Virus record (IMG/VR): IMGVR_UViG_3300050132_000111
Coordinates: 1-45,298 of that record
Direction: 5' to 3' (one strand)
DNA: 45,298 bases
Source: a virus
The translations under genes were made by a program, and so were the position numbers. This document shows, one piece after another, positions 1 to 45,298 of the stretch; within the stretch, counting starts at the first letter, position 1, and each line of letters begins with the position of its first letter. The notes below the pieces were generated by a model. That model did no database searches. It saw nothing but the letters and a program-made list of their open reading frames with translations, and had not been told where the DNA came from.

Positions 1-206
1 CCGAACAACTGCCCATTCGTCAGATACCCGCCATTGGCCGACACGACCGACTGCCAAGCCGTCGTCCACTGCGCGGGCGTCCATTGGGTGCAATAAGCCC
101 CGGTCTGGGCATTGCACGATAGGTTGATGGCTGGGCCTGGCACAACATTCTGCGCCATCGCCGGGGATGCGATACACGCCAGCAACACCCACGCGAGTTT
201 TTTCAT
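1..206 (-). CDS. Exported protein of unknown function, partial (runs off window)
   Basis: The minus strand reads from an ATG at 206 to the window edge without a stop, about 68 codons. It starts MKKLAWVLLACIASPAMAQ, a typical Sec signal peptide (two lysines, hydrophobic core, AMA cleavage box), so the product should enter the periplasm. The visible mature part holds two cysteines and several tryptophans. AGGA lies about 9 bases before the start. It is the last visible gene of the late operon, after the fibre assembly gene, where lysis or host-surface genes often sit. I do not recognise the family. Confidence 0.7.
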   Translation of the reverse strand, partial: MKKLAWVLLACIASPAMAQNVVPGPAINLSCNAQTGAYCTQWTPAQWTTAWQSVVSANGGYLTNGQLF

Positions 207-216
207 GGTCGAAGTC

Positions 217-771
217 CTAGACAGTGATCGTGATGGATGCGAACGGAAGCGATGTCGGCGCGCGTGGGTTGCCCGCTGCGATCAGGCGATTGACCGCGAC
301 AAAATCAGCGATGGCATCAGCGATTTTCTGATACTGCGCCGCAGTGAATTCGTGCCACAGACCGTTCGCATCCACCATTTCATAGGCCGCGAACCCGGTT
401 GGCAACGTCCCGGCCAACGCCATCTGGTTCATCATTGAAATGGCGGATTGGGCGTTTGGATCGGTCGGGAATGGTGTCGGGGCAAGTGTGATCGAGCCGT
501 TCAGGGCGATCTCTATGCCGGCCACGGATGCGGCGGCGGCTTGTTGGGCGAGGGTGGGTGCGGGGGCGGGCGGCGTGTAGGCCACAAGCTCGCCGGCAGA
601 CACGGCCCACCCTGATGGGTTGGTCAGGCGGCCGGACCATTGGGCATCAGTCACGGCGTGCAAGTCGGCGGATGGTGGAAGCGTTGGGTAATCGAATAGT
701 GCCGTATCATACCAGCCGATGACCGGAGAGGGCGCGGCAACGGCAGAGTTGAAATATGCAAACTGTGCCAT
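217..771 (-). CDS. Tail fibre assembly protein-like (DUF4376-type)
   Basis: 184 residues from the ATG at 771; upstream codons in frame would run into the tail fibre gene, so the internal start MAQFAYF is preferred. The N-terminal half is rich in Pro, Trp and Tyr. The C-terminal half (about residues 80-170) is a helical segment with the tone of DUF4376 fibre-assembly proteins, with Asn/Gln-Ala-rich helices and an ANGLWHEFTAAQYQKIADAI stretch. It directly follows the tail fibre gene, as such chaperones usually do. Family-level identification is from pattern memory; the chaperone role is inferred from context. Confidence 0.6.
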   Translation of the reverse strand: MAQFAYFNSAVAAPSPVIGWYDTALFDYPTLPPSADLHAVTDAQWSGRLTNPSGWAVSAGELVAYTPPAPAPTLAQQAAAASVAGIEIALNGSITLAPTPFPTDPNAQSAISMMNQMALAGTLPTGFAAYEMVDANGLWHEFTAAQYQKIADAIADFVAVNRLIAAGNPRAPTSLPFASITITV

Positions 772-773
772 GA

Positions 774-1910
774 TCAATAACCTACCGCGATGTAATTTTG
801 TGAATTCAGCCCTGCAACCCAACCGCTGCCATTCCACGTCTCAGACCATGCTGTGTAACCATATTGGGTTGCGGCAGTTGCGCCATGCACCGTTGGTTTT
901 CCGAGGCCCCATGTTCCAGACCCGGCATTTGCCTCGCTGACGACGACACTAAGACACGCATTTGGGAACGTATTTGCAAAAGTCACGGACGATGGAGCGC
1001 CCGCCGAGGTATTCCCCCATTGGATGATCATTCCGTTGGGGAGTTTTTGGGCACCGGGGGATGACAGTGTGGCCGGGAACTGCCCGAGATTAACCGCCTG
1101 CGCCGCGCTGGTTGCATTGGCGACGCTGAACACCTGCGAGGATGAGCCGGCTAGAGCGGCAAAATCTGCCTGCGCCTGCCCCTGTTGCAGCGCGTGCGTC
1201 GACGCCGTCGCCGGCCGGACGTTGACCGCGCCGTTCCCGCCAGCAAGGAGAATGAAGCCAGCGCCGCCGTCGACGATCGTGGATAGCCAAGTCCCGGTGA
1301 TCTCACCACCAGAAAGAGCTGCGCCGCCTTGGTAGATGGTTTGCGCGCCCAAGCCGTTGATGTTGACCGTCGCCGGCCCCGTGTTTGAATGAGCGACAAT
1401 GAACGAGATCGGCACGCCGACCAACTGCGCGTAGGAGGTGATGCCGGGGATCGTGAGGACGATGGCGTTGACGGTCCCGGTGTCGGTGCCGGCGTTAAGT
1501 GATGCGGCCCCATTCCAGAACAAATCCATCCAGTTCGCACCGCCCGTGTTTGGATTGCTGGTGTTGTTGTCAACGGTCGAAATCCACCGCCGCCCGAACG
1601 TGGCCGATGCAAGTATAGCCCCATTGGGATACCCGCCGATCGCAGTCGAGAACGCCGAATCATATCCAACCGGCGCACCAGCCTGCAACCACTGCGTCCA
1701 AAGGGTCGCGTAGTTTAGCGCCCCGTTGAAATCCCCGATAGCCGGAGGAGTTCCGCCAGCTCCGGCAGGAACCGAAGTCGCAGGCGGGAACCCCAAAGCC
1801 TGAGATGCCGCAGGGCTCACGCCAGTCTCGGGGATGGTGTTGATATAGCTCGATGTGGCAGACGCGCCCCACGGCACCGAGAATTTATAGGGGATTGATG
1901 CGACCAACAT
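774..1910 (-). CDS. Tail fibre protein with gp53-like C-terminal domain
   Basis: 378 residues starting MLVASIPYKFSVPWGAS; its ATG shares one base with the upstream stop (TAATG). The N-terminal 100 residues resemble baseplate-attachment regions of short fibres. The middle is low-complexity beta structure (Gly, Ala, Thr, Asn), and the last 90 residues, from LPNGMIIQWG to the final YIAVGY, match the gp53-like fibre tip domain (QWG near the start, VTFANTFPNAC, terminal AVGY). Such tips bind the host surface. Translational coupling to the DUF2612 baseplate gene supports a baseplate-attached fibre. Confidence 0.82.
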   Translation of the reverse strand: MLVASIPYKFSVPWGASATSSYINTIPETGVSPAASQALGFPPATSVPAGAGGTPPAIGDFNGALNYATLWTQWLQAGAPVGYDSAFSTAIGGYPNGAILASATFGRRWISTVDNNTSNPNTGGANWMDLFWNGAASLNAGTDTGTVNAIVLTIPGITSYAQLVGVPISFIVAHSNTGPATVNINGLGAQTIYQGGAALSGGEITGTWLSTIVDGGAGFILLAGGNGAVNVRPATASTHALQQGQAQADFAALAGSSSQVFSVANATSAAQAVNLGQFPATLSSPGAQKLPNGMIIQWGNTSAGAPSSVTFANTFPNACLSVVVSEANAGSGTWGLGKPTVHGATAATQYGYTAWSETWNGSGWVAGLNSQNYIAVGY

Positions 1911-2494
1911 TACAGTTGCACCACGGTTGCGGAGACGCCACACGGACGCGGCAGAACGCCGGATTGATAAACGATGGCGGTCTGCACGGGCGTCAATGCC
2001 GATCCGAATGTGTAAGTCATCGTCATGTTTTCTCCATCGGTGCAGTAGCAATTACCAACCACCGGCAGCGGACCATTCGCGCCGAACAAGTTGATAAGAA
2101 TTTGATTGATCGCCGGGATCGTGGCGTTGCAGATGTTGGCTAGAGCTTTGGCCAGGATCAGCACACGGAAGGCGTCATCGGTGAGGGAGTAATTCGATGT
2201 GACGGCTTCACCGTTGTAGAATGGTGCTTGATTGAAGCCCACGCCGGATGCCCCTGATGGGCCTTCCATACCGAAATATGTGCCTGTGCTGATTTGCAAA
2301 ACGCGGCCAACACCAACGATGCGACCCAGCACGTCTAGTCCGTAACCGATTGCGGTGTTGATGTTCCAAACGTTGTCGTAGAAGGCGTCGATGTTGGCGA
2401 TGGGGTCGAGATATGAATTCATGTTCGTGGCGAGTTGAACAATCGTTGGGCTGTTCGCGTATTGGCTCTGCAACGTTGACTCTACGTCAATCAT
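1910..2494 (-). CDS. Baseplate protein, DUF2612 family
   Basis: 194 residues. The pattern fits DUF2612: an N-terminal YANSPTIVQL segment, then DAFYDNVWNINTAIGYGLDV, LGRIVGVGR, and a later FRVLILAKALANICNATIP stretch. In phages of this layout DUF2612 sits directly after the J protein and corresponds by position to Mu gp48 or the P2 gpI-like wedge end. The start overlaps the J stop by 4 bases. The exact baseplate position is inferred from order. Confidence 0.8.
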   Translation of the reverse strand: MIDVESTLQSQYANSPTIVQLATNMNSYLDPIANIDAFYDNVWNINTAIGYGLDVLGRIVGVGRVLQISTGTYFGMEGPSGASGVGFNQAPFYNGEAVTSNYSLTDDAFRVLILAKALANICNATIPAINQILINLFGANGPLPVVGNCYCTDGENMTMTYTFGSALTPVQTAIVYQSGVLPRPCGVSATVVQL

Positions 2495-3894
2495 ACCAAC
2501 ACCAAATTGATATCGGCGTTGGCCAGCGTCGGAAGCTGGTTAATATTCATCGTCACGTCATTATTCACAGCCGCAACCGAAGTCATGGCCTCGGATGCAA
2601 CGGTCTGCGAAACCGCCACGGTCCATGAAGTCCCAGACCCAGCCGTGATAATCGTCCCCGCCGCCACCCCAACCCCATAGACAAACTGCCCGATGGCGAT
2701 GGTTCCAGTGACGGACGATACCGTCAAAGTCACGCCAGATATCGCCCCGGTGAATGAGCACGTTGGCGTTGCATTGGTTCCGATCAGGATTGATACGATC
2801 TGCGCCCATGTGCCGAGCATCGCCACATCGGTGTAATACCGCGAGGCGAAAATCTCGGAGCCAATCCGCCCCCGCGTGCCGCCATCTTCCCCGAGAAATC
2901 CCGAGACGATGGCAGATTGGATCAGCGCGGCGGCATTGGATGGCACCTGCGAGCTATTCTTGATCGTGACCACCATGCAGATAGGCTCTGCGGTCGGAAC
3001 CTCATACGTCACGGTGTATGATGGGTATGGCGGCGAATATCCGCTGTTCGTGTCGTAGACGGTATGTGTCGTGTTCCCGGTGTAGCCGCAACCTGGGTTT
3101 TTTTTGGTCCAGATGGCCTGCGCGACATCCGCCGCCGCACCACCCGCCACGCATACATAGAGACTGTTGGCGGCTAGCGTGACGCCGCCAGTGGTGACGG
3201 GCGATCCGGTGTAATTCTCGGTCGCGTAATAATCGATCACGCCTGAAACTTTGGCGACGGCTCCGGCAATCGCGGGCAGAAACCCGGCACCATTCGCGGC
3301 AACGGTGGCTTGGCGCATGGCCTCAAATGACGCTCGCCCCTGCACCAGATTGCCGACCACGCCGGAAATAACCGTGGCGCTGTTCCAATTCGGGACTGAC
3401 TGGTAAATCTGCACCGTCGCAGGGACTGGAATTGGACCCGTGGGCACCGATGCGAACGAAAGCGTGACGCTGCCACCAGTTCCGATCTCGCCGGCCTGAG
3501 TGCAGAGATATTGCACGCCGGCTGGATCTTGCACCGACGCCGCCAGCGAGATCGGAACGCCGGCAAGCCCATTGCACTGTATCTGCAAAACCGTCGATTG
3601 CGCTGGGTTGCGGGTCAAAAAATAGAACCGCCCGATAGCATCCTGCATCCGGCCGCTCGCATAGGCGGGATCAACCCCGTTATAAAGCGCGACCTGTTGG
3701 TTGTTGCTGTCCCCGATGATGGCCGCCTGGCTGGCGATCAACTGCCCCGCAGGTTCGGCCTGGGCCGTGTTCAGCGTGCCGTTAAATGCAGAGGTCCAGT
3801 CGGCGTCAAGCCCGGTGACAACAGCCGATTCCGCAGGCACGACAAAGCCCGCATCGGTAAATGAGATCGTTGGAACGCTGGTTGTGCCGGACAT
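2491..3894 (-). CDS. Baseplate wedge protein J-like (Mu gp47/P2 J) with inserted beta module
   Basis: 467 residues. The N-terminus (GLDADWTSAFNG, then AEPAGQLIASQAAIIGDSNN) and the segment DPAYASGRMQDAIGRFYFLTR are characteristic of baseplate J-like proteins, which build the wedge linking sheath and fibres. Near the C-terminus, about residues 378-440 (nt 2575-2762), a Gly/Thr/Val-rich module interrupts the family pattern; relatives of it occur in the sheath, neck and decoration proteins of this same phage. The family sequence resumes with VNNDVTMNINQLP. Starts and stops overlap neighbours, showing one translationally coupled baseplate operon. Confidence 0.88.
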   Translation of the reverse strand: MSGTTSVPTISFTDAGFVVPAESAVVTGLDADWTSAFNGTLNTAQAEPAGQLIASQAAIIGDSNNQQVALYNGVDPAYASGRMQDAIGRFYFLTRNPAQSTVLQIQCNGLAGVPISLAASVQDPAGVQYLCTQAGEIGTGGSVTLSFASVPTGPIPVPATVQIYQSVPNWNSATVISGVVGNLVQGRASFEAMRQATVAANGAGFLPAIAGAVAKVSGVIDYYATENYTGSPVTTGGVTLAANSLYVCVAGGAAADVAQAIWTKKNPGCGYTGNTTHTVYDTNSGYSPPYPSYTVTYEVPTAEPICMVVTIKNSSQVPSNAAALIQSAIVSGFLGEDGGTRGRIGSEIFASRYYTDVAMLGTWAQIVSILIGTNATPTCSFTGAISGVTLTVSSVTGTIAIGQFVYGVGVAAGTIITAGSGTSWTVAVSQTVASEAMTSVAAVNNDVTMNINQLPTLANADINLVLV

Positions 3895-4247
3895 CAGAAA
3901 CCTACCACTTGCGTTGTTCCTGAGTTGTCAGTGAATTGAACCTGTCCCGTGAGTGCGCGTGTTGGCGTCAGACCGGACAGGTAGACGATAGCGTTATTGC
4001 ACCCCGGCACCGCATTCGCCGCCGCAACCAACTGTGCCTTTAGCCAGTTGATCGATGGATTTTGGCCCAGCACATCCTGGAAATATGGGATGCCGGCGGT
4101 TGTGTCATACCACTGATCTCCGACGAACACGCGGCAGGCCGATGCGACAGATTGCGCGATGGCGTATGGATCGGATGCTACTGCGATGTTGCCGGATGCG
4201 TCGGTGACGAGATCCCATAGGGCGGTGTCGAGAAGCAGAGTATTCAC
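3894..4247 (-). CDS. Baseplate wedge protein W-like (gp25/Mu gp46 family)
   Basis: 117 residues, the usual small size of gp25/W-like proteins. It has the opening LLLDTALWDLVTDASGNIAV, the segment ACRVFVGDQWYDTTAGIPYF and the closing VQFTDNSGT typical of this family. It links sheath to baseplate. It lies between spike V and wedge J exactly as in Mu-like baseplate operons, and its start overlaps the V stop by 4 bases. Confidence 0.85.
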   Translation of the reverse strand: MNTLLLDTALWDLVTDASGNIAVASDPYAIAQSVASACRVFVGDQWYDTTAGIPYFQDVLGQNPSINWLKAQLVAAANAVPGCNNAIVYLSGLTPTRALTGQVQFTDNSGTTQVVGF

Positions 4248-4885
4248 GAAACGTCTCCCGTTGAACCGCTGCCGGTCTGGACGCCGCCGTGCGTGTGCGG
4301 CAGGAACATCTTGCCGTCGATCTCGGTCCCTGCTGACGTAATGGAAATCCCTTTGGAGCCGACAGTCAGATTTATTGTATCCGATGAGACGATATTCACG
4401 CCCGTCTGTGTGATCTGCACATACTGCGTTGGCGCTCCACCAAGAACAGACCCGAAATAAACCCCATCAGACCATGAGTGCTGACGAAATGACCCGGCAG
4501 GCGATACCGCGCCCGTTGCTTTGACATTCGATATGTCACGATCGCAGATGATCGCCATCCCAATGTCGCCAACGATGGGATCGAGTATCACCGCTCCCAA
4601 TCCGCTTTGGAGACGAAAGCACGGTATGTTGTAGACGATGCCGTGCGGGGTCTGGTTGGCGAGCACGTCTTGCTGATTGACCATCGGCTGCACGGAAACG
4701 ATGGAGGGAACCCCAACCCCGCCGCCAGTGACAGAAATCACTTTCACCAGACCGCAAAAGGCTTTTTCAGCGATGACCTGGCGAATGCAGAAATCAACGG
4801 CGCTGAAGTCGCTGCCGCCAGATTGGAACCATTCCTGCCCGACGTATCCGCCAGATGTCGGAAGTGGGCCGCTGTTTCCGCTCAT
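4244..4885 (-). CDS. Baseplate spike protein V-like (gp138/Mu gp45 type)
   Basis: 213 residues from the ATG at 4885, which overlaps the upstream hub stop as ATGA; the in-frame extension to 4936 is rejected. An OB-fold-like region (GLVKVISVTGGG, then GDIGMAIICDRD) is followed by a repetitive beta-helix-like part (TQTGVNIVSSDTINLTVG) and a C-terminal LPHTHGGVQTG with metal-ligand-like histidines. This is the usual design of membrane-puncturing spikes of contractile tails. Confidence 0.85.
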   Translation of the reverse strand: MSGNSGPLPTSGGYVGQEWFQSGGSDFSAVDFCIRQVIAEKAFCGLVKVISVTGGGVGVPSIVSVQPMVNQQDVLANQTPHGIVYNIPCFRLQSGLGAVILDPIVGDIGMAIICDRDISNVKATGAVSPAGSFRQHSWSDGVYFGSVLGGAPTQYVQITQTGVNIVSSDTINLTVGSKGISITSAGTEIDGKMFLPHTHGGVQTGSGSTGDVS

Positions 4886-5838
4886 GGCTGGCCTGGCTGA
4901 CCGGGGATGCGGACGCAGGAACAGCTTGTGAACCACGGGCCGCCCGGAACCTCGGCGGATAGGTCATGCACCAATGGATTGGTGACGAACCAAATCCCGT
5001 TTGGACCGCCAGTCTGCGTCCCTTCCTGCACTGGCGCATTCACGCCCACCGTCGTGGGCGCAACACCAACGCTGCTTTGCATCTGGATCTTGCCGTTGAG
5101 GATGATGCTCGGGTTGAAAAGCGTCTTGAACGACATGCCGTTACTCTGAAATGTTGGGTATCCAACAAGACCGGATGCCGTGTTGATCAACGGGATTTTC
5201 CCGCCGCGCGTTCCGAGTTTGGGCCATATCGCAAGGGTGCCAGGAATCGTTGAAGTGTCTGGATACATCTCGATGTTTGCGGCGCGTGCCAATTGATGCG
5301 CCTGAGACATGAGGCTTCCTGAGAAATAAGGGCTGCTTAGTTTGACCTGAACGCCGTTATTCTCAAACGCCATGCCCATTTGTAGCGCAAGGCCCGACAT
5401 GATCGTGGCCACATCGCCCGATCCGGGAAACGAACTTGGCGCGGCTGATTCGATCATCGACAGCGCACCGCCATAGGATGCAATCACCAGAGACGTTTCC
5501 GGCGCTTCGGAATAATCCTGATAGCAATCCAGCATGAACCCGGAATAGACCACCGACATTCCGTTGGTTGTATCGCCAGCCTGCACGGTTACGATGTTGT
5601 TTTTCCGGATCATCGGACGCGGAATGCCAAGTGTGCTGACTGTGTTCATAATGCTTGGTGGCAGGCCGTAGACCCGAACGTTCGCGCGGTCGAGCGAGGG
5701 GAACCCGGACTTGATGATCGACGCCAGAACGCGCAGTCCTTTCAGCGTGACGGTGTTTTTCCCGGTATCACCGAATGCGCCGAGCCCTAGCGTGATGGTA
5801 ACGTCGATGGCTTTCTGTGTGTAGCTGGTGCCGCTCAT
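4882..5838 (-). CDS. Baseplate hub protein (Mu gp44/P2 D-like position)
   Basis: 318 residues from the ATG at 5838, overlapping the upstream stop as ATGA. It opens MSGTSYTQKAIDVTITLGLG and carries LRVLASIIKSGFPSLDRANVR. It ends with the WFTSCSCVRIPG segment. It lies between the plug and the spike, the hub position in phages of this type. Sequence similarity to gp44/gpD is weak by eye, so the role rests on order, size and an N-terminal beta-rich domain. Confidence 0.7.
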   Translation of the reverse strand: MSGTSYTQKAIDVTITLGLGAFGDTGKNTVTLKGLRVLASIIKSGFPSLDRANVRVYGLPPSIMNTVSTLGIPRPMIRKNNIVTVQAGDTTNGMSVVYSGFMLDCYQDYSEAPETSLVIASYGGALSMIESAAPSSFPGSGDVATIMSGLALQMGMAFENNGVQVKLSSPYFSGSLMSQAHQLARAANIEMYPDTSTIPGTLAIWPKLGTRGGKIPLINTASGLVGYPTFQSNGMSFKTLFNPSIILNGKIQMQSSVGVAPTTVGVNAPVQEGTQTGGPNGIWFVTNPLVHDLSAEVPGGPWFTSCSCVRIPGQPGQP

Positions 5839-6149
5839 GAAAGCCCCGCAGGCAATTCCGCAGGATAGTAATAGACCAACACCCACCGCGAGCCTAGCCC
5901 GGTATAAACCGGGTCGAGGTCGCCTTGCGTGTCCTGAAAAGCGATGTCGCCAATGAACCCAAGATAGGCAGATCGCACGATTACATTGCTGTTCCATGCT
6001 ACAACGCCCCCGATGATCAGCGCATTGTTGACCAGAAGGTCAACGTAGATGCTGCCACCAAGCTGATAGACATTGATCTGGCACGCCTGATTGTTCAGCG
6101 CGACACTCACGGTCTGCGATGGGACGGCCTGCAATGGGACAATGAGCAT
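5835..6149 (-). CDS. Baseplate plug family protein (DUF6983-like)
   Basis: 104 residues. The opening VPLQAVPSQTVSVALNNQAC, followed by CQINVYQLGGSIYVDLLVNN and the closing GDLDPVYTGLGSRWVLVYY, is the conserved pattern of the small phage baseplate plug family. Such proteins occur between tape measure and hub in DUF3383/DUF2612-type myophages. Four-base overlap with the hub gene. Confidence 0.75.
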   Translation of the reverse strand: MLIVPLQAVPSQTVSVALNNQACQINVYQLGGSIYVDLLVNNALIIGGVVAWNSNVIVRSAYLGFIGDIAFQDTQGDLDPVYTGLGSRWVLVYYYPAELPAGLS

Positions 6150-6847
6150 CAGCCCAATCCCCCATTCATGCCGGCGCTCTGTGATGGCGTCGGGGTCTGA
6201 GGCTGCACTGTCCCACTATCCACTTGCGCCGCACCTGATGGCACCGCCGTGTTCGTGTATGTCGCCGTGCCAGTGACGCGGATTTCCTCAACCCAGATGT
6301 CAACCGCCATCATCGAAACGCCATTGCGGGCGGTGCGCTTGAAATCATGATGCGTAATGTTGCACGATGGGTAAACGTATTCTGGCATATAGAGATCGAA
6401 AAGCGTGGTGCTTTTCTGCGCCGCCAGAACCGAGGATAGAAATGCCGATCGTTGGGCCTCGTTTCCGCTGATCATGTATGTCACGCGACCCGAGAATGGC
6501 GTGCTGACTTTGTTGTAGGACAGAAACGCGCCAGCCTCTTGCGGAGCCGTCGAGATACGATGATCAAGGCGGAATTCCAGATCTGCAACCGATTGGCTTG
6601 TGCCATTCAAAGCGGAGAGAACTTGCGCGATGATGCCGGATGCCGCCGCCGCCGCAAATGCGGGTTGGCCTGCCTGCGTGAAAATCCCCCACTGAGGGGT
6701 CTTGAACATGTTGATGATTTCGATTGCATCGGACACCAGCAATACGACCGTGTTCTGGATCGTATCGACAGTGCGCAAAAGCGTCGGAACGCCTGGCGCG
6801 CTGGGAACGTTTGGGTATGTCGGCTTGGACGTGTTGGGGATCGCCAT
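6149..6847 (-). CDS. Tail/baseplate protein of unknown function
   Basis: 232 residues. There is no clear family. The first half is helical (VDTIQNTVVLLVSDAIEIINMF). A central region reads FSGRVTYMISGNEAQRSAFL and the end is a Pro/Gln/Thr-rich tail. It starts one base after the tape measure stop and overlaps the plug start, so it belongs to the tail module. Position suggests a tail-tip or hub-proximal component. It could also be a peptidoglycan-anchoring adaptor, but no LysM or catalytic motif is evident. Confidence 0.6.
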   Translation of the reverse strand: MAIPNTSKPTYPNVPSAPGVPTLLRTVDTIQNTVVLLVSDAIEIINMFKTPQWGIFTQAGQPAFAAAAASGIIAQVLSALNGTSQSVADLEFRLDHRISTAPQEAGAFLSYNKVSTPFSGRVTYMISGNEAQRSAFLSSVLAAQKSTTLFDLYMPEYVYPSCNITHHDFKRTARNGVSMMAVDIWVEEIRVTGTATYTNTAVPSGAAQVDSGTVQPQTPTPSQSAGMNGGLG

Positions 6848-6848
6848 T

Positions 6849-8639
6849 TTATTGTGGTCCCCGGTTGGCCTGCGTCACCAAAGACCTCGAAAAATCCTTC
6901 GCAATCCCTGGCGCATCTGTCGCCTGCGTTTGCACGATGACGGTGCCGATCGTGTAGCTCGTGGGGGATGACAGTTGCGTGTTGGCGAAGTTGCCTGAGC
7001 CGGGGCGGAGGTTTAGGGCGGGATCGGGTTGCGCCAATGGGTTATAGAAGGGATGCTTCTTCATTTGGCCAGGCAACCCGCCTGACGGAATAGACAACGG
7101 CGGATGAGACGATTTTGGATTGTATTGACTGCCACCCGGAAGCGACGGCCACCGACCCTTCAAAGCCCCCGCAATCTCGTCATCGTGACCGCCAGACGTG
7201 AGATCCGTTTGCAAATCCCGTCCAGTTTTCTTGCGGTAATCATCTTCCGCCAGATACCAAGCCCCACGATCCTGACTGGTGGGAGAAAAATCCGTCAGTC
7301 CGTGTGCGCGCGCAACCTCGCGCCAAGTGTCGCTTGTGAACTGATACCGACCCGATGCGGTTGATGTTCCGCCAGCTCCAACACCTTCGGGGAACTTGGA
7401 GAAATCCGTGAAGTGCGAGCCGCCATTTTTGAGAGTGTAATCCCCATTGGATTCAGGTTCAGATAGAGCTTTTAAAAAGGTTTTCTGCGGATCGGACATA
7501 GATGAATCTGCAATTGCAGTATCTCCACCACCCCCGAGCCATGACGGCATGTTGTGGGACCACCAGGTTTCAACCGGCCCGGTGCCACGATCACGAAGGA
7601 ATTTGTCGTTCATCTGTTTGCTGAATTTAGGGTCTTCTCCGCCAGCGGGACCAGTCAAAAGGAGCGGAGACAGCGCAATAGACAACCGTGTGACCAACAA
7701 AAGAAGGCCGTCCAGAACGTCAACCAATGATGTCAGGCCCATCAGTTTCGCGCTAAGTCGAACCCCGCCCAACACGGTAAGGGCAGTTGTTATAGCCATT
7801 ACGCCTTCTGCGATGTCTGGGTTGTTCTGGATCAAGGTCGTCATTTTTTCAGTAACGTCGGTCAACGAAGGGGACAAGTCCGTCAGCAGATGCCGACCCG
7901 CCGTCTTGGCATTTTCTCCGAGTTTGTGAAATGCCTTTGAAAGCGCCAAGGCCGCGTCAACGTCCTTCTGATCCGGGACGCCATTCTTCAAAGATTCCGC
8001 CAACTCTTTATTGAGATTGGCTACGGTCTTGATCCGCAACATGGCGTTCAACGTGTCAGGATCGATGATACCCCCAAGGGCATCATTGACAGCCACGATA
8101 CTCTGAACGCCGTCCTTCGTGTCCTTATATTTTTCGATATAAGCCTGAAACAGCTTGATGGCTTCAAGGGGGGATGTGTTCCCGTTCCCGTTGATAAGCC
8201 CCATGTTGATGCCAAATTGCGGGTCCATACCGGCATTAAACTTAGCCCGCGATTCCGCAAACTTTTGCAGCGTCCCCCGCGCAGCTTCGGCATTTCCGCC
8301 CATGCGGTCCATAGCCTGCGCGAATGCCTCAATCGCTGGGACACTCTCACCAATCCGAACGGCCTGCTGTGCGATGTGCATCAAAGAATTGGTCGTGTCT
8401 TTGGCAAATGCGGCAATTCCCGCACTTCCAACCAACACGCCAATTAACGCCAAGGCTTCATTGCGGATGGCGCTAAAAAATTCACCCGCCTTAGCCCCGC
8501 TGGCCTGCATTTCTTTTGCAGTAACTACAGCCTCGTCGCGAGTTTTCTTTAGGGCAACGCTTGTATCTTGCTGCCCTTTCTTGAAACCTGAAGCGTCAAT
8601 TTCGAGCGTGACTACAAGAGCATCAACAACAGTCGCCAT
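6849..8639 (-). CDS. Tail tape measure protein with embedded lambda-R-like transglycosylase
   Basis: 596 residues from the ATG at 8639, preceded by GGGAGGA six bases upstream. Residues 1-110 (IDASGFKKGQQDTSVALKKT) are the start typical of short tape measures. Hydrophobic helices follow around residues 60-80 and 300-345. About residues 395-510 match the phage lambda R endolysin fold: a Glu-containing SEPESNGDYT, GRYQFTSDTWREVARAHGL, DFSPTSQDRGAW and WPSLPGG. This would locally open peptidoglycan during DNA injection. The gene follows the frameshifting chaperone, the usual place for a tape measure. Its length implies a tail of moderate length. Confidence 0.85.
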   Translation of the reverse strand: MATVVDALVVTLEIDASGFKKGQQDTSVALKKTRDEAVVTAKEMQASGAKAGEFFSAIRNEALALIGVLVGSAGIAAFAKDTTNSLMHIAQQAVRIGESVPAIEAFAQAMDRMGGNAEAARGTLQKFAESRAKFNAGMDPQFGINMGLINGNGNTSPLEAIKLFQAYIEKYKDTKDGVQSIVAVNDALGGIIDPDTLNAMLRIKTVANLNKELAESLKNGVPDQKDVDAALALSKAFHKLGENAKTAGRHLLTDLSPSLTDVTEKMTTLIQNNPDIAEGVMAITTALTVLGGVRLSAKLMGLTSLVDVLDGLLLLVTRLSIALSPLLLTGPAGGEDPKFSKQMNDKFLRDRGTGPVETWWSHNMPSWLGGGGDTAIADSSMSDPQKTFLKALSEPESNGDYTLKNGGSHFTDFSKFPEGVGAGGTSTASGRYQFTSDTWREVARAHGLTDFSPTSQDRGAWYLAEDDYRKKTGRDLQTDLTSGGHDDEIAGALKGRWPSLPGGSQYNPKSSHPPLSIPSGGLPGQMKKHPFYNPLAQPDPALNLRPGSGNFANTQLSSPTSYTIGTVIVQTQATDAPGIAKDFSRSLVTQANRGPQ

Positions 8640-8641
8640 GA

Positions 8642-9273
8642 TCAATCCTCCCGCTTCATGGCAACGCGCTCATTATGCCGATCAACGGCCAGGATCTCCA
8701 AGAACGTATACAGATCCTCCATCCCGTAGATGGTCTGCAATTCGTTCAGGCTGGCGAGGCGAGATCCGACGACGATGGCGATGTTTCGATCGATGTTGGC
8801 ATAGTCGGCGTAAGTGCGGCCATCATCGTCGTCGCCAAGGTCCGGTAATTCGAGAGCCTTTCGGCCAGCGAAAAACCCAAGCCGAGAGAAACCACCTCCT
8901 CATAAAGCTGCATGATGGTGGAGGCTTCTTCGATCTGTGTCTTGATGACATTCCACCCCGTCAACGGCACCGATCCGCCCGGAGGCTGATAGGACACCAC
9001 GCACGTTAGCAACTCATCGAGCAGCGGCTTGACCTCATGCCATGGCGCTTTGCCAAGGCCGGTCAGCACGGTCCCGATACCCATGGTTACAAACCCGGCG
9101 ACGCCCTGATGCATGATGTTTGGCGGCACGTCGGCGCCAGATCGAGCCAGGATCTGCATGGCACGGATGAACCACTCGGTTTCCTGCATCACCGGCATTT
9201 CGCGCAACAGGAAAACGCCGCCGAGATCACGGCCATCGCGGGCGATGACGACGGTTGATTCACGCCGCGCCAT
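8642..9273 (-). CDS. Tail assembly chaperone, -1 frameshifted long form (GT-like)
   Basis: A slippery heptamer G GGT TTT occupies 8878 down to 8872 in the correct phase. A -1 slip gives 134 residues of the short form followed by 76 new residues (FAGRKALELPDL, then TYADYANIDRN, then IYGMEDLYTFLEILAVDRHN), ending at the TGA at 8642-8644 just before the tape measure start. The extension is acidic and helical, as in T domains that bind the tape measure. The frameshift is inferred from sequence; the arrangement is well established for this gene position. Confidence 0.75.
8746..9273 (-). CDS. Tail assembly chaperone, short form
   Basis: 175 residues from the ATG at 9273 (MARRESTVVIARDGRDLGG), which shares a base with the tube gene stop (TAATG). 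It lies between tube and tape measure, where G-type chaperones sit. After about residue 134 the zero-frame tail becomes Ser/Thr/Pro-rich (TPTMPTSIETSPSSSDLAS) and looks non-coding, while the -1 frame continues as a well-structured protein. This matches the lambda G/GT arrangement, where the short form is made without frameshifting. Confidence 0.8.
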   Translation of the reverse strand: MARRESTVVIARDGRDLGGVFLLREMPVMQETEWFIRAMQILARSGADVPPNIMHQGVAGFVTMGIGTVLTGLGKAPWHEVKPLLDELLTCVVSYQPPGGSVPLTGWNVIKTQIEEASTIMQLYEEVVSLGLGFSLAERLSNYRTLATTMMAALTPTMPTSIETSPSSSDLASPA

Positions 9274-9719
9274 TAGACGTTCCCCGATCCAATCGGCACA
9301 GGGAGCACGGATTGCCAAGTGATGCGGAATTTCTGCGGTTGCAGGATCTTCTTCGCGTCGGGGACCGGCTTGTAGCGCGACAGAAACCCGGTGATCAGCG
9401 CGAAGCTTTTTCCAACAGACGTGAGTGTCACCAGACCCTGCGCGGGGAAAACAGCCGTCGCCGCTTGCTGCGCATTATACCAAGCGTCGAACAACGCAAT
9501 CGATGCGGAATCCGCCTGTAGCGAAATGTTCTGCGGTTTCGGTGCGAAGATCATGCCGCCTGACAGGATGCCGTCAACGCCCATCACGATGTCAGTGGCG
9601 TCAACATCGTCGAAGTCGAAAATGTCATCCGCTGCAAACCCCTGGATCTGCTGCGGGATTGGAAGGACGGATGGGATAGTGAGCATAAATACGGCATTAG
9701 CCGAGGTAATGTCGGTCAT
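9273..9719 (-). CDS. Tail tube protein (DUF3277-like)
   Basis: 148 residues from MTDITSANAVFML (ATG 9719). The sequence contains the DDIFDFDDVDATDIVMGVDG acidic loop and ends FRITWQSVLPVPIGSGNV, the typical close of DUF3277-type tubes. It is placed directly after the DUF3383 sheath gene and before the chaperone. The product should form the inner tube through which DNA passes. Confidence 0.82.
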   Translation of the reverse strand: MTDITSANAVFMLTIPSVLPIPQQIQGFAADDIFDFDDVDATDIVMGVDGILSGGMIFAPKPQNISLQADSASIALFDAWYNAQQAATAVFPAQGLVTLTSVGKSFALITGFLSRYKPVPDAKKILQPQKFRITWQSVLPVPIGSGNV

Positions 9720-9721
9720 GA

Positions 9722-11491
9722 TCACTGCACCAAGTAAGAGGAAAGATTGATCTGCTGGATCGAGCCGCCGTCGCAATAGAACAGTATGACAACAGGCGAA
9801 GTGCGCGCCGCACGAACATCAGCAGTCGCCGGCTGGATCGCGAGATACCAACCTTGCGTCACCAACGTCCCGGCCACATTCGCGCCGGCAATGTTGTTGA
9901 TCGTGATGACCTGTTCAGCCGAGAGGTTGACGCCCGGTGTAGCGACGCCATTGTTCAGCGCCGCTGCAACAGGAGATGCTGGCGGGAGAGTGACGGACTG
10001 CCCATTCGCGCCGCCGGTCAACGTCGAACGGATCATCGCGTAGCCGGCCGGATTGTAGGGAATGCGCCCCACCGATGTTTGCAACGTCATCAGCGCAATC
10101 TGACACTGATTGTTCAACCAGATTTGGTTGAGGAAGCTGTCAAGCCACAGGTATGGGCCGCTGATCGATCCGGGAGAGAAGAACTGCCAGGCCGCGCCGG
10201 CCGTCGCAACCGATCCGTAATAGTTGTAGCCATTGGCCACGAGATTGGCGGCCACGGTTTCGGAATAAACGCTTGGCACGATGCCGCTCTGGCTTTTGAA
10301 CGCCGCCGTCGCGCGCCCATTGGTGGCGTTGTAATCGATCGATGCCGCGTATCCGCCGATGAATGCCGCCAGATGCGAGCCCACGCCTGCAACCTCGTAA
10401 ATTGGCACCGTGCCACTGCTGTTGCTCTGTTGCAGGATATGACCAAGCGAGGTCGTGGCCGATGTGCTCTCCGTGGGCGTGATGTCATTGTCCCATGCGA
10501 GATAGCCAAATCGGTTGTTGGTCGAATTCGCCCACGCAGCGAATGCCTGCTTCTGGGTGTTGCCCGAACCGCCGTCAGGATCAAACAGCGTCTGGAACGT
10601 CGCCCAGTTTTGATTTTGCGCCACGATGCTGGCCATGAACGCCGCCGGGGTGGTTGCGGCCGATCCCTGGCTCAACACTGCGCCAGTCGCCTGCGTCAGC
10701 CCCAGCGCCGCAGAAATTGTGCCAGTGGCATATGTCAGCGTCGAAGATACGCCCGTGGTGGCGCTACTGATCGTGAATGCGCCCGCGATGCTATCATACC
10801 AAACAGCGGGCGCGGTCGTGGTCATCGCCTCGCTGCCGACGGTCTGCGAGGCAGATACCGTGTATGTGCCATCGCCACCAGACCCGGTCAGGAACGCGGT
10901 AATGGTGGTGCCAGGCGTGACGCTTGTGCCTGCAACGATCTGGCCCAGCGCAATGGTGCCAGTCACAGACCCCGAAACCGTGAGGGTCGTTGCGGCAATC
11001 GCGCCCGTGAAGCTCGCACCGGATGCGCCCGTGATGCTCAACCCGGTCTGGATCAGATAGGCAGCGGCAGAGAAGCTTGATGCTCCCGTCAGAACGATGC
11101 TGCTGCTCGTATGGAGCGTGCCGTCAATCGTCACGATGACAGTCCCGGAGAGCGCCTGAACTGCCGCCAACGACGTGACCACACCACCGCGCAGATACGC
11201 GCCGACATTGGTCAGTGGGTATTGTGCGACCAGGACAGATCCGGGCAGCGATGTCGCGTTGGTGTAACCATTGAAATAGACGCCGGTCGAGATCGCCTCG
11301 TTTGACGTGGCACCGAAATAGGTCTCCACGGTCGCGGCGGATGGGAATGCCAACACCGACCCAATTGGGCATCGCGTGTTGGTGGTTAGCATCAGTTCAA
11401 TGAGCGTGATGCCGGTCTGCCCAGCACTGATGACGCCCGGAATGACGTTGACGTAGTATGATGCGGGAATAGTGCTGATCGTGGCGGACAT
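9722..11491 (-). CDS. Tail sheath protein, DUF3383 family, with inserted beta module
   Basis: 589 residues. It opens [23 protein letters not shown]3383 features follow: [20 protein letters not shown]-like text, later [20 protein letters not shown], and a C-terminal [20 protein letters not shown]. Around residues 160-225 (nt 10819-11013) a beta-rich module with [19 protein letters not shown] interrupts the family, so the protein is longer than many DUF3383 sheaths. The insertion probably faces outward, where it would not block contraction; that is inference. Confidence 0.88.
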
Positions 11492-11500
11492 TCTGGTTTC

Positions 11501-12199
11501 CTATGCCGACAGGGCTTGGACTTGATCGACAGTCGCGGTGAGTTGATCAGCAAATTGCTGCGGCACCCCGATGACGGGCTTGATTTGGAGATCGAGATCG
11601 ATTGACCACCGATCCTCGAATTGATCCTCGCCATTATCGAAGGCGAGTTGGCGTGGTTCGTTGGTGTAAAGGGGTGCGATCGGGTATCCCGATTGCTCGA
11701 ATGCTTCGACGCCATACCCATCGCGGAAAAGTGTAGTGATGATCTGCGCATTGTCGCCGCTGGATGGCCCGTGGACATCAAGTTGCACAGTCATGCGGGT
11801 TGATTGCTCGATCTGCCGCGTTCCTGCCGCGAGGTTCGCGGATGCAACAGTCTGCGATGGCGTCACGGTGTAGGGGGACATGCCGGTGACGATCGTGTTC
11901 GGCGCGACCGACACACCAAAAACCTGCGCACCCAACTGGATCGCGCCAAAGGTCAGATCTGAAACCGTCAGTGCATTCCCGGTAATAGACCCGACAAACG
12001 TGCAGTCATCTGGCGTATCCACGTTCATGGAAAGCCGTGTCCGCATCAGCGGCCACATCTCGATGAAGTCTGGACATACCGGCTCTGGAACGCGGTTATC
12101 CTGCCCGCGAATAATGGCGATTCCGGGGATCATGCCAGACAGCACCGTCGTTAGCGCTGTGAATATCTGTGATTCCGTCAGGGAGATTGCGGTTGGCAT
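11501..12199 (-). CDS. Neck/tail terminator protein (LIC_12616-like) with inserted beta module
   Basis: 232 residues. The N-terminal TESQIFTALTTVLSGMIPG and the segment GQDNRVPEPVCPDFIEMWPL are typical of phage neck terminator proteins of the LIC_12616 type. Residues of that family resume after an insertion at about residues 66-124 (nt 11830-12003), with RMTVQLDVHGPSSGDNAQII and the close RWSIDLDLQI. It immediately precedes the sheath gene. The role would be capping the tail and joining it to the neck. Confidence 0.78.
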   Translation of the reverse strand: MPTAISLTESQIFTALTTVLSGMIPGIAIIRGQDNRVPEPVCPDFIEMWPLMRTRLSMNVDTPDDCTFVGSITGNALTVSDLTFGAIQLGAQVFGVSVAPNTIVTGMSPYTVTPSQTVASANLAAGTRQIEQSTRMTVQLDVHGPSSGDNAQIITTLFRDGYGVEAFEQSGYPIAPLYTNEPRQLAFDNGEDQFEDRWSIDLDLQIKPVIGVPQQFADQLTATVDQVQALSA

Positions 12200-12217
12200 G
12201 CTTCCTGACCCTCGTGA

Positions 12218-12409
12218 TTAGAGCGTGCGGCCTTTCCATCCTGCGACGGGCGCGGAACCGCAATTCGGCGCGGTGGCCATATCCTTCGCCGTGCGCTTGG
12301 CCTCGGAATAGGCGATGGCTTCGGCTTGTTTGGGCTGCTTCCCGGCGTTTCGCTCGGTAGCGATGTTTTCTGAGATCGTTTTTTCAGAAGATCCTGATTT
12401 CAACGGCAT
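12218..12409 (-). CDS. Small conserved phage protein of unknown function
   Basis: 63 residues. [20 protein letters not shown], followed by [13 protein letters not shown], is a pattern I recognise as recurring in short basic phage proteins. No function is known to me. It lies between the neck protein and another short gene inside the late operon, so it is probably co-expressed with head-tail joining proteins. Confidence 0.65.
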
Positions 12410-12412
12410 GAA

Positions 12413-12601
12413 TCAAATCCCTTTCATCAGAATTTGCGCGATCTTGTCCATATCCTCGGATCGCACCCACAGCGAGCCATCATGCTCGGTAAAGCGCGGG
12501 ATGCCGTTCAATGTCTCGGCCACAGCTTCAAGTGCGGAATTGACGGACGCAGCGATCAGTTTGCCGTCAATGCAGATTTGCAGAATATGGTTATTTGCCA
12601 T
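12413..12601 (-). CDS. Small hypothetical protein
   Basis: 62 residues (MANNHILQICIDGKLIAASV). Its start overlaps the 3' end of the upstream gene by 11 bases and it ends 3 bases before the next start, so translation is coupled. It is slightly acidic with a helical centre. Family not recognised. Confidence 0.55.
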   Translation of the reverse strand: MANNHILQICIDGKLIAASVNSALEAVAETLNGIPRFTEHDGSLWVRSEDMDKIAQILMKGI

Positions 12602-12968
12602 TGTCTACCTGCAACGTCACGATCACCTTGCACCAATCTGGCCATCTCTCGACAACCTTCGTGACCAGCCAGGTCTTGCCGTAGAATTGCATCAGATCAC
12701 CGCCTCGACCTTCGGAACGGACGACGCCGGCCGCCGATCCATTGAGATAAACGGCGCGGCTTTCGCCCTGGATGTTCAACCCATCAACGCGCCGCAAATC
12801 GTCAGACGTAAGTTCCTGCACCTGCGCGAAGATCTGCAAAGGCGGCGCGTAGGTCGGGGTGCGCTTGGAATCCGGCATCCTGGTATAGCCGGTGCTGCAC
12901 AGGATGGTGATGGCGATTTGCGGGTTTATTGAGCCTATGGCCGAGGAAACCAGATTATGAAGATTCAC
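12591..12968 (-). CDS. Head-tail joining or neck-region protein, unassigned
   Basis: 125 residues starting at a GTG (12968) that overlaps the upstream stop as GTGA. It carries PPLQIFAQVQELTSDDLRRV, a beta-rich central part (SRAVYLNGSAAGVVRSEGRG) and WLVTKVVERWPDWCKVIVTL. The position between connector genes and the neck terminator suggests a head-completion component. No specific family is claimed. Confidence 0.65.
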   Translation of the reverse strand: MNLHNLVSSAIGSINPQIAITILCSTGYTRMPDSKRTPTYAPPLQIFAQVQELTSDDLRRVDGLNIQGESRAVYLNGSAAGVVRSEGRGGDLMQFYGKTWLVTKVVERWPDWCKVIVTLQVDNGK

Positions 12969-13132
12969 GGTTCGCTCTTGGTGACTGTAGAGCCAGTCAC
13001 AACATACCGTGCCAATACGTCTATCAGATCGATTATGCCAGTCAGGCCATCTGGGTTCGATAGATCGCCGTTAGCCAAACACGCAGGCATCACCAATTCC
13101 AGGCACCGCATACGAATTTCATCGGGTTCCAT
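12965..13132 (-). CDS. Small hypothetical protein in neck gene cluster
   Basis: 55 residues from the ATG at 13132, with GGGAGA about 5 bases upstream. It begins MEPDEIRMRCLELVMPACLA and ends TVTKSEP. Its TGA stop is embedded in the GTGA start of the next gene, which supports it being translated. It is predicted mostly helical, with two cysteines. Function unknown. Confidence 0.7.
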   Translation of the reverse strand: MEPDEIRMRCLELVMPACLANGDLSNPDGLTGIIDLIDVLARYVVTGSTVTKSEP

Positions 13133-13142
13133 GATCTTCTCC

Positions 13143-13760
13143 CTATGCCAGATAACTCACAGACAGAACCTCGCCATTCGACGCGCCACCCGCGATGGTC
13201 GTAACCGCCATCGTCAGTTCCAGCGCCATCCGCTGCCCGCCAACAAGGCCGGTGCCGGTGACGGAGAATGTCAGGGCCGCCGCCGTGGTGATGGGGATCT
13301 GCTGCGCAGCGGATACGGTGAGCGACGTTTCAACACCCGCAGGCGAAACCGAATAGGCCGCAACAGTCATCGTGGTTGTCGAGGCAGTCACATCGGTTGC
13401 AGTCGGCACCACGCACTGAACCACAACAGGGATGGTGGCACCCGCCACATAGCTCGCAGAAATGTTGAAATTCCAAAGCATTTTGGTCGTGACCGTCTGC
13501 GCGCCGGATGTGGCAACGCCGGTCAGATATTGGCTGGTGCCGGCCGTGCGAGCGATGCCAGGAGTGGTGCCGGATGCGGTGGCGGTGGCGAGCGGCAGTC
13601 CGGCATCGGTCAGAACGTCAGTCATCGCCAGATATTTCAGAGCATTTGACGCAATCGACGACGCCATCAGCGCCAGAACACCGCCAGGCAAAGACGATGT
13701 TTCCAGCATGACCGACTGGCCCGCCGTCAGATTGGTGGCGTTCAATGCAAAGATGGTCAT
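13143..13760 (-). CDS. Virion protein of unknown function, beta-rich
   Basis: 205 residues, Ala/Thr/Val-rich with alternating hydrophobic positions over its whole length (VQCVVPTATDVTASTTTMTV, ALTFSVTGTGLVGGQRMALE), suggesting a beta-sandwich virion or decoration protein. The start overlaps the upstream stop (ATGA). It sits between the HK97-gp10-like gene and small neck genes. Confidence 0.65.
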   Translation of the reverse strand: MTIFALNATNLTAGQSVMLETSSLPGGVLALMASSIASNALKYLAMTDVLTDAGLPLATATASGTTPGIARTAGTSQYLTGVATSGAQTVTTKMLWNFNISASYVAGATIPVVVQCVVPTATDVTASTTTMTVAAYSVSPAGVETSLTVSAAQQIPITTAAALTFSVTGTGLVGGQRMALELTMAVTTIAGGASNGEVLSVSYLA

Positions 13761-14347
13761 GTGGTTTCTCCGGTTTTCACTTCATAATCGACGCGGCTCA
13801 GCATGTAGCCAGTATCGATTAGCGGTTTCGATGATTTTTTCTTGGCGATAGTAGACGCTGCATTTGGTGGGCTGGTCAGATCAACAATGGACTGCCGAAG
13901 CTGTCCGCTAATACCTTCACCAACGACACTCAATGTTTTGACAACATCGTATTTGTTCAGCTTTAGCTGCTTAGCGATGCCCGCAGGCCAAGACTTCGAC
14001 TTCGCCGCAATCATCGTGCGAAAGAATGGCCGAGGCGGGATCGTGATCACATGCGCGCCGACATAATGCAGCGACGCGAAATTTGACTTCGACTTTTTGA
14101 CGAACCTGCCATTACGGAGAAGTTTCGTTCCCGTCGCATTGGTCATTCGATAGATCGTGCGCTCGCCCGGCATGACTTCAACCCGCGCGCCGTATTCGTT
14201 GATCGCGGCGACCATGGCGACTGATGTGCCGTCAGGATATTTCGCGTTCTCCAAAAATCCGACCTGCAACGTCGCCTTGACGGCAAGATTGGTTTCCATC
14301 TTGGCGAGATGCTCTTTGAGCCTTTCACCGCCAGACCATGTTGGCAT
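13757..14347 (-). CDS. HK97 gp10-like / virion morphogenesis tail-completion protein
   Basis: 196 residues. The motif run VGFLENAKYPDGTSVAMVAA, then INEYGARVEVMPGERT, then IPPRPFFRTMIAAKSKSW, and the closing LIDTGYMLSRVDYEVK is the classical outline of HK97-gp10/gpG-like proteins (target-size helix, PPRPFF, ending IDTG..L). It acts in head-tail joining. It is contiguous with the DUF4054 gene. Confidence 0.83.
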   Translation of the reverse strand: MPTWSGGERLKEHLAKMETNLAVKATLQVGFLENAKYPDGTSVAMVAAINEYGARVEVMPGERTIYRMTNATGTKLLRNGRFVKKSKSNFASLHYVGAHVITIPPRPFFRTMIAAKSKSWPAGIAKQLKLNKYDVVKTLSVVGEGISGQLRQSIVDLTSPPNAASTIAKKKSSKPLIDTGYMLSRVDYEVKTGETT

Positions 14348-14785
14348 TTACCAAGCCCTAAATCTCTGGCGCTGTCCGGGGAAGTATCGCCCCCCAGAAC
14401 GATACGCCAAGGTTGCCTGCCAGAACGCCGCGCCGTATTGCGTTTGCATGAACCACGCCGCGTTCGGGGACGACGGCATATCCACCGCAACTGACACCGA
14501 ACCCTCGGATGCATTCGAGATCCGGCCTACGAGCGATTGCGCAGGCTGGCCATCAATCGTCTGCGTCAACTTGGCTATGTGCGCCGTCAGCATATTCAGC
14601 ATCAACATCCGATCGCCCGCATAGCAGAAATCGCGGACTTTCGATGATGCTGTGTTGTTCAGATAAAACTGCGCCTGGGCAAAGCAAAACCCCGCCGATT
14701 GCGCCGTGACAGACGCCAATTCAGGGTATGAAGTCTGCCACAGCGCATAGTCGAAAATGACCGCCCCGTATTGTGAGGCGGTCAT
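14348..14785 (-). CDS. Head-tail adaptor, DUF4054 family
   Basis: 145 residues from the ATG at 14785 (an in-frame TTG six bases upstream is less likely). FDYALWQTSYPELASVTAQS, the long helix around FCFAQAQFYLNNTASS, MLMLNMLTAHIAKL and the end FWQATLAYRSGGRYFPG fit DUF4054, a gp6-like connector family. It follows the short protein downstream of the capsid gene. Confidence 0.83.
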   Translation of the reverse strand: MTASQYGAVIFDYALWQTSYPELASVTAQSAGFCFAQAQFYLNNTASSKVRDFCYAGDRMLMLNMLTAHIAKLTQTIDGQPAQSLVGRISNASEGSVSVAVDMPSSPNAAWFMQTQYGAAFWQATLAYRSGGRYFPGQRQRFRAW

Positions 14786-14787
14786 AA

Positions 14788-15270
14788 TCAAGCGGCCTTG
14801 CTGGCTACGGTCAGTTCAGAAATGCCAAGACCTTCGGCAACCTTCTGCGCCTTGCGGGGGGATCGCGGATCGGAAACCTGATCCATCGGTTCCATGCCGC
14901 TGCGGATGGTTTCGCGGGCACGCGCCTCGGCCTGCACTTCGCCGGCCTTGGCGTTGGCGAAGATCATGCCGTTGAGCACCATGGCCGAGTTCTGGTTGAA
15001 CGAAAGCCAATTCGCCCAGACATCGGCATCAACGCCATAAGTCAGTGCGAATGCTGAATGGATCGGCACGGCGGCGCCGGTCGCATCGCGTCGATCGTGA
15101 CCGTATGGCGCAGCAACGCCATTGATCACTGCACGCCGCCCGGTTTTCTGCGCGACATGGACGGCGCGCGTGCCACCGCCCATGACCATTTCCTGAGTTT
15201 CGACCATCTTCTGTTCATCGATGATGATGCCGTTCGGGAGCTTGCACGCGATCGTGACAGTTCCAACCAT
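14788..15270 (-). CDS. Conserved phage head-region protein of unknown function
   Basis: 160 residues (MVGTVTIACKLPNGIIIDEQ). Its first half includes INGVAAPYGHDRR and WANWLSFNQNSAMVLNGMIF. The C-terminal third is charged and helical (AEARARETIRSGMEP). It lies 3 bases after the major capsid gene. Similar small proteins recur next to DUF2184 capsid genes; function unknown to me. Confidence 0.68.
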   Translation of the reverse strand: MVGTVTIACKLPNGIIIDEQKMVETQEMVMGGGTRAVHVAQKTGRRAVINGVAAPYGHDRRDATGAAVPIHSAFALTYGVDADVWANWLSFNQNSAMVLNGMIFANAKAGEVQAEARARETIRSGMEPMDQVSDPRSPRKAQKVAEGLGISELTVASKAA

Positions 15271-15273
15271 GGT

Positions 15274-16347
15274 CTAGCACCCCACCATGTTGGAGATGGC
15301 GAACGGCTGACGAATCACGGCTCCGAAAGTGCCCTGCGTCGATTTCTGCTTGAAGCTCGACATGTCCATCACAATGCGGTGGTTGCGCAGTTTTTCGGTG
15401 AAGGCGCAGTATCCGGTGTCCTGGCCGCCGACATTCTCGGCCACCAGATACACCATGTTGCCCGCCGCGAAACCCTGCGGATTGGTGGCAGACAGGGCGC
15501 CGAACTGAACAGCGGTCTCGAAACGCATCTTCGGATAGCTGGTTTCCAGCATCTTGCGGACGGTGACGCCGTAGGTGTTCGTGAAAGTCAGCGCCACCTG
15601 CAACTGAGGCGACATCGACAGCACCAGCGGGTTTTCCATTTCGATCTCGACGTTGCCACCGGCATTGACGACGAGATTGTTGTAGATGGTGATGATGTCG
15701 TTGTAGACCTCATTCGCCGTCGCATTGGGCGCACCGCCAGCCGTAAACCACGTTACGCCGCCAGCCGCCTTGCCGCTGGGCGTCAAAGACGCAGGCAGGC
15801 GCGGGTCGTTGGTCAGGCCGTAGTTCATCAGGCCGGAGACGCCGAAGAAATACGTGAGGTTCTGATATTTGTTCAGGATCAGAATGGCCGCACGGTCCAG
15901 AGCAGCCGCCCACGCGATACGAGCCAGCCCCGCGCGCTCCATCTCGCGTTCGCCATATTGCTTGATGATCTGGTAGTGATACGACTGCCGGTTCGGGAAG
16001 TCGGTATTCACGCCCGCGCTGCCGTTGGTGGCGTAGTCACCGTAGCTGGAAACCTCGCCCGTGAATTCCACCATCGGGAACAGCGCTGTGTCGGTCAGCC
16101 AATCGCCCTTCTTGACCTCGCCCAAGATCTTCGCGGCCTTGTTCGGAGAGAACAGAACTTCGATGATGTTGGGGTCAACGATGGTGGTCAGAAACGCGGG
16201 GATGCCAGAGTTCGGCGTGGTGGAGAGGGTTGGCTGCGCATCCTCGGCAAGCGGCGAACCGCCCGCGTCGAGACGCATCCAATCGACAGCACCGGGAAAA
16301 ATCGCGCCGCGCTCAGCAAGCTCGGCCAATTCAGGATTCGTGAACAT
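15274..16347 (-). CDS. Major capsid protein, DUF2184 family
   Basis: 357 residues from the ATG at 16347, preceded by GAGGA at good spacing; the upstream TTG in frame is rejected. Features of the HK97-fold DUF2184 family: GDWLTDTALFPMVEFTGEVS, then SYHYQIIKQYGEREMERAGL, NKYQNLTYFFGVSGLMNYGL, a P-domain-like LVLSMSPQLQVALTFTNTYG and the C-terminal FGAVIRQPFAISNMVG. It lies between decoration protein and connector genes. Confidence 0.9.
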   Translation of the reverse strand: MFTNPELAELAERGAIFPGAVDWMRLDAGGSPLAEDAQPTLSTTPNSGIPAFLTTIVDPNIIEVLFSPNKAAKILGEVKKGDWLTDTALFPMVEFTGEVSSYGDYATNGSAGVNTDFPNRQSYHYQIIKQYGEREMERAGLARIAWAAALDRAAILILNKYQNLTYFFGVSGLMNYGLTNDPRLPASLTPSGKAAGGVTWFTAGGAPNATANEVYNDIITIYNNLVVNAGGNVEIEMENPLVLSMSPQLQVALTFTNTYGVTVRKMLETSYPKMRFETAVQFGALSATNPQGFAAGNMVYLVAENVGGQDTGYCAFTEKLRNHRIVMDMSSFKQKSTQGTFGAVIRQPFAISNMVGC

Positions 16348-16358
16348 GGGATTAATCC

Positions 16359-17312
16359 TCAATATGCCGGGAGGTTGCTGATTTTGACCAGTTCGCCGGG
16401 AGCGGCGCTGGATCGGGCGATGAAGCCGGTTTCGACATTGACGGCGGTCACGCTGATGGTGCCGGAGCTGGACGACTGGGTAGGCGTCACAGCGTAGGTG
16501 CCTGCGCCGCCAGTGCCGGTGATCAGAGCCGTGATCGTGGTGCCGCTGGTGACGGTAGCGCCAGCCGAGCCGGTGACGACGTTGCCGACAGCGAAGCCAG
16601 CCGTCACAACGGTGCCGATGGTCAGAATGCCATACGTGCCGCTGATGGTGGTAGCCGCGACGGTCTGCTCAGGGATCGAGACGTAATAGACGCCATCGCC
16701 GCCAGCCGTGCCGCTAGCCTGCGACTGCACGATGGTGCCACTGGCGACGTTGGTGCCGCTGATGGTGGTGCCCGGATAGATCGTGCCGGTCACGGCGCCA
16801 GTCACGGTCAGCAAGTTGCCGGTGATCGATCCGGTAAAGCTCGACGTGGCCGCAGCAATGCTCGACGCAGATCCGGAAGCGCCGCCGGTTGGGCTCGCCG
16901 TGGCCGCGAAGGTCACGAGGCCGTTGGCGAAGTTGGCGTATGCTTTCTGGCCAATGATCGCCTGGCCGGAGCCGCTGTTGACCGCCCAAAAGCTGCCCGC
17001 GCTGAACAGGTCACCGCACTGAAAGCCCGGCGCAAGCTGCATCGAGGCTTCTTGCAGATATTGGGTAAAAATGCCCTGCTGGTTGCGCTTCAGGAAGCCA
17101 GCGACAGCGCCGGAGCCGAAGCTGTTGAGCACGGCGGGGGCGTTGTCGCCATCAAGCGGCGACGTGGCCCACGCGAACCGGCCAACAAACAGGCTGCTGC
17201 CGGAAACAAACCCGCCGGGGCCAGCGAGCGCGGAATAGCGCGGATTGGCATCGCAGAAGTCGCCCGCGACGCCGGGAGCCGGCTGAGTGCCGACAAAGTT
17301 TTGAAAGGGCAT
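16359..17312 (-). CDS. Capsid decoration / structural cement protein carrying two beta modules
   Basis: 317 residues. Residues 1-140 (AVAGFLKRNQQGIFTQYLQE, then LAPGFQCGDLFSAGSFWAVN) and the last 25 (VETGFIARSSAAPGELVKIS) resemble small gp24-like cement proteins. Between them lie two tandem Gly/Thr-rich modules at about residues 155-290 (nt 16440-16846) related to those in the sheath, neck and J proteins. Without the insert the protein would be close to the usual cement size. The modules probably project from the capsid surface. Confidence 0.75.
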   Translation of the reverse strand: MPFQNFVGTQPAPGVAGDFCDANPRYSALAGPGGFVSGSSLFVGRFAWATSPLDGDNAPAVLNSFGSGAVAGFLKRNQQGIFTQYLQEASMQLAPGFQCGDLFSAGSFWAVNSGSGQAIIGQKAYANFANGLVTFAATASPTGGASGSASSIAAATSSFTGSITGNLLTVTGAVTGTIYPGTTISGTNVASGTIVQSQASGTAGGDGVYYVSIPEQTVAATTISGTYGILTIGTVVTAGFAVGNVVTGSAGATVTSGTTITALITGTGGAGTYAVTPTQSSSSGTISVTAVNVETGFIARSSAAPGELVKISNLPAY

Positions 17313-17324
17313 CGTTGCGGTCCT

Positions 17325-18218
17325 TTAACCAATGCGCCGAACGGCGGCGGCCGATGGGAATTTCTTGGCGAAAGCCGAGACAGTCGCGGCATCTGCCGCG
17401 AGGCGCGGGGCTTCGGTGCGGGTGCCCGACGCCTTGACGGTCTGGATTGCCAGAACCTTGAACGCGGCGGGAGGAACGCCGAGCACATCAACGCCCGCGT
17501 GTTTGAACAGCACACGGAAAACGCCATCGGCACTGTCCTGCGCGAGAACCGAGCCGAGAACCGGCTTGACGATTTCCAGCGCCTCTTGATAGTGCTGCGC
17601 CTCTGCCCGCATCTCGCGCCGGATCTGATCCGCGTTGGCGGCCAAGGCGCTGTCCATCGCTTCCTTCGTGATCGGCTTCGGCTCACTGTCGCGGGCCTTC
17701 TTATCGCGCGCGGCCTTGTCCTTGGCCTCTTCGCGCTTCTTCTTTTCTTCCTCGGTTTCGCCTTCCGCGTCCTTTGCCGACTTGTCCTTTGCGGACTTCA
17801 GTTCCTCGGCGTGACGCTTGCGCATCTCTTCCTCGGTTTCACCATCGGCATCGCGCGCGGCCTTGTCCTTGGCTTCGGTGCGACGCTTCATGCGTTCGGC
17901 CTTCTCTTTTTCGGTCTCGGCCTCTTCATCCATGCCGTCAGGCTCATCGTCCATGGAATCGGGCTCGTTATCGGCCTCGCCGTCGAGGCAGTTCAGAAGC
18001 GCCTGAACCTCTTCAACGCTGGCGTCCTTCGCAAGACGGCCCTTGGTGGCGGCAACCAGACGCTTGGCGACAACGGCCTTTGCCGTGGGCCAATTGGCCG
18101 CCGTGGTGCCGAGCAGCACAGCCTTCAGATCCGGCATTGCCTGATCAGACGCCAGTCGCGGACGCACGAAGCTGGCAAGCACACCGCGAGCCAGAGTAGC
18201 TTTGTGAGAAATGGTCAT
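17325..18218 (-). CDS. Nested in-frame scaffold protein (alternative internal start)
   Basis: Within the DUF2213 gene an ATG at 18218 (MTISHKATLARGVLASFVRP) is preceded by CAGGGAAAC. That is a usable ribosome site right at the protease-scaffold boundary. It would produce 297 residues containing only the coiled-coil scaffold. Lambda C/Nu3 and herpesvirus protease/scaffold pairs use the same nested logic. The start is inferred from sequence only. Confidence 0.5.
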   Translation of the reverse strand: MTISHKATLARGVLASFVRPRLASDQAMPDLKAVLLGTTAANWPTAKAVVAKRLVAATKGRLAKDASVEEVQALLNCLDGEADNEPDSMDDEPDGMDEEAETEKEKAERMKRRTEAKDKAARDADGETEEEMRKRHAEELKSAKDKSAKDAEGETEEEKKKREEAKDKAARDKKARDSEPKPITKEAMDSALAANADQIRREMRAEAQHYQEALEIVKPVLGSVLAQDSADGVFRVLFKHAGVDVLGVPPAAFKVLAIQTVKASGTRTEAPRLAADAATVSAFAKKFPSAAAVRRIG

Positions 18219-18809
18219 TTTGTTTCCCTGACCCGTTGAAAAATCCCGCAACTCAGCGGGCAGTGAATCCTCGACTAGAACGTCTGGTCCCGCTCTCCCC
18301 TCGGGGATGATCGCGACATGGTTGAACTTGATATTCCGCATCACGCCCGAATAGTGCATCCCCTCATAAACGCCGGAAGTCATGTCGGCATCGTATGAAT
18401 AGCTGCAACTCAACTGACGTTTTTTGTTTGATTCAACACCGTCAATGGCATCTGATACCCAGATCACCATCGAGTTCTTCAGATACGGCGCATCGAATAC
18501 CGCATCTGTTCCAGTTGATCCGACAATCTTGTCTTGATGCGGTTCATCCGGCGTTTGTGCGATATGCACGCCCATAACCGGAAGATTGTTCGCCGTTGGA
18601 ACAGCTTTCGCCAATTCCTTCGGGTCACGAAGCAGCGAATACTTTTGATCGGGAGAAAGTCCCAACGCCTCGGAATTCGGAATCTCGCGGCCGAAATACT
18701 CGTTGACTGTGGCTTTACTGATCGGCGTCAGCTTTACATGCATCCGGCCGAATTTGTCGAATTCGCGGATCGAATCGCGATCAAATGCCAGAATTTCAGT
18801 GGCTGACAT
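17325..18809 (-). CDS. DUF2213 capsid maturation protease with C-terminal scaffold
   Basis: 494 residues; AGGAAT lies before the ATG at 18809. Residues 1-185 match DUF2213 (FGRMHVKLTPISKATVNEYF, VMGVHIAQTPDEPHQDKIVG, RQLSCSYSYDADMTSGVYEG, and FNHVAIIPEGRAGPDVLVED), a prohead-protease-like family. Residues about 265-400 are a very highly charged Lys/Glu/Ala coiled coil (repeated EAKDKAARD and GETEEE), as expected for a scaffold. An internal ATG with its own ribosome site (18218) would give the scaffold alone. Confidence 0.85.
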   Translation of the reverse strand: MSATEILAFDRDSIREFDKFGRMHVKLTPISKATVNEYFGREIPNSEALGLSPDQKYSLLRDPKELAKAVPTANNLPVMGVHIAQTPDEPHQDKIVGSTGTDAVFDAPYLKNSMVIWVSDAIDGVESNKKRQLSCSYSYDADMTSGVYEGMHYSGVMRNIKFNHVAIIPEGRAGPDVLVEDSLPAELRDFSTGQGNKMTISHKATLARGVLASFVRPRLASDQAMPDLKAVLLGTTAANWPTAKAVVAKRLVAATKGRLAKDASVEEVQALLNCLDGEADNEPDSMDDEPDGMDEEAETEKEKAERMKRRTEAKDKAARDADGETEEEMRKRHAEELKSAKDKSAKDAEGETEEEKKKREEAKDKAARDKKARDSEPKPITKEAMDSALAANADQIRREMRAEAQHYQEALEIVKPVLGSVLAQDSADGVFRVLFKHAGVDVLGVPPAAFKVLAIQTVKASGTRTEAPRLAADAATVSAFAKKFPSAAAVRRIG

Positions 18810-18856
18810 GACGAATTCCTATGTCCACATATCCGTCATCGGACATTGTTAATATA

Positions 18857-20617
18857 TCAATCAAAGCCTTCAACTATAGAACGAGCCACGCATCGGCAGT
18901 TTTTTGCCTGGACAAACGCACTTCCGACGCTGTAATATCCTGGTTCAGTTTCCATGGTGAAAACATGTCCAGAAAAATCCCTGACGCTCTTGTCCTCGAC
19001 GCCGCGAAATTCGTAGAGGCCGGCGCCAAACTTAAAGACGCTGCTGCCCGCATCGGATGCAATCCGGACGAACTCAGCAAAAAGCTCCGGGCCATTGGCG
19101 TTAAGACTGAAGGCCGGGTCGATTGGAACGCAAAGGCCGAAGAAATCATTTCCCTCTACAACGGGGGGATGGGCACGACTGCCATTGCTGAAATCCTCGG
19201 GTTGCCGCGCCATGCAGCCAGCAATGTCCGAGATGTCTTGATACGGAACAATGCTATGAGAAGTCGAAGCGATGCATGCTTCACCCGCGCCGCCAACCAA
19301 ACTCCGGCTGAACGCCGCGCCCTCGTCCATGCCGCTAGAGCAACCCGTCGCGCCAACATGATTGCGCACGCGGCTACCGGAGACATCAAGCATGGCATCG
19401 GATTTGGTGAATCCGAAGTTGGTGACATTCTCATTTCTGGCGGCATTGATATCATCAGGCAGAAGGTCGTTGACGATAACTACCTCATCGACATCGCCGC
19501 CGGGCACATCGCCATAGAAGTTAAAACGTCTTCCACTCAAGCGCACATATCCGTGAACAATAGACAAAGATTCGAAAAGCTCTCCGAATGTGGTTACGGG
19601 CTTGTTTTTGTCGTCGTCAACGACATCGCCTCTTTGATGAACCATGCAAACGACTTGGTCTCCGCAATCAACCGTTCCCAAAGGAACCCACCCACGCGAG
19701 GTCAATATTGGGTGATTAAATGTTCCATTGAGCAGATCGGAGCCTACACGGATGTTGACCATTTTTCCATCGAACGGCGTTTTCCAAAGCTTCCTAACGC
19801 CGTTTGATGTGTCAACGATAGTGTCGCCTGGAAAGCAGTGGACAAGCTGTCCTGGCCAGATGAACTTTCCCTCATCTGGGTCATACCAACCCTTTTCAAC
19901 ATCGTAGACAGTCTTTTCTCTGCCTGCTTTTAGATGCGATGGTCTTGGATGGTGGCCGCCGCCCGAATGCACCCAAATCGCGGTTCGAATTCCGAGTTCC
20001 GTCTGGCGGACCTTCGTGATCGTCGCCGTCGCCAGAGCATTTTGACTACGTGCAATCAACTCTGCACGTCGCCGCGTCACCCCGTATTGCGCCTCAATCT
20101 CATCCGTCATTGTCGCCAGATCGCCACCAAGCTGTATCGATCGCATTGCGATACCCTGCACCTGCGTCAAATACTGCGCCGGGATCGACTTGATCAGTTC
20201 GATATTCGCACCAATCGAAGCCTGCAACGCATCATTCACACCAGGCGTCATCTTGAACTTGACCGTCCATCCGGCCTTTTTCATCGCGGCCTGCATCGCG
20301 CCATCCGTGCGGGCCTGCACCGACTTTGCAAAGTGGCGTCCTAGCTCCTCGGCCATCGTGTCAAAGTTGGCCTGCCACTGCGCACCAAGACCATGGAACT
20401 CATCACGCATACCGCCAGCGGGGCTAACGTCCTGCGCCAGAACCGGGGTGTTACGCCGCCATTGTGCCGTGACCCAATAGATCACGCTGCGGTGCATTTT
20501 TTCGATCTGGGCGTCGAGCTTCTTGCGATACGAGGCGGTCAGGCCGGCGTTGGGGTGAATTGGCGCGAGGATTTTGCGTTTGCCATCATTCGACACCAAA
20601 CGTTGTTTTGGTGCCAT
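18857..20617 (-). CDS. MuF-type head morphogenesis protein containing an intein
   Basis: 586 residues from the ATG at 20617 (GAGG nine bases upstream; a GTG at 20632 is possible). Extein residues 1-260 carry the MuF pattern: GVTRRRAELIARSQNALATA, VRQTELGIRTAIWVHSGGGH, RPSHLKAGR and FIWPGQLVH. The sequence then enters a Hint-type intein at Cys (codon 19835-19837) and resumes CRCVARSIVEGFD (18898-18857), the normal MuF close. Splicing would give a 273-residue protein that helps portal-linked assembly. A plus-strand gene lies inside the intein. Confidence 0.88.
   Translation of the reverse strand: MAPKQRLVSNDGKRKILAPIHPNAGLTASYRKKLDAQIEKMHRSVIYWVTAQWRRNTPVLAQDVSPAGGMRDEFHGLGAQWQANFDTMAEELGRHFAKSVQARTDGAMQAAMKKAGWTVKFKMTPGVNDALQASIGANIELIKSIPAQYLTQVQGIAMRSIQLGGDLATMTDEIEAQYGVTRRRAELIARSQNALATATITKVRQTELGIRTAIWVHSGGGHHPRPSHLKAGREKTVYDVEKGWYDPDEGKFIWPGQLVHCFPGDTIVDTSNGVRKLWKTPFDGKMVNIRVGSDLLNGTFNHPILTSRGWVPLGTVDCGDQVVCMVHQRGDVVDDDKNKPVTTFGELFESLSIVHGYVRLSGRRFNFYGDVPGGDVDEVVIVNDLLPDDINAARNENVTNFGFTKSDAMLDVSGSRVRNHVGATGCSSGMDEGAAFSRSLVGGAGEACIASTSHSIVPYQDISDIAGCMARQPEDFSNGSRAHPPVVEGNDFFGLCVPIDPAFSLNANGPELFAEFVRIASDAGSSVFKFGAGLYEFRGVEDKSVRDFSGHVFTMETEPGYYSVGSAFVQAKNCRCVARSIVEGFD
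18910..18939 (+). promoter_or_regulatory. Candidate promoter for the antisense nuclease
   Basis: TGGACA, an 18-base spacer and TAATAT lie on the plus strand inside the intein 3' coding end. The expected transcription start would be about 20 bases before the nuclease ATG. A weak GGTGA precedes that ATG. Sequence match only. Confidence 0.35.
18965..19807 (+). CDS. Putative homing endonuclease, Vsr/DUF559-like, encoded antisense within the intein
   Basis: 280 residues from the ATG at 18965; the frame stays open upstream to 18821, but that start would leave the intein. Residues 7-46 (LKDAAARIGCNPDELSKKLR) and 56-100 (GGMGTTAIAEILGLPRHAAS) look like two helix-turn-helix units. Residues 145-220 read like a PD-(D/E)XK nuclease of Vsr/DUF559 type: GIDIIRQKVVDDNYLIDIAA, then HIAIEVKTSS (candidate catalytic D176, E185, K187), then NNRQRFEKLSECGYGLVFVV. 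The gene lies wholly inside the intein DNA on the other strand, codon-aligned. Homing function is inferred. Confidence 0.75.
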   Translation: MSRKIPDALVLDAAKFVEAGAKLKDAAARIGCNPDELSKKLRAIGVKTEGRVDWNAKAEEIISLYNGGMGTTAIAEILGLPRHAASNVRDVLIRNNAMRSRSDACFTRAANQTPAERRALVHAARATRRANMIAHAATGDIKHGIGFGESEVGDILISGGIDIIRQKVVDDNYLIDIAAGHIAIEVKTSSTQAHISVNNRQRFEKLSECGYGLVFVVVNDIASLMNHANDLVSAINRSQRNPPTRGQYWVIKCSIEQIGAYTDVDHFSIERRFPKLPNAV

Positions 20618-20683
20618 TACGCTAGACCTCACGCATTTTTGCGGATATGAAAGCGATAACGAAAACCAAAACCGGAGGTTGTT

Positions 20684-21055
20684 ATGCGTAGAATTCTGTT
20701 TGCCGCCGCTCTGATCATATCAACGCCAGCCCACGCCTCGACATGGTTTGCCGTCAATCTAGACGGCAACAAATGCCTAACAATGGATGGCTTCGTGCAG
20801 GAATCCCTCACCCTCGGGATACAGCCTGTCGGATCACCCGAAATGTTCGTCGCACTTCTTAGAATGGGAGGCGTCAACCCAAGCGTCTCGGTGACTGAAC
20901 TTGGCAACAGAGGCAAGGCAGCGATCATCACATGGACTTCACCGCAAGGCGACACTCTCGGCCGAAAGTTCTTTACGAACATCTCGACATGCCAAACATA
21001 CGTCGCCTATGAGATCAAAATCGGATCGGCTATGGCGCCCGACGCATTGCGTTAA
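20684..21055 (+). CDS. Secreted small protein, possible moron gene
   Basis: 123 residues on the strand opposite to the late operon, between portal and MuF genes. A strong CCGGAGG lies 5-8 bases before the ATG. The first 19 residues (MRRILFAAALIISTPAHAS) form a signal peptide with an AHA cleavage site. The mature part has two cysteines (NKC and STCQT) that could pair in the periplasm. I do not recognise a family. Orientation, strong translation signal and export suggest an independently expressed lysogenic-conversion or superinfection-exclusion gene; this is inference. Confidence 0.75.
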   Translation: MRRILFAAALIISTPAHASTWFAVNLDGNKCLTMDGFVQESLTLGIQPVGSPEMFVALLRMGGVNPSVSVTELGNRGKAAIITWTSPQGDTLGRKFFTNISTCQTYVAYEIKIGSAMAPDALR

Positions 21056-21070
21056 ACCGCCACGTTAACC

Positions 21071-23014
21071 CTAAAACGTGTCGCGCTCAGTGATTGGGTT
21101 ATAATAATCCCCTTCGCCTTGATGGATAGCTTCAAGAAAATCTTCCACGTCACCACGCTCTAGCATGGCAACGTTGTCATCTTCTTTGGTGGTTCGTTCT
21201 ATGAATACAGGATGATTCCCAGACTTGACCGCCGCTGCCAAGCTGTGGTGACCATCAAGAATAGCGCGCATTTTTCTACCATCAGCCTCAAATTCAGGGC
21301 TAACAGCAACCTCAAAGTCTGCATTTGCAATCTTTTTATCAACAATGTCATCGTCAATGTAATGCTGACTTGTGGTCAATTCGGCGCCCCCGAGGGTTCC
21401 GGAATTTCGGCTAAATCCCGATCCGTCCCCAAATTGACCATTTTCATCACGCGGATGATCCGCCTCATTAAACGGGTCCGCATCCGTCGCATTCGCGCCA
21501 GTCTCCGAACCCTCTTCCCCCTGCGTATCGATCCTCTCGGATGGGTCAGTCAAATCCGGCTCACCGCCGCCATCAGGCAGCCCAGGCGCCTCACCCTCCA
21601 ATCCCGCGTATGGATTGCCATCCTCGCCAGCAAGCCGCGTGCGCTCATCCTCGGGAGCGAGCACGCCGCTTTCGATATAGACCGCCGCCGTGTCCGCGCG
21701 CGTTTTGTAGACCGCAGCGTTGCCGGCTTCGTCCAACTGCCAAAGCGGCACGAACTCGTGCGTGATGTCGTGGTCGATGAAACCCCATCGATTGAGTTGG
21801 ATCACATCCAATGCAAATTTCAGCGGGTCATCGATCACACGCTCTTGCCGGGCGTGCATAGAATCGTAGAAGCATCTGATCTCGCCATCGGACGACGCAT
21901 TAAGCCCAGACGGTGTAATGCCAAACGCCTTGACCAATGGAACCGATGTAACCGAGGACTGATGCTCTTGGCTCTGCGCCTGTAAATGATCCAACGTGCC
22001 AAGCGGTGCCGAGATATTCCCGAAATGCTCGGTCTCTTTGTCTGTCATGAAGACGCCAAGATTGTCCCGCATACCAGCGAGAACCGAGGCGCGATTGTCC
22101 ATATCGTCAGAGCCACCTTGCAAGAAGGCTTGCATGTTGGTTTCGAGATTGAACACCGTGAAGGCGTTGATCAAATCTCCAACAGACTGGCGCGTGCGGA
22201 GCCAGTTATCTACGGTCGGCTTCAACATCTGCGACAGCGAGATGCCGCCGAAATTATAAGCTGGCTTCAAGATATCCGGCACCGGGCGAGACACAATCGT
22301 CATCAACCGAGTGGCATTGATCCGGGTTCCCATGTGGAACCATTCTTCGGGCTTGTAGAAATTCTTATCGCGCGGGTTGGTCGTGTTGTAGCGGTTCGGC
22401 GCAATCCATGATGGATCGATCACGCGAAAGCCGGTCAAGCTGCCCTTGCGGATCTTCGCCTTGTCGAGCAGCAACGGCGACAGCAACTCGTTTGGATCTT
22501 CAACGCCGAAATCGGGGTAGATCTGCGAAATACCCATGTAGCCATCAAGCTCAAGGGCATTCCGAAACGCACTACGCACGCGGAACTCTTTAAGGTCAGC
22601 CTTGATCTGCGTGATTTTAGCGGTCTTGTCGGCTTTGCCAATCGCCTTCAGCGTGATCCACTTGCGCGTCATTTCTTCCGCGATGACTTCGGACGGACGG
22701 CGATATTCGGATCGTTGCGTCAACTCAGCCAGATACGGGTATCCCATGAAGGATACGCCCTCAGACCACGCGCCCATCATACGGCCGGCATAGCTGAAAT
22801 TCTGCGCGATCTGCTCGGACTGCGCTTCATCCATCGCCAGCCGATCGCCAGATGGCAACACGCCAGGCGCATATGTTGGCATTTGAAACGACGTGCCGGT
22901 TGGCGCTGCCTTCTTGCCGTGCTTCATCAGCGCGGCGTGCGATATTCTCAACTTGGGCGGCTCTACGCGCTCAATCTGTGGCGGGCCTTTCCACCAACGC
23001 GAGATCGGGTTCAT
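21071..23014 (-). CDS. Portal protein (DUF1073 type) with C-terminal ParB-like extension
   Basis: 647 residues. The portal region spans about residues 1-470: YAGRMMGAWSEGVSFMGYPY, PSEVIAEEMTRKWITLKAIG, FRNALELDGYMGISQIYPDF, RLMTIVSRPVPDILKPAYNF and FGITPSGLNASSDGEIRCFY. All are typical of DUF1073 portals. From about residue 517 a linker (EADHPRDENGQFGDGSG) leads to a 110-residue domain with LDGHHSLAAAVKSGNHPVFI, the signature of ParB/sulfiredoxin-like folds. The start overlaps the terminase stop by 4 bases. The extension is unusual and discussed separately. Confidence 0.88.
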   Translation of the reverse strand: MNPISRWWKGPPQIERVEPPKLRISHAALMKHGKKAAPTGTSFQMPTYAPGVLPSGDRLAMDEAQSEQIAQNFSYAGRMMGAWSEGVSFMGYPYLAELTQRSEYRRPSEVIAEEMTRKWITLKAIGKADKTAKITQIKADLKEFRVRSAFRNALELDGYMGISQIYPDFGVEDPNELLSPLLLDKAKIRKGSLTGFRVIDPSWIAPNRYNTTNPRDKNFYKPEEWFHMGTRINATRLMTIVSRPVPDILKPAYNFGGISLSQMLKPTVDNWLRTRQSVGDLINAFTVFNLETNMQAFLQGGSDDMDNRASVLAGMRDNLGVFMTDKETEHFGNISAPLGTLDHLQAQSQEHQSSVTSVPLVKAFGITPSGLNASSDGEIRCFYDSMHARQERVIDDPLKFALDVIQLNRWGFIDHDITHEFVPLWQLDEAGNAAVYKTRADTAAVYIESGVLAPEDERTRLAGEDGNPYAGLEGEAPGLPDGGGEPDLTDPSERIDTQGEEGSETGANATDADPFNEADHPRDENGQFGDGSGFSRNSGTLGGAELTTSQHYIDDDIVDKKIANADFEVAVSPEFEADGRKMRAILDGHHSLAAAVKSGNHPVFIERTTKEDDNVAMLERGDVEDFLEAIHQGEGDYYNPITERDTF

Positions 23015-24612
23015 CGGCGGCCGGATGCGTATTTGGCGACGGCCTCGGGGGAGATGCGAATGGGCGAGCGGGTGGCAACGGCGAACCGGATCATCACTGC
23101 ATCCGCCAAGTTTGGCGACTTCATCCCGTCAGGTGACTTGTCCACAATGATCTTCCCCACCCCATTTATGCTGAATGTCGGCTGAGAAAGCTCACCACAA
23201 AGCTTCTGTAGGTGCGGCAGTTTTCCAGAAATGGAAATGATATCGTCAGGATTGATCTGCGCGCCCTCTACAACTGCCCGGTGTGTGTTTTGGAACCGCG
23301 TGCGCAGTGACCACCACGATTGGGCCTTGCAGTTGACGAACATATCCTGATTTTTTCGGCCTTTGACATCTTCGCCTTCTGGATTGAACACACCAGCAGA
23401 TCCGCGAAATGCTTCAACAGTTAACTTCGCGGTGCGGGTTTCATTAATCACCCGTGCATCGCCTCGCACGCCAGCGCCGAGCCCATCCGCATCATATTTG
23501 AACCCGGCACACCCATGTTGATCGCAGAGTGAAAACGCACGTTGCACCGTTCCAAATATGTCATCGCCTTTGCCGGTCCATTCTTCTAGACCGTCAACAA
23601 CAACGCCATGGGCAGCGCAAAATGCGTTGGCGTCTTTTCCTTCATCTGCAACGTCCAGTGATGCGGTCTTTTTGCCGGAAGGCTTTAGGCCCAGCTTCAA
23701 ATGAGCATCAATCGCGGACTGCACCCATGGAGACGGGATTAGAACGCCTTCGACGCTGGCGCTGTAGTCAATGTCGATTTCAGCAGCCACAACCATCGGA
23801 TCAAGTTCGGACACCTGCTTAGCATACCACGCATCGTCTTTACGTGGGTCATCGCGCCAGTGGAACGTGAAAACGTCAATCTTGCCGCTGTGGCGCTTTA
23901 CTGAAAACGGGTTGTTCAGGCCATTCGGGGTCGAGATGTCTTGGCGGCAATTCGTGGTCTGCGATAACGACGCCTCAACCATTTGAGGGCGCTCAAGGAA
24001 TGCGGCCTCATCTACAAAATATATTGACGAACGATCGCCTCGGCCAATGTTGTCGCCAGCCTCGCCGCTGATATTTGATCCGGTTTCAGGAAACGAAATC
24101 CGCATGTGCGGGGCGTTTACGCTGATATCCCATCCGCCACGGAATTCAATAGGCAAATTCTGCATGAACATCCGAGCCTTGTGGAACAAGGACTTCGGCG
24201 CTCCAATGCGATCGACATATTCCTCTTTCCGCGATCCGAACCCAACAGCCATGCCATCATTGAACAAGCACATCGTGCATGCCAGAGACACGGACAGCCA
24301 CGACATCCCCATATCGCGGGTTTTCTCGGTCAGGCCAGGCCGGCGATTGCGCCAGTGTTCAACAACCCAATCAATCCACTCTGCCTGCTTTGGGAAAAGA
24401 ATGAATGGCACAACGGCAGGCAATCCGCGCTCAACATTGCGCGGGTCGAGTGTGCAACCCCAATTGTCAATGAAATGTGATGGGTTATCTCTGTAAAACG
24501 ATTTCAGCGCCGGCAGCATATCAGGGTTTTCGCGGATGCGCGCAAGTCGCGTCAGACGATCTCGAAACACCCCAACATAATCGGGAGATTTGAAATTGAA
24601 ATCTTCATTCAC
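23011..24612 (-). CDS. terL: Terminase large subunit
   Basis: 533 residues. The ATPase part has an adenine-motif-like LFPKQAEW, a Walker A variant EKTRDMGMSW and Walker B IYFVDEAAF with the catalytic Glu. A coupling-motif-like SLSQTTNCRQDISTPNG follows. The RNase H-like nuclease has acidic clusters SLDVADEGKD, KYDADGLG and a final SPNLADAVMIRF. It packages DNA into proheads together with the small subunit, whose gene overlaps by 8 bases. Full length, with no insertion. Confidence 0.92.
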   Translation of the reverse strand: MNEDFNFKSPDYVGVFRDRLTRLARIRENPDMLPALKSFYRDNPSHFIDNWGCTLDPRNVERGLPAVVPFILFPKQAEWIDWVVEHWRNRRPGLTEKTRDMGMSWLSVSLACTMCLFNDGMAVGFGSRKEEYVDRIGAPKSLFHKARMFMQNLPIEFRGGWDISVNAPHMRISFPETGSNISGEAGDNIGRGDRSSIYFVDEAAFLERPQMVEASLSQTTNCRQDISTPNGLNNPFSVKRHSGKIDVFTFHWRDDPRKDDAWYAKQVSELDPMVVAAEIDIDYSASVEGVLIPSPWVQSAIDAHLKLGLKPSGKKTASLDVADEGKDANAFCAAHGVVVDGLEEWTGKGDDIFGTVQRAFSLCDQHGCAGFKYDADGLGAGVRGDARVINETRTAKLTVEAFRGSAGVFNPEGEDVKGRKNQDMFVNCKAQSWWSLRTRFQNTHRAVVEGAQINPDDIISISGKLPHLQKLCGELSQPTFSINGVGKIIVDKSPDGMKSPNLADAVMIRFAVATRSPIRISPEAVAKYASGRR

Positions 24613-25168
24613 CTGACATCATTCGCTGATATATGCGCGCCGCTTCGATTGGATCTTCGGTCGTGATCGTCAAAGATTGCACGGGTCCACCATTCGCGCC
24701 CGTCATCTCAACCGCCGTCTTATCCCCATATCGCTTCGAAGCGATCTTGCTCATCAGCCAACGCCGCGCATCAAACCGCAACCGCGACCGTTGAAAGTTC
24801 TCTTTATTGAAAACCAGAACGGTTTCGCCGGCTTGGTTCTGGCGTTCCATCCAGTCGTTCGTGCCATCATCCGCGATTTCCAGCAACTCATCCGCCATCG
24901 CGTCCATACCCAGGTCACGCGCGACGGCGTATCGAGCCGCAAACCCCTGATGGTCCGCTTGCACCCAACGCCGCACGGTGCGCTCATCCGGCATACGTTC
25001 GGACGCGCAGATCGACCGCAGGCTTTGGCCCATGGACAGCAGATCGCAGATCTCGGCGTCGAGATCGGGCGTGTAAGCTGCGTCGGATCGCATGGGGGCG
25101 GCCTGTTGGTTAAGGGGTAAGCAGTGCGCGGCCTTAGCGGTGGTATTTACCGGGGACGCTTTACCCAT
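24605..25168 (-). CDS. terS: Terminase small subunit
   Basis: 187 residues, or 163 from the second ATG at 25096; neither start has a strong ribosome site. A helix-turn-helix lies at about residues 42-75 (LSMGQSLRSICASERMPDER, then TVRRWVQ), followed by a helical core (DLGMDAMADELLEIADDG) and SRLRFDARRWLMSKIASKRY, the pattern of small terminases of many temperate phages. It recognises the packaging site. It is the first gene of the late operon, next to the long non-coding repeat tract. Confidence 0.85.
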   Translation of the reverse strand: MGKASPVNTTAKAAHCLPLNQQAAPMRSDAAYTPDLDAEICDLLSMGQSLRSICASERMPDERTVRRWVQADHQGFAARYAVARDLGMDAMADELLEIADDGTNDWMERQNQAGETVLVFNKENFQRSRLRFDARRWLMSKIASKRYGDKTAVEMTGANGGPVQSLTITTEDPIEAARIYQRMMSGE

Positions 25169-25327
25169 GCCACACAGGAGGATGATCGGCCCGTTGTGGG
25201 GATGGAGGTCGCGCGTTTAAAGGTGCTGCTTGGCACGCTCGGGAGATGGCCCGCACCGAAGGCGGAATTTTGGACGCAAAAATGGCGGTGAAAGCACATA
25301 GCCACACGCTTTCGGCGTTGGTCAACA

Positions 25328-25376
25328 GTTTTTTTAAAAAAACATCCGGCGGCCTCGTTTATGAGATCGCCGGATG
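25328..25376 (-). terminator. Rho-independent terminator for leftward early transcripts
   Basis: On the minus strand CATCCGGCG and CGCCGGATG pair across a loop with an additional CTC/GAG pairing, followed directly by a run of seven T (plus 25329-25335). It would stop transcription coming from 28623-25759 before the terminase. A run of A on the other side could make it bidirectional. Confidence 0.75.
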
Positions 25377-25378
25377 TT

Positions 25379-25756
25379 TTCAGTGCCGTGCCATGCCGTG
25401 CCTCGCCGGGCCATACCTCACCTCGCCCGGCCATAACTCACCACGCCAAGCCGAGCCACACCGTGCCGCGCCTCGCCTAGCCTGCCGCGCCATACGTTGC
25501 CCCGCCAAGCCGCACCCCGCCCGGCCCCGCCTATCCATGCCTGCCATGACCTGCCGTGCCACTCCATAACTCGCCATGCCATGGCACGACCGGCCTTGCC
25601 TGCCTCGCGTTGCCATGCCTAGCCTCACCCTGCCTGCCGTTCCGTGCCGAGCCTCACACTGCCACGCCATACCATGCCCGGCCGCGCCAAGCCTGCCTCG
25701 CCATAACTCGCCATGCCCATCCGCACCCTGCCGAGCCTTGCCTCACCTGCCGAGCC
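25379..25756. repeat. Degenerate pentanucleotide tract (CCNNN)n
   Basis: About 75 consecutive pentamers follow the rule CC plus three variable bases (CCATG, CCGTG, CCTCG, CCATA, CCGAG and so on), with occasional phase slips. Six-frame translation gives only low-complexity peptides (for example RHGMAR or GLAWRG types on the minus strand), so I do not call a gene. The tract fills the space between the leftward early genes and the terminase operon. Confidence 0.85.
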
Positions 25757-25758
25757 AA

Positions 25759-26274
25759 TCAGATCAACGCTTTACCCGGTCCAAGCTGCGCCACGCCACG
25801 CGCTTTCTTGAACTCCTCAACGACCGAAGCGACCTCCATAAACCGCGCATACTTCGCCTCAAACGCGCGGATATCAGCATCCGCCTGCCGAAGAATTTGC
25901 GCGCGAAAATCATCATCGGACATTGCGTTAGATAACGTCGTGTAGTTGCTTTCGCCACGCTCGCCAACCACAACTGACACAAAGGCCCTAACGGGTGCTT
26001 TCTGTTCGTCATCTTGCTGTTCGTCATCTTGATTGATGATAACGACATTCCGAATTATGTATTTCGCCTGATCCTCGCGGTATCGCGCGGCGGCCTTTAT
26101 GTCGTTCCACTCAAAAATAGGGTGAAGGACCGACGCATCATCCTTCGCCACAGCAACAACATCCGCCGGCTTGAAAAACCTCCCTTTCTCAATCTGGATT
26201 TTGTTCAGTTCTTCCCCAACGATCTGGGCAGAAACCGGGGCGAATGCCCCCGGCTTCCATTGATAGACCATCAT
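25759..26274 (-). CDS. Conserved phage protein of unknown function
   Basis: 171 residues. It begins MMVYQWKPGAFAPVSAQIVG, with FKPADVVAVAKDDASVLHPI, then FEWNDIKAAARYREDQAKYI, a pattern I recognise from hypothetical proteins of many temperate phages. The C-terminal half is helical and charged. Start and upstream stop overlap as ATGA, so it is co-translated with the next gene. The last codons touch the pentanucleotide tract. Confidence 0.75.
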   Translation of the reverse strand: MMVYQWKPGAFAPVSAQIVGEELNKIQIEKGRFFKPADVVAVAKDDASVLHPIFEWNDIKAAARYREDQAKYIIRNVVIINQDDEQQDDEQKAPVRAFVSVVVGERGESNYTTLSNAMSDDDFRAQILRQADADIRAFEAKYARFMEVASVVEEFKKARGVAQLGPGKALI

Positions 26275-26873
26275 ACGTTGTCACCCTCGCGGGCAACGTG
26301 AAACAGGCCAAACATACCATCCTTCTGCGGGCGCCATTCACCAACACCGATGCCGAACCCCGCGACGTTGAACAGATGCACAATCTGCTCATCGCTCAAA
26401 ACGCCCGCATTGTAGCGAATCTGAAGTTCAACGGACCATGGATCGAATTGCCCACGATAGCGGATATCCGCCGTCCCCATTCCGACCCTGACCATGTCTT
26501 CGCGCATGGTCGGCTCGCTGCCGTGGATTTTGATCAGATCGCCGTTGATGTGAAATGCGCCCCGCGCTTCAACTTTCGTCACACCGTCGATGTGCGAGCA
26601 TGCGTCAACTGCGGCGGCCTTGAATGCAACGGCAGGAAATCCCCAACCACCGCCGGGGAATGGATATAGGCTATCGATGAAATCCTGATGCGGGTCTTTC
26701 GCGGACTTCGCGGACTTCGCTTTCTTCATCTGCTTATCGAGCATTTCCTTCTTGGCCTTTTCCGACCATGCATGGCAGATAAGCGGCGAATCCCCGATCA
26801 ATCGCACGTTCATGGCGCGAAGATCGAAACGCGGCAGGGAAATTGTGGTAGTGGTTGCAGCAGCCTTGGCCAT
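26271..26873 (-). CDS. Conserved phage protein of unknown function (possible RAMP-like glycine loop)
   Basis: 200 residues with GGAG before the ATG. Recognisable family text: VRLIGDSPLICHAWSEKAKK, then GFPAVAFKAAAVDAC, MREDMVRVGMGTADIRYRGQ, and GFGIGVGEWRPQKDGMFGLF. This family is frequent in phage early regions but I know no proven function. The glycine-rich GxGxGEWRPxxDGxFG segment recalls loops of RAMP/ferredoxin-like RNA-binding proteins; this is a weak resemblance only. First gene of a two-gene operon with its own promoter. Confidence 0.75.
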   Translation of the reverse strand: MAKAAATTTTISLPRFDLRAMNVRLIGDSPLICHAWSEKAKKEMLDKQMKKAKSAKSAKDPHQDFIDSLYPFPGGGWGFPAVAFKAAAVDACSHIDGVTKVEARGAFHINGDLIKIHGSEPTMREDMVRVGMGTADIRYRGQFDPWSVELQIRYNAGVLSDEQIVHLFNVAGFGIGVGEWRPQKDGMFGLFHVAREGDNV

Positions 26874-26897
26874 GGGTAAGCTCCATCGTTTAGGTTA

Positions 26898-26963
26898 GGC
26901 CGAGTTCGATGTATCAGCATCGCCTCGGCCGATTTTATATACTCTCTATTTTTATGAATACAA
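26898..26963 (-). promoter_or_regulatory. Leftward promoter with hairpin leader
   Basis: On the minus strand TTGTAT (26963-26958), an 18-base spacer and TATAAA (26939-26934) form a candidate promoter. Just downstream, GGCCGAG and CTCGGCC flank an inner CGATG/CATCG pair (26898-26930), giving a long stem-loop in the 5' leader of the 26873 gene. It may be an operator or an RNA-level control element. Confidence 0.45.
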
Positions 26964-26972
26964 AGCGGAAAA

Positions 26973-27539
26973 TCACCGCCTCGCCTTAATCCCCCATCCC
27001 AAAGCCAGCGCCTCCAACCCGATTTGCAGCGCCCGCAACCCACCAAGCTGCGTCGCCCATTGTCCATCACACACGCCGCGCACCGTGCCCCAGTGCTGCG
27101 CCCCCACATGCCGCTCTGCAGCGCGCTGGTCGGTCCAGCACTTCGTTTGTGCGGCCCATAAATCCTCCTCCGACTGCGCTTCACCGGGGTCATCATCAAG
27201 ACCTGGCTCCGACGCATACATGGCGGTGGCAGTTACGCGGGGGGCCTCCCATGATCCCGACAGCGCAGCACGTAGACGCATACCCGCCTCGTGCTGATCG
27301 TCGGTTATCTGGCCGGCAAGGGAGTAATGGTCCAAAGGATCTGTCGCGACGGTTCGGCACGCGATGCGGGTTGTCCCGACCAGTTTGCTGTCATTACGCA
27401 ATCTGGATGTTGCAGCAAGACCATCCGCGCCGATGTCCGGGAGTGCCGATTGCGCCGCCGCGCGTTTTCGCTCTGCCTCGCGGATCGAGGCGCTTATCGC
27501 GGCTGTTGTCGTGGGGGATGTGTGGCGGGGGTTGGGCAA
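26973..27539 (-). CDS. Phage protein, DUF6456-like, start uncertain
   Basis: About 188 residues from a TTG at 27539 following GGA; there is no ATG early in the frame. A DPLDHYSLAGQITDDQHEAG segment followed by a helical region and a final LRALQIGLEALALGWGI recall DUF6456-type proteins, whose end is an LxxALDxLAxxWG helix. Function unknown; such genes are sometimes near late regulators. A shorter form from an internal Met is possible. Confidence 0.5.
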   Translation of the reverse strand: MPNPRHTSPTTTAAISASIREAERKRAAAQSALPDIGADGLAATSRLRNDSKLVGTTRIACRTVATDPLDHYSLAGQITDDQHEAGMRLRAALSGSWEAPRVTATAMYASEPGLDDDPGEAQSEEDLWAAQTKCWTDQRAAERHVGAQHWGTVRGVCDGQWATQLGGLRALQIGLEALALGWGIKARR

Positions 27540-27550
27540 TTGGCGCGATC

Positions 27551-27766
27551 CTAGAGGGTGGTTTGCGTTGTCATCGTGGCGCCCTTGGCTTCTTCCTCCA
27601 CGCTTTTGTAACCCCACCAAAAGGACCATTCACGGCTAGGCGAATGGTGTCCGGGTCGCTGCGGCCATGGGTCGGCCGCCCGCGCAGCCGCCTGCCCAGC
27701 CAACCAGTATGGCGATACGATCTCGACGGCGGCGGTCTGCGGGGTGGTTTGGGGCACGTCACTCAT
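27551..27766 (-). CDS. Small Rmf-like protein
   Basis: 71 residues. The core PYWLAGQAAARAADPWPQRP, then SREWSFWWGYKSVEEEAKG, has the plan of ribosome modulation factor homologues (G..A...G.....P.......W..G.), common in temperate phages of proteobacteria. The start overlaps the upstream stop as ATGA. Whether it binds ribosomes is unproven. Confidence 0.62.
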   Translation of the reverse strand: MSDVPQTTPQTAAVEIVSPYWLAGQAAARAADPWPQRPGHHSPSREWSFWWGYKSVEEEAKGATMTTQTTL

Positions 27767-28014
27767 CGCACATCTCCATGCTCAATCAATTCATCCAAAA
27801 TCAAAGCCCGCGACCTGACCGTGGCGAAAAGACGATCTCGCGTCGCATCATTGTATGGCTGTCCGACGACGGCGGATTTGATGGCGTCGCTGTCGAATAT
27901 CGCGGTGAGGGCGTCGATCTGGGGTTGGCAGACCACACCGTTCATGTGCAGCCCGCCGCATTGATTGCATCGGGTCACACAGATCGGCCCGATCAGGGGT
28001 TGGCGATCGGTCAT
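27763..28014 (-). CDS. Small protein with N-terminal cysteine pair
   Basis: 83 residues from the ATG at 28014, preceded by a GGGGGCAGAGAA sequence. MTDRQPLIGPICVTRCNQCG has a C-x3-C-x2-C cluster and a later Cys (GVVC), suggesting a metal-binding knuckle. The rest is helical (YNDATRDRLFATVRSRALIL). Family not recognised. Confidence 0.65.
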   Translation of the reverse strand: MTDRQPLIGPICVTRCNQCGGLHMNGVVCQPQIDALTAIFDSDAIKSAVVGQPYNDATRDRLFATVRSRALILDELIEHGDVR

Positions 28015-28047
28015 TTCTCTGCCCCCGGACACCAAACACGGCACCAA

Positions 28048-28182
28048 TCAATCGCCCTCGCGTTGCATCTGGCGCCATTGAGGCAGCATTTCCCAATAGC
28101 TGTCTTGATCTGGATAAACGAAATCGCCTAGCGCGCTTTCGATGTATTCTGGCATCTCATCATCGATCTGGGGGATGGTCAT
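28048..28182 (-). CDS. Small acidic hypothetical protein
   Basis: 44 residues (MTIPQIDDEMPEYIESALGD, then FVYPDQDSYWEMLPQWRQMQ). Its ATG shares one base with the upstream TAA (TAATG), which supports real coupled translation. No family recognised. Confidence 0.6.
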   Translation of the reverse strand: MTIPQIDDEMPEYIESALGDFVYPDQDSYWEMLPQWRQMQREGD

Positions 28183-28337
28183 TATTCAACATCCACCCAC
28201 TGCCCGCACCACCAATTCCCCATCACTGGCGGAAACACCCCCACAACCTCACCCTCATCATCAATCACCACGGTTGGCGGATGCGCGCGGCATTCGCGGT
28301 CGTGGTGGAATGCGCAGGTGTCACAAGTTTTCATCAT
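28182..28337 (-). CDS. Cysteine-rich small phage protein
   Basis: 51 residues from the ATG overlapping the upstream TGA. CDTCAFHHDRECRAHPPTVV, followed by FPPVMGNWWCGQW, gives four spaced cysteines in a layout I recognise from small zinc-binding phage proteins (CxxC ... CRxxPP ... WCGxW). Likely a zinc-stabilised fold; partner unknown. Confidence 0.7.
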   Translation of the reverse strand: MMKTCDTCAFHHDRECRAHPPTVVIDDEGEVVGVFPPVMGNWWCGQWVDVE

Positions 28338-28522
28338 TTCCCAAACCACCACATGATTTTACGCCATAACGACGGCCCATCAACATACGTCACCTCGACC
28401 GGCGTCGAATACGGCCGATCGTCATCCCATCTCCGCGCCTGCGAATACTCCGGGTCGTGTTCGTCCGGAATGACGGTGACGCGCGGGAGAAAGCGGCCTT
28501 TGGTGTCGCGCTGTTGGGTCAT
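28334..28522 (-). CDS. Small hypothetical protein
   Basis: 62 residues from MTQQRDTKGRFLPRVTVIPD. It contains an acidic, aromatic centre and ends SLWRKIMWWFGK, an amphipathic basic-aromatic helix that could contact a membrane. Both ends overlap neighbouring genes by four bases. Function unknown. Confidence 0.6.
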   Translation of the reverse strand: MTQQRDTKGRFLPRVTVIPDEHDPEYSQARRWDDDRPYSTPVEVTYVDGPSLWRKIMWWFGK

Positions 28523-28623
28523 ACCATCCCCCTGATCTGCGCCCGTTGCGCCGTCCCATCCGAAAACCCGCGCATCCAATCGGCCGATTCCAAACCTAAC
28601 GGCGTGAAATGGCAAAGCGCCAT
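28519..28623 (-). CDS. Very small hypothetical protein, first in leftward operon
   Basis: 34 residues (MALCHFTPLGLESADWMRGF). The stop overlaps the next ATG as ATGA, the main support for it. Its short W-x-x-G-F segment recalls the C-terminal half of Rmf-like proteins. The ribosome site is poor, so the start is uncertain. Confidence 0.45.
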   Translation of the reverse strand: MALCHFTPLGLESADWMRGFSDGTAQRAQIRGMV

Positions 28624-28858
28624 CGTCCAGCCGGATAGGTATTCATGGTAGCTGTGGGAATCTGCGGGCTGCAATGGGTATGGAATGCCGGACAAGGGTA
28701 TGCCTCACAACATGTTGTGTGCGTAGTTATATGCCACACTGCGGGGGGGCGTCGCAACTAGGTATGCAACATTTGTTGGGGAACGGTGGAATTGTTGTTG
28801 ACGTGGTTACGTTGCTGGCGTAGGTTGTCGTTATCGGAACACGAACGGAGAGACGGAA
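28624..28858. promoter_or_regulatory. Divergent control region with paired palindromes
   Basis: No gene is seen here. A perfect 14-bp palindrome CACAACATGTTGTG lies at 28706-28719. A related imperfect one, GCAACATTTGTTGG, lies at 28766-28779, with centres 60 bp apart. A rightward promoter TTGACG, 17 bases, TAGGTT lies at 28798-28826 before the gene at 28859. Leftward elements are less clear (TATAAC near 28729). This looks like operator pairs between divergent transcripts. Confidence 0.6.
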
Positions 28859-29302
28859 ATGGACAAATTCAACGAGACCAATGCCGGCGCTGCCTTCATC
28901 GCCACCGCCAATAGCCGCGAGACATCGCCCGAGATCATGATGGCGATTGCGTTTTTTGCCCGCGATGAGGCCGAGGCGGTTGCTATCTGGGAGGGTGATG
29001 AGCTCGGCACCGCCTGCACACTCACCGACATCTGGGAGCACGCCACCAAAAACGGCTTGCTCGGCGATGGGTCTGATCTGTGTTGGGGGGCGGCTGGCAG
29101 CAAATGGTTTGAGGCCGCGAAATCTCCCCGCTACGTCGTGATGCACACCGACGAATACGGCGAGCAGCACCAGCTTACCGGCGCGTGGGAAGCCGGTAGC
29201 CCCGAGGCGGCGATTGCTCAGATGCTGTCCGAGATGGGCGCCGAGGATGATGGCATGTGGCAGGCGGTTGAGGTGACCGATGAGCGCGAGGTCATTGCCT
29301 GA
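28859..29302 (+). CDS. Acidic phage protein of unknown function
   Basis: 147 residues; ACGGAGAGACGGAA precedes the ATG. The composition is strongly acidic with many Trp and Ala (DKFNETNAGAAFIATANSRE, then AVAIWEGDELGTACTLTDIW, then MGAEDDGMWQAVEVTDEREV). Acidic, DNA-mimic-like composition is compatible with an anti-restriction or regulator-inhibiting early protein, but no family match is seen. First gene of a three-gene rightward operon. Confidence 0.7.
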   Translation: MDKFNETNAGAAFIATANSRETSPEIMMAIAFFARDEAEAVAIWEGDELGTACTLTDIWEHATKNGLLGDGSDLCWGAAGSKWFEAAKSPRYVVMHTDEYGEQHQLTGAWEAGSPEAAIAQMLSEMGAEDDGMWQAVEVTDEREVIA

Positions 29303-29329
29303 CACACACACACCCGAGGAGAGACGAAA

Positions 29330-29593
29330 ATGGTCACCATCAACATCGCCGACGCTGCCTATCTCACGATCATCAATCGCGCTCTCGACCTATTCAATGA
29401 GACGCGTGAGGCCGATCTTGCTGCCGCCGATGCCGCCCTGCGCAGTGCCCAGGCGCGGAAGGAAATCACCCCGGATATCGTGGGTATCACCCCGCTGGCT
29501 CAATCGATCGCCGAATTTATGTCGCTGTCCGGCCCTTGGTCTGAGGATGATGGAGAATTCGCCGGTATCGCCGGCTACGCGGTGGCCGTCTGA
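29330..29593 (+). CDS. Small acidic phage protein
   Basis: 87 residues following GGAGAGACGAAA. It is helical and acidic (AAYLTIINRALDLFNETREA, then DLAAADAALRSAQARKEITP). It is the second of three rightward genes and ends one base before the next start. Function unknown. Confidence 0.65.
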   Translation: MVTINIADAAYLTIINRALDLFNETREADLAAADAALRSAQARKEITPDIVGITPLAQSIAEFMSLSGPWSEDDGEFAGIAGYAVAV

Positions 29594-29594
29594 C

Positions 29595-29819
29595 ATGGAC
29601 GCCACCACCCTCCGCGCCTGGCGCACCCACCGCAACCTCTCACGTCGAGAGGCTGCGGCCATGCTCGGGGTGCGCGTGCGAACGCTGGAGGGGTTGGAGA
29701 ATGATCCGCAGTCTGACAGCGTGCTTTGGGAGCCGATCGGGATCATTGTTGAGTTGCGGAATGAGATCGATCGGCTGACGGCGGCCAGTTCGACGGAACC
29801 TACGTCCGCCATTGGGTGA
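29595..29819 (+). CDS. Small helix-turn-helix protein
   Basis: 74 residues from the ATG at 29595. The core WRTHRNLSRREAAAMLGVRV, then RTLEGLENDP, is a clear Xre-like helix-turn-helix (L-S-R-R-E-A-A x M-L-G-V), followed by a helix that could dimerise. It may regulate the divergent promoter region upstream. Cro-like function is inferred from size and fold only. Confidence 0.7.
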   Translation: MDATTLRAWRTHRNLSRREAAAMLGVRVRTLEGLENDPQSDSVLWEPIGIIVELRNEIDRLTAASSTEPTSAIG

Positions 29820-29852
29820 AGAAAACCGCGCCTCTTAGCGCGTGTTTGCCGA

Positions 29853-29921
29853 CCGTCCCCTAATCCGTCCCCTAATGATCTCTCGGCTGGGGACGGAATG
29901 GGTCTCACTCCAACCCATTCC
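29853..29921. terminator. Inverted repeats between convergent genes
   Basis: A 12-base direct repeat CCGTCCCCTAAT occurs twice at 29853-29876. Its second CCGTCCCC pairs with GGGGACGG at 29889-29896. A second hairpin GGAATGGGT/ACCCATTCC (29895-29903 with 29913-29921) overlaps the end of the leftward gene. No T-run follows, so intrinsic termination is uncertain, but the place between convergent operons fits a terminator. Confidence 0.45.
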
Positions 29922-30273
29922 GCGTGCACTTCGCACATTTGAAAACCGTTTTCGACGCCGGAGTATGCCACGCCCGGCACGATGTCCGACTGCACTGACG
30001 CGGCCTCACCACAACCACTTCCGGCGCCGGCTTGCGCATACTGATGAGCCGCACAGCCTTTGGAGGCGCCGGCTCGCCATTACGCGCATGTCGCCCCCTT
30101 AACAGCGTCAACCGCCCACCCACGCCGCCCATGGGCCTACCCGTGAGCATGGCGATGCGCTCGCAGTCGTGTTTTTTCATGCGGCGGCCGTGAACGAATG
30201 GACGCAACAGATCGTCTTCGGCGGCTGTCCAGAATGCTAGGCCGTTGTGGGAGGGTTTTATGGCGGCGCTCAT
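29905..30273 (-). CDS. SANT/GcrA-like DNA-binding protein with C-terminal cysteines
   Basis: 122 residues from the ATG at 30273. FWTAAEDDLLRPFVHGRRMK, then DCERIAMLTGRPMGGVGGRL, is a Myb/SANT-like helix-turn-helix resembling the N-terminus of GcrA regulators. The C-terminus carries QCSRTSCRAWHTP and FKCAKCTRNGLE, a probable zinc site. It is last in its leftward operon and coupled to the DUF551 gene (ATGA). It is a second, divergent member beside the clear GcrA at 39818-40261. Confidence 0.6.
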   Translation of the reverse strand: MSAAIKPSHNGLAFWTAAEDDLLRPFVHGRRMKKHDCERIAMLTGRPMGGVGGRLTLLRGRHARNGEPAPPKAVRLISMRKPAPEVVVVRPRQCSRTSCRAWHTPASKTVFKCAKCTRNGLE

Positions 30274-30500
30274 GGGCGATCCATCCAATGCGTAGGCTCA
30301 CGCAACTCACAAACACAAAACCCCGCATCAGGATGCCACTCGCACATGCCTGCGAATTCTGGCAGGTCTGCGCGTGGTGGGGCGTAGACGATGATGGGGC
30401 GATCGTGGGGGGCGGTGGCTATTGGTTGCCATCCAGCGGCGTCGCGTTGGCGCTCGATCTCATCCTGCATGTGGTCAAGCTTCGTCTGTATCGCGGCCAT
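30270..30500 (-). CDS. DUF551-like protein
   Basis: 76 residues. A predicted coiled N-terminal helix (KLDHMQDEIERQRD) precedes WQPIATAPHDRPIIVYAPPR and a final ELREPTHWMD, matching DUF551 (WxPIxTAPxDG ... HWM). These are common accessory phage proteins without known function. Confidence 0.75.
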   Translation of the reverse strand: MAAIQTKLDHMQDEIERQRDAAGWQPIATAPHDRPIIVYAPPRADLPEFAGMCEWHPDAGFCVCELREPTHWMDRP

Positions 30501-30567
30501 TGCCTGGCGATACCGTTATTTCGATGGGTTTAACCATTGCGGCCTCCGGGTGGGTTCGATGCATCGC

Positions 30568-30765
30568 TTAACATGCCTCATTTACCTTTCGTGTGGCGTC
30601 GCTGGACGGCCTCTGGGGATTTTCTGGTGGGGTAGCCGCCCGCGCAACCCCGACTGGCGTCAAGCGCCACTGGCTGGTGTGGCCGCCGCGCACCCCGAAC
30701 GGCCCCCATCTGAGTTCAACACAGCCCGGCCATGCGAACGACAAGCTTTTCAGCGCGGCGACCAT
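30568..30765 (-). pseudogene. Possible frameshifted continuation of the 31025-30750 gene
   Basis: In the frame one base away from the upstream gene, translation reads GEYHGAVWCAMVAALKSLSF, which resembles the usual ending of the upstream family (VWxAMIDAAL). The frame change falls at a run of five C (plus 30792-30796). An ATG at 30765 allows separate translation of 65 residues ending RKVNEAC. The later part (HTSQWRLTPVG) is of unclear origin. Either a degraded gene or two overlapping genes. Confidence 0.35.
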
Positions 30766-31025
30766 CGCACACCAGACCGCTCCGTGGTATTCCCCCGGCC
30801 TCTGTATTCGTAACCCGCGTCTTTCATCGCCTCGGAAGGCTCGCGCATCGCCTCGATAGCAGCGCGGGCCAGTGCGCGGGTGTCCTCGACGCGGTTTCTC
30901 CCTTGGTGCCCTCCGGCGATCAATTCGCGCCACCTGTCCCAGTCCTCCGGGCGAGGTTGGCGCGAGACGTGCGCGTCGTGAATCGCCTTGGCGACTCGCT
31001 CGATCATCTCGTTGGTTTCGGTCAT
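30750..31025 (-). CDS. Conserved small phage protein, probably shortened by frameshift
   Basis: 91 residues: MTETNEMIERVAKAIHDAHV, then WRELIAGGHQ, and ARAAIEAMREPSEAMKDAGY. The text matches a widespread phage family, but the last 12 residues after YEYRGRG depart from it, and the expected ending is found in the overlapping frame downstream. The start overlaps the upstream stop by four bases. Function of the family unknown. Confidence 0.65.
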   Translation of the reverse strand: MTETNEMIERVAKAIHDAHVSRQPRPEDWDRWRELIAGGHQGRNRVEDTRALARAAIEAMREPSEAMKDAGYEYRGRGNTTERSGVRWSPR

Positions 31026-31258
31026 GCGCTGATCTCCACAATCTGCACGGACAGCACCTCAATGAGCGCTCCGCATTCGTCACACTCGGGGAACTGATCG
31101 GTGCCGTCGGCGTGCCATGATGCGTCGTCGTTCTCGCAGGCATCCACGAGAATAACGGTGCCGCAGCACGGGCAATCCACTTGCCAGTCCAGCGGCTTCA
31201 GCCGAGCCTTGTGAAAGGTGGGCAACGGCGGCTCGATCGTGTCGGGGGTATCGCTCAT
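31022..31258 (-). CDS. Zinc-ribbon-like small protein
   Basis: 78 residues. WQVDCPCCGTVILVDACEND and FPECDECGALIEVLSVQIVE provide two CxxC knuckles about 30 residues apart, a plausible zinc ribbon. Both ends overlap neighbours. Such proteins often bind nucleic acid, but no target is evident. Confidence 0.7.
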   Translation of the reverse strand: MSDTPDTIEPPLPTFHKARLKPLDWQVDCPCCGTVILVDACENDDASWHADGTDQFPECDECGALIEVLSVQIVEISA

Positions 31259-31518
31259 GGCGTTGTCACCTTCGTCACCTGAACCTCAAATTCGCGGCTG
31301 GTGCCGTCATCGTCACCCCATGGGCCGATCAGGAACCCGGTGATTATGACCGGGATGGGCTCGCAGAGCGTAGGCCCGGCGGGATTTACCATTGCACGCA
31401 TCAACGCATGGCGGCCGCCCTGGATGTCTAGAATCGCGAAGTCGGATTTCAGTTTGGGCGGTTTACGTGTGGATTTGGTGGGCTTCGTGGTGTTCAGGTT
31501 CGATGTGGTGTCTGGCAT
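31255..31518 (-). CDS. Small hypothetical protein
   Basis: 87 residues. A basic Thr/Lys N-terminus (TTKPTKSTRKPPKLKSDF) is followed by a beta-rich domain (FAILDIQGGRHALMRAMVNP, then PIPVIITGFLIGPWGDDDGT). It is coupled to the zinc-ribbon gene. Family not recognised. Confidence 0.65.
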   Translation of the reverse strand: MPDTTSNLNTTKPTKSTRKPPKLKSDFAILDIQGGRHALMRAMVNPAGPTLCEPIPVIITGFLIGPWGDDDGTSREFEVQVTKVTTP

Positions 31519-31525
31519 GGTGTTT

Positions 31526-31687
31526 TTAGCTCCGTGGTGGTGTCGCCTGCGCCGTCATGGCATCAGGCCGGTAGGGTAGCGGCGGGGAGGGCTGTGTGGG
31601 CCTGTGTCGTGGTTGGGTGGCGTTAACGATCGTCATGTTGGTTTTACCTTCGCGTAATGCGGCTTCTGCGGTCAGTTGCGGCCTCAT
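31526..31687 (-). CDS. Small proline-rich hypothetical protein
   Basis: 53 residues from the ATG at 31687, or 36 from an internal ATG preceded by GAAGG. The sequence MRPQLTAEAALREGKTNMTI is followed by a Pro/Arg-rich tail. It opens the leftward operon that starts at the GGGACAT control region. Coding status is uncertain. Confidence 0.4.
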   Translation of the reverse strand: MRPQLTAEAALREGKTNMTIVNATQPRHRPTQPSPPLPYRPDAMTAQATPPRS

Positions 31688-31746
31688 GCAACACCCCACG
31701 ATTTCAGCACGTCGGGGATTTCCCGAGCCAGTGACGTGTCTTGAGA

Positions 31747-31960
31747 ATGTCCCGCCCGATCCAACGGGACATTTGGGGGTATATGTTTACATATACACCC
31801 CGCTCCAATGTCCCTCTCCGGGGACATCGCAAAACCCCGAAATGTCCCGATGTCCCTGATGGATGTCCCCGGACATGTCCCCGGACCATTCCGGTATAAA
31901 TTGAATAACCATTTAATCAATATATTTATTGACATTGAGCCGAACATTTTATAAAACCTT
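31747..31960. promoter_or_regulatory. GGGACAT/ATGTCCC site array with AT-rich segment (control region or replication origin)
   Basis: Exact heptamers ATGTCCC or GGGACAT occur at 31747, 31766, 31808, 31821, 31842, 31850, 31863 and 31875, several as inverted pairs. A GGGGTATATGT/ACATATAC-CCC palindrome lies at 31775-31801. An AT-rich stretch follows at 31892-31960 with divergent promoters: rightward TTGACA (31929) and TATAAA (31950), leftward TTGATT and TATACC. More copies lie at 32218 and 32252. The array is next to the replication protein gene. Confidence 0.65.
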
Positions 31961-31982
31961 CCATGAACATTGGAGAGAACAT

Positions 31983-32204
31983 ATGAATATCGAGACGGAC
32001 ATACCAATTCCAGAGGGCCGATGCGCAGGCCGGAAGGCCATTTATCCGTTTGCAAAGATGCCAATTGGTGGAAGTTTCGCACTCCCTCCATCCGAGGCTG
32101 CCCGCATCGGTGCCGCAGCCAAAAAATGGAAGTCTCGACATCCGGGTTGGGATTACAAGACCCACAAAACCGCCGAAAGCGTCCGCATCTGGCGCACCGG
32201 GTAG
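31983..32204 (+). CDS. Small basic phage protein between site arrays
   Basis: 73 residues from the ATG at 31983 with GGAGAG 6-8 bases upstream and a strong promoter before it. It reads KAIYPFAKMPIGGSFALPPS, then AARIGAAAKKWKSRHPGWDY, and ends SVRIWRTG. This YPFxxMxxGxSF ... AAxxWxxRHP pattern is familiar from small phage proteins probably related to DNA binding. It is flanked by GGGACAT copies on both sides, so it is a candidate for the protein that binds them. Confidence 0.7.
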   Translation: MNIETDIPIPEGRCAGRKAIYPFAKMPIGGSFALPPSEAARIGAAAKKWKSRHPGWDYKTHKTAESVRIWRTG

Positions 32205-32217
32205 CGCCATTCCAGAC

Positions 32218-32258
32218 GGGACATCTGAACTATCAAATCGTGTCCCGTCTGATGTCCC
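32218..32258. repeat. Inverted GGGACAT/TGTCCC sites downstream of the small gene
   Basis: ACGGGACA (32216-32223) and TGTCCCGT (32241-32248) form an inverted repeat across 17 bases, and a further ATGTCCC lies at 32252-32258. Same heptamer as the upstream array. Located between the ends of the convergent small gene and replication gene, so it may also act as a hairpin terminator. Confidence 0.55.
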
Positions 32259-32278
32259 GGCAAATTTGTTGTATGTTT

Positions 32279-34471
32279 TCATGATCTTGCCGTTTCCTCT
32301 CCTGATGTTCCGCCTGTTTTGAACTGCGAAATCCACACTCTCTTTGCCGACATCCCAACGAGACGAGCCTCAATCAGTGCATCCGCCGCCCGACGAAATG
32401 CCTTCTTTTTGGTGTCTGGTTCTGCCCCAGGACATGCACGCTCATAGAAGCGTTCACGCCACCAATCCTCAGGAACGGATGGGATGCCGGCGGGAGTTCC
32501 CGCAGCTCCGCTCTTGCCCGACCCAGCGACAAGATCCGCAAGGATCTCCAGCGCCCGCTGTTGTTGCTGTGGTAGGCGACGCCGCAGAGGAACAGCGCCC
32601 GCTGTATCCGCAGCCTCGGAATATCTCACTAAACACGTCGTAACCGCCTCGCCGTGCCTGTTGGTGCCGATCTCCACAACCTCAAGCGAAAACGTGTGAA
32701 CATCACCCTTTGGCATTTCGCGCTGCTTGACGATCGTAGCCGTTCTGGTCGCGCCATCCTCGCCGGCAATCACCTCAATCTCGGTGTCGATGGCCGCTCT
32801 GAGGCTGCTGTGGCCGCGTGCGCCCTTTGCCTGGTCCTTGCCGCTGTGGTGGATAAAACAGACGTTGGCCCCCGTCTCAGCGCGGATGCGGTCCATGTTC
32901 ATAACCAGCGCGCCCATATCCTCGCTGCTGTTCTCAGCCCCGCCTGCCATTGCCCGCGCGAGGGTATCGATCACAACCAATTTGACTTTAACGCCCATGT
33001 GGCTGGCTGCGGCCAATATGGTTTCGATCAGCGGGCCGGTGTGGGCGTCTGGATTGAGCAGATTGATTGCAGCCGGGATGGCTGCGAAATACACAGGTGT
33101 CTCAAGTGCGTCATGATCCGCACGCCATGCAGAGACACGGTTACGAAAGCCCATTCCACCTTCAAGAACGCAATATATGACGCCGCCTTGCTCTACGCGC
33201 TTGCCGTTCCATCTGATGCCAGACGCTATGTGGAGCGCTAGGTCAGTGGCCCAGAATGTTTTGCCGCTGTTGCTTTCGCCATAAATGACGGATGAACCTT
33301 GCTCGGTCAGCGTTCCTTGCACGAAATCGAGCGCATTAACACATGTCGCGATGTCGTTAAAATACTCTAGTGGAAGTGGTGTTATCGATGCCGCGCGTTC
33401 GATGATAACGCCATCTTCATCGTGTTCTGGCTCATCATACGGGATCGGCGCCGGTTGGCGATTATCGTGCCCGTTATATCGTTCTGGCCTAACTGGCGTG
33501 CTGCGCTGGTGCGCCATGCCATCCGCGAATGCGGTATCGAGCGTGTGGAGTGCTGCGTTGAAATCCTTGCATTGCCCCGCGATCGAATTGAGCGCATCGA
33601 TCAGACCGGCCTTGGCAATGCTTTTGATCAGGTGCGCCGGCACCAGCCCACCTACCGAATAGGCCGCCTTGTTCAGCGCATGGTGCTTGTTGCCATCAAC
33701 CGCCATGCGGATCGCCGTCGCCTCGGATTCCAGCACAGCCATACCGTAGGCGGTGCATCCTGATGGACGGCCGAGTTGTGCGGCACTTGGTGTGCTGGTG
33801 GCTTGCGGGCGTTCTGGCGTGGGGCGCGCAATAGCGTGATCATCCAACTCATCGGCTAGGTCAATTGCGCGGCCGTCTATCACCACGGTTTCATGGCTGG
33901 TGGATGTAAAGATATGGCCATAAAAGTACGATTGTGACGTTACAAAGCTCTCTTTTGCCAGCGCCCCCACAAACAAGCCGTTGATACGCGCTACGAACCG
34001 CGCCCGCTCGGCTGGCGGGTATGAATGGCTTGTAGGGCACAGCACTCGCCACCGTGGCTTTTCGGCTGTGTGCGATGGGCTGGTGTAAATGATTGCCGCT
34101 ATGCCTGCGGTCGTGATGATCTGCCTTGCGCGCGCGACGGTTATTTGCTCTCCGTCGTAATCAGCCTCACATCCATCCACGCTAAGCACGTTCGCATCAT
34201 GCCGAAAGCTGCCGAGTGTTGGGGCGTCTTCACCGGCCTTTGGTGGCTTTACGCGGCGCTCATCACCAAACCGTGCGAGTTTAAGCCACGGCAGTTCGCT
34301 TTTGGTTTTCCCGGCTGTATCACGGATGCGAGGCACCAATCCACGCAGGCTTATTTCCTGCTGTGTTTTGCTTGTGGCAAAACGATCCTTAAAGAACGTC
34401 ACCAAAACAGGTCGGTCGAGCGCGCTTAAATGTGCATGCTCGCCGTTTTCAATGGATGTGCCTGCTGACAT
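32279..34471 (-). CDS. Replication protein: primase-like domain plus RepA/AAA-type helicase
   Basis: 730 residues from the ATG at 34471. Residues about 75-215 resemble primase-polymerase N-termini (VLSVDGCEADYDGEQITVAR, then AAIIYTSPSHTAEKPRWRVL), with Asp residues and a conserved PRxRVL strand. Residues 400-610 form a RecA-like ATPase: Walker A IYGESNSGKT, Walker B KLVVIDTLARA and CFIHHSGKD, typical of RepA/AAA_25 hexameric helicases. The C-terminus has a winged-helix-like KKKAFRRAADALIEARLVGM. The origin-like array next to it fits a replication initiator or helicase. Confidence 0.82.
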   Translation of the reverse strand: MSAGTSIENGEHAHLSALDRPVLVTFFKDRFATSKTQQEISLRGLVPRIRDTAGKTKSELPWLKLARFGDERRVKPPKAGEDAPTLGSFRHDANVLSVDGCEADYDGEQITVARARQIITTAGIAAIIYTSPSHTAEKPRWRVLCPTSHSYPPAERARFVARINGLFVGALAKESFVTSQSYFYGHIFTSTSHETVVIDGRAIDLADELDDHAIARPTPERPQATSTPSAAQLGRPSGCTAYGMAVLESEATAIRMAVDGNKHHALNKAAYSVGGLVPAHLIKSIAKAGLIDALNSIAGQCKDFNAALHTLDTAFADGMAHQRSTPVRPERYNGHDNRQPAPIPYDEPEHDEDGVIIERAASITPLPLEYFNDIATCVNALDFVQGTLTEQGSSVIYGESNSGKTFWATDLALHIASGIRWNGKRVEQGGVIYCVLEGGMGFRNRVSAWRADHDALETPVYFAAIPAAINLLNPDAHTGPLIETILAAASHMGVKVKLVVIDTLARAMAGGAENSSEDMGALVMNMDRIRAETGANVCFIHHSGKDQAKGARGHSSLRAAIDTEIEVIAGEDGATRTATIVKQREMPKGDVHTFSLEVVEIGTNRHGEAVTTCLVRYSEAADTAGAVPLRRRLPQQQQRALEILADLVAGSGKSGAAGTPAGIPSVPEDWWRERFYERACPGAEPDTKKKAFRRAADALIEARLVGMSAKRVWISQFKTGGTSGEETARS

Positions 34472-34477
34472 CAAAGA

Positions 34478-34792
34478 TCACTCTGATGCCGACGTGCTTC
34501 CTGGGCTTTCTCGTTCAACCGCAGCAATGACAGCGCAAGCGAATTCCTCCGCTGCATCATCATCCAAAAATTCTACGATTTTGGAGTGTTTGACTTTGCC
34601 GCGCGCATCGAGCGCCACGGTCGTTCCATTGATATGCGCTTTGCCTGGGAAATTAACCCACCGCTTACCGCCGCCAGAATGGACCGATATGTCTGAGATT
34701 TTTAGAGATTCACCGTAGCGGACGGATGCAAAGCCGCAAAGAGTGGGAAGGCGACGCATCGGCTTCCAGCTAAGTAAAACTGTCATCGACAT
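34478..34792 (-). CDS. Phage protein of unknown function, co-transcribed with replication gene
   Basis: 104 residues from the ATG at 34792 with AGGAA upstream. GESLKISDISVHSGGGKRWV, then NFPGKAHINGTTVALD and IVEFLDDDAAEEFACAVIAA, matches a small phage/plasmid family with a beta core (WVNFPGK) and a final helix. It ends just before the replication gene start, so a replication accessory role is likely but not shown. Confidence 0.65.
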   Translation of the reverse strand: MSMTVLLSWKPMRRLPTLCGFASVRYGESLKISDISVHSGGGKRWVNFPGKAHINGTTVALDARGKVKHSKIVEFLDDDAAEEFACAVIAAVERESPGSTSASE

Positions 34793-34955
34793 ACTTGGAT
34801 TCCTGGCTTGTCGGCACTTGAGGAGCAACACGAGGCCGTAAATATACCCCCCCTACCTACGCCCCCGCAACCCCATCACGCCATGGAAACGATAATTCTG
34901 TAGGGGAAAACCCCCCTACCTACGCAGTAACGCGAATGTGATACTCAGTGGTTTT
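34793..34955 (-). promoter_or_regulatory. Leftward promoter and CCCCCCTACCTACGC direct repeats
   Basis: On the minus strand TTGCGG (34870-34865), an 18-base spacer and TATATT (34846-34841) form a promoter for the 34792 operon. The spacer contains the complement of CCCCCCTACCTACGC, repeated at 34911-34925. TGTAGGGG before the second copy pairs with it as a hairpin. No gene is seen here. Confidence 0.5.
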
Positions 34956-34993
34956 GAAAAAAAAAAGGCCCGGAGCAGTGATGCTCACGGGCC
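34955..34993 (-). terminator. Rho-independent terminator
   Basis: On the minus strand GGCCCG and CGGGCC, extended by GAGCA/TGCTC, form a strong stem directly followed by ten T (plus 34957-34966). It ends the leftward operon 35729-35060 and insulates the replication operon promoter. Confidence 0.85.
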
Positions 34994-35059
34994 GAGTTGG
35001 GGAGGAAACGCCTAGAGTAGGTGTTTTACGAGTTTGGTCCGGCAGGTGTCAATGGCGCG

Positions 35060-35224
35060 TCAGTCTTTAAAAGGATCAAACTCGCCACTGCCAGCCATCA
35101 CCACAGCGAACGGCCGCAGCGTGTGGATCACCTTCACCGATGCGGAGTCAGCGCGGATCGTCTGCCGCTTGGACCCGGCCAGGATCGGCTCACGAAACTG
35201 CTTCTTGAACGAGTAGGCAACCAT
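35060..35224 (-). CDS. Short ASCH-like protein, probably truncated
   Basis: 54 residues: MVAYSFKKQFREPILAGSKR, then QTIRADS. This start is the usual opening of ASCH/PUA-like phage proteins (SFKKQF.. PILAGTKxQTIR), which normally exceed 100 residues. Here the text changes after residue 27 and ends SGEFDPFKD, so the gene seems internally deleted. Last gene of its operon. Confidence 0.5.
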   Translation of the reverse strand: MVAYSFKKQFREPILAGSKRQTIRADSASVKVIHTLRPFAVVMAGSGEFDPFKD

Positions 35225-35247
35225 GCCTCGGCCTTCCTGGGTTTGAG

Positions 35248-35448
35248 TTACGATCCGGCCGAGGCCAGACAATCGATCGCGGCTGCCCACTGTTCGCGCT
35301 CCTCGGCAACCTCCAGCCGGCGCGCGATGTAGCCGGCCAAGGCAGTGAAGGGTGCGCCTCGGCGTCCATCTGTCCAAGAGCGGTTGAAGTCGGCCTCCTC
35401 TCTCAAATAGGAAGCCGCCTCCTTCGCGAGATCCGAGGCAGTCTTCAT
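35248..35448 (-). CDS. Small hypothetical protein
   Basis: 66 residues from the ATG at 35448 with a GGTGGCGG sequence before it. MKTASDLAKEAASYLREEAD, then RRGAPFTALAGYIARRLEVA, is helical and charged. Its start overlaps the upstream stop by four bases. Family not recognised. Confidence 0.6.
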   Translation of the reverse strand: MKTASDLAKEAASYLREEADFNRSWTDGRRGAPFTALAGYIARRLEVAEEREQWAAAIDCLASAGS

Positions 35449-35729
35449 GCCGCCACCGCCGTGCAGTTGAAAGCGCCCTTGCCGTGGTTCTTGCCGCCAC
35501 ACTGGCACTCGCACTGCATCGTGCGGCCTGTGGCGTTGTAGCAGCGAGCGTCGCAGTCATGCCGTGACGGGTTGCTCTTACGGATCACGATCCGGGTGGC
35601 ACGAACCCAGGAGCGCGAGGCGTCATCCCAAAAACGCGGCAGCTTGCGCTCGCCTTGGTCGTAATCGCAGCGCTTCGACATCAGCGTGGTGCCGTCTGCC
35701 AGGTCTGCGAAGAAACGAAAGTCGGCCAT
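35445..35729 (-). CDS. Cysteine-rich phage/plasmid protein
   Basis: 94 residues from the ATG at 35729. The C-terminal segment SRHDCDARCYNATGRTMQCE, then CQCGGKNHGKG, is a pattern I recognise in many phage and plasmid proteins (HDCxxRCxxAxGxxCxCxCGGKNHG). Probably a metal-binding module. It is divergent from the resolvase-like gene on the other strand. Confidence 0.75.
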   Translation of the reverse strand: MADFRFFADLADGTTLMSKRCDYDQGERKLPRFWDDASRSWVRATRIVIRKSNPSRHDCDARCYNATGRTMQCECQCGGKNHGKGAFNCTAVAA

Positions 35730-35751
35730 GGGGTGTCTCCGTGTTCGTGCT

Positions 35752-35778
35752 TGCACAGTACAACGACCCAATATAAGA
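35752..35778 (+). promoter_or_regulatory. Candidate rightward promoter
   Basis: TTGCAC (35752-35757) and TATAAG are separated by 15-16 bases. Transcription would begin near 35784, so the ATG at 35778 would not be transcribed and the ATG at 35811 is favoured. Confidence 0.45.
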
Positions 35779-35810
35779 TGCAACTTCCAAATCGCGTGAC
35801 GGGACATAAT

Positions 35811-36470
35811 ATGCCTTCTGGCCGCGCCTACATCTCGACAATCAGCCCCTCGTGGCCCCTCGACCGGCAGCGCGAGGGACTGAAGGGCTGCGAGGACATC
35901 TATTGCGACGATCTGACCAAGGCACAGCAGAAGCGGCGCCGCACGGACGAACTGAAAGACCGGGCGCGGATGCTTCGGCCGACCAGCCGCACCGAGCCGG
36001 GCATCGTCTACATTGCGGCCTGGATCTGCTTTGCCTGGGACAGCGACGACCTTCTGATTGCCGCGGGGCAGGCGGCCGCTCGGCGAGACACGATCATCTG
36101 CGTGTCGGATGGCACCCAGCTCGACCCGGTTCCGAACGTAGAGGCGCTGGGCAAGATCGTGGCGGGGTTCCGCCGCGCGCGGGTGGACGCCAGGACCGAG
36201 CCGGGCCGAGAGAAAGGCACCGTTGTGGCCGCGGCCCGGCGCAAGGAGGATCTGGCGCGGCGGCTGGCGCTGATCGCGGAGGATTGGCCGAAGCGGGAGC
36301 ACGCCACCAAGGATCTGCTGGCTCGCGCCGGCACCAAGCGCGGGCCAATGGCCTACATCACGGCATCACTGGCGTTCGGCGCCAGGCCGAAGGTGCAGCG
36401 GGCCTACGATGTGAAGATGGAAAAGGCAGCACAACGAAAGGCGTTGAAAGATGGACAAGCCGACGACTGA
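35811..36470 (+). CDS. Divergent serine-resolvase-like N-terminal domain protein
   Basis: 219 residues from the ATG at 35811, with GGGA upstream. The opening GRAYISTISPSWPLDRQREG recalls serine recombinases (Y-x-R-V-S-T ... LDxQ), followed by IYCDDL and MLRPTSRTEPGIVYIAAWIC. A central RKEDLARRLALIAEDW helix and a closing AYITASLAFGARP resemble a small phage/plasmid family. The canonical Arg/Ser surroundings are altered, so catalytic activity is uncertain. Start of a rightward five-gene operon. Confidence 0.55.
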   Translation: MPSGRAYISTISPSWPLDRQREGLKGCEDIYCDDLTKAQQKRRRTDELKDRARMLRPTSRTEPGIVYIAAWICFAWDSDDLLIAAGQAAARRDTIICVSDGTQLDPVPNVEALGKIVAGFRRARVDARTEPGREKGTVVAAARRKEDLARRLALIAEDWPKREHATKDLLARAGTKRGPMAYITASLAFGARPKVQRAYDVKMEKAAQRKALKDGQADD

Positions 36471-36630
36471 AACCACGAAAGACGAGATCCCAACGCACGA
36501 TTTCGCGCTTTACGATCGGTGCCTCTACGACGGCCGGCAGGCGTACCTCGCCGGCCTGGGCAACAACGCCAACCCGCATCCGAAGCAATCCGACGCCTGG
36601 GACTATTGGCGCGAAGGGTATGAGCAGTGA
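36451..36630 (+). CDS. Small Rmf-like protein (second copy type)
   Basis: 59 residues overlapping the upstream gene by 20 bases. YDGRQAYLAGLGNNANPHPK, then DAWDYWREGYEQ, has the ribosome-modulation-factor plan G..AY..G...NP......W..GY. It is more canonical than the gene at 27551-27766. Role on host ribosomes is inferred from family resemblance only. Confidence 0.65.
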   Translation: MDKPTTETTKDEIPTHDFALYDRCLYDGRQAYLAGLGNNANPHPKQSDAWDYWREGYEQ

Positions 36631-37181
36631 CCGGTGACCTTCTCGGCCCAACACCATATGACCCAGGCGGCCGATCCAAGCCGCGCTGGCCGGCCCGGTC
36701 GATCGTCCGCGCCCGCTTCTCCGACTGCGATCTATACCGATGGGAGCTAGAGGAAATATGGGACGACGTGCCGTGTCCTCTGGTCGGCTGGTTGATGATG
36801 AACCCGTCGGTTGCTGGGATTGCACATGCTGACCCGACGTTGATTCGGACGGGCTCGTTCTCTCGATCTTGGGGTTACGGCGGCCAGATCATCACCAACA
36901 TGCACGCCGCGCGCGCCACTGACAGCAAGCGGTTGTTGGACATGGCCGATCCAGTTGGAAGCGAGAACGATGCGGCCATTCTCGCCATGGCGCGCCGGGC
37001 AGAAATTGTCGTGTTGGCCTTCGGCCAGCCTCCTCGCCCGCTTCGCCCACGCGCCACAAAGGTCATCACCATGCTGCGCACGGCTGGCGCACGCCTGACG
37101 TTCTTGCGGCTGTCGCAGGACGGAACCCCTCAGCATCCGCTCTATCTGCCAGGGTCACTCACGCCACAGGATTTCAACTGA
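36627..37181 (+). CDS. DUF1643 family protein
   Basis: 184 residues from a GTG that overlaps the upstream stop (GTGA). The segments WLMMNPSVAGIAHADPTLIR, then WGYGGQIITNMHAARATDSK and ILAMARRAEIVVLAFGQPPR, match DUF1643 (LMMNPSxAD ... D.T..R...). The family is a nucleotide-binding-like protein common in phages and genomic islands, of unknown function. It ends on the base where the next gene starts. Confidence 0.85.
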   Translation: MTGDLLGPTPYDPGGRSKPRWPARSIVRARFSDCDLYRWELEEIWDDVPCPLVGWLMMNPSVAGIAHADPTLIRTGSFSRSWGYGGQIITNMHAARATDSKRLLDMADPVGSENDAAILAMARRAEIVVLAFGQPPRPLRPRATKVITMLRTAGARLTFLRLSQDGTPQHPLYLPGSLTPQDFN

Positions 37182-37450
37182 TGACCGACACACCCCAAAC
37201 GGCCGAGCGCTTGACGGAAGCGCAATGGCGAGACCGTGAATTACTTCGCCAGCATTGGGCGGCGTTCTGCGATGCCGATCCTACGCCAGACGATTTTGCT
37301 GACCGCATGGAAGCATCCGGATTCATCACCCTTCGTTCAGTCAAAAAGCGTGACGTTGAAGAAGCTTCGTTCGCTTATGAACGCGGGATCGAACTTGGCG
37401 GCATGTTGTGGGAACTGACCCAAAAGGGGCGCGAAGTCTATGGCCGATAA
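37181..37450 (+). CDS. Small hypothetical protein
   Basis: 89 residues, helical and acidic (ERLTEAQWRDRELLRQHWAA, then ADPTPDDFADRMEASGFITL). It overlaps the DUF1643 stop by one base and the next start by 11. Family not recognised, but the reading frame fits an operon with tight spacing. Confidence 0.65.
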   Translation: MTDTPQTAERLTEAQWRDRELLRQHWAAFCDADPTPDDFADRMEASGFITLRSVKKRDVEEASFAYERGIELGGMLWELTQKGREVYGR

Positions 37451-37568
37451 TCCCCAAACCACTGTTTATGTAGCCTTTCAAGTTTGCAAACCGCAAAATG
37501 ACTTGAAATCTCAGGCTAAACGTGCGATTTTAGCGAGCCTTACGGGCACGACTAACCTGGACTTCTGA
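37440..37568 (+). CDS. Very small hypothetical protein
   Basis: 42 residues (MADNPQTTVYVAFQVCKPQN). The start overlaps the previous gene. Its base composition is less GC-rich than neighbours. It is the last rightward gene before a strong stem-loop at 37591. Coding status is moderate. Confidence 0.45.
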   Translation: MADNPQTTVYVAFQVCKPQNDLKSQAKRAILASLTGTTNLDF

Positions 37569-37590
37569 TGGAAGTTTAGCGATGGTTTCG

Positions 37591-37622
37591 GCGAGATCGT
37601 GTGTTCGAGCACGCGATCTCGC
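37591..37622. terminator. Strong stem-loop between convergent operons
   Basis: GCGAGATCG and CGATCTCGC pair perfectly, extended inward by TGTG/CACG, with a six-base loop. No T-run follows on either strand. Its place at the end of the rightward operon suggests termination or transcript protection. The remaining bases up to 37705 show no convincing gene; a 27-codon GTG frame overlapping the next gene stop is possible. Confidence 0.45.
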
Positions 37623-37705
37623 TACCTACATAGCCTCGCCTGGGCAGTGCTGCGCCTGCACCCATGCCGCGATGGGCCGGAGCACTGCGGCGTCGTCGGC
37701 GCTGA

Positions 37706-37957
37706 TCACCCGGCCATCCTACGCGCCAAAGCTCCCGTATAGGCATCCAACCACTCATCGCCAGCCGGATCATCGATCAGATGCAGGTTGGCCTCAAACA
37801 CCTCTTTACTGCCCGCGACCGCCCGCCATTCCGTGATATCACGCGCGATCGTGCGGCCGTTTGGGAGTGTGATGTTCATGATCAACACGCGGCCGGTTTC
37901 GGTTTTGTCGGTGAAGAAGAAGCGGATGGGGATGGTTGTTTTGGTGGTGGTCAACAC
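37706..37957 (-). CDS. Small hypothetical protein
   Basis: 83 residues. A beta-rich first part (IRFFFTDKTETGRVLIMNIT, then LPNGRTIARDITEWRAVAG) and an acidic helical end. It overlaps the upstream nuclease gene stop by seven bases. Function unknown. Confidence 0.6.
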   Translation of the reverse strand: MLTTTKTTIPIRFFFTDKTETGRVLIMNITLPNGRTIARDITEWRAVAGSKEVFEANLHLIDDPAGDEWLDAYTGALARRMAG

Positions 37958-38472
37958 ATCGTCCTCGCTCGCATAGCCGCCATTTTTCTCAACGTGGCGG
38001 CCTGCGGTTTCTCCACGCGGGCCTTCGTTGCCGACGCCTTCTTGACCGGCTCAGGAACCGATAGGGCGGCGTCGTAATTCAACGCCAGCACCCGCATGGA
38101 AGGCAGAACGGGGACGCCGATGCCGACAAGGTAGTCATGCAAGCCAGTGATTGAACGACATTCCAGATATGGAAATCCGCACGATATCAGATGATCCCGG
38201 CGGTTAATTTGGTGTTCGCTCAACTTGTTGTGGCCAACCTTGAACTCGATCGGCAATTTCAGTCGGCCAGGCCCGGTTATTTCGGAATCCTCAATGCCAT
38301 GCACAACACCTTGTGCTTTCAGGCGCTGCCATTCGGCCATACGCTGCTGCTCGGTGCCAGTGTGTTTTCGTCCCATCTCAATCGAGATGAACCGATATGC
38401 GGGAGGCAATGCCTCATGGCAATACATGCGGGCTCGCGATCGTAGTCTCGCTTCTGGCTGCATCAGCCCCAC
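37951..38472 (-). CDS. VRR-NUC type nuclease
   Basis: 173 residues. WQRLKAQGVVHGIEDSEITG, then RLKLPIEFKVGHNKLSEHQI and RRDHLISCGFPYLECRSITG, match the VRR-NUC fold: a conserved Asp in the G-I-E-D stretch, E-x-K (IEFK), then S-x-x-Q. The family includes Holliday junction resolvases and phage nucleases of the PD-(D/E)XK group. A basic Ala/Lys tail follows. The start overlaps the upstream stop by ten bases. Confidence 0.8.
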   Translation of the reverse strand: MGLMQPEARLRSRARMYCHEALPPAYRFISIEMGRKHTGTEQQRMAEWQRLKAQGVVHGIEDSEITGPGRLKLPIEFKVGHNKLSEHQINRRDHLISCGFPYLECRSITGLHDYLVGIGVPVLPSMRVLALNYDAALSVPEPVKKASATKARVEKPQAATLRKMAAMRARTMC

Positions 38473-38642
38473 ACCTTCCGATCCCGCACACCCTTCGTCG
38501 CGTGATACCGCAACCCGTTCATGGTGCCGATGATGCTGCGGTTAAGCTCGCCTTTCTTGCCGATATTCTTGCGGCGGATGGTGGCGACATAAGACAGGCG
38601 CATCTTGCCGGTGGCGCGGTTGATCTCGACGGAATAGGGCAT
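38463..38642 (-). CDS. Small basic hypothetical protein
   Basis: 59 residues from the ATG at 38642, with a perfect GGAGG seven bases upstream. MPYSVEINRATGKMRLSYVA, then TIRRKNIGKKGELNRSIIGT, is basic and beta-rich, compatible with nucleic acid binding. It precedes and overlaps the VRR-NUC gene. Family not recognised. Confidence 0.65.
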   Translation of the reverse strand: MPYSVEINRATGKMRLSYVATIRRKNIGKKGELNRSIIGTMNGLRYHATKGVRDRKVWG

Positions 38643-38697
38643 TTTGATCCTCCAAAGAATACCGCGCCCCACAATCATGCCAGGCGCGGCTGTTGTG

Positions 38698-39147
38698 TCA
38701 GACGCCAACCAGCGCAGCATGATGCGTCAGCACATCCCGGCGCTTGAATGCGGCCTTCTTCTCGGTCTTGGAGAGTTCAGCGGCCTCCCGCGTGTGCAGG
38801 GCGACAAGTGCCGGGGTCACGTCAATGTCCTGCATCTTGGCGTCGATATCGGCGTTTGCGAGCCCGATGGCCCGAACGGCGGCGCTGTGCGGCTTGGCCG
38901 GCTTCTCGGCCTTCGCAACGCGCGTGGTCGTCTGGCCCGCCTTCAACGCCTCGATCCGCGCGGCAACGCCAGCCGCATTGGTGGCCGCGCCGAGGATAGC
39001 CGCAACTCCCTTGACCATGACATGATCGACCACATCGACGTGAATATCAGACAAGCTGACACTGCCGACATGCAGGCTATCGTGATAGATATCGACTGTT
39101 TCGCCGGCACTCTTCATGGCCACTGACGGCTTTTTGGTCTTCGTCAT
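38698..39147 (-). CDS. Hypothetical protein, first gene of operon
   Basis: 149 residues with AGGGTG before the ATG. The first 60 residues are beta-rich (VDIYHDSLHVGSVSLSDIHV). The middle is an Ala/Lys-rich linker and the end is helical and charged (EAAELSKTEKKAAFKRRDVL). The mixed composition recalls small DNA-associated proteins, but no family is recognised. Transcribed from the promoter at 39180-39207. Confidence 0.65.
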   Translation of the reverse strand: MTKTKKPSVAMKSAGETVDIYHDSLHVGSVSLSDIHVDVVDHVMVKGVAAILGAATNAAGVAARIEALKAGQTTTRVAKAEKPAKPHSAAVRAIGLANADIDAKMQDIDVTPALVALHTREAAELSKTEKKAAFKRRDVLTHHAALVGV

Positions 39148-39179
39148 TTTACACCCTGTTCGTTGTTTCGGGAGCCTAT

Positions 39180-39207
39180 CCTATACCGGAATAGCGAATT
39201 TTCGCAA
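39180..39207 (-). promoter_or_regulatory. Leftward promoter overlapped by a palindrome
   Basis: On the minus strand TTGCGA (39207-39202), 16 bases and TATAGG (39185-39180). The 12-bp palindrome GCGAATTTTCGC (39194-39205) overlaps the -35 element and could be an operator. It would drive 39147-37706. Confidence 0.45.
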
Positions 39208-39220
39208 TACAAAAACGCCA

Positions 39221-39256
39221 ACAAAAACGGCCTCATCTGTTTCCAGACAAGGCCGT
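39221..39256 (-). terminator. Rho-independent terminator after the GapR gene
   Basis: On the minus strand ACGGCCT and AGGCCGT, with an inner TCTG/CAGA pair, form a stem followed by TTTTTGTT (plus 39221-39227). It ends the leftward operon 43739-39279. Confidence 0.75.
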
Positions 39257-39278
39257 ATTGGGGTGTTTGGCGTCGCTA

Positions 39279-39545
39279 CTACATCCCCAACGCGCGGCGA
39301 TAAACGTCAAGCAGTATCTCCGATTCTTCCACGTCGGCCGGTTCCTGCTTCCGAATGGCGACCAGCTTGCGGATTACCTTAGGGTCGAAACCCGCTGATT
39401 TTGATTCGGCGTAGATGTCTTTTATATCGGACGTAAGCGCAGACTTCTCCTCATTTAACCTCTCAATCCGTTCAATCATCGACCGCAACCGATCCGCTGC
39501 AATGCCACCGGAATTGTGTCCCTCGCCGTGTTCATGCTCGCTCAT
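39279..39545 (-). CDS. gapR: GapR-like nucleoid protein (DUF2312)
   Basis: 88 residues. GIAADRLRSMIERIERLNEE, then KSALTSDIKDIYAESKSAGF and DPKVIRKLVAIRK, are the hallmark of DUF2312/GapR, with the closing YRRALGM. Chromosomal GapR of alphaproteobacteria clamps overtwisted AT-rich DNA and supports replication and topoisomerase action. A phage copy may organise phage DNA or displace the host protein. Full family length. Its start overlaps the upstream stop by four bases. Confidence 0.9.
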   Translation of the reverse strand: MSEHEHGEGHNSGGIAADRLRSMIERIERLNEEKSALTSDIKDIYAESKSAGFDPKVIRKLVAIRKQEPADVEESEILLDVYRRALGM

Positions 39546-39814
39546 TTCGGATGCGCCCCCTTCGGCATCACCCCACCGAGCGCGGCGTATTGGGCAACCG
39601 GATCACCCGACGGCTTCTCTCCGCGCGGTTTTGGCTGGACGACATCAATATCAACCAGCGCGCCGGGAATTATTTCTTGCAGCGCATCGCTGAACGCGAC
39701 GACCGCGACTTCAAGCCGGGACAGCATGGCGGCCTCTGCGAAGATTGGTTCTGGCAGGGCGATTGATGTAGACATTCTGAATTCACGAGCCACGTTATTT
39801 TCCTTCGTTGTCAT
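39542..39814 (-). CDS. Small hypothetical protein
   Basis: 90 residues, possibly 77 from the second Met. It has a helical centre (FAEAAMLSRLEVAVVAFSDA) and a Pro/Lys-rich end (VQPKPRGEKPSGDPVAQYAA). It lies between GcrA and GapR genes with overlaps or 3-base gaps. Function unknown. Confidence 0.6.
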   Translation of the reverse strand: MTTKENNVAREFRMSTSIALPEPIFAEAAMLSRLEVAVVAFSDALQEIIPGALVDIDVVQPKPRGEKPSGDPVAQYAALGGVMPKGAHPK

Positions 39815-39817
39815 CGT

Positions 39818-40261
39818 TTAAGTAGCAGCCTCAGCATCCGCCGTCTTCTTCAACTTCGGAACTGTGCCGATCGCGCGGTGGTGGTCGCAGTAGACGCCAA
39901 CCGCCGAATTTCCGCAGTAGGCGTGCGTTGGTTTTTGTTTGTTCCCCCACATCGGCCAACAACAACCACGCGAACCAGGCGCGGCCTTTGGTATAGCCAC
40001 CGTCGGGATCGTGTTCTTCGCCCGCAGTTCGGCGCGGGTCAGGCGTTTGCGTTTGGCACCATCCGGATTGGGTTTGATCGGATTTTCGCGGCGTGTGAGC
40101 TTCATCCGATTGGCTTTGCCGACGATCGACCCTTTACCGCGCCCGAGTATGCGGGCGATTTCTAGGGCTGGGAGCTTGTCGATATCCCACAATTTTGCGA
40201 GGGTTTCGGCGTCGGAGTTTGTCCATGGGGTTTCATTTGGGCGGGGAGCGGTGGTTTTCAT
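39818..40261 (-). CDS. gcrA: GcrA-like cell cycle regulator
   Basis: 147 residues. The N-terminal helix-turn-helix reads ETPWTNSDAETLAKLWDIDK, then PALEIARILGRGKGSIVGKA. The C-terminus has RGCCWPMWGNKQKPTHAYCG and YCDHH, the two cysteine/histidine blocks typical of GcrA. Host GcrA binds sigma-70 RNA polymerase at promoters carrying methylated GANTC sites. The phage copy overlaps by four bases the gene of a methyltransferase fusion, which suggests joint control of methylation-dependent transcription (inference). Confidence 0.9.
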   Translation of the reverse strand: MKTTAPRPNETPWTNSDAETLAKLWDIDKLPALEIARILGRGKGSIVGKANRMKLTRRENPIKPNPDGAKRKRLTRAELRAKNTIPTVAIPKAAPGSRGCCWPMWGNKQKPTHAYCGNSAVGVYCDHHRAIGTVPKLKKTADAEAAT

Positions 40262-42777
40262 TCAGCCGCTTCCACGCTCAACATATCAAAGAGCGACGGC
40301 ATCGAACATTCGCGCTCCACCAGCTTCATCCCCCGCACGGCATCGCGGTAATATTCAGCATTCAACTCAACAGCACGTCCCTTTCGCCCCATTTTGATAG
40401 CCATATTCGGAACGGTGCCCAACCCACCGAACGGATCGAAAACAATATCTTCTTTGCTGGTGTATCGCCCGATAAGCCGTTCGACAATATCGATTTGAAA
40501 AGGGCAAATATGCTGCGAAAGATTGCGCTGCGACTGCTCGGCGTTGAGCGTTTTCATCCTGAGAACATCATGCCAAACATCAGGGTCATGCGACCCTGGT
40601 GCAACAGACATGAATGTCGAAGGCAATCGACCTTTTGCATCCAACGCATTTGCAACATCAACATGCTGCTTATAGTCATAGATTTGTTCCGCAGACATGC
40701 GCGCGAATGCGCCAGCCAAGACATCAGGGCCAAGCCCATCAAACTCATCGGCGGTCAAAAACCGGTTGCCGGATGACCTCCAGAATGAATGAGCATCAAT
40801 CTGCCACTGCCCGCGCGTGTATTCTTTCTTGTCCTTCTTGACGGGTTCATCCGCATAGGCGCGGCTCTGATCAGTCGGGAGCTTGCGGAACAACAAGACG
40901 TATTCAGGACATCCAACTCCCATCTTGGAACTGTCTTTGCTGTTCTCGGTCCAGCCTAGGCGATACGTCTGGTTATTTTCGCGCACAACGTCCGTAACAA
41001 CCGTGATCATGCCGCAATAGATGAAGCCATGCTTGCGATAATGCGCGATGCAATCAGCGTGGAACGGCTCGACACTTGGCATTCCATAGCCAGTGACATT
41101 CCCAAACCGGATACGATCCTTTGTATGAACGGCCATCACGCGGCCCGGCTTGAGGATGCGCAGCAGGTTTGGCGACAGATGGTCCATCTGTTCGAAAAAC
41201 CGCACGTTGTCGTCATTGTGGCCGAAATCGTTATAGCTGGCAGAATATTCATAGTGGTTGCCGAATGGGATTGACGTGAGAATCATCCCCACGCTGTTAG
41301 TTTCCATCATGTCGCATTCAAGAACCGTGTCATTGTTGGCGACCATCCAACCCTTTCCGCTTTCCTCAGTGCGTGTCACGCCAATAGTGCGAGCCAAGTC
41401 TTGCGCCACGCTCATGCTGGATAGGCCGTGTTGTGCGATCAATGCCGACATGCGGTCTGTCAGGGTATTATGCTCATTCCATTTCCGTTGCAGCGTGCGC
41501 CAGATTTCGCGCTCCGTCTCGCACATGATGATGTCAATGCGGCACTGATGCGGTTGCAGGAAGCGGCAGATGCGATGGATGGCCTGTATCAGGTCGTTGA
41601 ACTTGTATCCGATGCCCAAAAAGATAGCTCGGTGACAATGACGCTGGAAATTGCAGCCCGATCCGCTGATCTCGGGTTTCGTGGCGAGGTATTTCAACTC
41701 ACCTTCCGCAAACGCAATCACGCGTCTTTCGCGTTCATCCATGTCAAGCGATCCGTATACCTCGGACGCTTCCGGCAATGCCGATTTGATCGCATGACGT
41801 TCCGCCTCAAGGTCATGCCACAGAATGAAGTGATCGTCCGGACTTTCTGCGATGATCTCCATCATCTTGGCAACGCGCGCCGGGATTGACGTGCGTTTTT
41901 CGGTTGCAGCATCTTTCAATCCAAGCGCGCTATCACGGATTAACCGGCCCTGGCCGTCGCGGTCTGCTGTGCCTTGCAGGTCAAGCGCCTGAACTTCATG
42001 CACGCGAACATCCAGTTCCGGCATATCGTATCCGGCGTCATCGTATCCCATGTCGCTCGGCTTCTGGACGAACGCCGACCATGAATGCAACCATGCATGG
42101 AATTCGCCTTCCATGTGGGGATATACGGTCAGGTTGTTCGCCTGCTCACTGTCGCGCTGGAAAAACCGCGTGAGAGCCTGCCCGGTGTCCATGACTCCGA
42201 GGAAGCCGGCATAATGGATCAGTTCCTTGTAGCTGTTTGGGCTTGGCGTTGCGGTGGCAACGAACCGATATGGAACACGCGCCAGCAACGTCAGGAATTG
42301 CTGATAGGTTTTTGATCCATAGGACCGCAGCACGCTCGCCTCATCCAAAGTCACAATCTGGAACAAGTCAGGATCGAGCTTGCCATCGCGCATGCTCTCG
42401 TAGTTGGTCAGATAGATGCCATCGCCGGCCACTTCATCAGTCTTGCGGACGAATGCAACCTTGATGCCGAGCTTTTCCGCGTCAAGGCGGAATTCATGCC
42501 GAACGCCGAGCGGGACAATCACCAACGCACGTTTTGCATTGGGCGCATTCGCCAACAACAACCGCGCAATTTCGAGTTGCATAAATGACTTGCCGAGGCC
42601 AAATGCCGCGAAGATTGCAGCACGTCCCTTTCGACATGCCCACTCGACTATATCAAGCTGATGCGGCTTGAGCATCGGGTTAATATCAGATCGTGCGATC
42701 CTCACACCATCATCGCGGTGCATCGTGATTTTAGATTGCAGCATCGCCAGATAAGCTGCAGCGTTCAAAGTGCCCAT
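40258..42777 (-). CDS. Fusion of SNF2/DEAD-like helicase and DNA methyltransferase
   Basis: 839 residues. Residues 1-460 are a superfamily 2 helicase: FAAFGLGKSF (Walker A), IVTLDEASVL, VATATPSPNS, and motif VI QAIHRICRF. Residues 490-839 are an amino-methyltransferase with motif IV first (ILTSIPFGNHYEY, SIPF in place of the usual PPY/F) and motif I later (VFDPFGGLGTVPNMAIKMGR), the beta-class order. Also present is YRLGWTENSKDSSKMGVG. Probable role: translocating, DNA-modifying enzyme acting on phage or host DNA. This fusion is a recurring phage family. It is coupled to GcrA. Confidence 0.88.
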   Translation of the reverse strand: MGTLNAAAYLAMLQSKITMHRDDGVRIARSDINPMLKPHQLDIVEWACRKGRAAIFAAFGLGKSFMQLEIARLLLANAPNAKRALVIVPLGVRHEFRLDAEKLGIKVAFVRKTDEVAGDGIYLTNYESMRDGKLDPDLFQIVTLDEASVLRSYGSKTYQQFLTLLARVPYRFVATATPSPNSYKELIHYAGFLGVMDTGQALTRFFQRDSEQANNLTVYPHMEGEFHAWLHSWSAFVQKPSDMGYDDAGYDMPELDVRVHEVQALDLQGTADRDGQGRLIRDSALGLKDAATEKRTSIPARVAKMMEIIAESPDDHFILWHDLEAERHAIKSALPEASEVYGSLDMDERERRVIAFAEGELKYLATKPEISGSGCNFQRHCHRAIFLGIGYKFNDLIQAIHRICRFLQPHQCRIDIIMCETEREIWRTLQRKWNEHNTLTDRMSALIAQHGLSSMSVAQDLARTIGVTRTEESGKGWMVANNDTVLECDMMETNSVGMILTSIPFGNHYEYSASYNDFGHNDDNVRFFEQMDHLSPNLLRILKPGRVMAVHTKDRIRFGNVTGYGMPSVEPFHADCIAHYRKHGFIYCGMITVVTDVVRENNQTYRLGWTENSKDSSKMGVGCPEYVLLFRKLPTDQSRAYADEPVKKDKKEYTRGQWQIDAHSFWRSSGNRFLTADEFDGLGPDVLAGAFARMSAEQIYDYKQHVDVANALDAKGRLPSTFMSVAPGSHDPDVWHDVLRMKTLNAEQSQRNLSQHICPFQIDIVERLIGRYTSKEDIVFDPFGGLGTVPNMAIKMGRKGRAVELNAEYYRDAVRGMKLVERECSMPSLFDMLSVEAAE

Positions 42778-42839
42778 TTACTCCCCATTCCCCTCATACC
42801 GTCGATCATCAACCCGCATCCGCTCCTAAACGGCCCGGC

Positions 42840-43121
42840 TCACCGCCGCATTATCATACGCCTAGCCGCAACATCCCGATCACAATACGCCTTGCGGCGC
42901 GCGTCCTCTGCCGCCTTAGCCGCGACCTTTGCATCCGCCGCATCGGCAAGCCTAACCAAATCAGCCGCAAGCTCGCGCGCCTGGCCTGTTGTCAGGTCCG
43001 TGCTGGCGGTTATCCTGGCGCTATCGCTATACGTGCCGTGACATTTCAGCGCGACGTTGACGGTGACTTTGCCGGGGGAGTTGTTCTTCTTGGCGGTCAG
43101 TGTGCATGGCTTGGGGGTCAT
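42840..43121 (-). CDS. Small hypothetical protein
   Basis: 93 residues. Beta-rich N-terminal half (PGKVTVNVALKCHGTYSDSA), then an Ala-rich helix (ELAADLVRLADAADAKVAAK) and a basic end. Four-base overlap with the upstream gene. Function unknown. Confidence 0.6.
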   Translation of the reverse strand: MTPKPCTLTAKKNNSPGKVTVNVALKCHGTYSDSARITASTDLTTGQARELAADLVRLADAADAKVAAKAAEDARRKAYCDRDVAARRMIMRR

Positions 43122-43351
43122 ACAACTAAACCCTCCGCATGAGATTTCTCGCTACCATCCCACGGAATAACCACGGCGTTAACCGTTGGCGTATATGGGT
43201 CGGCTACGACATCAGCGTGCGATGCAGCCCATTGGCCGATTTCCCTGTTAATATCTGCGGCCATGATGATGGCGTGCGCCCTAGTCCGGCACGGGTAGAC
43301 ATCATCTGGCCCGATAACGTGCACGCACCATAAATCAAATCCATCACTCAC
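43118..43351 (-). CDS. Small hypothetical protein
   Basis: 77 residues (MSDGFDLWCVHVIGPDDVYP, then RTRAHAIIMAADINREIGQW, then VNAVVIPWDGS). This arrangement is familiar from short phage proteins (HV.GPDD......A...A). Four-base overlaps on both sides. No function known. Confidence 0.65.
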   Translation of the reverse strand: MSDGFDLWCVHVIGPDDVYPCRTRAHAIIMAADINREIGQWAASHADVVADPYTPTVNAVVIPWDGSEKSHAEGLVV

Positions 43352-43548
43352 TTCCCATCTCCCCTAGAATAACTCCACCGCACCGCCGGAAAAGCAATGT
43401 GCTCCGGCACACCATCAGACATCGCCATACGCAGGACTGAAGCCGGCCATCGCATCTGGCGACCGTCTGCGGTTTCGGCCCATACCATGGTGCTGTCGGT
43501 TGGGAGTGATGCCATCGGATGCCATAGGCCATCTAATAGGTCGCTCAC
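43348..43548 (-). CDS. Small hypothetical protein
   Basis: 66 residues (MSDLLDGLWHPMASLPTDST, then MVWAETADGRQMRWPASVLR). The aromatic, DUF551-like start (LWHPMASLP) suggests an accessory phage protein. Overlaps the stop of the helix-turn-helix gene by four bases. Confidence 0.6.
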   Translation of the reverse strand: MSDLLDGLWHPMASLPTDSTMVWAETADGRQMRWPASVLRMAMSDGVPEHIAFPAVRWSYSRGDGK

Positions 43549-43739
43549 GGCTTAGGCTCCCGCTCAATCGCATCAATCATCCGCTGCACCGACCGCACGG
43601 ACGGCACTCCTCGCCCTGCGGCCCATCGGTTGAATGTCGATGGGTCAATGTCAGCGCGACGACATAGGGCCGCGATCGAAAGGCCCTTAGCCTTTGCTGC
43701 CGCCTCGATCTCTTTTGGCTCTGGAATTTTGAGTTTCAT
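43545..43739 (-). CDS. Short Cro/CI-like helix-turn-helix protein, probably leaderless
   Basis: 64 residues from the ATG at 43739. KAKGLSIAALCRRADIDPST, then FNRWAAGRG, is an Xre-type helix-turn-helix. The last part (SVRSVQRMIDAIERE) could dimerise. Upstream in-frame Met codons exist, but a TTGACA-17-CATAGT promoter ends seven bases before this ATG, which would make the transcript leaderless like lambda cI from PRM. It heads the operon with the methyltransferase fusion, GcrA and GapR. Confidence 0.75.
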   Translation of the reverse strand: MKLKIPEPKEIEAAAKAKGLSIAALCRRADIDPSTFNRWAAGRGVPSVRSVQRMIDAIEREPKP

Positions 43740-43741
43740 AT

Positions 43742-43829
43742 CCAGACTATGACTGGCGGTTTGGATAATGTCAATAGGTTCTGTGACTGCGATTTTGTGC
43801 TTGACCATACGCAGCCAGGCGCTATCATG
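43742..43829. promoter_or_regulatory. Divergent promoters of an early switch
   Basis: Leftward: TTGACA (43774-43769), 17 bases, CATAGT (43751-43746). Rightward: TTGACC (from 43802), 16 bases, TATCAT (to 43829). CCAGACTATGACTGG (43742-43756), a partial palindrome, overlaps the leftward -10, and TGTGACTG recurs near 43782. These are candidate operators for the 43545-43739 protein. Confidence 0.55.
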
Positions 43830-43851
43830 GGGCAAGAAAAGGAACCATCCC

Positions 43852-44064
43852 ATGCCCCAACCCACCATCCCCACTAACCTTCCGCCCGGAGCATTCGGCT
43901 TCATCGTGACCCGCCCGGATCGTGCGGAGCGGTTGGCGCTGTATCGTGCGGATGGCTCGCTCAATTGCAGTTTCGCGCAGGATGCGACGTTGGCCGATGC
44001 GCGCGGGATTTTGGCGACGGCTGGTTTTGATGTTTGTGAGGGTGGGTTTGTTGTCGCTCGTTAA
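43852..44064 (+). CDS. Small hypothetical protein, first in rightward operon
   Basis: 70 residues from the ATG at 43852, with AAAAGGAA six bases upstream. PTNLPPGAFGFIVTRPDRAE, then LALYRADGSLNCSFAQDATL, is a compact beta-rich protein. Its 3' end overlaps the methyltransferase start by about 35 bases. Family not recognised. Confidence 0.65.
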   Translation: MPQPTIPTNLPPGAFGFIVTRPDRAERLALYRADGSLNCSFAQDATLADARGILATAGFDVCEGGFVVAR

Positions 44065-44725
44065 GCTCAAAGTGCTCGATTTGTTCAGCGGCATTGGCGG
44101 ATTTTCTCTCGGCTTGGAAAGAACCAACGGCTTTGAAACCGTAGCCTTCTGCGAGATCGAGCCTTTTCCCCGCGCCATCCTGGCGAAACACTGGCCCGGA
44201 GTGCCCTGCTATGACGACGTGCGAACCCTCACCGCCTCCCGCCTGGCAGCAGGCGGAATTGTTCCAGATGTCATCTGCGGAGGGTTCCCGTGTCAGGACA
44301 TCAGCGCGGCAGGATTACGCATCGGCATTCAGGGCGCGCGCTCTGGTTTGTGGAGTCAGTATTCCCGCCTTATTGGCGAGCTTCGACCGCGATGGGTCAT
44401 CGTGGAAAACGTCGCAGACTTGCTTGTTAGGGGGATGGGCGTTGTTCTCGGAGACTTGGCCGCGATCGGGTATGATGCAGAGTGGCATTGCATATCGGCT
44501 TCCGCCATTGGTGCAGATCACATCCGAGATCGAGTGTGGATCATTGCCCACTCCAACGGCGCAGGGGATTTCACGTTTGTCGAGCGGTGGCGGAAGTCAC
44601 GCACGCCAGAAGTGGGCAAAAATGCTGCCGCGCATGATGCCGACGATCACGGCGCACGATCACAGGGGGGGGGTGTCGTCCAGAAAGATCGGAGAAAATG
44701 CGGGAGACATCAAGCCGTGGGCTAG
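44030..44725 (+). CDS. C5-cytosine DNA methyltransferase, motifs I-VIII (lacks motif X in this frame)
   Basis: 231 residues from an ATG at 44030; TTG starts at 44048 or 44051 after GAGGGTGGG are possible. Motif I DLFSGIGGFSLGL (residues 17-29), motif IV GGFPCQDIS with catalytic Cys88, motif VI VENVADLL and motif VIII DRVWIIAH are intact. After about residue 175 the frame becomes non-family text, and the expected motif X lies in the overlapping frame. Either the enzyme is split between two polypeptides or the gene carries a frameshift. Confidence 0.8.
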   Translation: MFVRVGLLSLVKLKVLDLFSGIGGFSLGLERTNGFETVAFCEIEPFPRAILAKHWPGVPCYDDVRTLTASRLAAGGIVPDVICGGFPCQDISAAGLRIGIQGARSGLWSQYSRLIGELRPRWVIVENVADLLVRGMGVVLGDLAAIGYDAEWHCISASAIGADHIRDRVWIIAHSNGAGDFTFVERWRKSRTPEVGKNAAAHDADDHGARSQGGGVVQKDRRKCGRHQAVG

Positions 44726-44924
44726 ACTTGCCTTCGGTTCTCCGGCTGCTTTTCCCGGACTCGACGGGGCTGGTTCGCCCGTCTTGGGCAGAGGCGAGAA
44801 TGGGCTACCCAATCGGGTGGACAGAATGCACGCCATTGGAAACGCCGTCGTCCCCCAAATCCCGGAGCTAATCGGCCGCGCCATTCTTCGTGCCGAACAC
44901 GCCCGCACCAACAAGGACATCTAA
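44211..44924 (+). CDS. Overlapping-frame methyltransferase companion (carries motif X)
   Basis: 237 residues from 44211, or 218 from the ATG at 44268. In a frame different from the C5 methylase but on the same strand it reads DGSSWKTSQTCLLGGWALFS, then ETWPRSGMMQSGIAYRLPPL and LPTPTAQGI. This text is familiar from proteins annotated next to phage C5 methylases. Its end NRVDRMHAIGNAVVPQIPEL is C5-methylase motif X. Overlap with the methylase frame is over 500 bases. It may be the second subunit of a split enzyme, comparable to the small subunit of M.EcoHK31I. Confidence 0.65.
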   Translation: MTTCEPSPPPAWQQAELFQMSSAEGSRVRTSARQDYASAFRARALVCGVSIPALLASFDRDGSSWKTSQTCLLGGWALFSETWPRSGMMQSGIAYRLPPLVQITSEIECGSLPTPTAQGISRLSSGGGSHARQKWAKMLPRMMPTITAHDHRGGVSSRKIGENAGDIKPWARLAFGSPAAFPGLDGAGSPVLGRGENGLPNRVDRMHAIGNAVVPQIPELIGRAILRAEHARTNKDI

Positions 44925-44949
44925 CACCATGCCCACAACGGAGAGCAAA

Positions 44950-45298
44950 ATGAACAATGCAAAGCCCGGCTACGTCATCATCGACGGACGCGAGATCGCG
45001 ATTGAAGAATTCGCGCGCGAGATCGGTGTGAAGTGCGAATATGGCTCCCTCGACCTGCGGGGCTACGCGCACCCGCTGCCGGCCGGGCTCACCAGCGTCG
45101 GCGGCTCCCTCGACCTGCGGGGCTACGCTCACCCGCTGCCGGCCGGGCTCACCAGCGTCGGCGGCTACCTCGTCCTGGAGGGCTACGCTCACCCGCTGCC
45201 GGCCGGGCTCACCAGCGTCGGCGGCTCCCTCGTCCTGCGGGGCTACGCGCACCCGCTGCCGGCCGGGCTCACCAGCGTCGGCGGATACCTCGACCTGC
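44950..45298 (+). CDS. Solenoid repeat protein, partial
   Basis: From the ATG at 44950 (GGAGAG 4-9 bases upstream) the frame is open to the window end, 116 codons. After 31 unique residues (VIIDGREIAIEEFAREIGVK) the protein consists of 20-residue units GSLDLRGYAHPLPAGLTSVG, resembling leucine-rich/beta-solenoid repeats known in some phages. The units are nearly identical at DNA level, implying recent duplication or gene conversion. Function unknown; the fold would offer an extended binding surface. Confidence 0.75.
   Translation, partial: MNNAKPGYVIIDGREIAIEEFAREIGVKCEYGSLDLRGYAHPLPAGLTSVGGSLDLRGYAHPLPAGLTSVGGYLVLEGYAHPLPAGLTSVGGSLVLRGYAHPLPAGLTSVGGYLDL
45043..45298 (+). repeat. 60-bp tandem repeat, over four copies
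   Basis: Units at 45043, 45103, 45163, 45223 and a partial one from 45283 have exactly 60-bp period and differ at few positions (for example GGCTCC/GGCTAC and GACCTGCGG/GTCCTGGAG). The array is in frame with the 44950 gene and continues beyond the window. Confidence 0.92.

Follow-up and report, generated by a model that had tools for sequence, protein, structure and literature searches.

A viral intein class that is widespread in phages is very probably a two-strand mobile element, in which a splicing protein and an antisense homing endonuclease have coevolved codon against codon along almost the entire element, and in which the nuclease has its promoter, ribosome site and start codon in the reverse complement of the catalytic C-terminal splicing blocks. 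The example from which the analysis departs is found in a stretch of 45,298 nucleotides (IMG/VR record IMGVR_UViG_3300050132_000111), referred to here as the window. The arrangement of an intein with a nuclease gene on its opposite strand recurs in related phages and prophages, in well over 150 sequences and at least six host genes.

The intein, the opposite-strand gene and their relatives

The original prediction placed an intein of 313 codons, with blocks A, B, F and G, a terminal Asn and a +1 Cys, in a minus-strand MuF gene, and a plus-strand gene of 280 codons at 18965 to 19807 inside the limits of that intein, codon against codon. The limits and the register of both are correct: the starting coordinates differ by 66 nucleotides (18965 minus 18899), i.e., 22 codons, and the plus-strand frame lies wholly within the intein DNA, opposite intein residues 12-291. 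The features of the locus are as follows.

18857 to 20632, minus strand: gene of a MuF-type phage head protein, into which the intein is inserted (phrog_324, 5.5e-58; Pfam Phage_Mu_F, 3.6e-5)
18899 to 19837, minus strand: intein of 313 codons, Cys1 to Asn313 followed by Cys+1 (blocks A, B, F and G)
19613 to 19837, minus strand: Hint-N splicing domain with blocks A and B, intein residues 1-75 (AlphaFold2 pLDDT 88-98 at residues 1-60; sense is the conserved frame here)
18899 to 19015, minus strand: Hint-C splicing domain with blocks F and G, intein residues 275-313 (AlphaFold2 pLDDT up to 97)
19097 to 19465, minus strand: sense linker, intein residues 125-247, predicted to be disordered (AlphaFold2 pLDDT below 50 at 125-224 and 226-247)
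19508 to 19519, minus strand: sense motif FYGD (FHGD in the family), reverse complement of the active-site strand IAIE (VAVE in the family), read directly from the alignments (A1, A2)
18965 to 19807, plus strand: antisense nuclease gene, 280 codons and a TGA stop, in codon register with the intein (homologues in relatives)
18909 to 18938, plus strand: candidate nuclease promoter by consensus match, TGGACA (18909) -16- TGTAAT (18931) or -18- TAATAT (18933)
18965 to 18967, plus strand: ATG start, opposite the block-F His codon (CAT), conserved in relatives
18983 to 19093, plus strand: first helix-turn-helix (HTH) unit, nuclease residues 7-43 (AlphaFold2 helices 7-18, 23-30 and 34-43, pLDDT above 90; profile match to the double HTH of 2lvs)
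19124 to 19246, plus strand: second HTH unit, nuclease residues 54-94 (AlphaFold2; Pfam HTH_23, 1.2e-4, window protein)
19397 to 19681, plus strand: nuclease core, residues 145-239, with E149, Q166, Y173, D176 and E185(-x-K187) (profile and Foldseek matches, conserved residues)
19682 to 19804, plus strand: C-terminal tail of the nuclease, residues 240-280, opposite Hint-N (AlphaFold2 pLDDT 64, 55, 37 and 38 in the final four blocks)

Two HTH units and a Vsr- or DUF559-like core had been predicted for the plus-strand product, and both are backed by family profile matches and by the AlphaFold2 model. This model (mean pLDDT 84.9) comprises the two HTH units, a long helix (residues 114-138) and a PD-(D/E)XK-like core (residues 149-239), followed by a tail of low confidence beyond about residue 240, with pLDDT below 50, i.e., disordered, from residue 255. 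The middle of the intein has a pLDDT below 50. Scans of the window protein alone against Pfam, PHROG and NCBIfam revealed no nuclease domain and gave weak HTH matches only, so that a family profile was needed. The proposed profile search against Vsr and DUF559 proteins links the family to 3hrl, a DUF559-like protein (1.2e-4), and to 3r3p, the catalytic domain of I-Bth0305I (3.9e-4), both in the PDB; among 72 relatives, Pfam MTES_1575 is matched by 15, DUF559 by 7 and HTH_7 by 27. The best PDB match found by Foldseek is likewise 3r3p (probability 1.00, TM 0.66 by target length), at a marginal E of 0.056.

Residue conservation was read from 70 distinct relatives which had not been selected on the nuclease motif, together with the window protein. 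Four residues never vary (71/71), namely E149, Q166, Y173 and D176; E185 is found in 70 of the 71. Set against the catalytic residues of the EDxHD enzymes, E149 and D176 are invariant and E185, often followed by x-K, replaces His-Asp, so that the active site comes closer to the PD-(D/E)XK wording. A lack of homologues outside antisense contexts had been named as grounds for abandoning the prediction, yet the nuclease domain has such homologues, namely I-Bth0305I, DUF559 proteins and stand-alone core homologues of about 130 amino acids. Among 396 genomes sampled from the bacterial family to which the Rhizobium locus L148 belongs, 28 others gave a match, and most of these 28 have such stand-alone homologues outside inteins. 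Full-length copies comprising two HTH units and the core were found only antisense to inteins, and plasmid records gave no match.

In a tblastn search, the plus-strand product matched 31 phage records, including phages of Edwardsiella, Aggregatibacter, Vibrio, Salmonella and Mycobacterium as well as virus Rctr197k, and in all nine loci inspected the nuclease gene faces an intein-bearing gene on the other strand, its frame staying open for about 240-300 codons after a conserved start. The window protein alone, used as a query, had no match in viral contigs. A degenerate DNA motif derived from the active-site strands was used to find loci in at least 120 viral contigs and 18 genome contigs; among the matches listed, every motif-found locus with a profile match (147/147) has an opposite ORF which covers it fully, in register, and matches the intein profile. 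Since selection on the nuclease was to be avoided, a second search was seeded with intein blocks B and F, and all 80 loci that it found carry an antisense nuclease (78 complete, 2 cut by contig ends). Stop codons in the plus frame of relatives with the same intein, which the original prediction held to be damaging, occur in only one of the relatives found, L022. At this locus (6674-7312), the intein is shortened to 213 codons, its sense frame is open and the antisense nuclease is split by a stop, which makes the element a candidate decay intermediate.

A single host ORF of 1335 codons (L012, 149-4006) appears to hold two intein/nuclease units, each with its own antisense nuclease, and in the chromosome of Paenibacillus sp. 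P25 the element is present twice (L131 and L139), in copies that are apparently identical and probably belong to two related prophages. Most of the inspected records have no annotation of the antisense ORF; in the record of phage Snoke the intein is annotated and the antisense gene is not, and in that of phage PK1 the antisense gene is a 'hypothetical protein'.

The host genes encode MuF (interrupted at several sites), minor capsid protein 2, dCMP deaminase, the head maturation protease, the large terminase and a DNA polymerase with a UDG domain. In virus Rctr197k (L008, 547-1953), the host gene is annotated as 'head morphogenesis protein' and is a dCMP deaminase with the intein in its zinc-binding motif (PCVA|C), and at L021 (7024-10434) the ORF that holds the intein and its antisense nuclease has 1137 codons and fuses uracil-DNA glycosylase to DNA polymerase A. 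The PHROG family phrog_15127 ('head protein') also matches the inteins in dCMP deaminase, terminase and polymerase; part of this profile is therefore intein, and annotation can be misled by it.

In 360 phage records, an alignment to the joined flanks of the jerseyvirus intein extends over at least 80% of the flank length; these are uninterrupted sites, although the intein is present in many related phages. In some pairs of loci, the nucleases are far more alike than the 200 flanking extein residues, e.g., L030 and L102 with identities of 0.64 and 0.30, respectively. The intein-free alleles, the several insertion sites and the six host genes suggest that the element is mobile.

The proposed homing cycle and the splicing domains

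Most probably, the element is a mobile intein with the gene of its homing endonuclease placed in the linker between the two splicing half-domains, on the other strand but in exact codon register. The computations established that there are two genes in register and that each frame is under selection, as well as the active-site residues, the signals in relatives and the empty sites; from the sequences we infer splicing, antisense transcription, translation, target cleavage and homing. The minus strand would be translated as a MuF precursor, from which the intein would splice itself out to leave an intact head protein. The plus strand would be transcribed from a short promoter within the DNA of blocks F and G, and translation from the start opposite the block-F His would yield a free endonuclease of the PD-(D/E)XK/EDxHD type with two HTH units. 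In a mixed infection, this nuclease would cut those alleles of the host gene that lack the intein, at the insertion site or close to it, and the whole unit, intein and nuclease jointly, would be copied in during repair, by gene conversion. Each of the two proteins would tolerate the constraints set by the other strand: the sense linker would loosely shadow the nuclease, and the tail of the nuclease would do the same for Hint-N.

The near absence of decayed nucleases among the relatives is unusual for a classical homing cycle. Loss of the nuclease may soon be followed by loss of the element, or the nuclease may have a further use, such as the exclusion of competitors. In an alternative reading, a real and expressed nuclease would have no part in homing; it would attack the DNA of competitor phages or of the host, or bind DNA as a regulator of late genes, and would be kept because of its place opposite an essential gene. 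This alternative fits the two HTH units per protein and the scarcity of copies with a damaged nuclease, for which a homing cycle would predict more decay, and some phage nucleases are known to exclude co-infecting relatives (PMC7468147). We nevertheless regard it as unlikely: the gene lies within a self-splicing element that occupies conserved motifs in several genes unrelated to one another, it is present in some related phages and absent from others, and the best structural match of its product is a homing endonuclease, all of which homing predicts. Homing and another nuclease function are not mutually exclusive.

In the window, the MuF gene consists of an N-extein of 265 codons, the intein, which begins with CFPGDT and ends with AKN|C, and a C-extein of 13 codons (CRCVARSIVEGFD). 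Cys1 (block A) is present in the window intein and invariant across the intein alignment (A7), in which T39 and H42 of block B (T39, N41-H42) are also invariant and N41 is nearly so; block F contains H291-VF, and N313 of block G, followed by Cys in the window, is invariant. The intein profile built from this alignment matches the KlbA, RadA and BIL inteins in the PDB, and RadA/RecA inteins are the top Foldseek matches of the intein model. The sense linker had no Pfam match to a LAGLIDADG or HNH nuclease domain, either in the window or in ten representative precursors. Elsewhere in the window, the portal protein gene (21071-23014, minus strand) has a C-terminal extension of about 120 residues past the portal profile match, from near '...HPRDENGQFG'.

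The penultimate His of block G is commonly, yet not strictly, conserved among inteins. The window intein has Lys-Asn in place of the usual His-Asn, and the relatives have His-Asn in many cases and Ser-Asn in others. Together with the disordered middle of the intein, this Lys would fit a sense element that is an inactive or cleavage-only Hint domain, with the antisense gene merely embedded in a structural gene. Such a reading has very little probability in our view, considering that Cys1, the TxNH of block B and an Asn followed by Cys, Ser or Thr at +1 recur in 84 distinct inteins, that exact intein-free alleles exist, that the insertions fall within motifs, for example the zinc site in dCMP deaminase, and that the Hint halves are predicted at pLDDT above 90.

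The AlphaFold2 models suggest how two proteins can share one DNA by division: the disordered tail of the nuclease lies opposite Hint-N, and the disordered linker of the intein lies opposite the second HTH unit, the helix 114-138 and the start of the core. The best-conserved stretch of the intein centre, FHGD...EVEIV, corresponds by reverse complement to the YNLDF...VAVE strands of the nuclease. In this intein family, FHGD...VEIV is very probably the mirror of the nuclease active site.

Selection and expression signals in the antisense frame

With both frames in register, the wobble position of each antisense codon falls on position 1 of a sense codon, and its first position falls on sense position 3; substitutions were compared by codon position in both frames, as had been proposed. 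Nine close pairs, independent of one another, were compared after the search motif had been taken out, and their intein middle shows 589 differences at sense position 1 vs. 379 at position 3 (p = 1.5e-11), and the rate of amino-acid change is 0.315 for the antisense and 0.454 for the sense protein. The N- and C-terminal splicing regions of these pairs lean the opposite way, though by position not significantly. Alignment scores give the same picture for more distant pairs: in the intein middle, the antisense score exceeds the sense score in 99.8% of 3321 pairs (mean 188 vs. 83) and, in the set found by intein blocks, in 98.9% of 2415 pairs, whereas in Hint-N the antisense frame wins in only 0.3% of pairs. 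The original prediction would have lost its footing with purifying selection on the minus frame only; to the contrary, purifying selection on the middle is mainly on the plus frame, and the comparisons show the antisense frame to be real. The sense centre was considered as the conserved part and ruled out by the pairwise scores and substitution positions.

The open stretches opposite the 84 distinct inteins have a median length of 306 codons, i.e., 97% of the intein, and contain none of the 655 antisense stops expected from the Leu/Ser codon usage of each gene's exteins; having been picked as the longest open ones, these stretches make the count an illustration and not a strict test. The frame is also open in inteins of 37-45% GC. 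For the window intein alone, an estimate based on how six window genes use Leu and Ser codons gives about 4 expected antisense stops, and 1 is seen, the terminator of the nuclease itself; in the window by itself, the open frame is weak evidence and not decisive.

A plus-strand ORF that is open by chance, with a similarity that merely mirrors the conservation of the sense protein, would be helped by this low expectation, by the tendency of in-register antisense frames to stay open in GC-rich DNA and by the fact that full-length copies were found only at inteins, but it can be given almost no credence when the antisense frame is the better conserved in the middle in nearly all pairs, substitutions favour its wobble position, it is open at low GC and its product matches solved nucleases and stand-alone DUF559 genes, the sense linker looking like the shadow instead. 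The pairwise frame scores of both sets and the substitution positions reject it.

Candidate signals for expression of the nuclease are found opposite the C-terminal splicing blocks. The start position is occupied by ATG in 63 and by GTG in 5 of the 84 inteins (68/84), and GAGGTT precedes it in most. When codons were resampled synonymously with the intein protein fixed, 32.6 ATG starts were expected (63 seen), 6.2 strong Shine-Dalgarno sequences (21 seen) and 0.4 promoter-like sites scoring at least 12 (6 seen), and none of 200 replicates reached the observed promoter and Shine-Dalgarno means; the promoter-bearing loci are partly related, so that these enrichment counts overstate independence. 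Four loci (L034, L081, L053 and L076) have a perfect TTGACA-18-TATAAT at one common position within the last 60 bases of the intein, and GC-rich loci are mostly without a recognisable sigma-70 promoter. The window has a weaker promoter version at the homologous place and a poor Shine-Dalgarno sequence. The promoter TGGACA-18-TAATAT had been put at 18910; the sequence is indeed present, but it starts one base earlier, at 18909. The start, the Shine-Dalgarno sequence and, in some relatives, the promoter of the nuclease exceed the sequence needs of the intein protein, and the idea of a dual-strand element whose nuclease has its own candidate promoter draws support from the sequence.

Significance and relation to known systems

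The element is among the clearest known cases in which two unrelated folds, Hint and a PD-(D/E)XK-type nuclease with HTH units, are kept on both strands in register, in many phages and several bacterial phyla. It accounts for inteins of this family with no nuclease in their centre, implies that gene callers miss a whole class of homing endonucleases, and offers a natural system for the study of constraint on overlapping antisense genes. Separation of the nuclease from the host protein may bring free expression, different timing and release without splicing.

Antisense homing endonucleases are known from nuclear group I introns, and a full-text literature search, in which coverage of the EDxHD family was incomplete, found no description of an antisense endonuclease gene in an intein. 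In the nuclear rDNA group I intron of Didymium squamulosum L2066, the I-DsqI gene is antisense, has its own antisense transcript and encodes an enzyme that cuts the intron-lacking site (PMC9548176). In both cases a self-splicing element holds a nuclease gene that runs opposite to the host gene; I-DsqI is a His-Cys box enzyme in an RNA splicing element of a eukaryotic rRNA gene, whereas here both strands encode protein, codon against codon. The EDxHD enzymes such as I-Bth0305I combine an extended DNA-binding region with a Vsr-like nuclease domain (PMC3943268). The nuclease described here follows the same general plan, with an N-terminal HTH DNA-binding region, but I-Bth0305I is described as a group I intron enzyme and the intein family conserves E-Q-Y-D-E(-x-K). 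An antisense enzyme of the I-Bth0305I/EDxHD type was not found described in the literature searched, again with incomplete EDxHD coverage.

Large inteins such as PI-SceI carry a sense LAGLIDADG or HNH endonuclease within the excised intein polypeptide. The present family resembles them in that the endonuclease is encoded between the splicing half-domains, in a conserved host gene for which intein-free alleles exist, and differs in that the nuclease is a separate opposite-strand product and the sense linker is mostly disordered. With the DUF559/MTES_1575 nucleases it shares the core, whereas the stand-alone members of that group have no pair of HTH units and do not face an intein on the other strand. 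The antisense overlapping genes that have been reported from prokaryotes are mostly short or narrowly distributed, and their function is debated (PMC9927249, PMC7457138). The nuclease gene is likewise a protein gene fully embedded antisense to another, but unlike most of these genes it overlaps its partner over about 240-340 codons, occurs in phages of several host bacterial phyla and encodes an identifiable enzyme fold.

Follow-up and report, generated by a model that had tools for sequence, protein, structure and literature searches.

A C5 cytosine methyltransferase with one subunit read in another frame has so far been known from single restriction-modification systems, namely M.EcoHK31I, whose β polypeptide is read in an alternative frame. 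In PMC3404938, M.EcoHK31I (YGGCCR) is described as having a larger subunit (α) with motifs I-VIII and X and a smaller polypeptide with only motif IX, and the target-recognition domain (TRD) is placed in α. M.AquI is likewise described there as two polypeptides, with the break after motif VIII, α comprising motifs I-VIII and β motifs IX-X (PMC3404938).

The DNA considered here (the window; 45,298 nucleotides) is a tailed-phage contig with genes for tail sheath, portal, terminase and head protease. Near its right end two reading frames, A and B, overlap on the same strand, as the initial annotation had noted. We propose, with a probability of about 0.74, that this locus represents an overprinted, M.EcoHK31I-like α/β C5 cytosine methyltransferase which in the present copy is displaced at a tract of nine G (G9). 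The features relevant for this proposal are:

44030-44725, plus strand: open reading frame A, matching PF00145 (E 1.3e-36; profile positions 1-166 of 324)
44030..44664, plus strand: homologous part of frame A, putative catalytic subunit (α) with motifs I-VIII, from PF00145 and the A profile
44198..44213, plus strand: candidate internal start of B (GGAG at 44198-44201, ATG at 44211)
44211-44924, plus strand: open reading frame B (+1), with a match to phrog_1008 and a motif X end at its C-terminus
44211..44664, plus strand: homologous part of frame B (+1), putative N-terminal and middle portion of the overprinted protein (β), from phrog_1008 and the B profile
44665..44673, plus strand: G9 tract, site of the one-frame displacement of both frames, from the jump of the A and B profiles
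44665..44725, plus strand: tail of frame A beyond the G9 tract, non-homologous (zero score with the A and B profiles)
44674..44871, plus strand: third frame (C), reading the motif IX-containing C-terminus of the B protein, from the B profile
44676..44924, plus strand: downstream part of frame B, reading the motif X-containing C-terminus of the A protein, from the A profile and the phrog_363 C-terminus

Frame A exhibits the PF00145 catalytic core with motifs I, IV, VI and VIII, and the motifs initially assigned to it are thus borne out. The N-terminal part of frame B had been attributed to a family associated with phage methylases, and residues 17-159 indeed match phrog_1008 (‘DNA methyltransferase’; E 1.3e-20); its own C-terminus corresponds to that of phrog_363 and phrog_32758, where motif X lies, and a Pfam search with frame B of the window returned no match at E<=10. 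The homologous part of frame B overlaps motifs IV-VIII of frame A. Motif X (HAIGNAVVPQ, 44829-44858) is located in frame B, as annotated, and motif IX (VRPSWAEARMGYPIGW, 44773-44820), which had been missed, in frame C, so that motifs I-X do not reside in one polypeptide. The impression that both frames are coding-like also holds: within frame A the +1 frame is open over 172 codons, a length attained by 22 of 2000 synonymous shuffles, and it scores 200.1 bits with the B-protein profile of relatives as compared with a mean of 100.6 and a maximum of 137.2 bits for 500 shuffles. Elsewhere in the window, positions 40258-42777 (minus strand) encode an 839-aa protein with a helicase-like and a DNA methyltransferase part (phrog_16, phrog_67), and at 45043-45298 a 60-base tandem repeat runs for 4.3 copies up to the contig end, encoding repeated LDLRGYAHPLPAGLTSVGG in the next downstream frame.

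Similar genes are present in Microcystis Mwe-JY08, Synechococcus S-H1 and Ssp-JY42, Sulfitobacter phiGT1, Vibrio phages and others. The relatives from known phages have a single long A frame comprising motifs I-VIII and X, with B as the +1 frame inside, and in most of them B ends with the motif IX-like sequence LNPxWVEWLMGFPxGWT. One set of 52 out of 56 loci (L008, L047, L052 and L058 were dropped) was found by means of B, and its open B frames are thus partly a matter of choice; relatives were therefore sampled by frame A alone (80 viral contigs, 77 distinct), which avoids choosing by B. At motif VI, a +1 ORF is present in all 77 distinct loci; it comprises 125-363 codons (median 250), as compared with a median of 35 codons for the +2 frame. 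The pair of motifs IX and X was left unassigned in 7 of the 77 genes, and of the 70 in which both could be assigned, all but L082 and L123 place IX in B and X in A (68 genes); these two show the same kind of displacement as the window. A homologue with one uninterrupted frame, which the initial annotation had regarded as evidence against a split enzyme, does exist for A: the close homologues L074, L119/L156 and L003 exhibit motifs I-VIII and X in an uninterrupted A frame, yet they retain the overlapping B frame, and it is motif IX, not X, that is found in B of L119/L156 and L003.

In 30 of 69 genes the first B start is preceded by a Shine-Dalgarno-like sequence of at least 4 bases, versus 12.9% of control positions. 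All nine B proteins tested match phrog_1008, and searches of B proteins against Pfam and NCBIfam yielded nothing useful. Annotations of the locus usually give just one of the two genes; in Vibrio phage 1.291.O (L013) the B frame is annotated (hypothetical protein) and the A frame is not, while its near relative L007 has the A frame annotated. In Streptomyces phage Samy (L008) and in L152, motif X is found together with IX in the B frame, and A stops after motif VIII.

In the mechanism we favor, the α frame would contribute motifs I-VIII as the SAM-binding catalytic core, followed by a linker and the motif X helix, while β, read in the +1 frame from a probable internal start codon, would span from about motif IV to just before X and carry target-recognition-like PTPxA blocks along with motif IX. 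The two chains may then assemble into one enzyme methylating cytosine in phage DNA, most likely in order to evade restriction; in the window both frames would be off by one at the G9 tract. An AlphaFold model of the A protein of a relative (68 rows) is consistent with this arrangement: residues 1-168 and the motif X helix (residues 252-271) are predicted with confidence, residues 170-251 mostly with pLDDT <50, and Foldseek identifies M.HaeIII and M.HhaI as top matches (165 columns). The disordered stretch of A corresponds to the region where B reads the PTPxA blocks and motif IX. For B alone the model is poor (pLDDT 55, pTM 0.21), which would fit a partner-dependent chain and proves nothing; a target-recognition role is accordingly not backed by a fold. 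Motif IX of B aligns with motif IX of single-frame methyltransferases (hhalign 96.8%, E 2.5e-10), and the main frames of the single-frame actinophage and plasmid enzymes L011, L012, L014 and L150 score 25-42 bits with the B profile, versus <4 bits for the main frames of the other 21 loci. No alignment was obtained between motif IX of B and canonical Strep or T4-like enzymes, and the only matches of the B profile in the PDB are DRM methyltransferases, at motif IX and with E 0.86. Taken together, B would most likely be the chain that brings target recognition and motif IX to an enzyme made of two chains.

It is also conceivable, albeit unlikely in our view, that B is a real overprinted protein which is not a subunit but an independent factor (a regulator, an anti-restriction protein, or other). 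B-like N-terminal sequence is kept where motif IX is in the main frame (L012, L014, L150 and L191; B-like N-terminal frames in the first three), suggesting that β may do more than supply motif IX; moreover, Firmicutes-phage enzymes with their own motif IX also have a +1 ORF (38 of 39; see below), and B alone lacks a confident fold. What argues against an independent factor is that B of most relatives holds precisely the motif IX that A lacks, at the place where A is predicted to be disordered.

In the window, the placement of motif X departs from the M.EcoHK31I-like layout. The G9 tract, the window's longest run of G or C, separates two regions with different profile matches. On its 5' side, frame A is matched by the A profile (345.5 bits) and frame B by the B profile (201.6 bits). 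On its 3' side, the A profile instead matches frame B (55.8 bits) and the B profile matches frame C (52.3 bits), with no score for the other frames in either case. Neither frame A after 44664 nor frame B past the tract is thus a continuation of its own upstream family. The nearest relatives, L074 (74% identity over 816 bases) as well as L119 and L156 (identical match values, 76% over 617 bases), have unbroken frames where the window has the G9 tract, and motif IX is continuous within frame B of L119/L156. A break near motif VIII, at the possible error site 44540-44560 suggested initially, is ruled out by both profiles being in frame through 44664. Furthermore, the G9 tract was found in none of the 286 other loci fetched, which makes an error or a slippage mutation likelier than a programmed switch. 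The reported split is hence most likely due to a sequencing or assembly indel or to a slippage mutation; as the window reads, neither the A nor the B protein would be makeable whole by ordinary translation, and motif X in frame B is, judging from the profiles, a local accident of this copy superimposed on a genuine overprinted pair. The placement of X in frame B was thus correctly recorded but is peculiar to this copy, and of the initial proposal, an overprinted two-subunit methylase or a frameshifted gene, what stands is overprinting, which is general in the family, together with a displacement, now located at G9. Joint shifts of the A and B frames by one, as in the window, were also seen in L047, L056, L082 and L123.

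Two alternative accounts of the tract appear improbable to about the same degree. In the first, the split of the window is natural and functional, with A providing motifs I-VIII and B motif X, as in M.AquI or the pair of Streptomyces phage Samy. Samy and L152 do have X in the B frame and an A frame ending after motif VIII, but there IX and X share a frame, whereas motif IX of the window is alone in a third one; moreover, both profiles jump at a single 9-base tract and the nearest relatives have X in A. In the second, programmed slippage or phase variation at the G9 tract switches or joins the products. The displacement does occur exactly at the longest G/C run of the window, but none of the 286 other loci fetched has the tract, and L082 and L123 (as well as L047 and L056 by inspection) are displaced without sharing it.

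Selection on frame B was assessed in the relatives. Since conserved A residues force part of B, raw similarity is misleading: shuffled A genes still average up to 69 bits with the B profile, so that raw B similarity was rejected as proof of coding and frame B was judged only against synonymous-shuffle nulls of A genes. Of 72 non-redundant A-selected genes, 54 have a +1 ORF longer than in synonymous shuffles at P<0.05 (18 did not reach this level, and 5 of the 77 had been left out as too alike); for the +2 ORF the count is 0 of 72. Identity in the +1 frame over 69 genes is 0.391 versus 0.261 for the synonymous-shuffle null (z 116; L082, L123 and L128 were dropped, leaving 74 of 77, and a 90% filter removed 5 more). 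By region, z is 3-5 before the B start, up to 72 over motifs VI-VIII, and 68 at motif IX, where the B reading is more conserved (0.61) than the A reading (0.50); from VIII to IX, too, conservation of the B reading exceeds that of the A reading. Identity in the +2 frame is likewise raised (0.357 versus 0.264), as expected if wobble bases are held, and identity alone cannot pick the frame; the choice of frame rests on stop avoidance and ORF length. At four-fold wobble positions in A codons, identity is 0.344 upstream of B and increases to 0.653 across VI-VIII and to 0.854 across IX (chance 0.266). Of 25 diverse loci scored with the B profile, 20 have a real +1 frame that beats 200 of 200 shuffles; the remaining 5, of the Streptococcus type or T4-like, showed no excess over shuffles. 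As a negative control, T4-like enzymes had a longer-than-shuffle +1 ORF in 0 of 6 cases. The substitution patterns that the initial annotation had suggested examining in both frames thus indicate that frame B is genuinely coding in the family, with selection acting on both frames in the relatives. A single methyltransferase gene carrying a frameshift, with B as an untranslated shadow of conserved A residues, is accordingly highly improbable: A frames are continuous in relatives and the shadow is considerable, but the +1 frames exceed all 200 shuffles in most diverse loci, stop avoidance is confined to the +1 frame and wobble conservation to the B interval, and T4-like enzymes lack such an ORF.

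The arrangement extends beyond phages. Among 49 bacterial loci from several phyla, the split of IX in B and X in A is seen in 20, a single locus has both motifs in A, and 28 are unassignable by pattern; the plasmid sample was small (4 records). In addition, a +1 ORF spans motifs IV-VIII in C5 enzymes of Firmicutes phages that have a motif IX of their own (L209-L288, L143-L145); its median length is 175 codons versus 30 for the null (P<0.05 in 38 of 39 non-redundant genes; 44 of 83 genes were skipped). These ORFs mostly end with SLSDILE..V.EKYFLS, and those of L143 and L144 match phrog_16143; searches against Pfam and the PDB led nowhere. T4-like enzymes have an in-frame DILE segment to which the SLSDILE segment bears a weak resemblance (hhalign 66.9%, E 5.3e-5). 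There is also a similarity between the ORF and B, extending over 112 columns (98.3%), part of which may be shadow. A role of its own for the overprinted N-terminal half is thereby kept open. It is tempting to speculate, at somewhat less than even odds, that the overprinting is old and gave C5 genes a second, +1 protein, now present in phages of many hosts and in several bacterial phyla. At least two classes of this protein would exist: in one the +1 frame includes motif IX, and the other is the Firmicutes-phage class with SLSDILE..YFLS after motif VIII. The N-terminal half of the +1 protein (over IV-VIII) would have arisen de novo and have its own role in the enzyme. If so, the pair would rank among the most widespread and oldest gene overlaps of prokaryotes and their viruses.

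The arrangement described here would be a dual-coding design that is under selection and widespread among phages and bacteria, and it provides a large natural data set on two proteins evolving in one DNA stretch. One prediction is that many annotated phage methyltransferases would be inactive if cloned as single ORFs; naturally split enzymes may also lend themselves to targeted-methylation tools. A search of the open-licence PMC literature found no paper describing the overlap, which is weak evidence of absence; PMC8903798 and PMC7017920 mention neither methyltransferase nor methylase, and a literature match for phrog_1008 proved to concern phrog_10089. The label of phrog_1008 and phrog_16143 (‘DNA methyltransferase’) is silent on overprinting upon another methyltransferase gene.

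When compared with M.AquI, the relatives of the window differ in having X in α, only IX in β, and an overlap of hundreds of bases; in the window itself IX and X are in different frames, so that there is no β containing both. Closer to M.AquI are Samy and Mycobacterium phage Nyxis (L140), genes 78/77 of which resemble an AquI-type split; in L140 the +1 frame at motif VI is interrupted and still scores above shuffles with the B profile, possibly representing a decayed B. The comparison with M.EcoHK31I, already drawn in the initial annotation, is apt: α with I-VIII and X and β with IX recur in the 68 of 70 assignable relatives (of 77), and the +1 ORF within the α gene, at all 77 A-selected loci, parallels the β frame of that enzyme. 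The window's own frames, as they stand and with their pieces scored apart, do not show this layout. Unlike in M.EcoHK31I, TRD-like blocks are read in B, and the distribution encompasses phages and many bacterial phyla. The likeness to M.EcoHK31I is thus, in our analysis, one of layout, and the enzymes described here appear as its phage-borne, widespread and visibly dual-coding counterparts.
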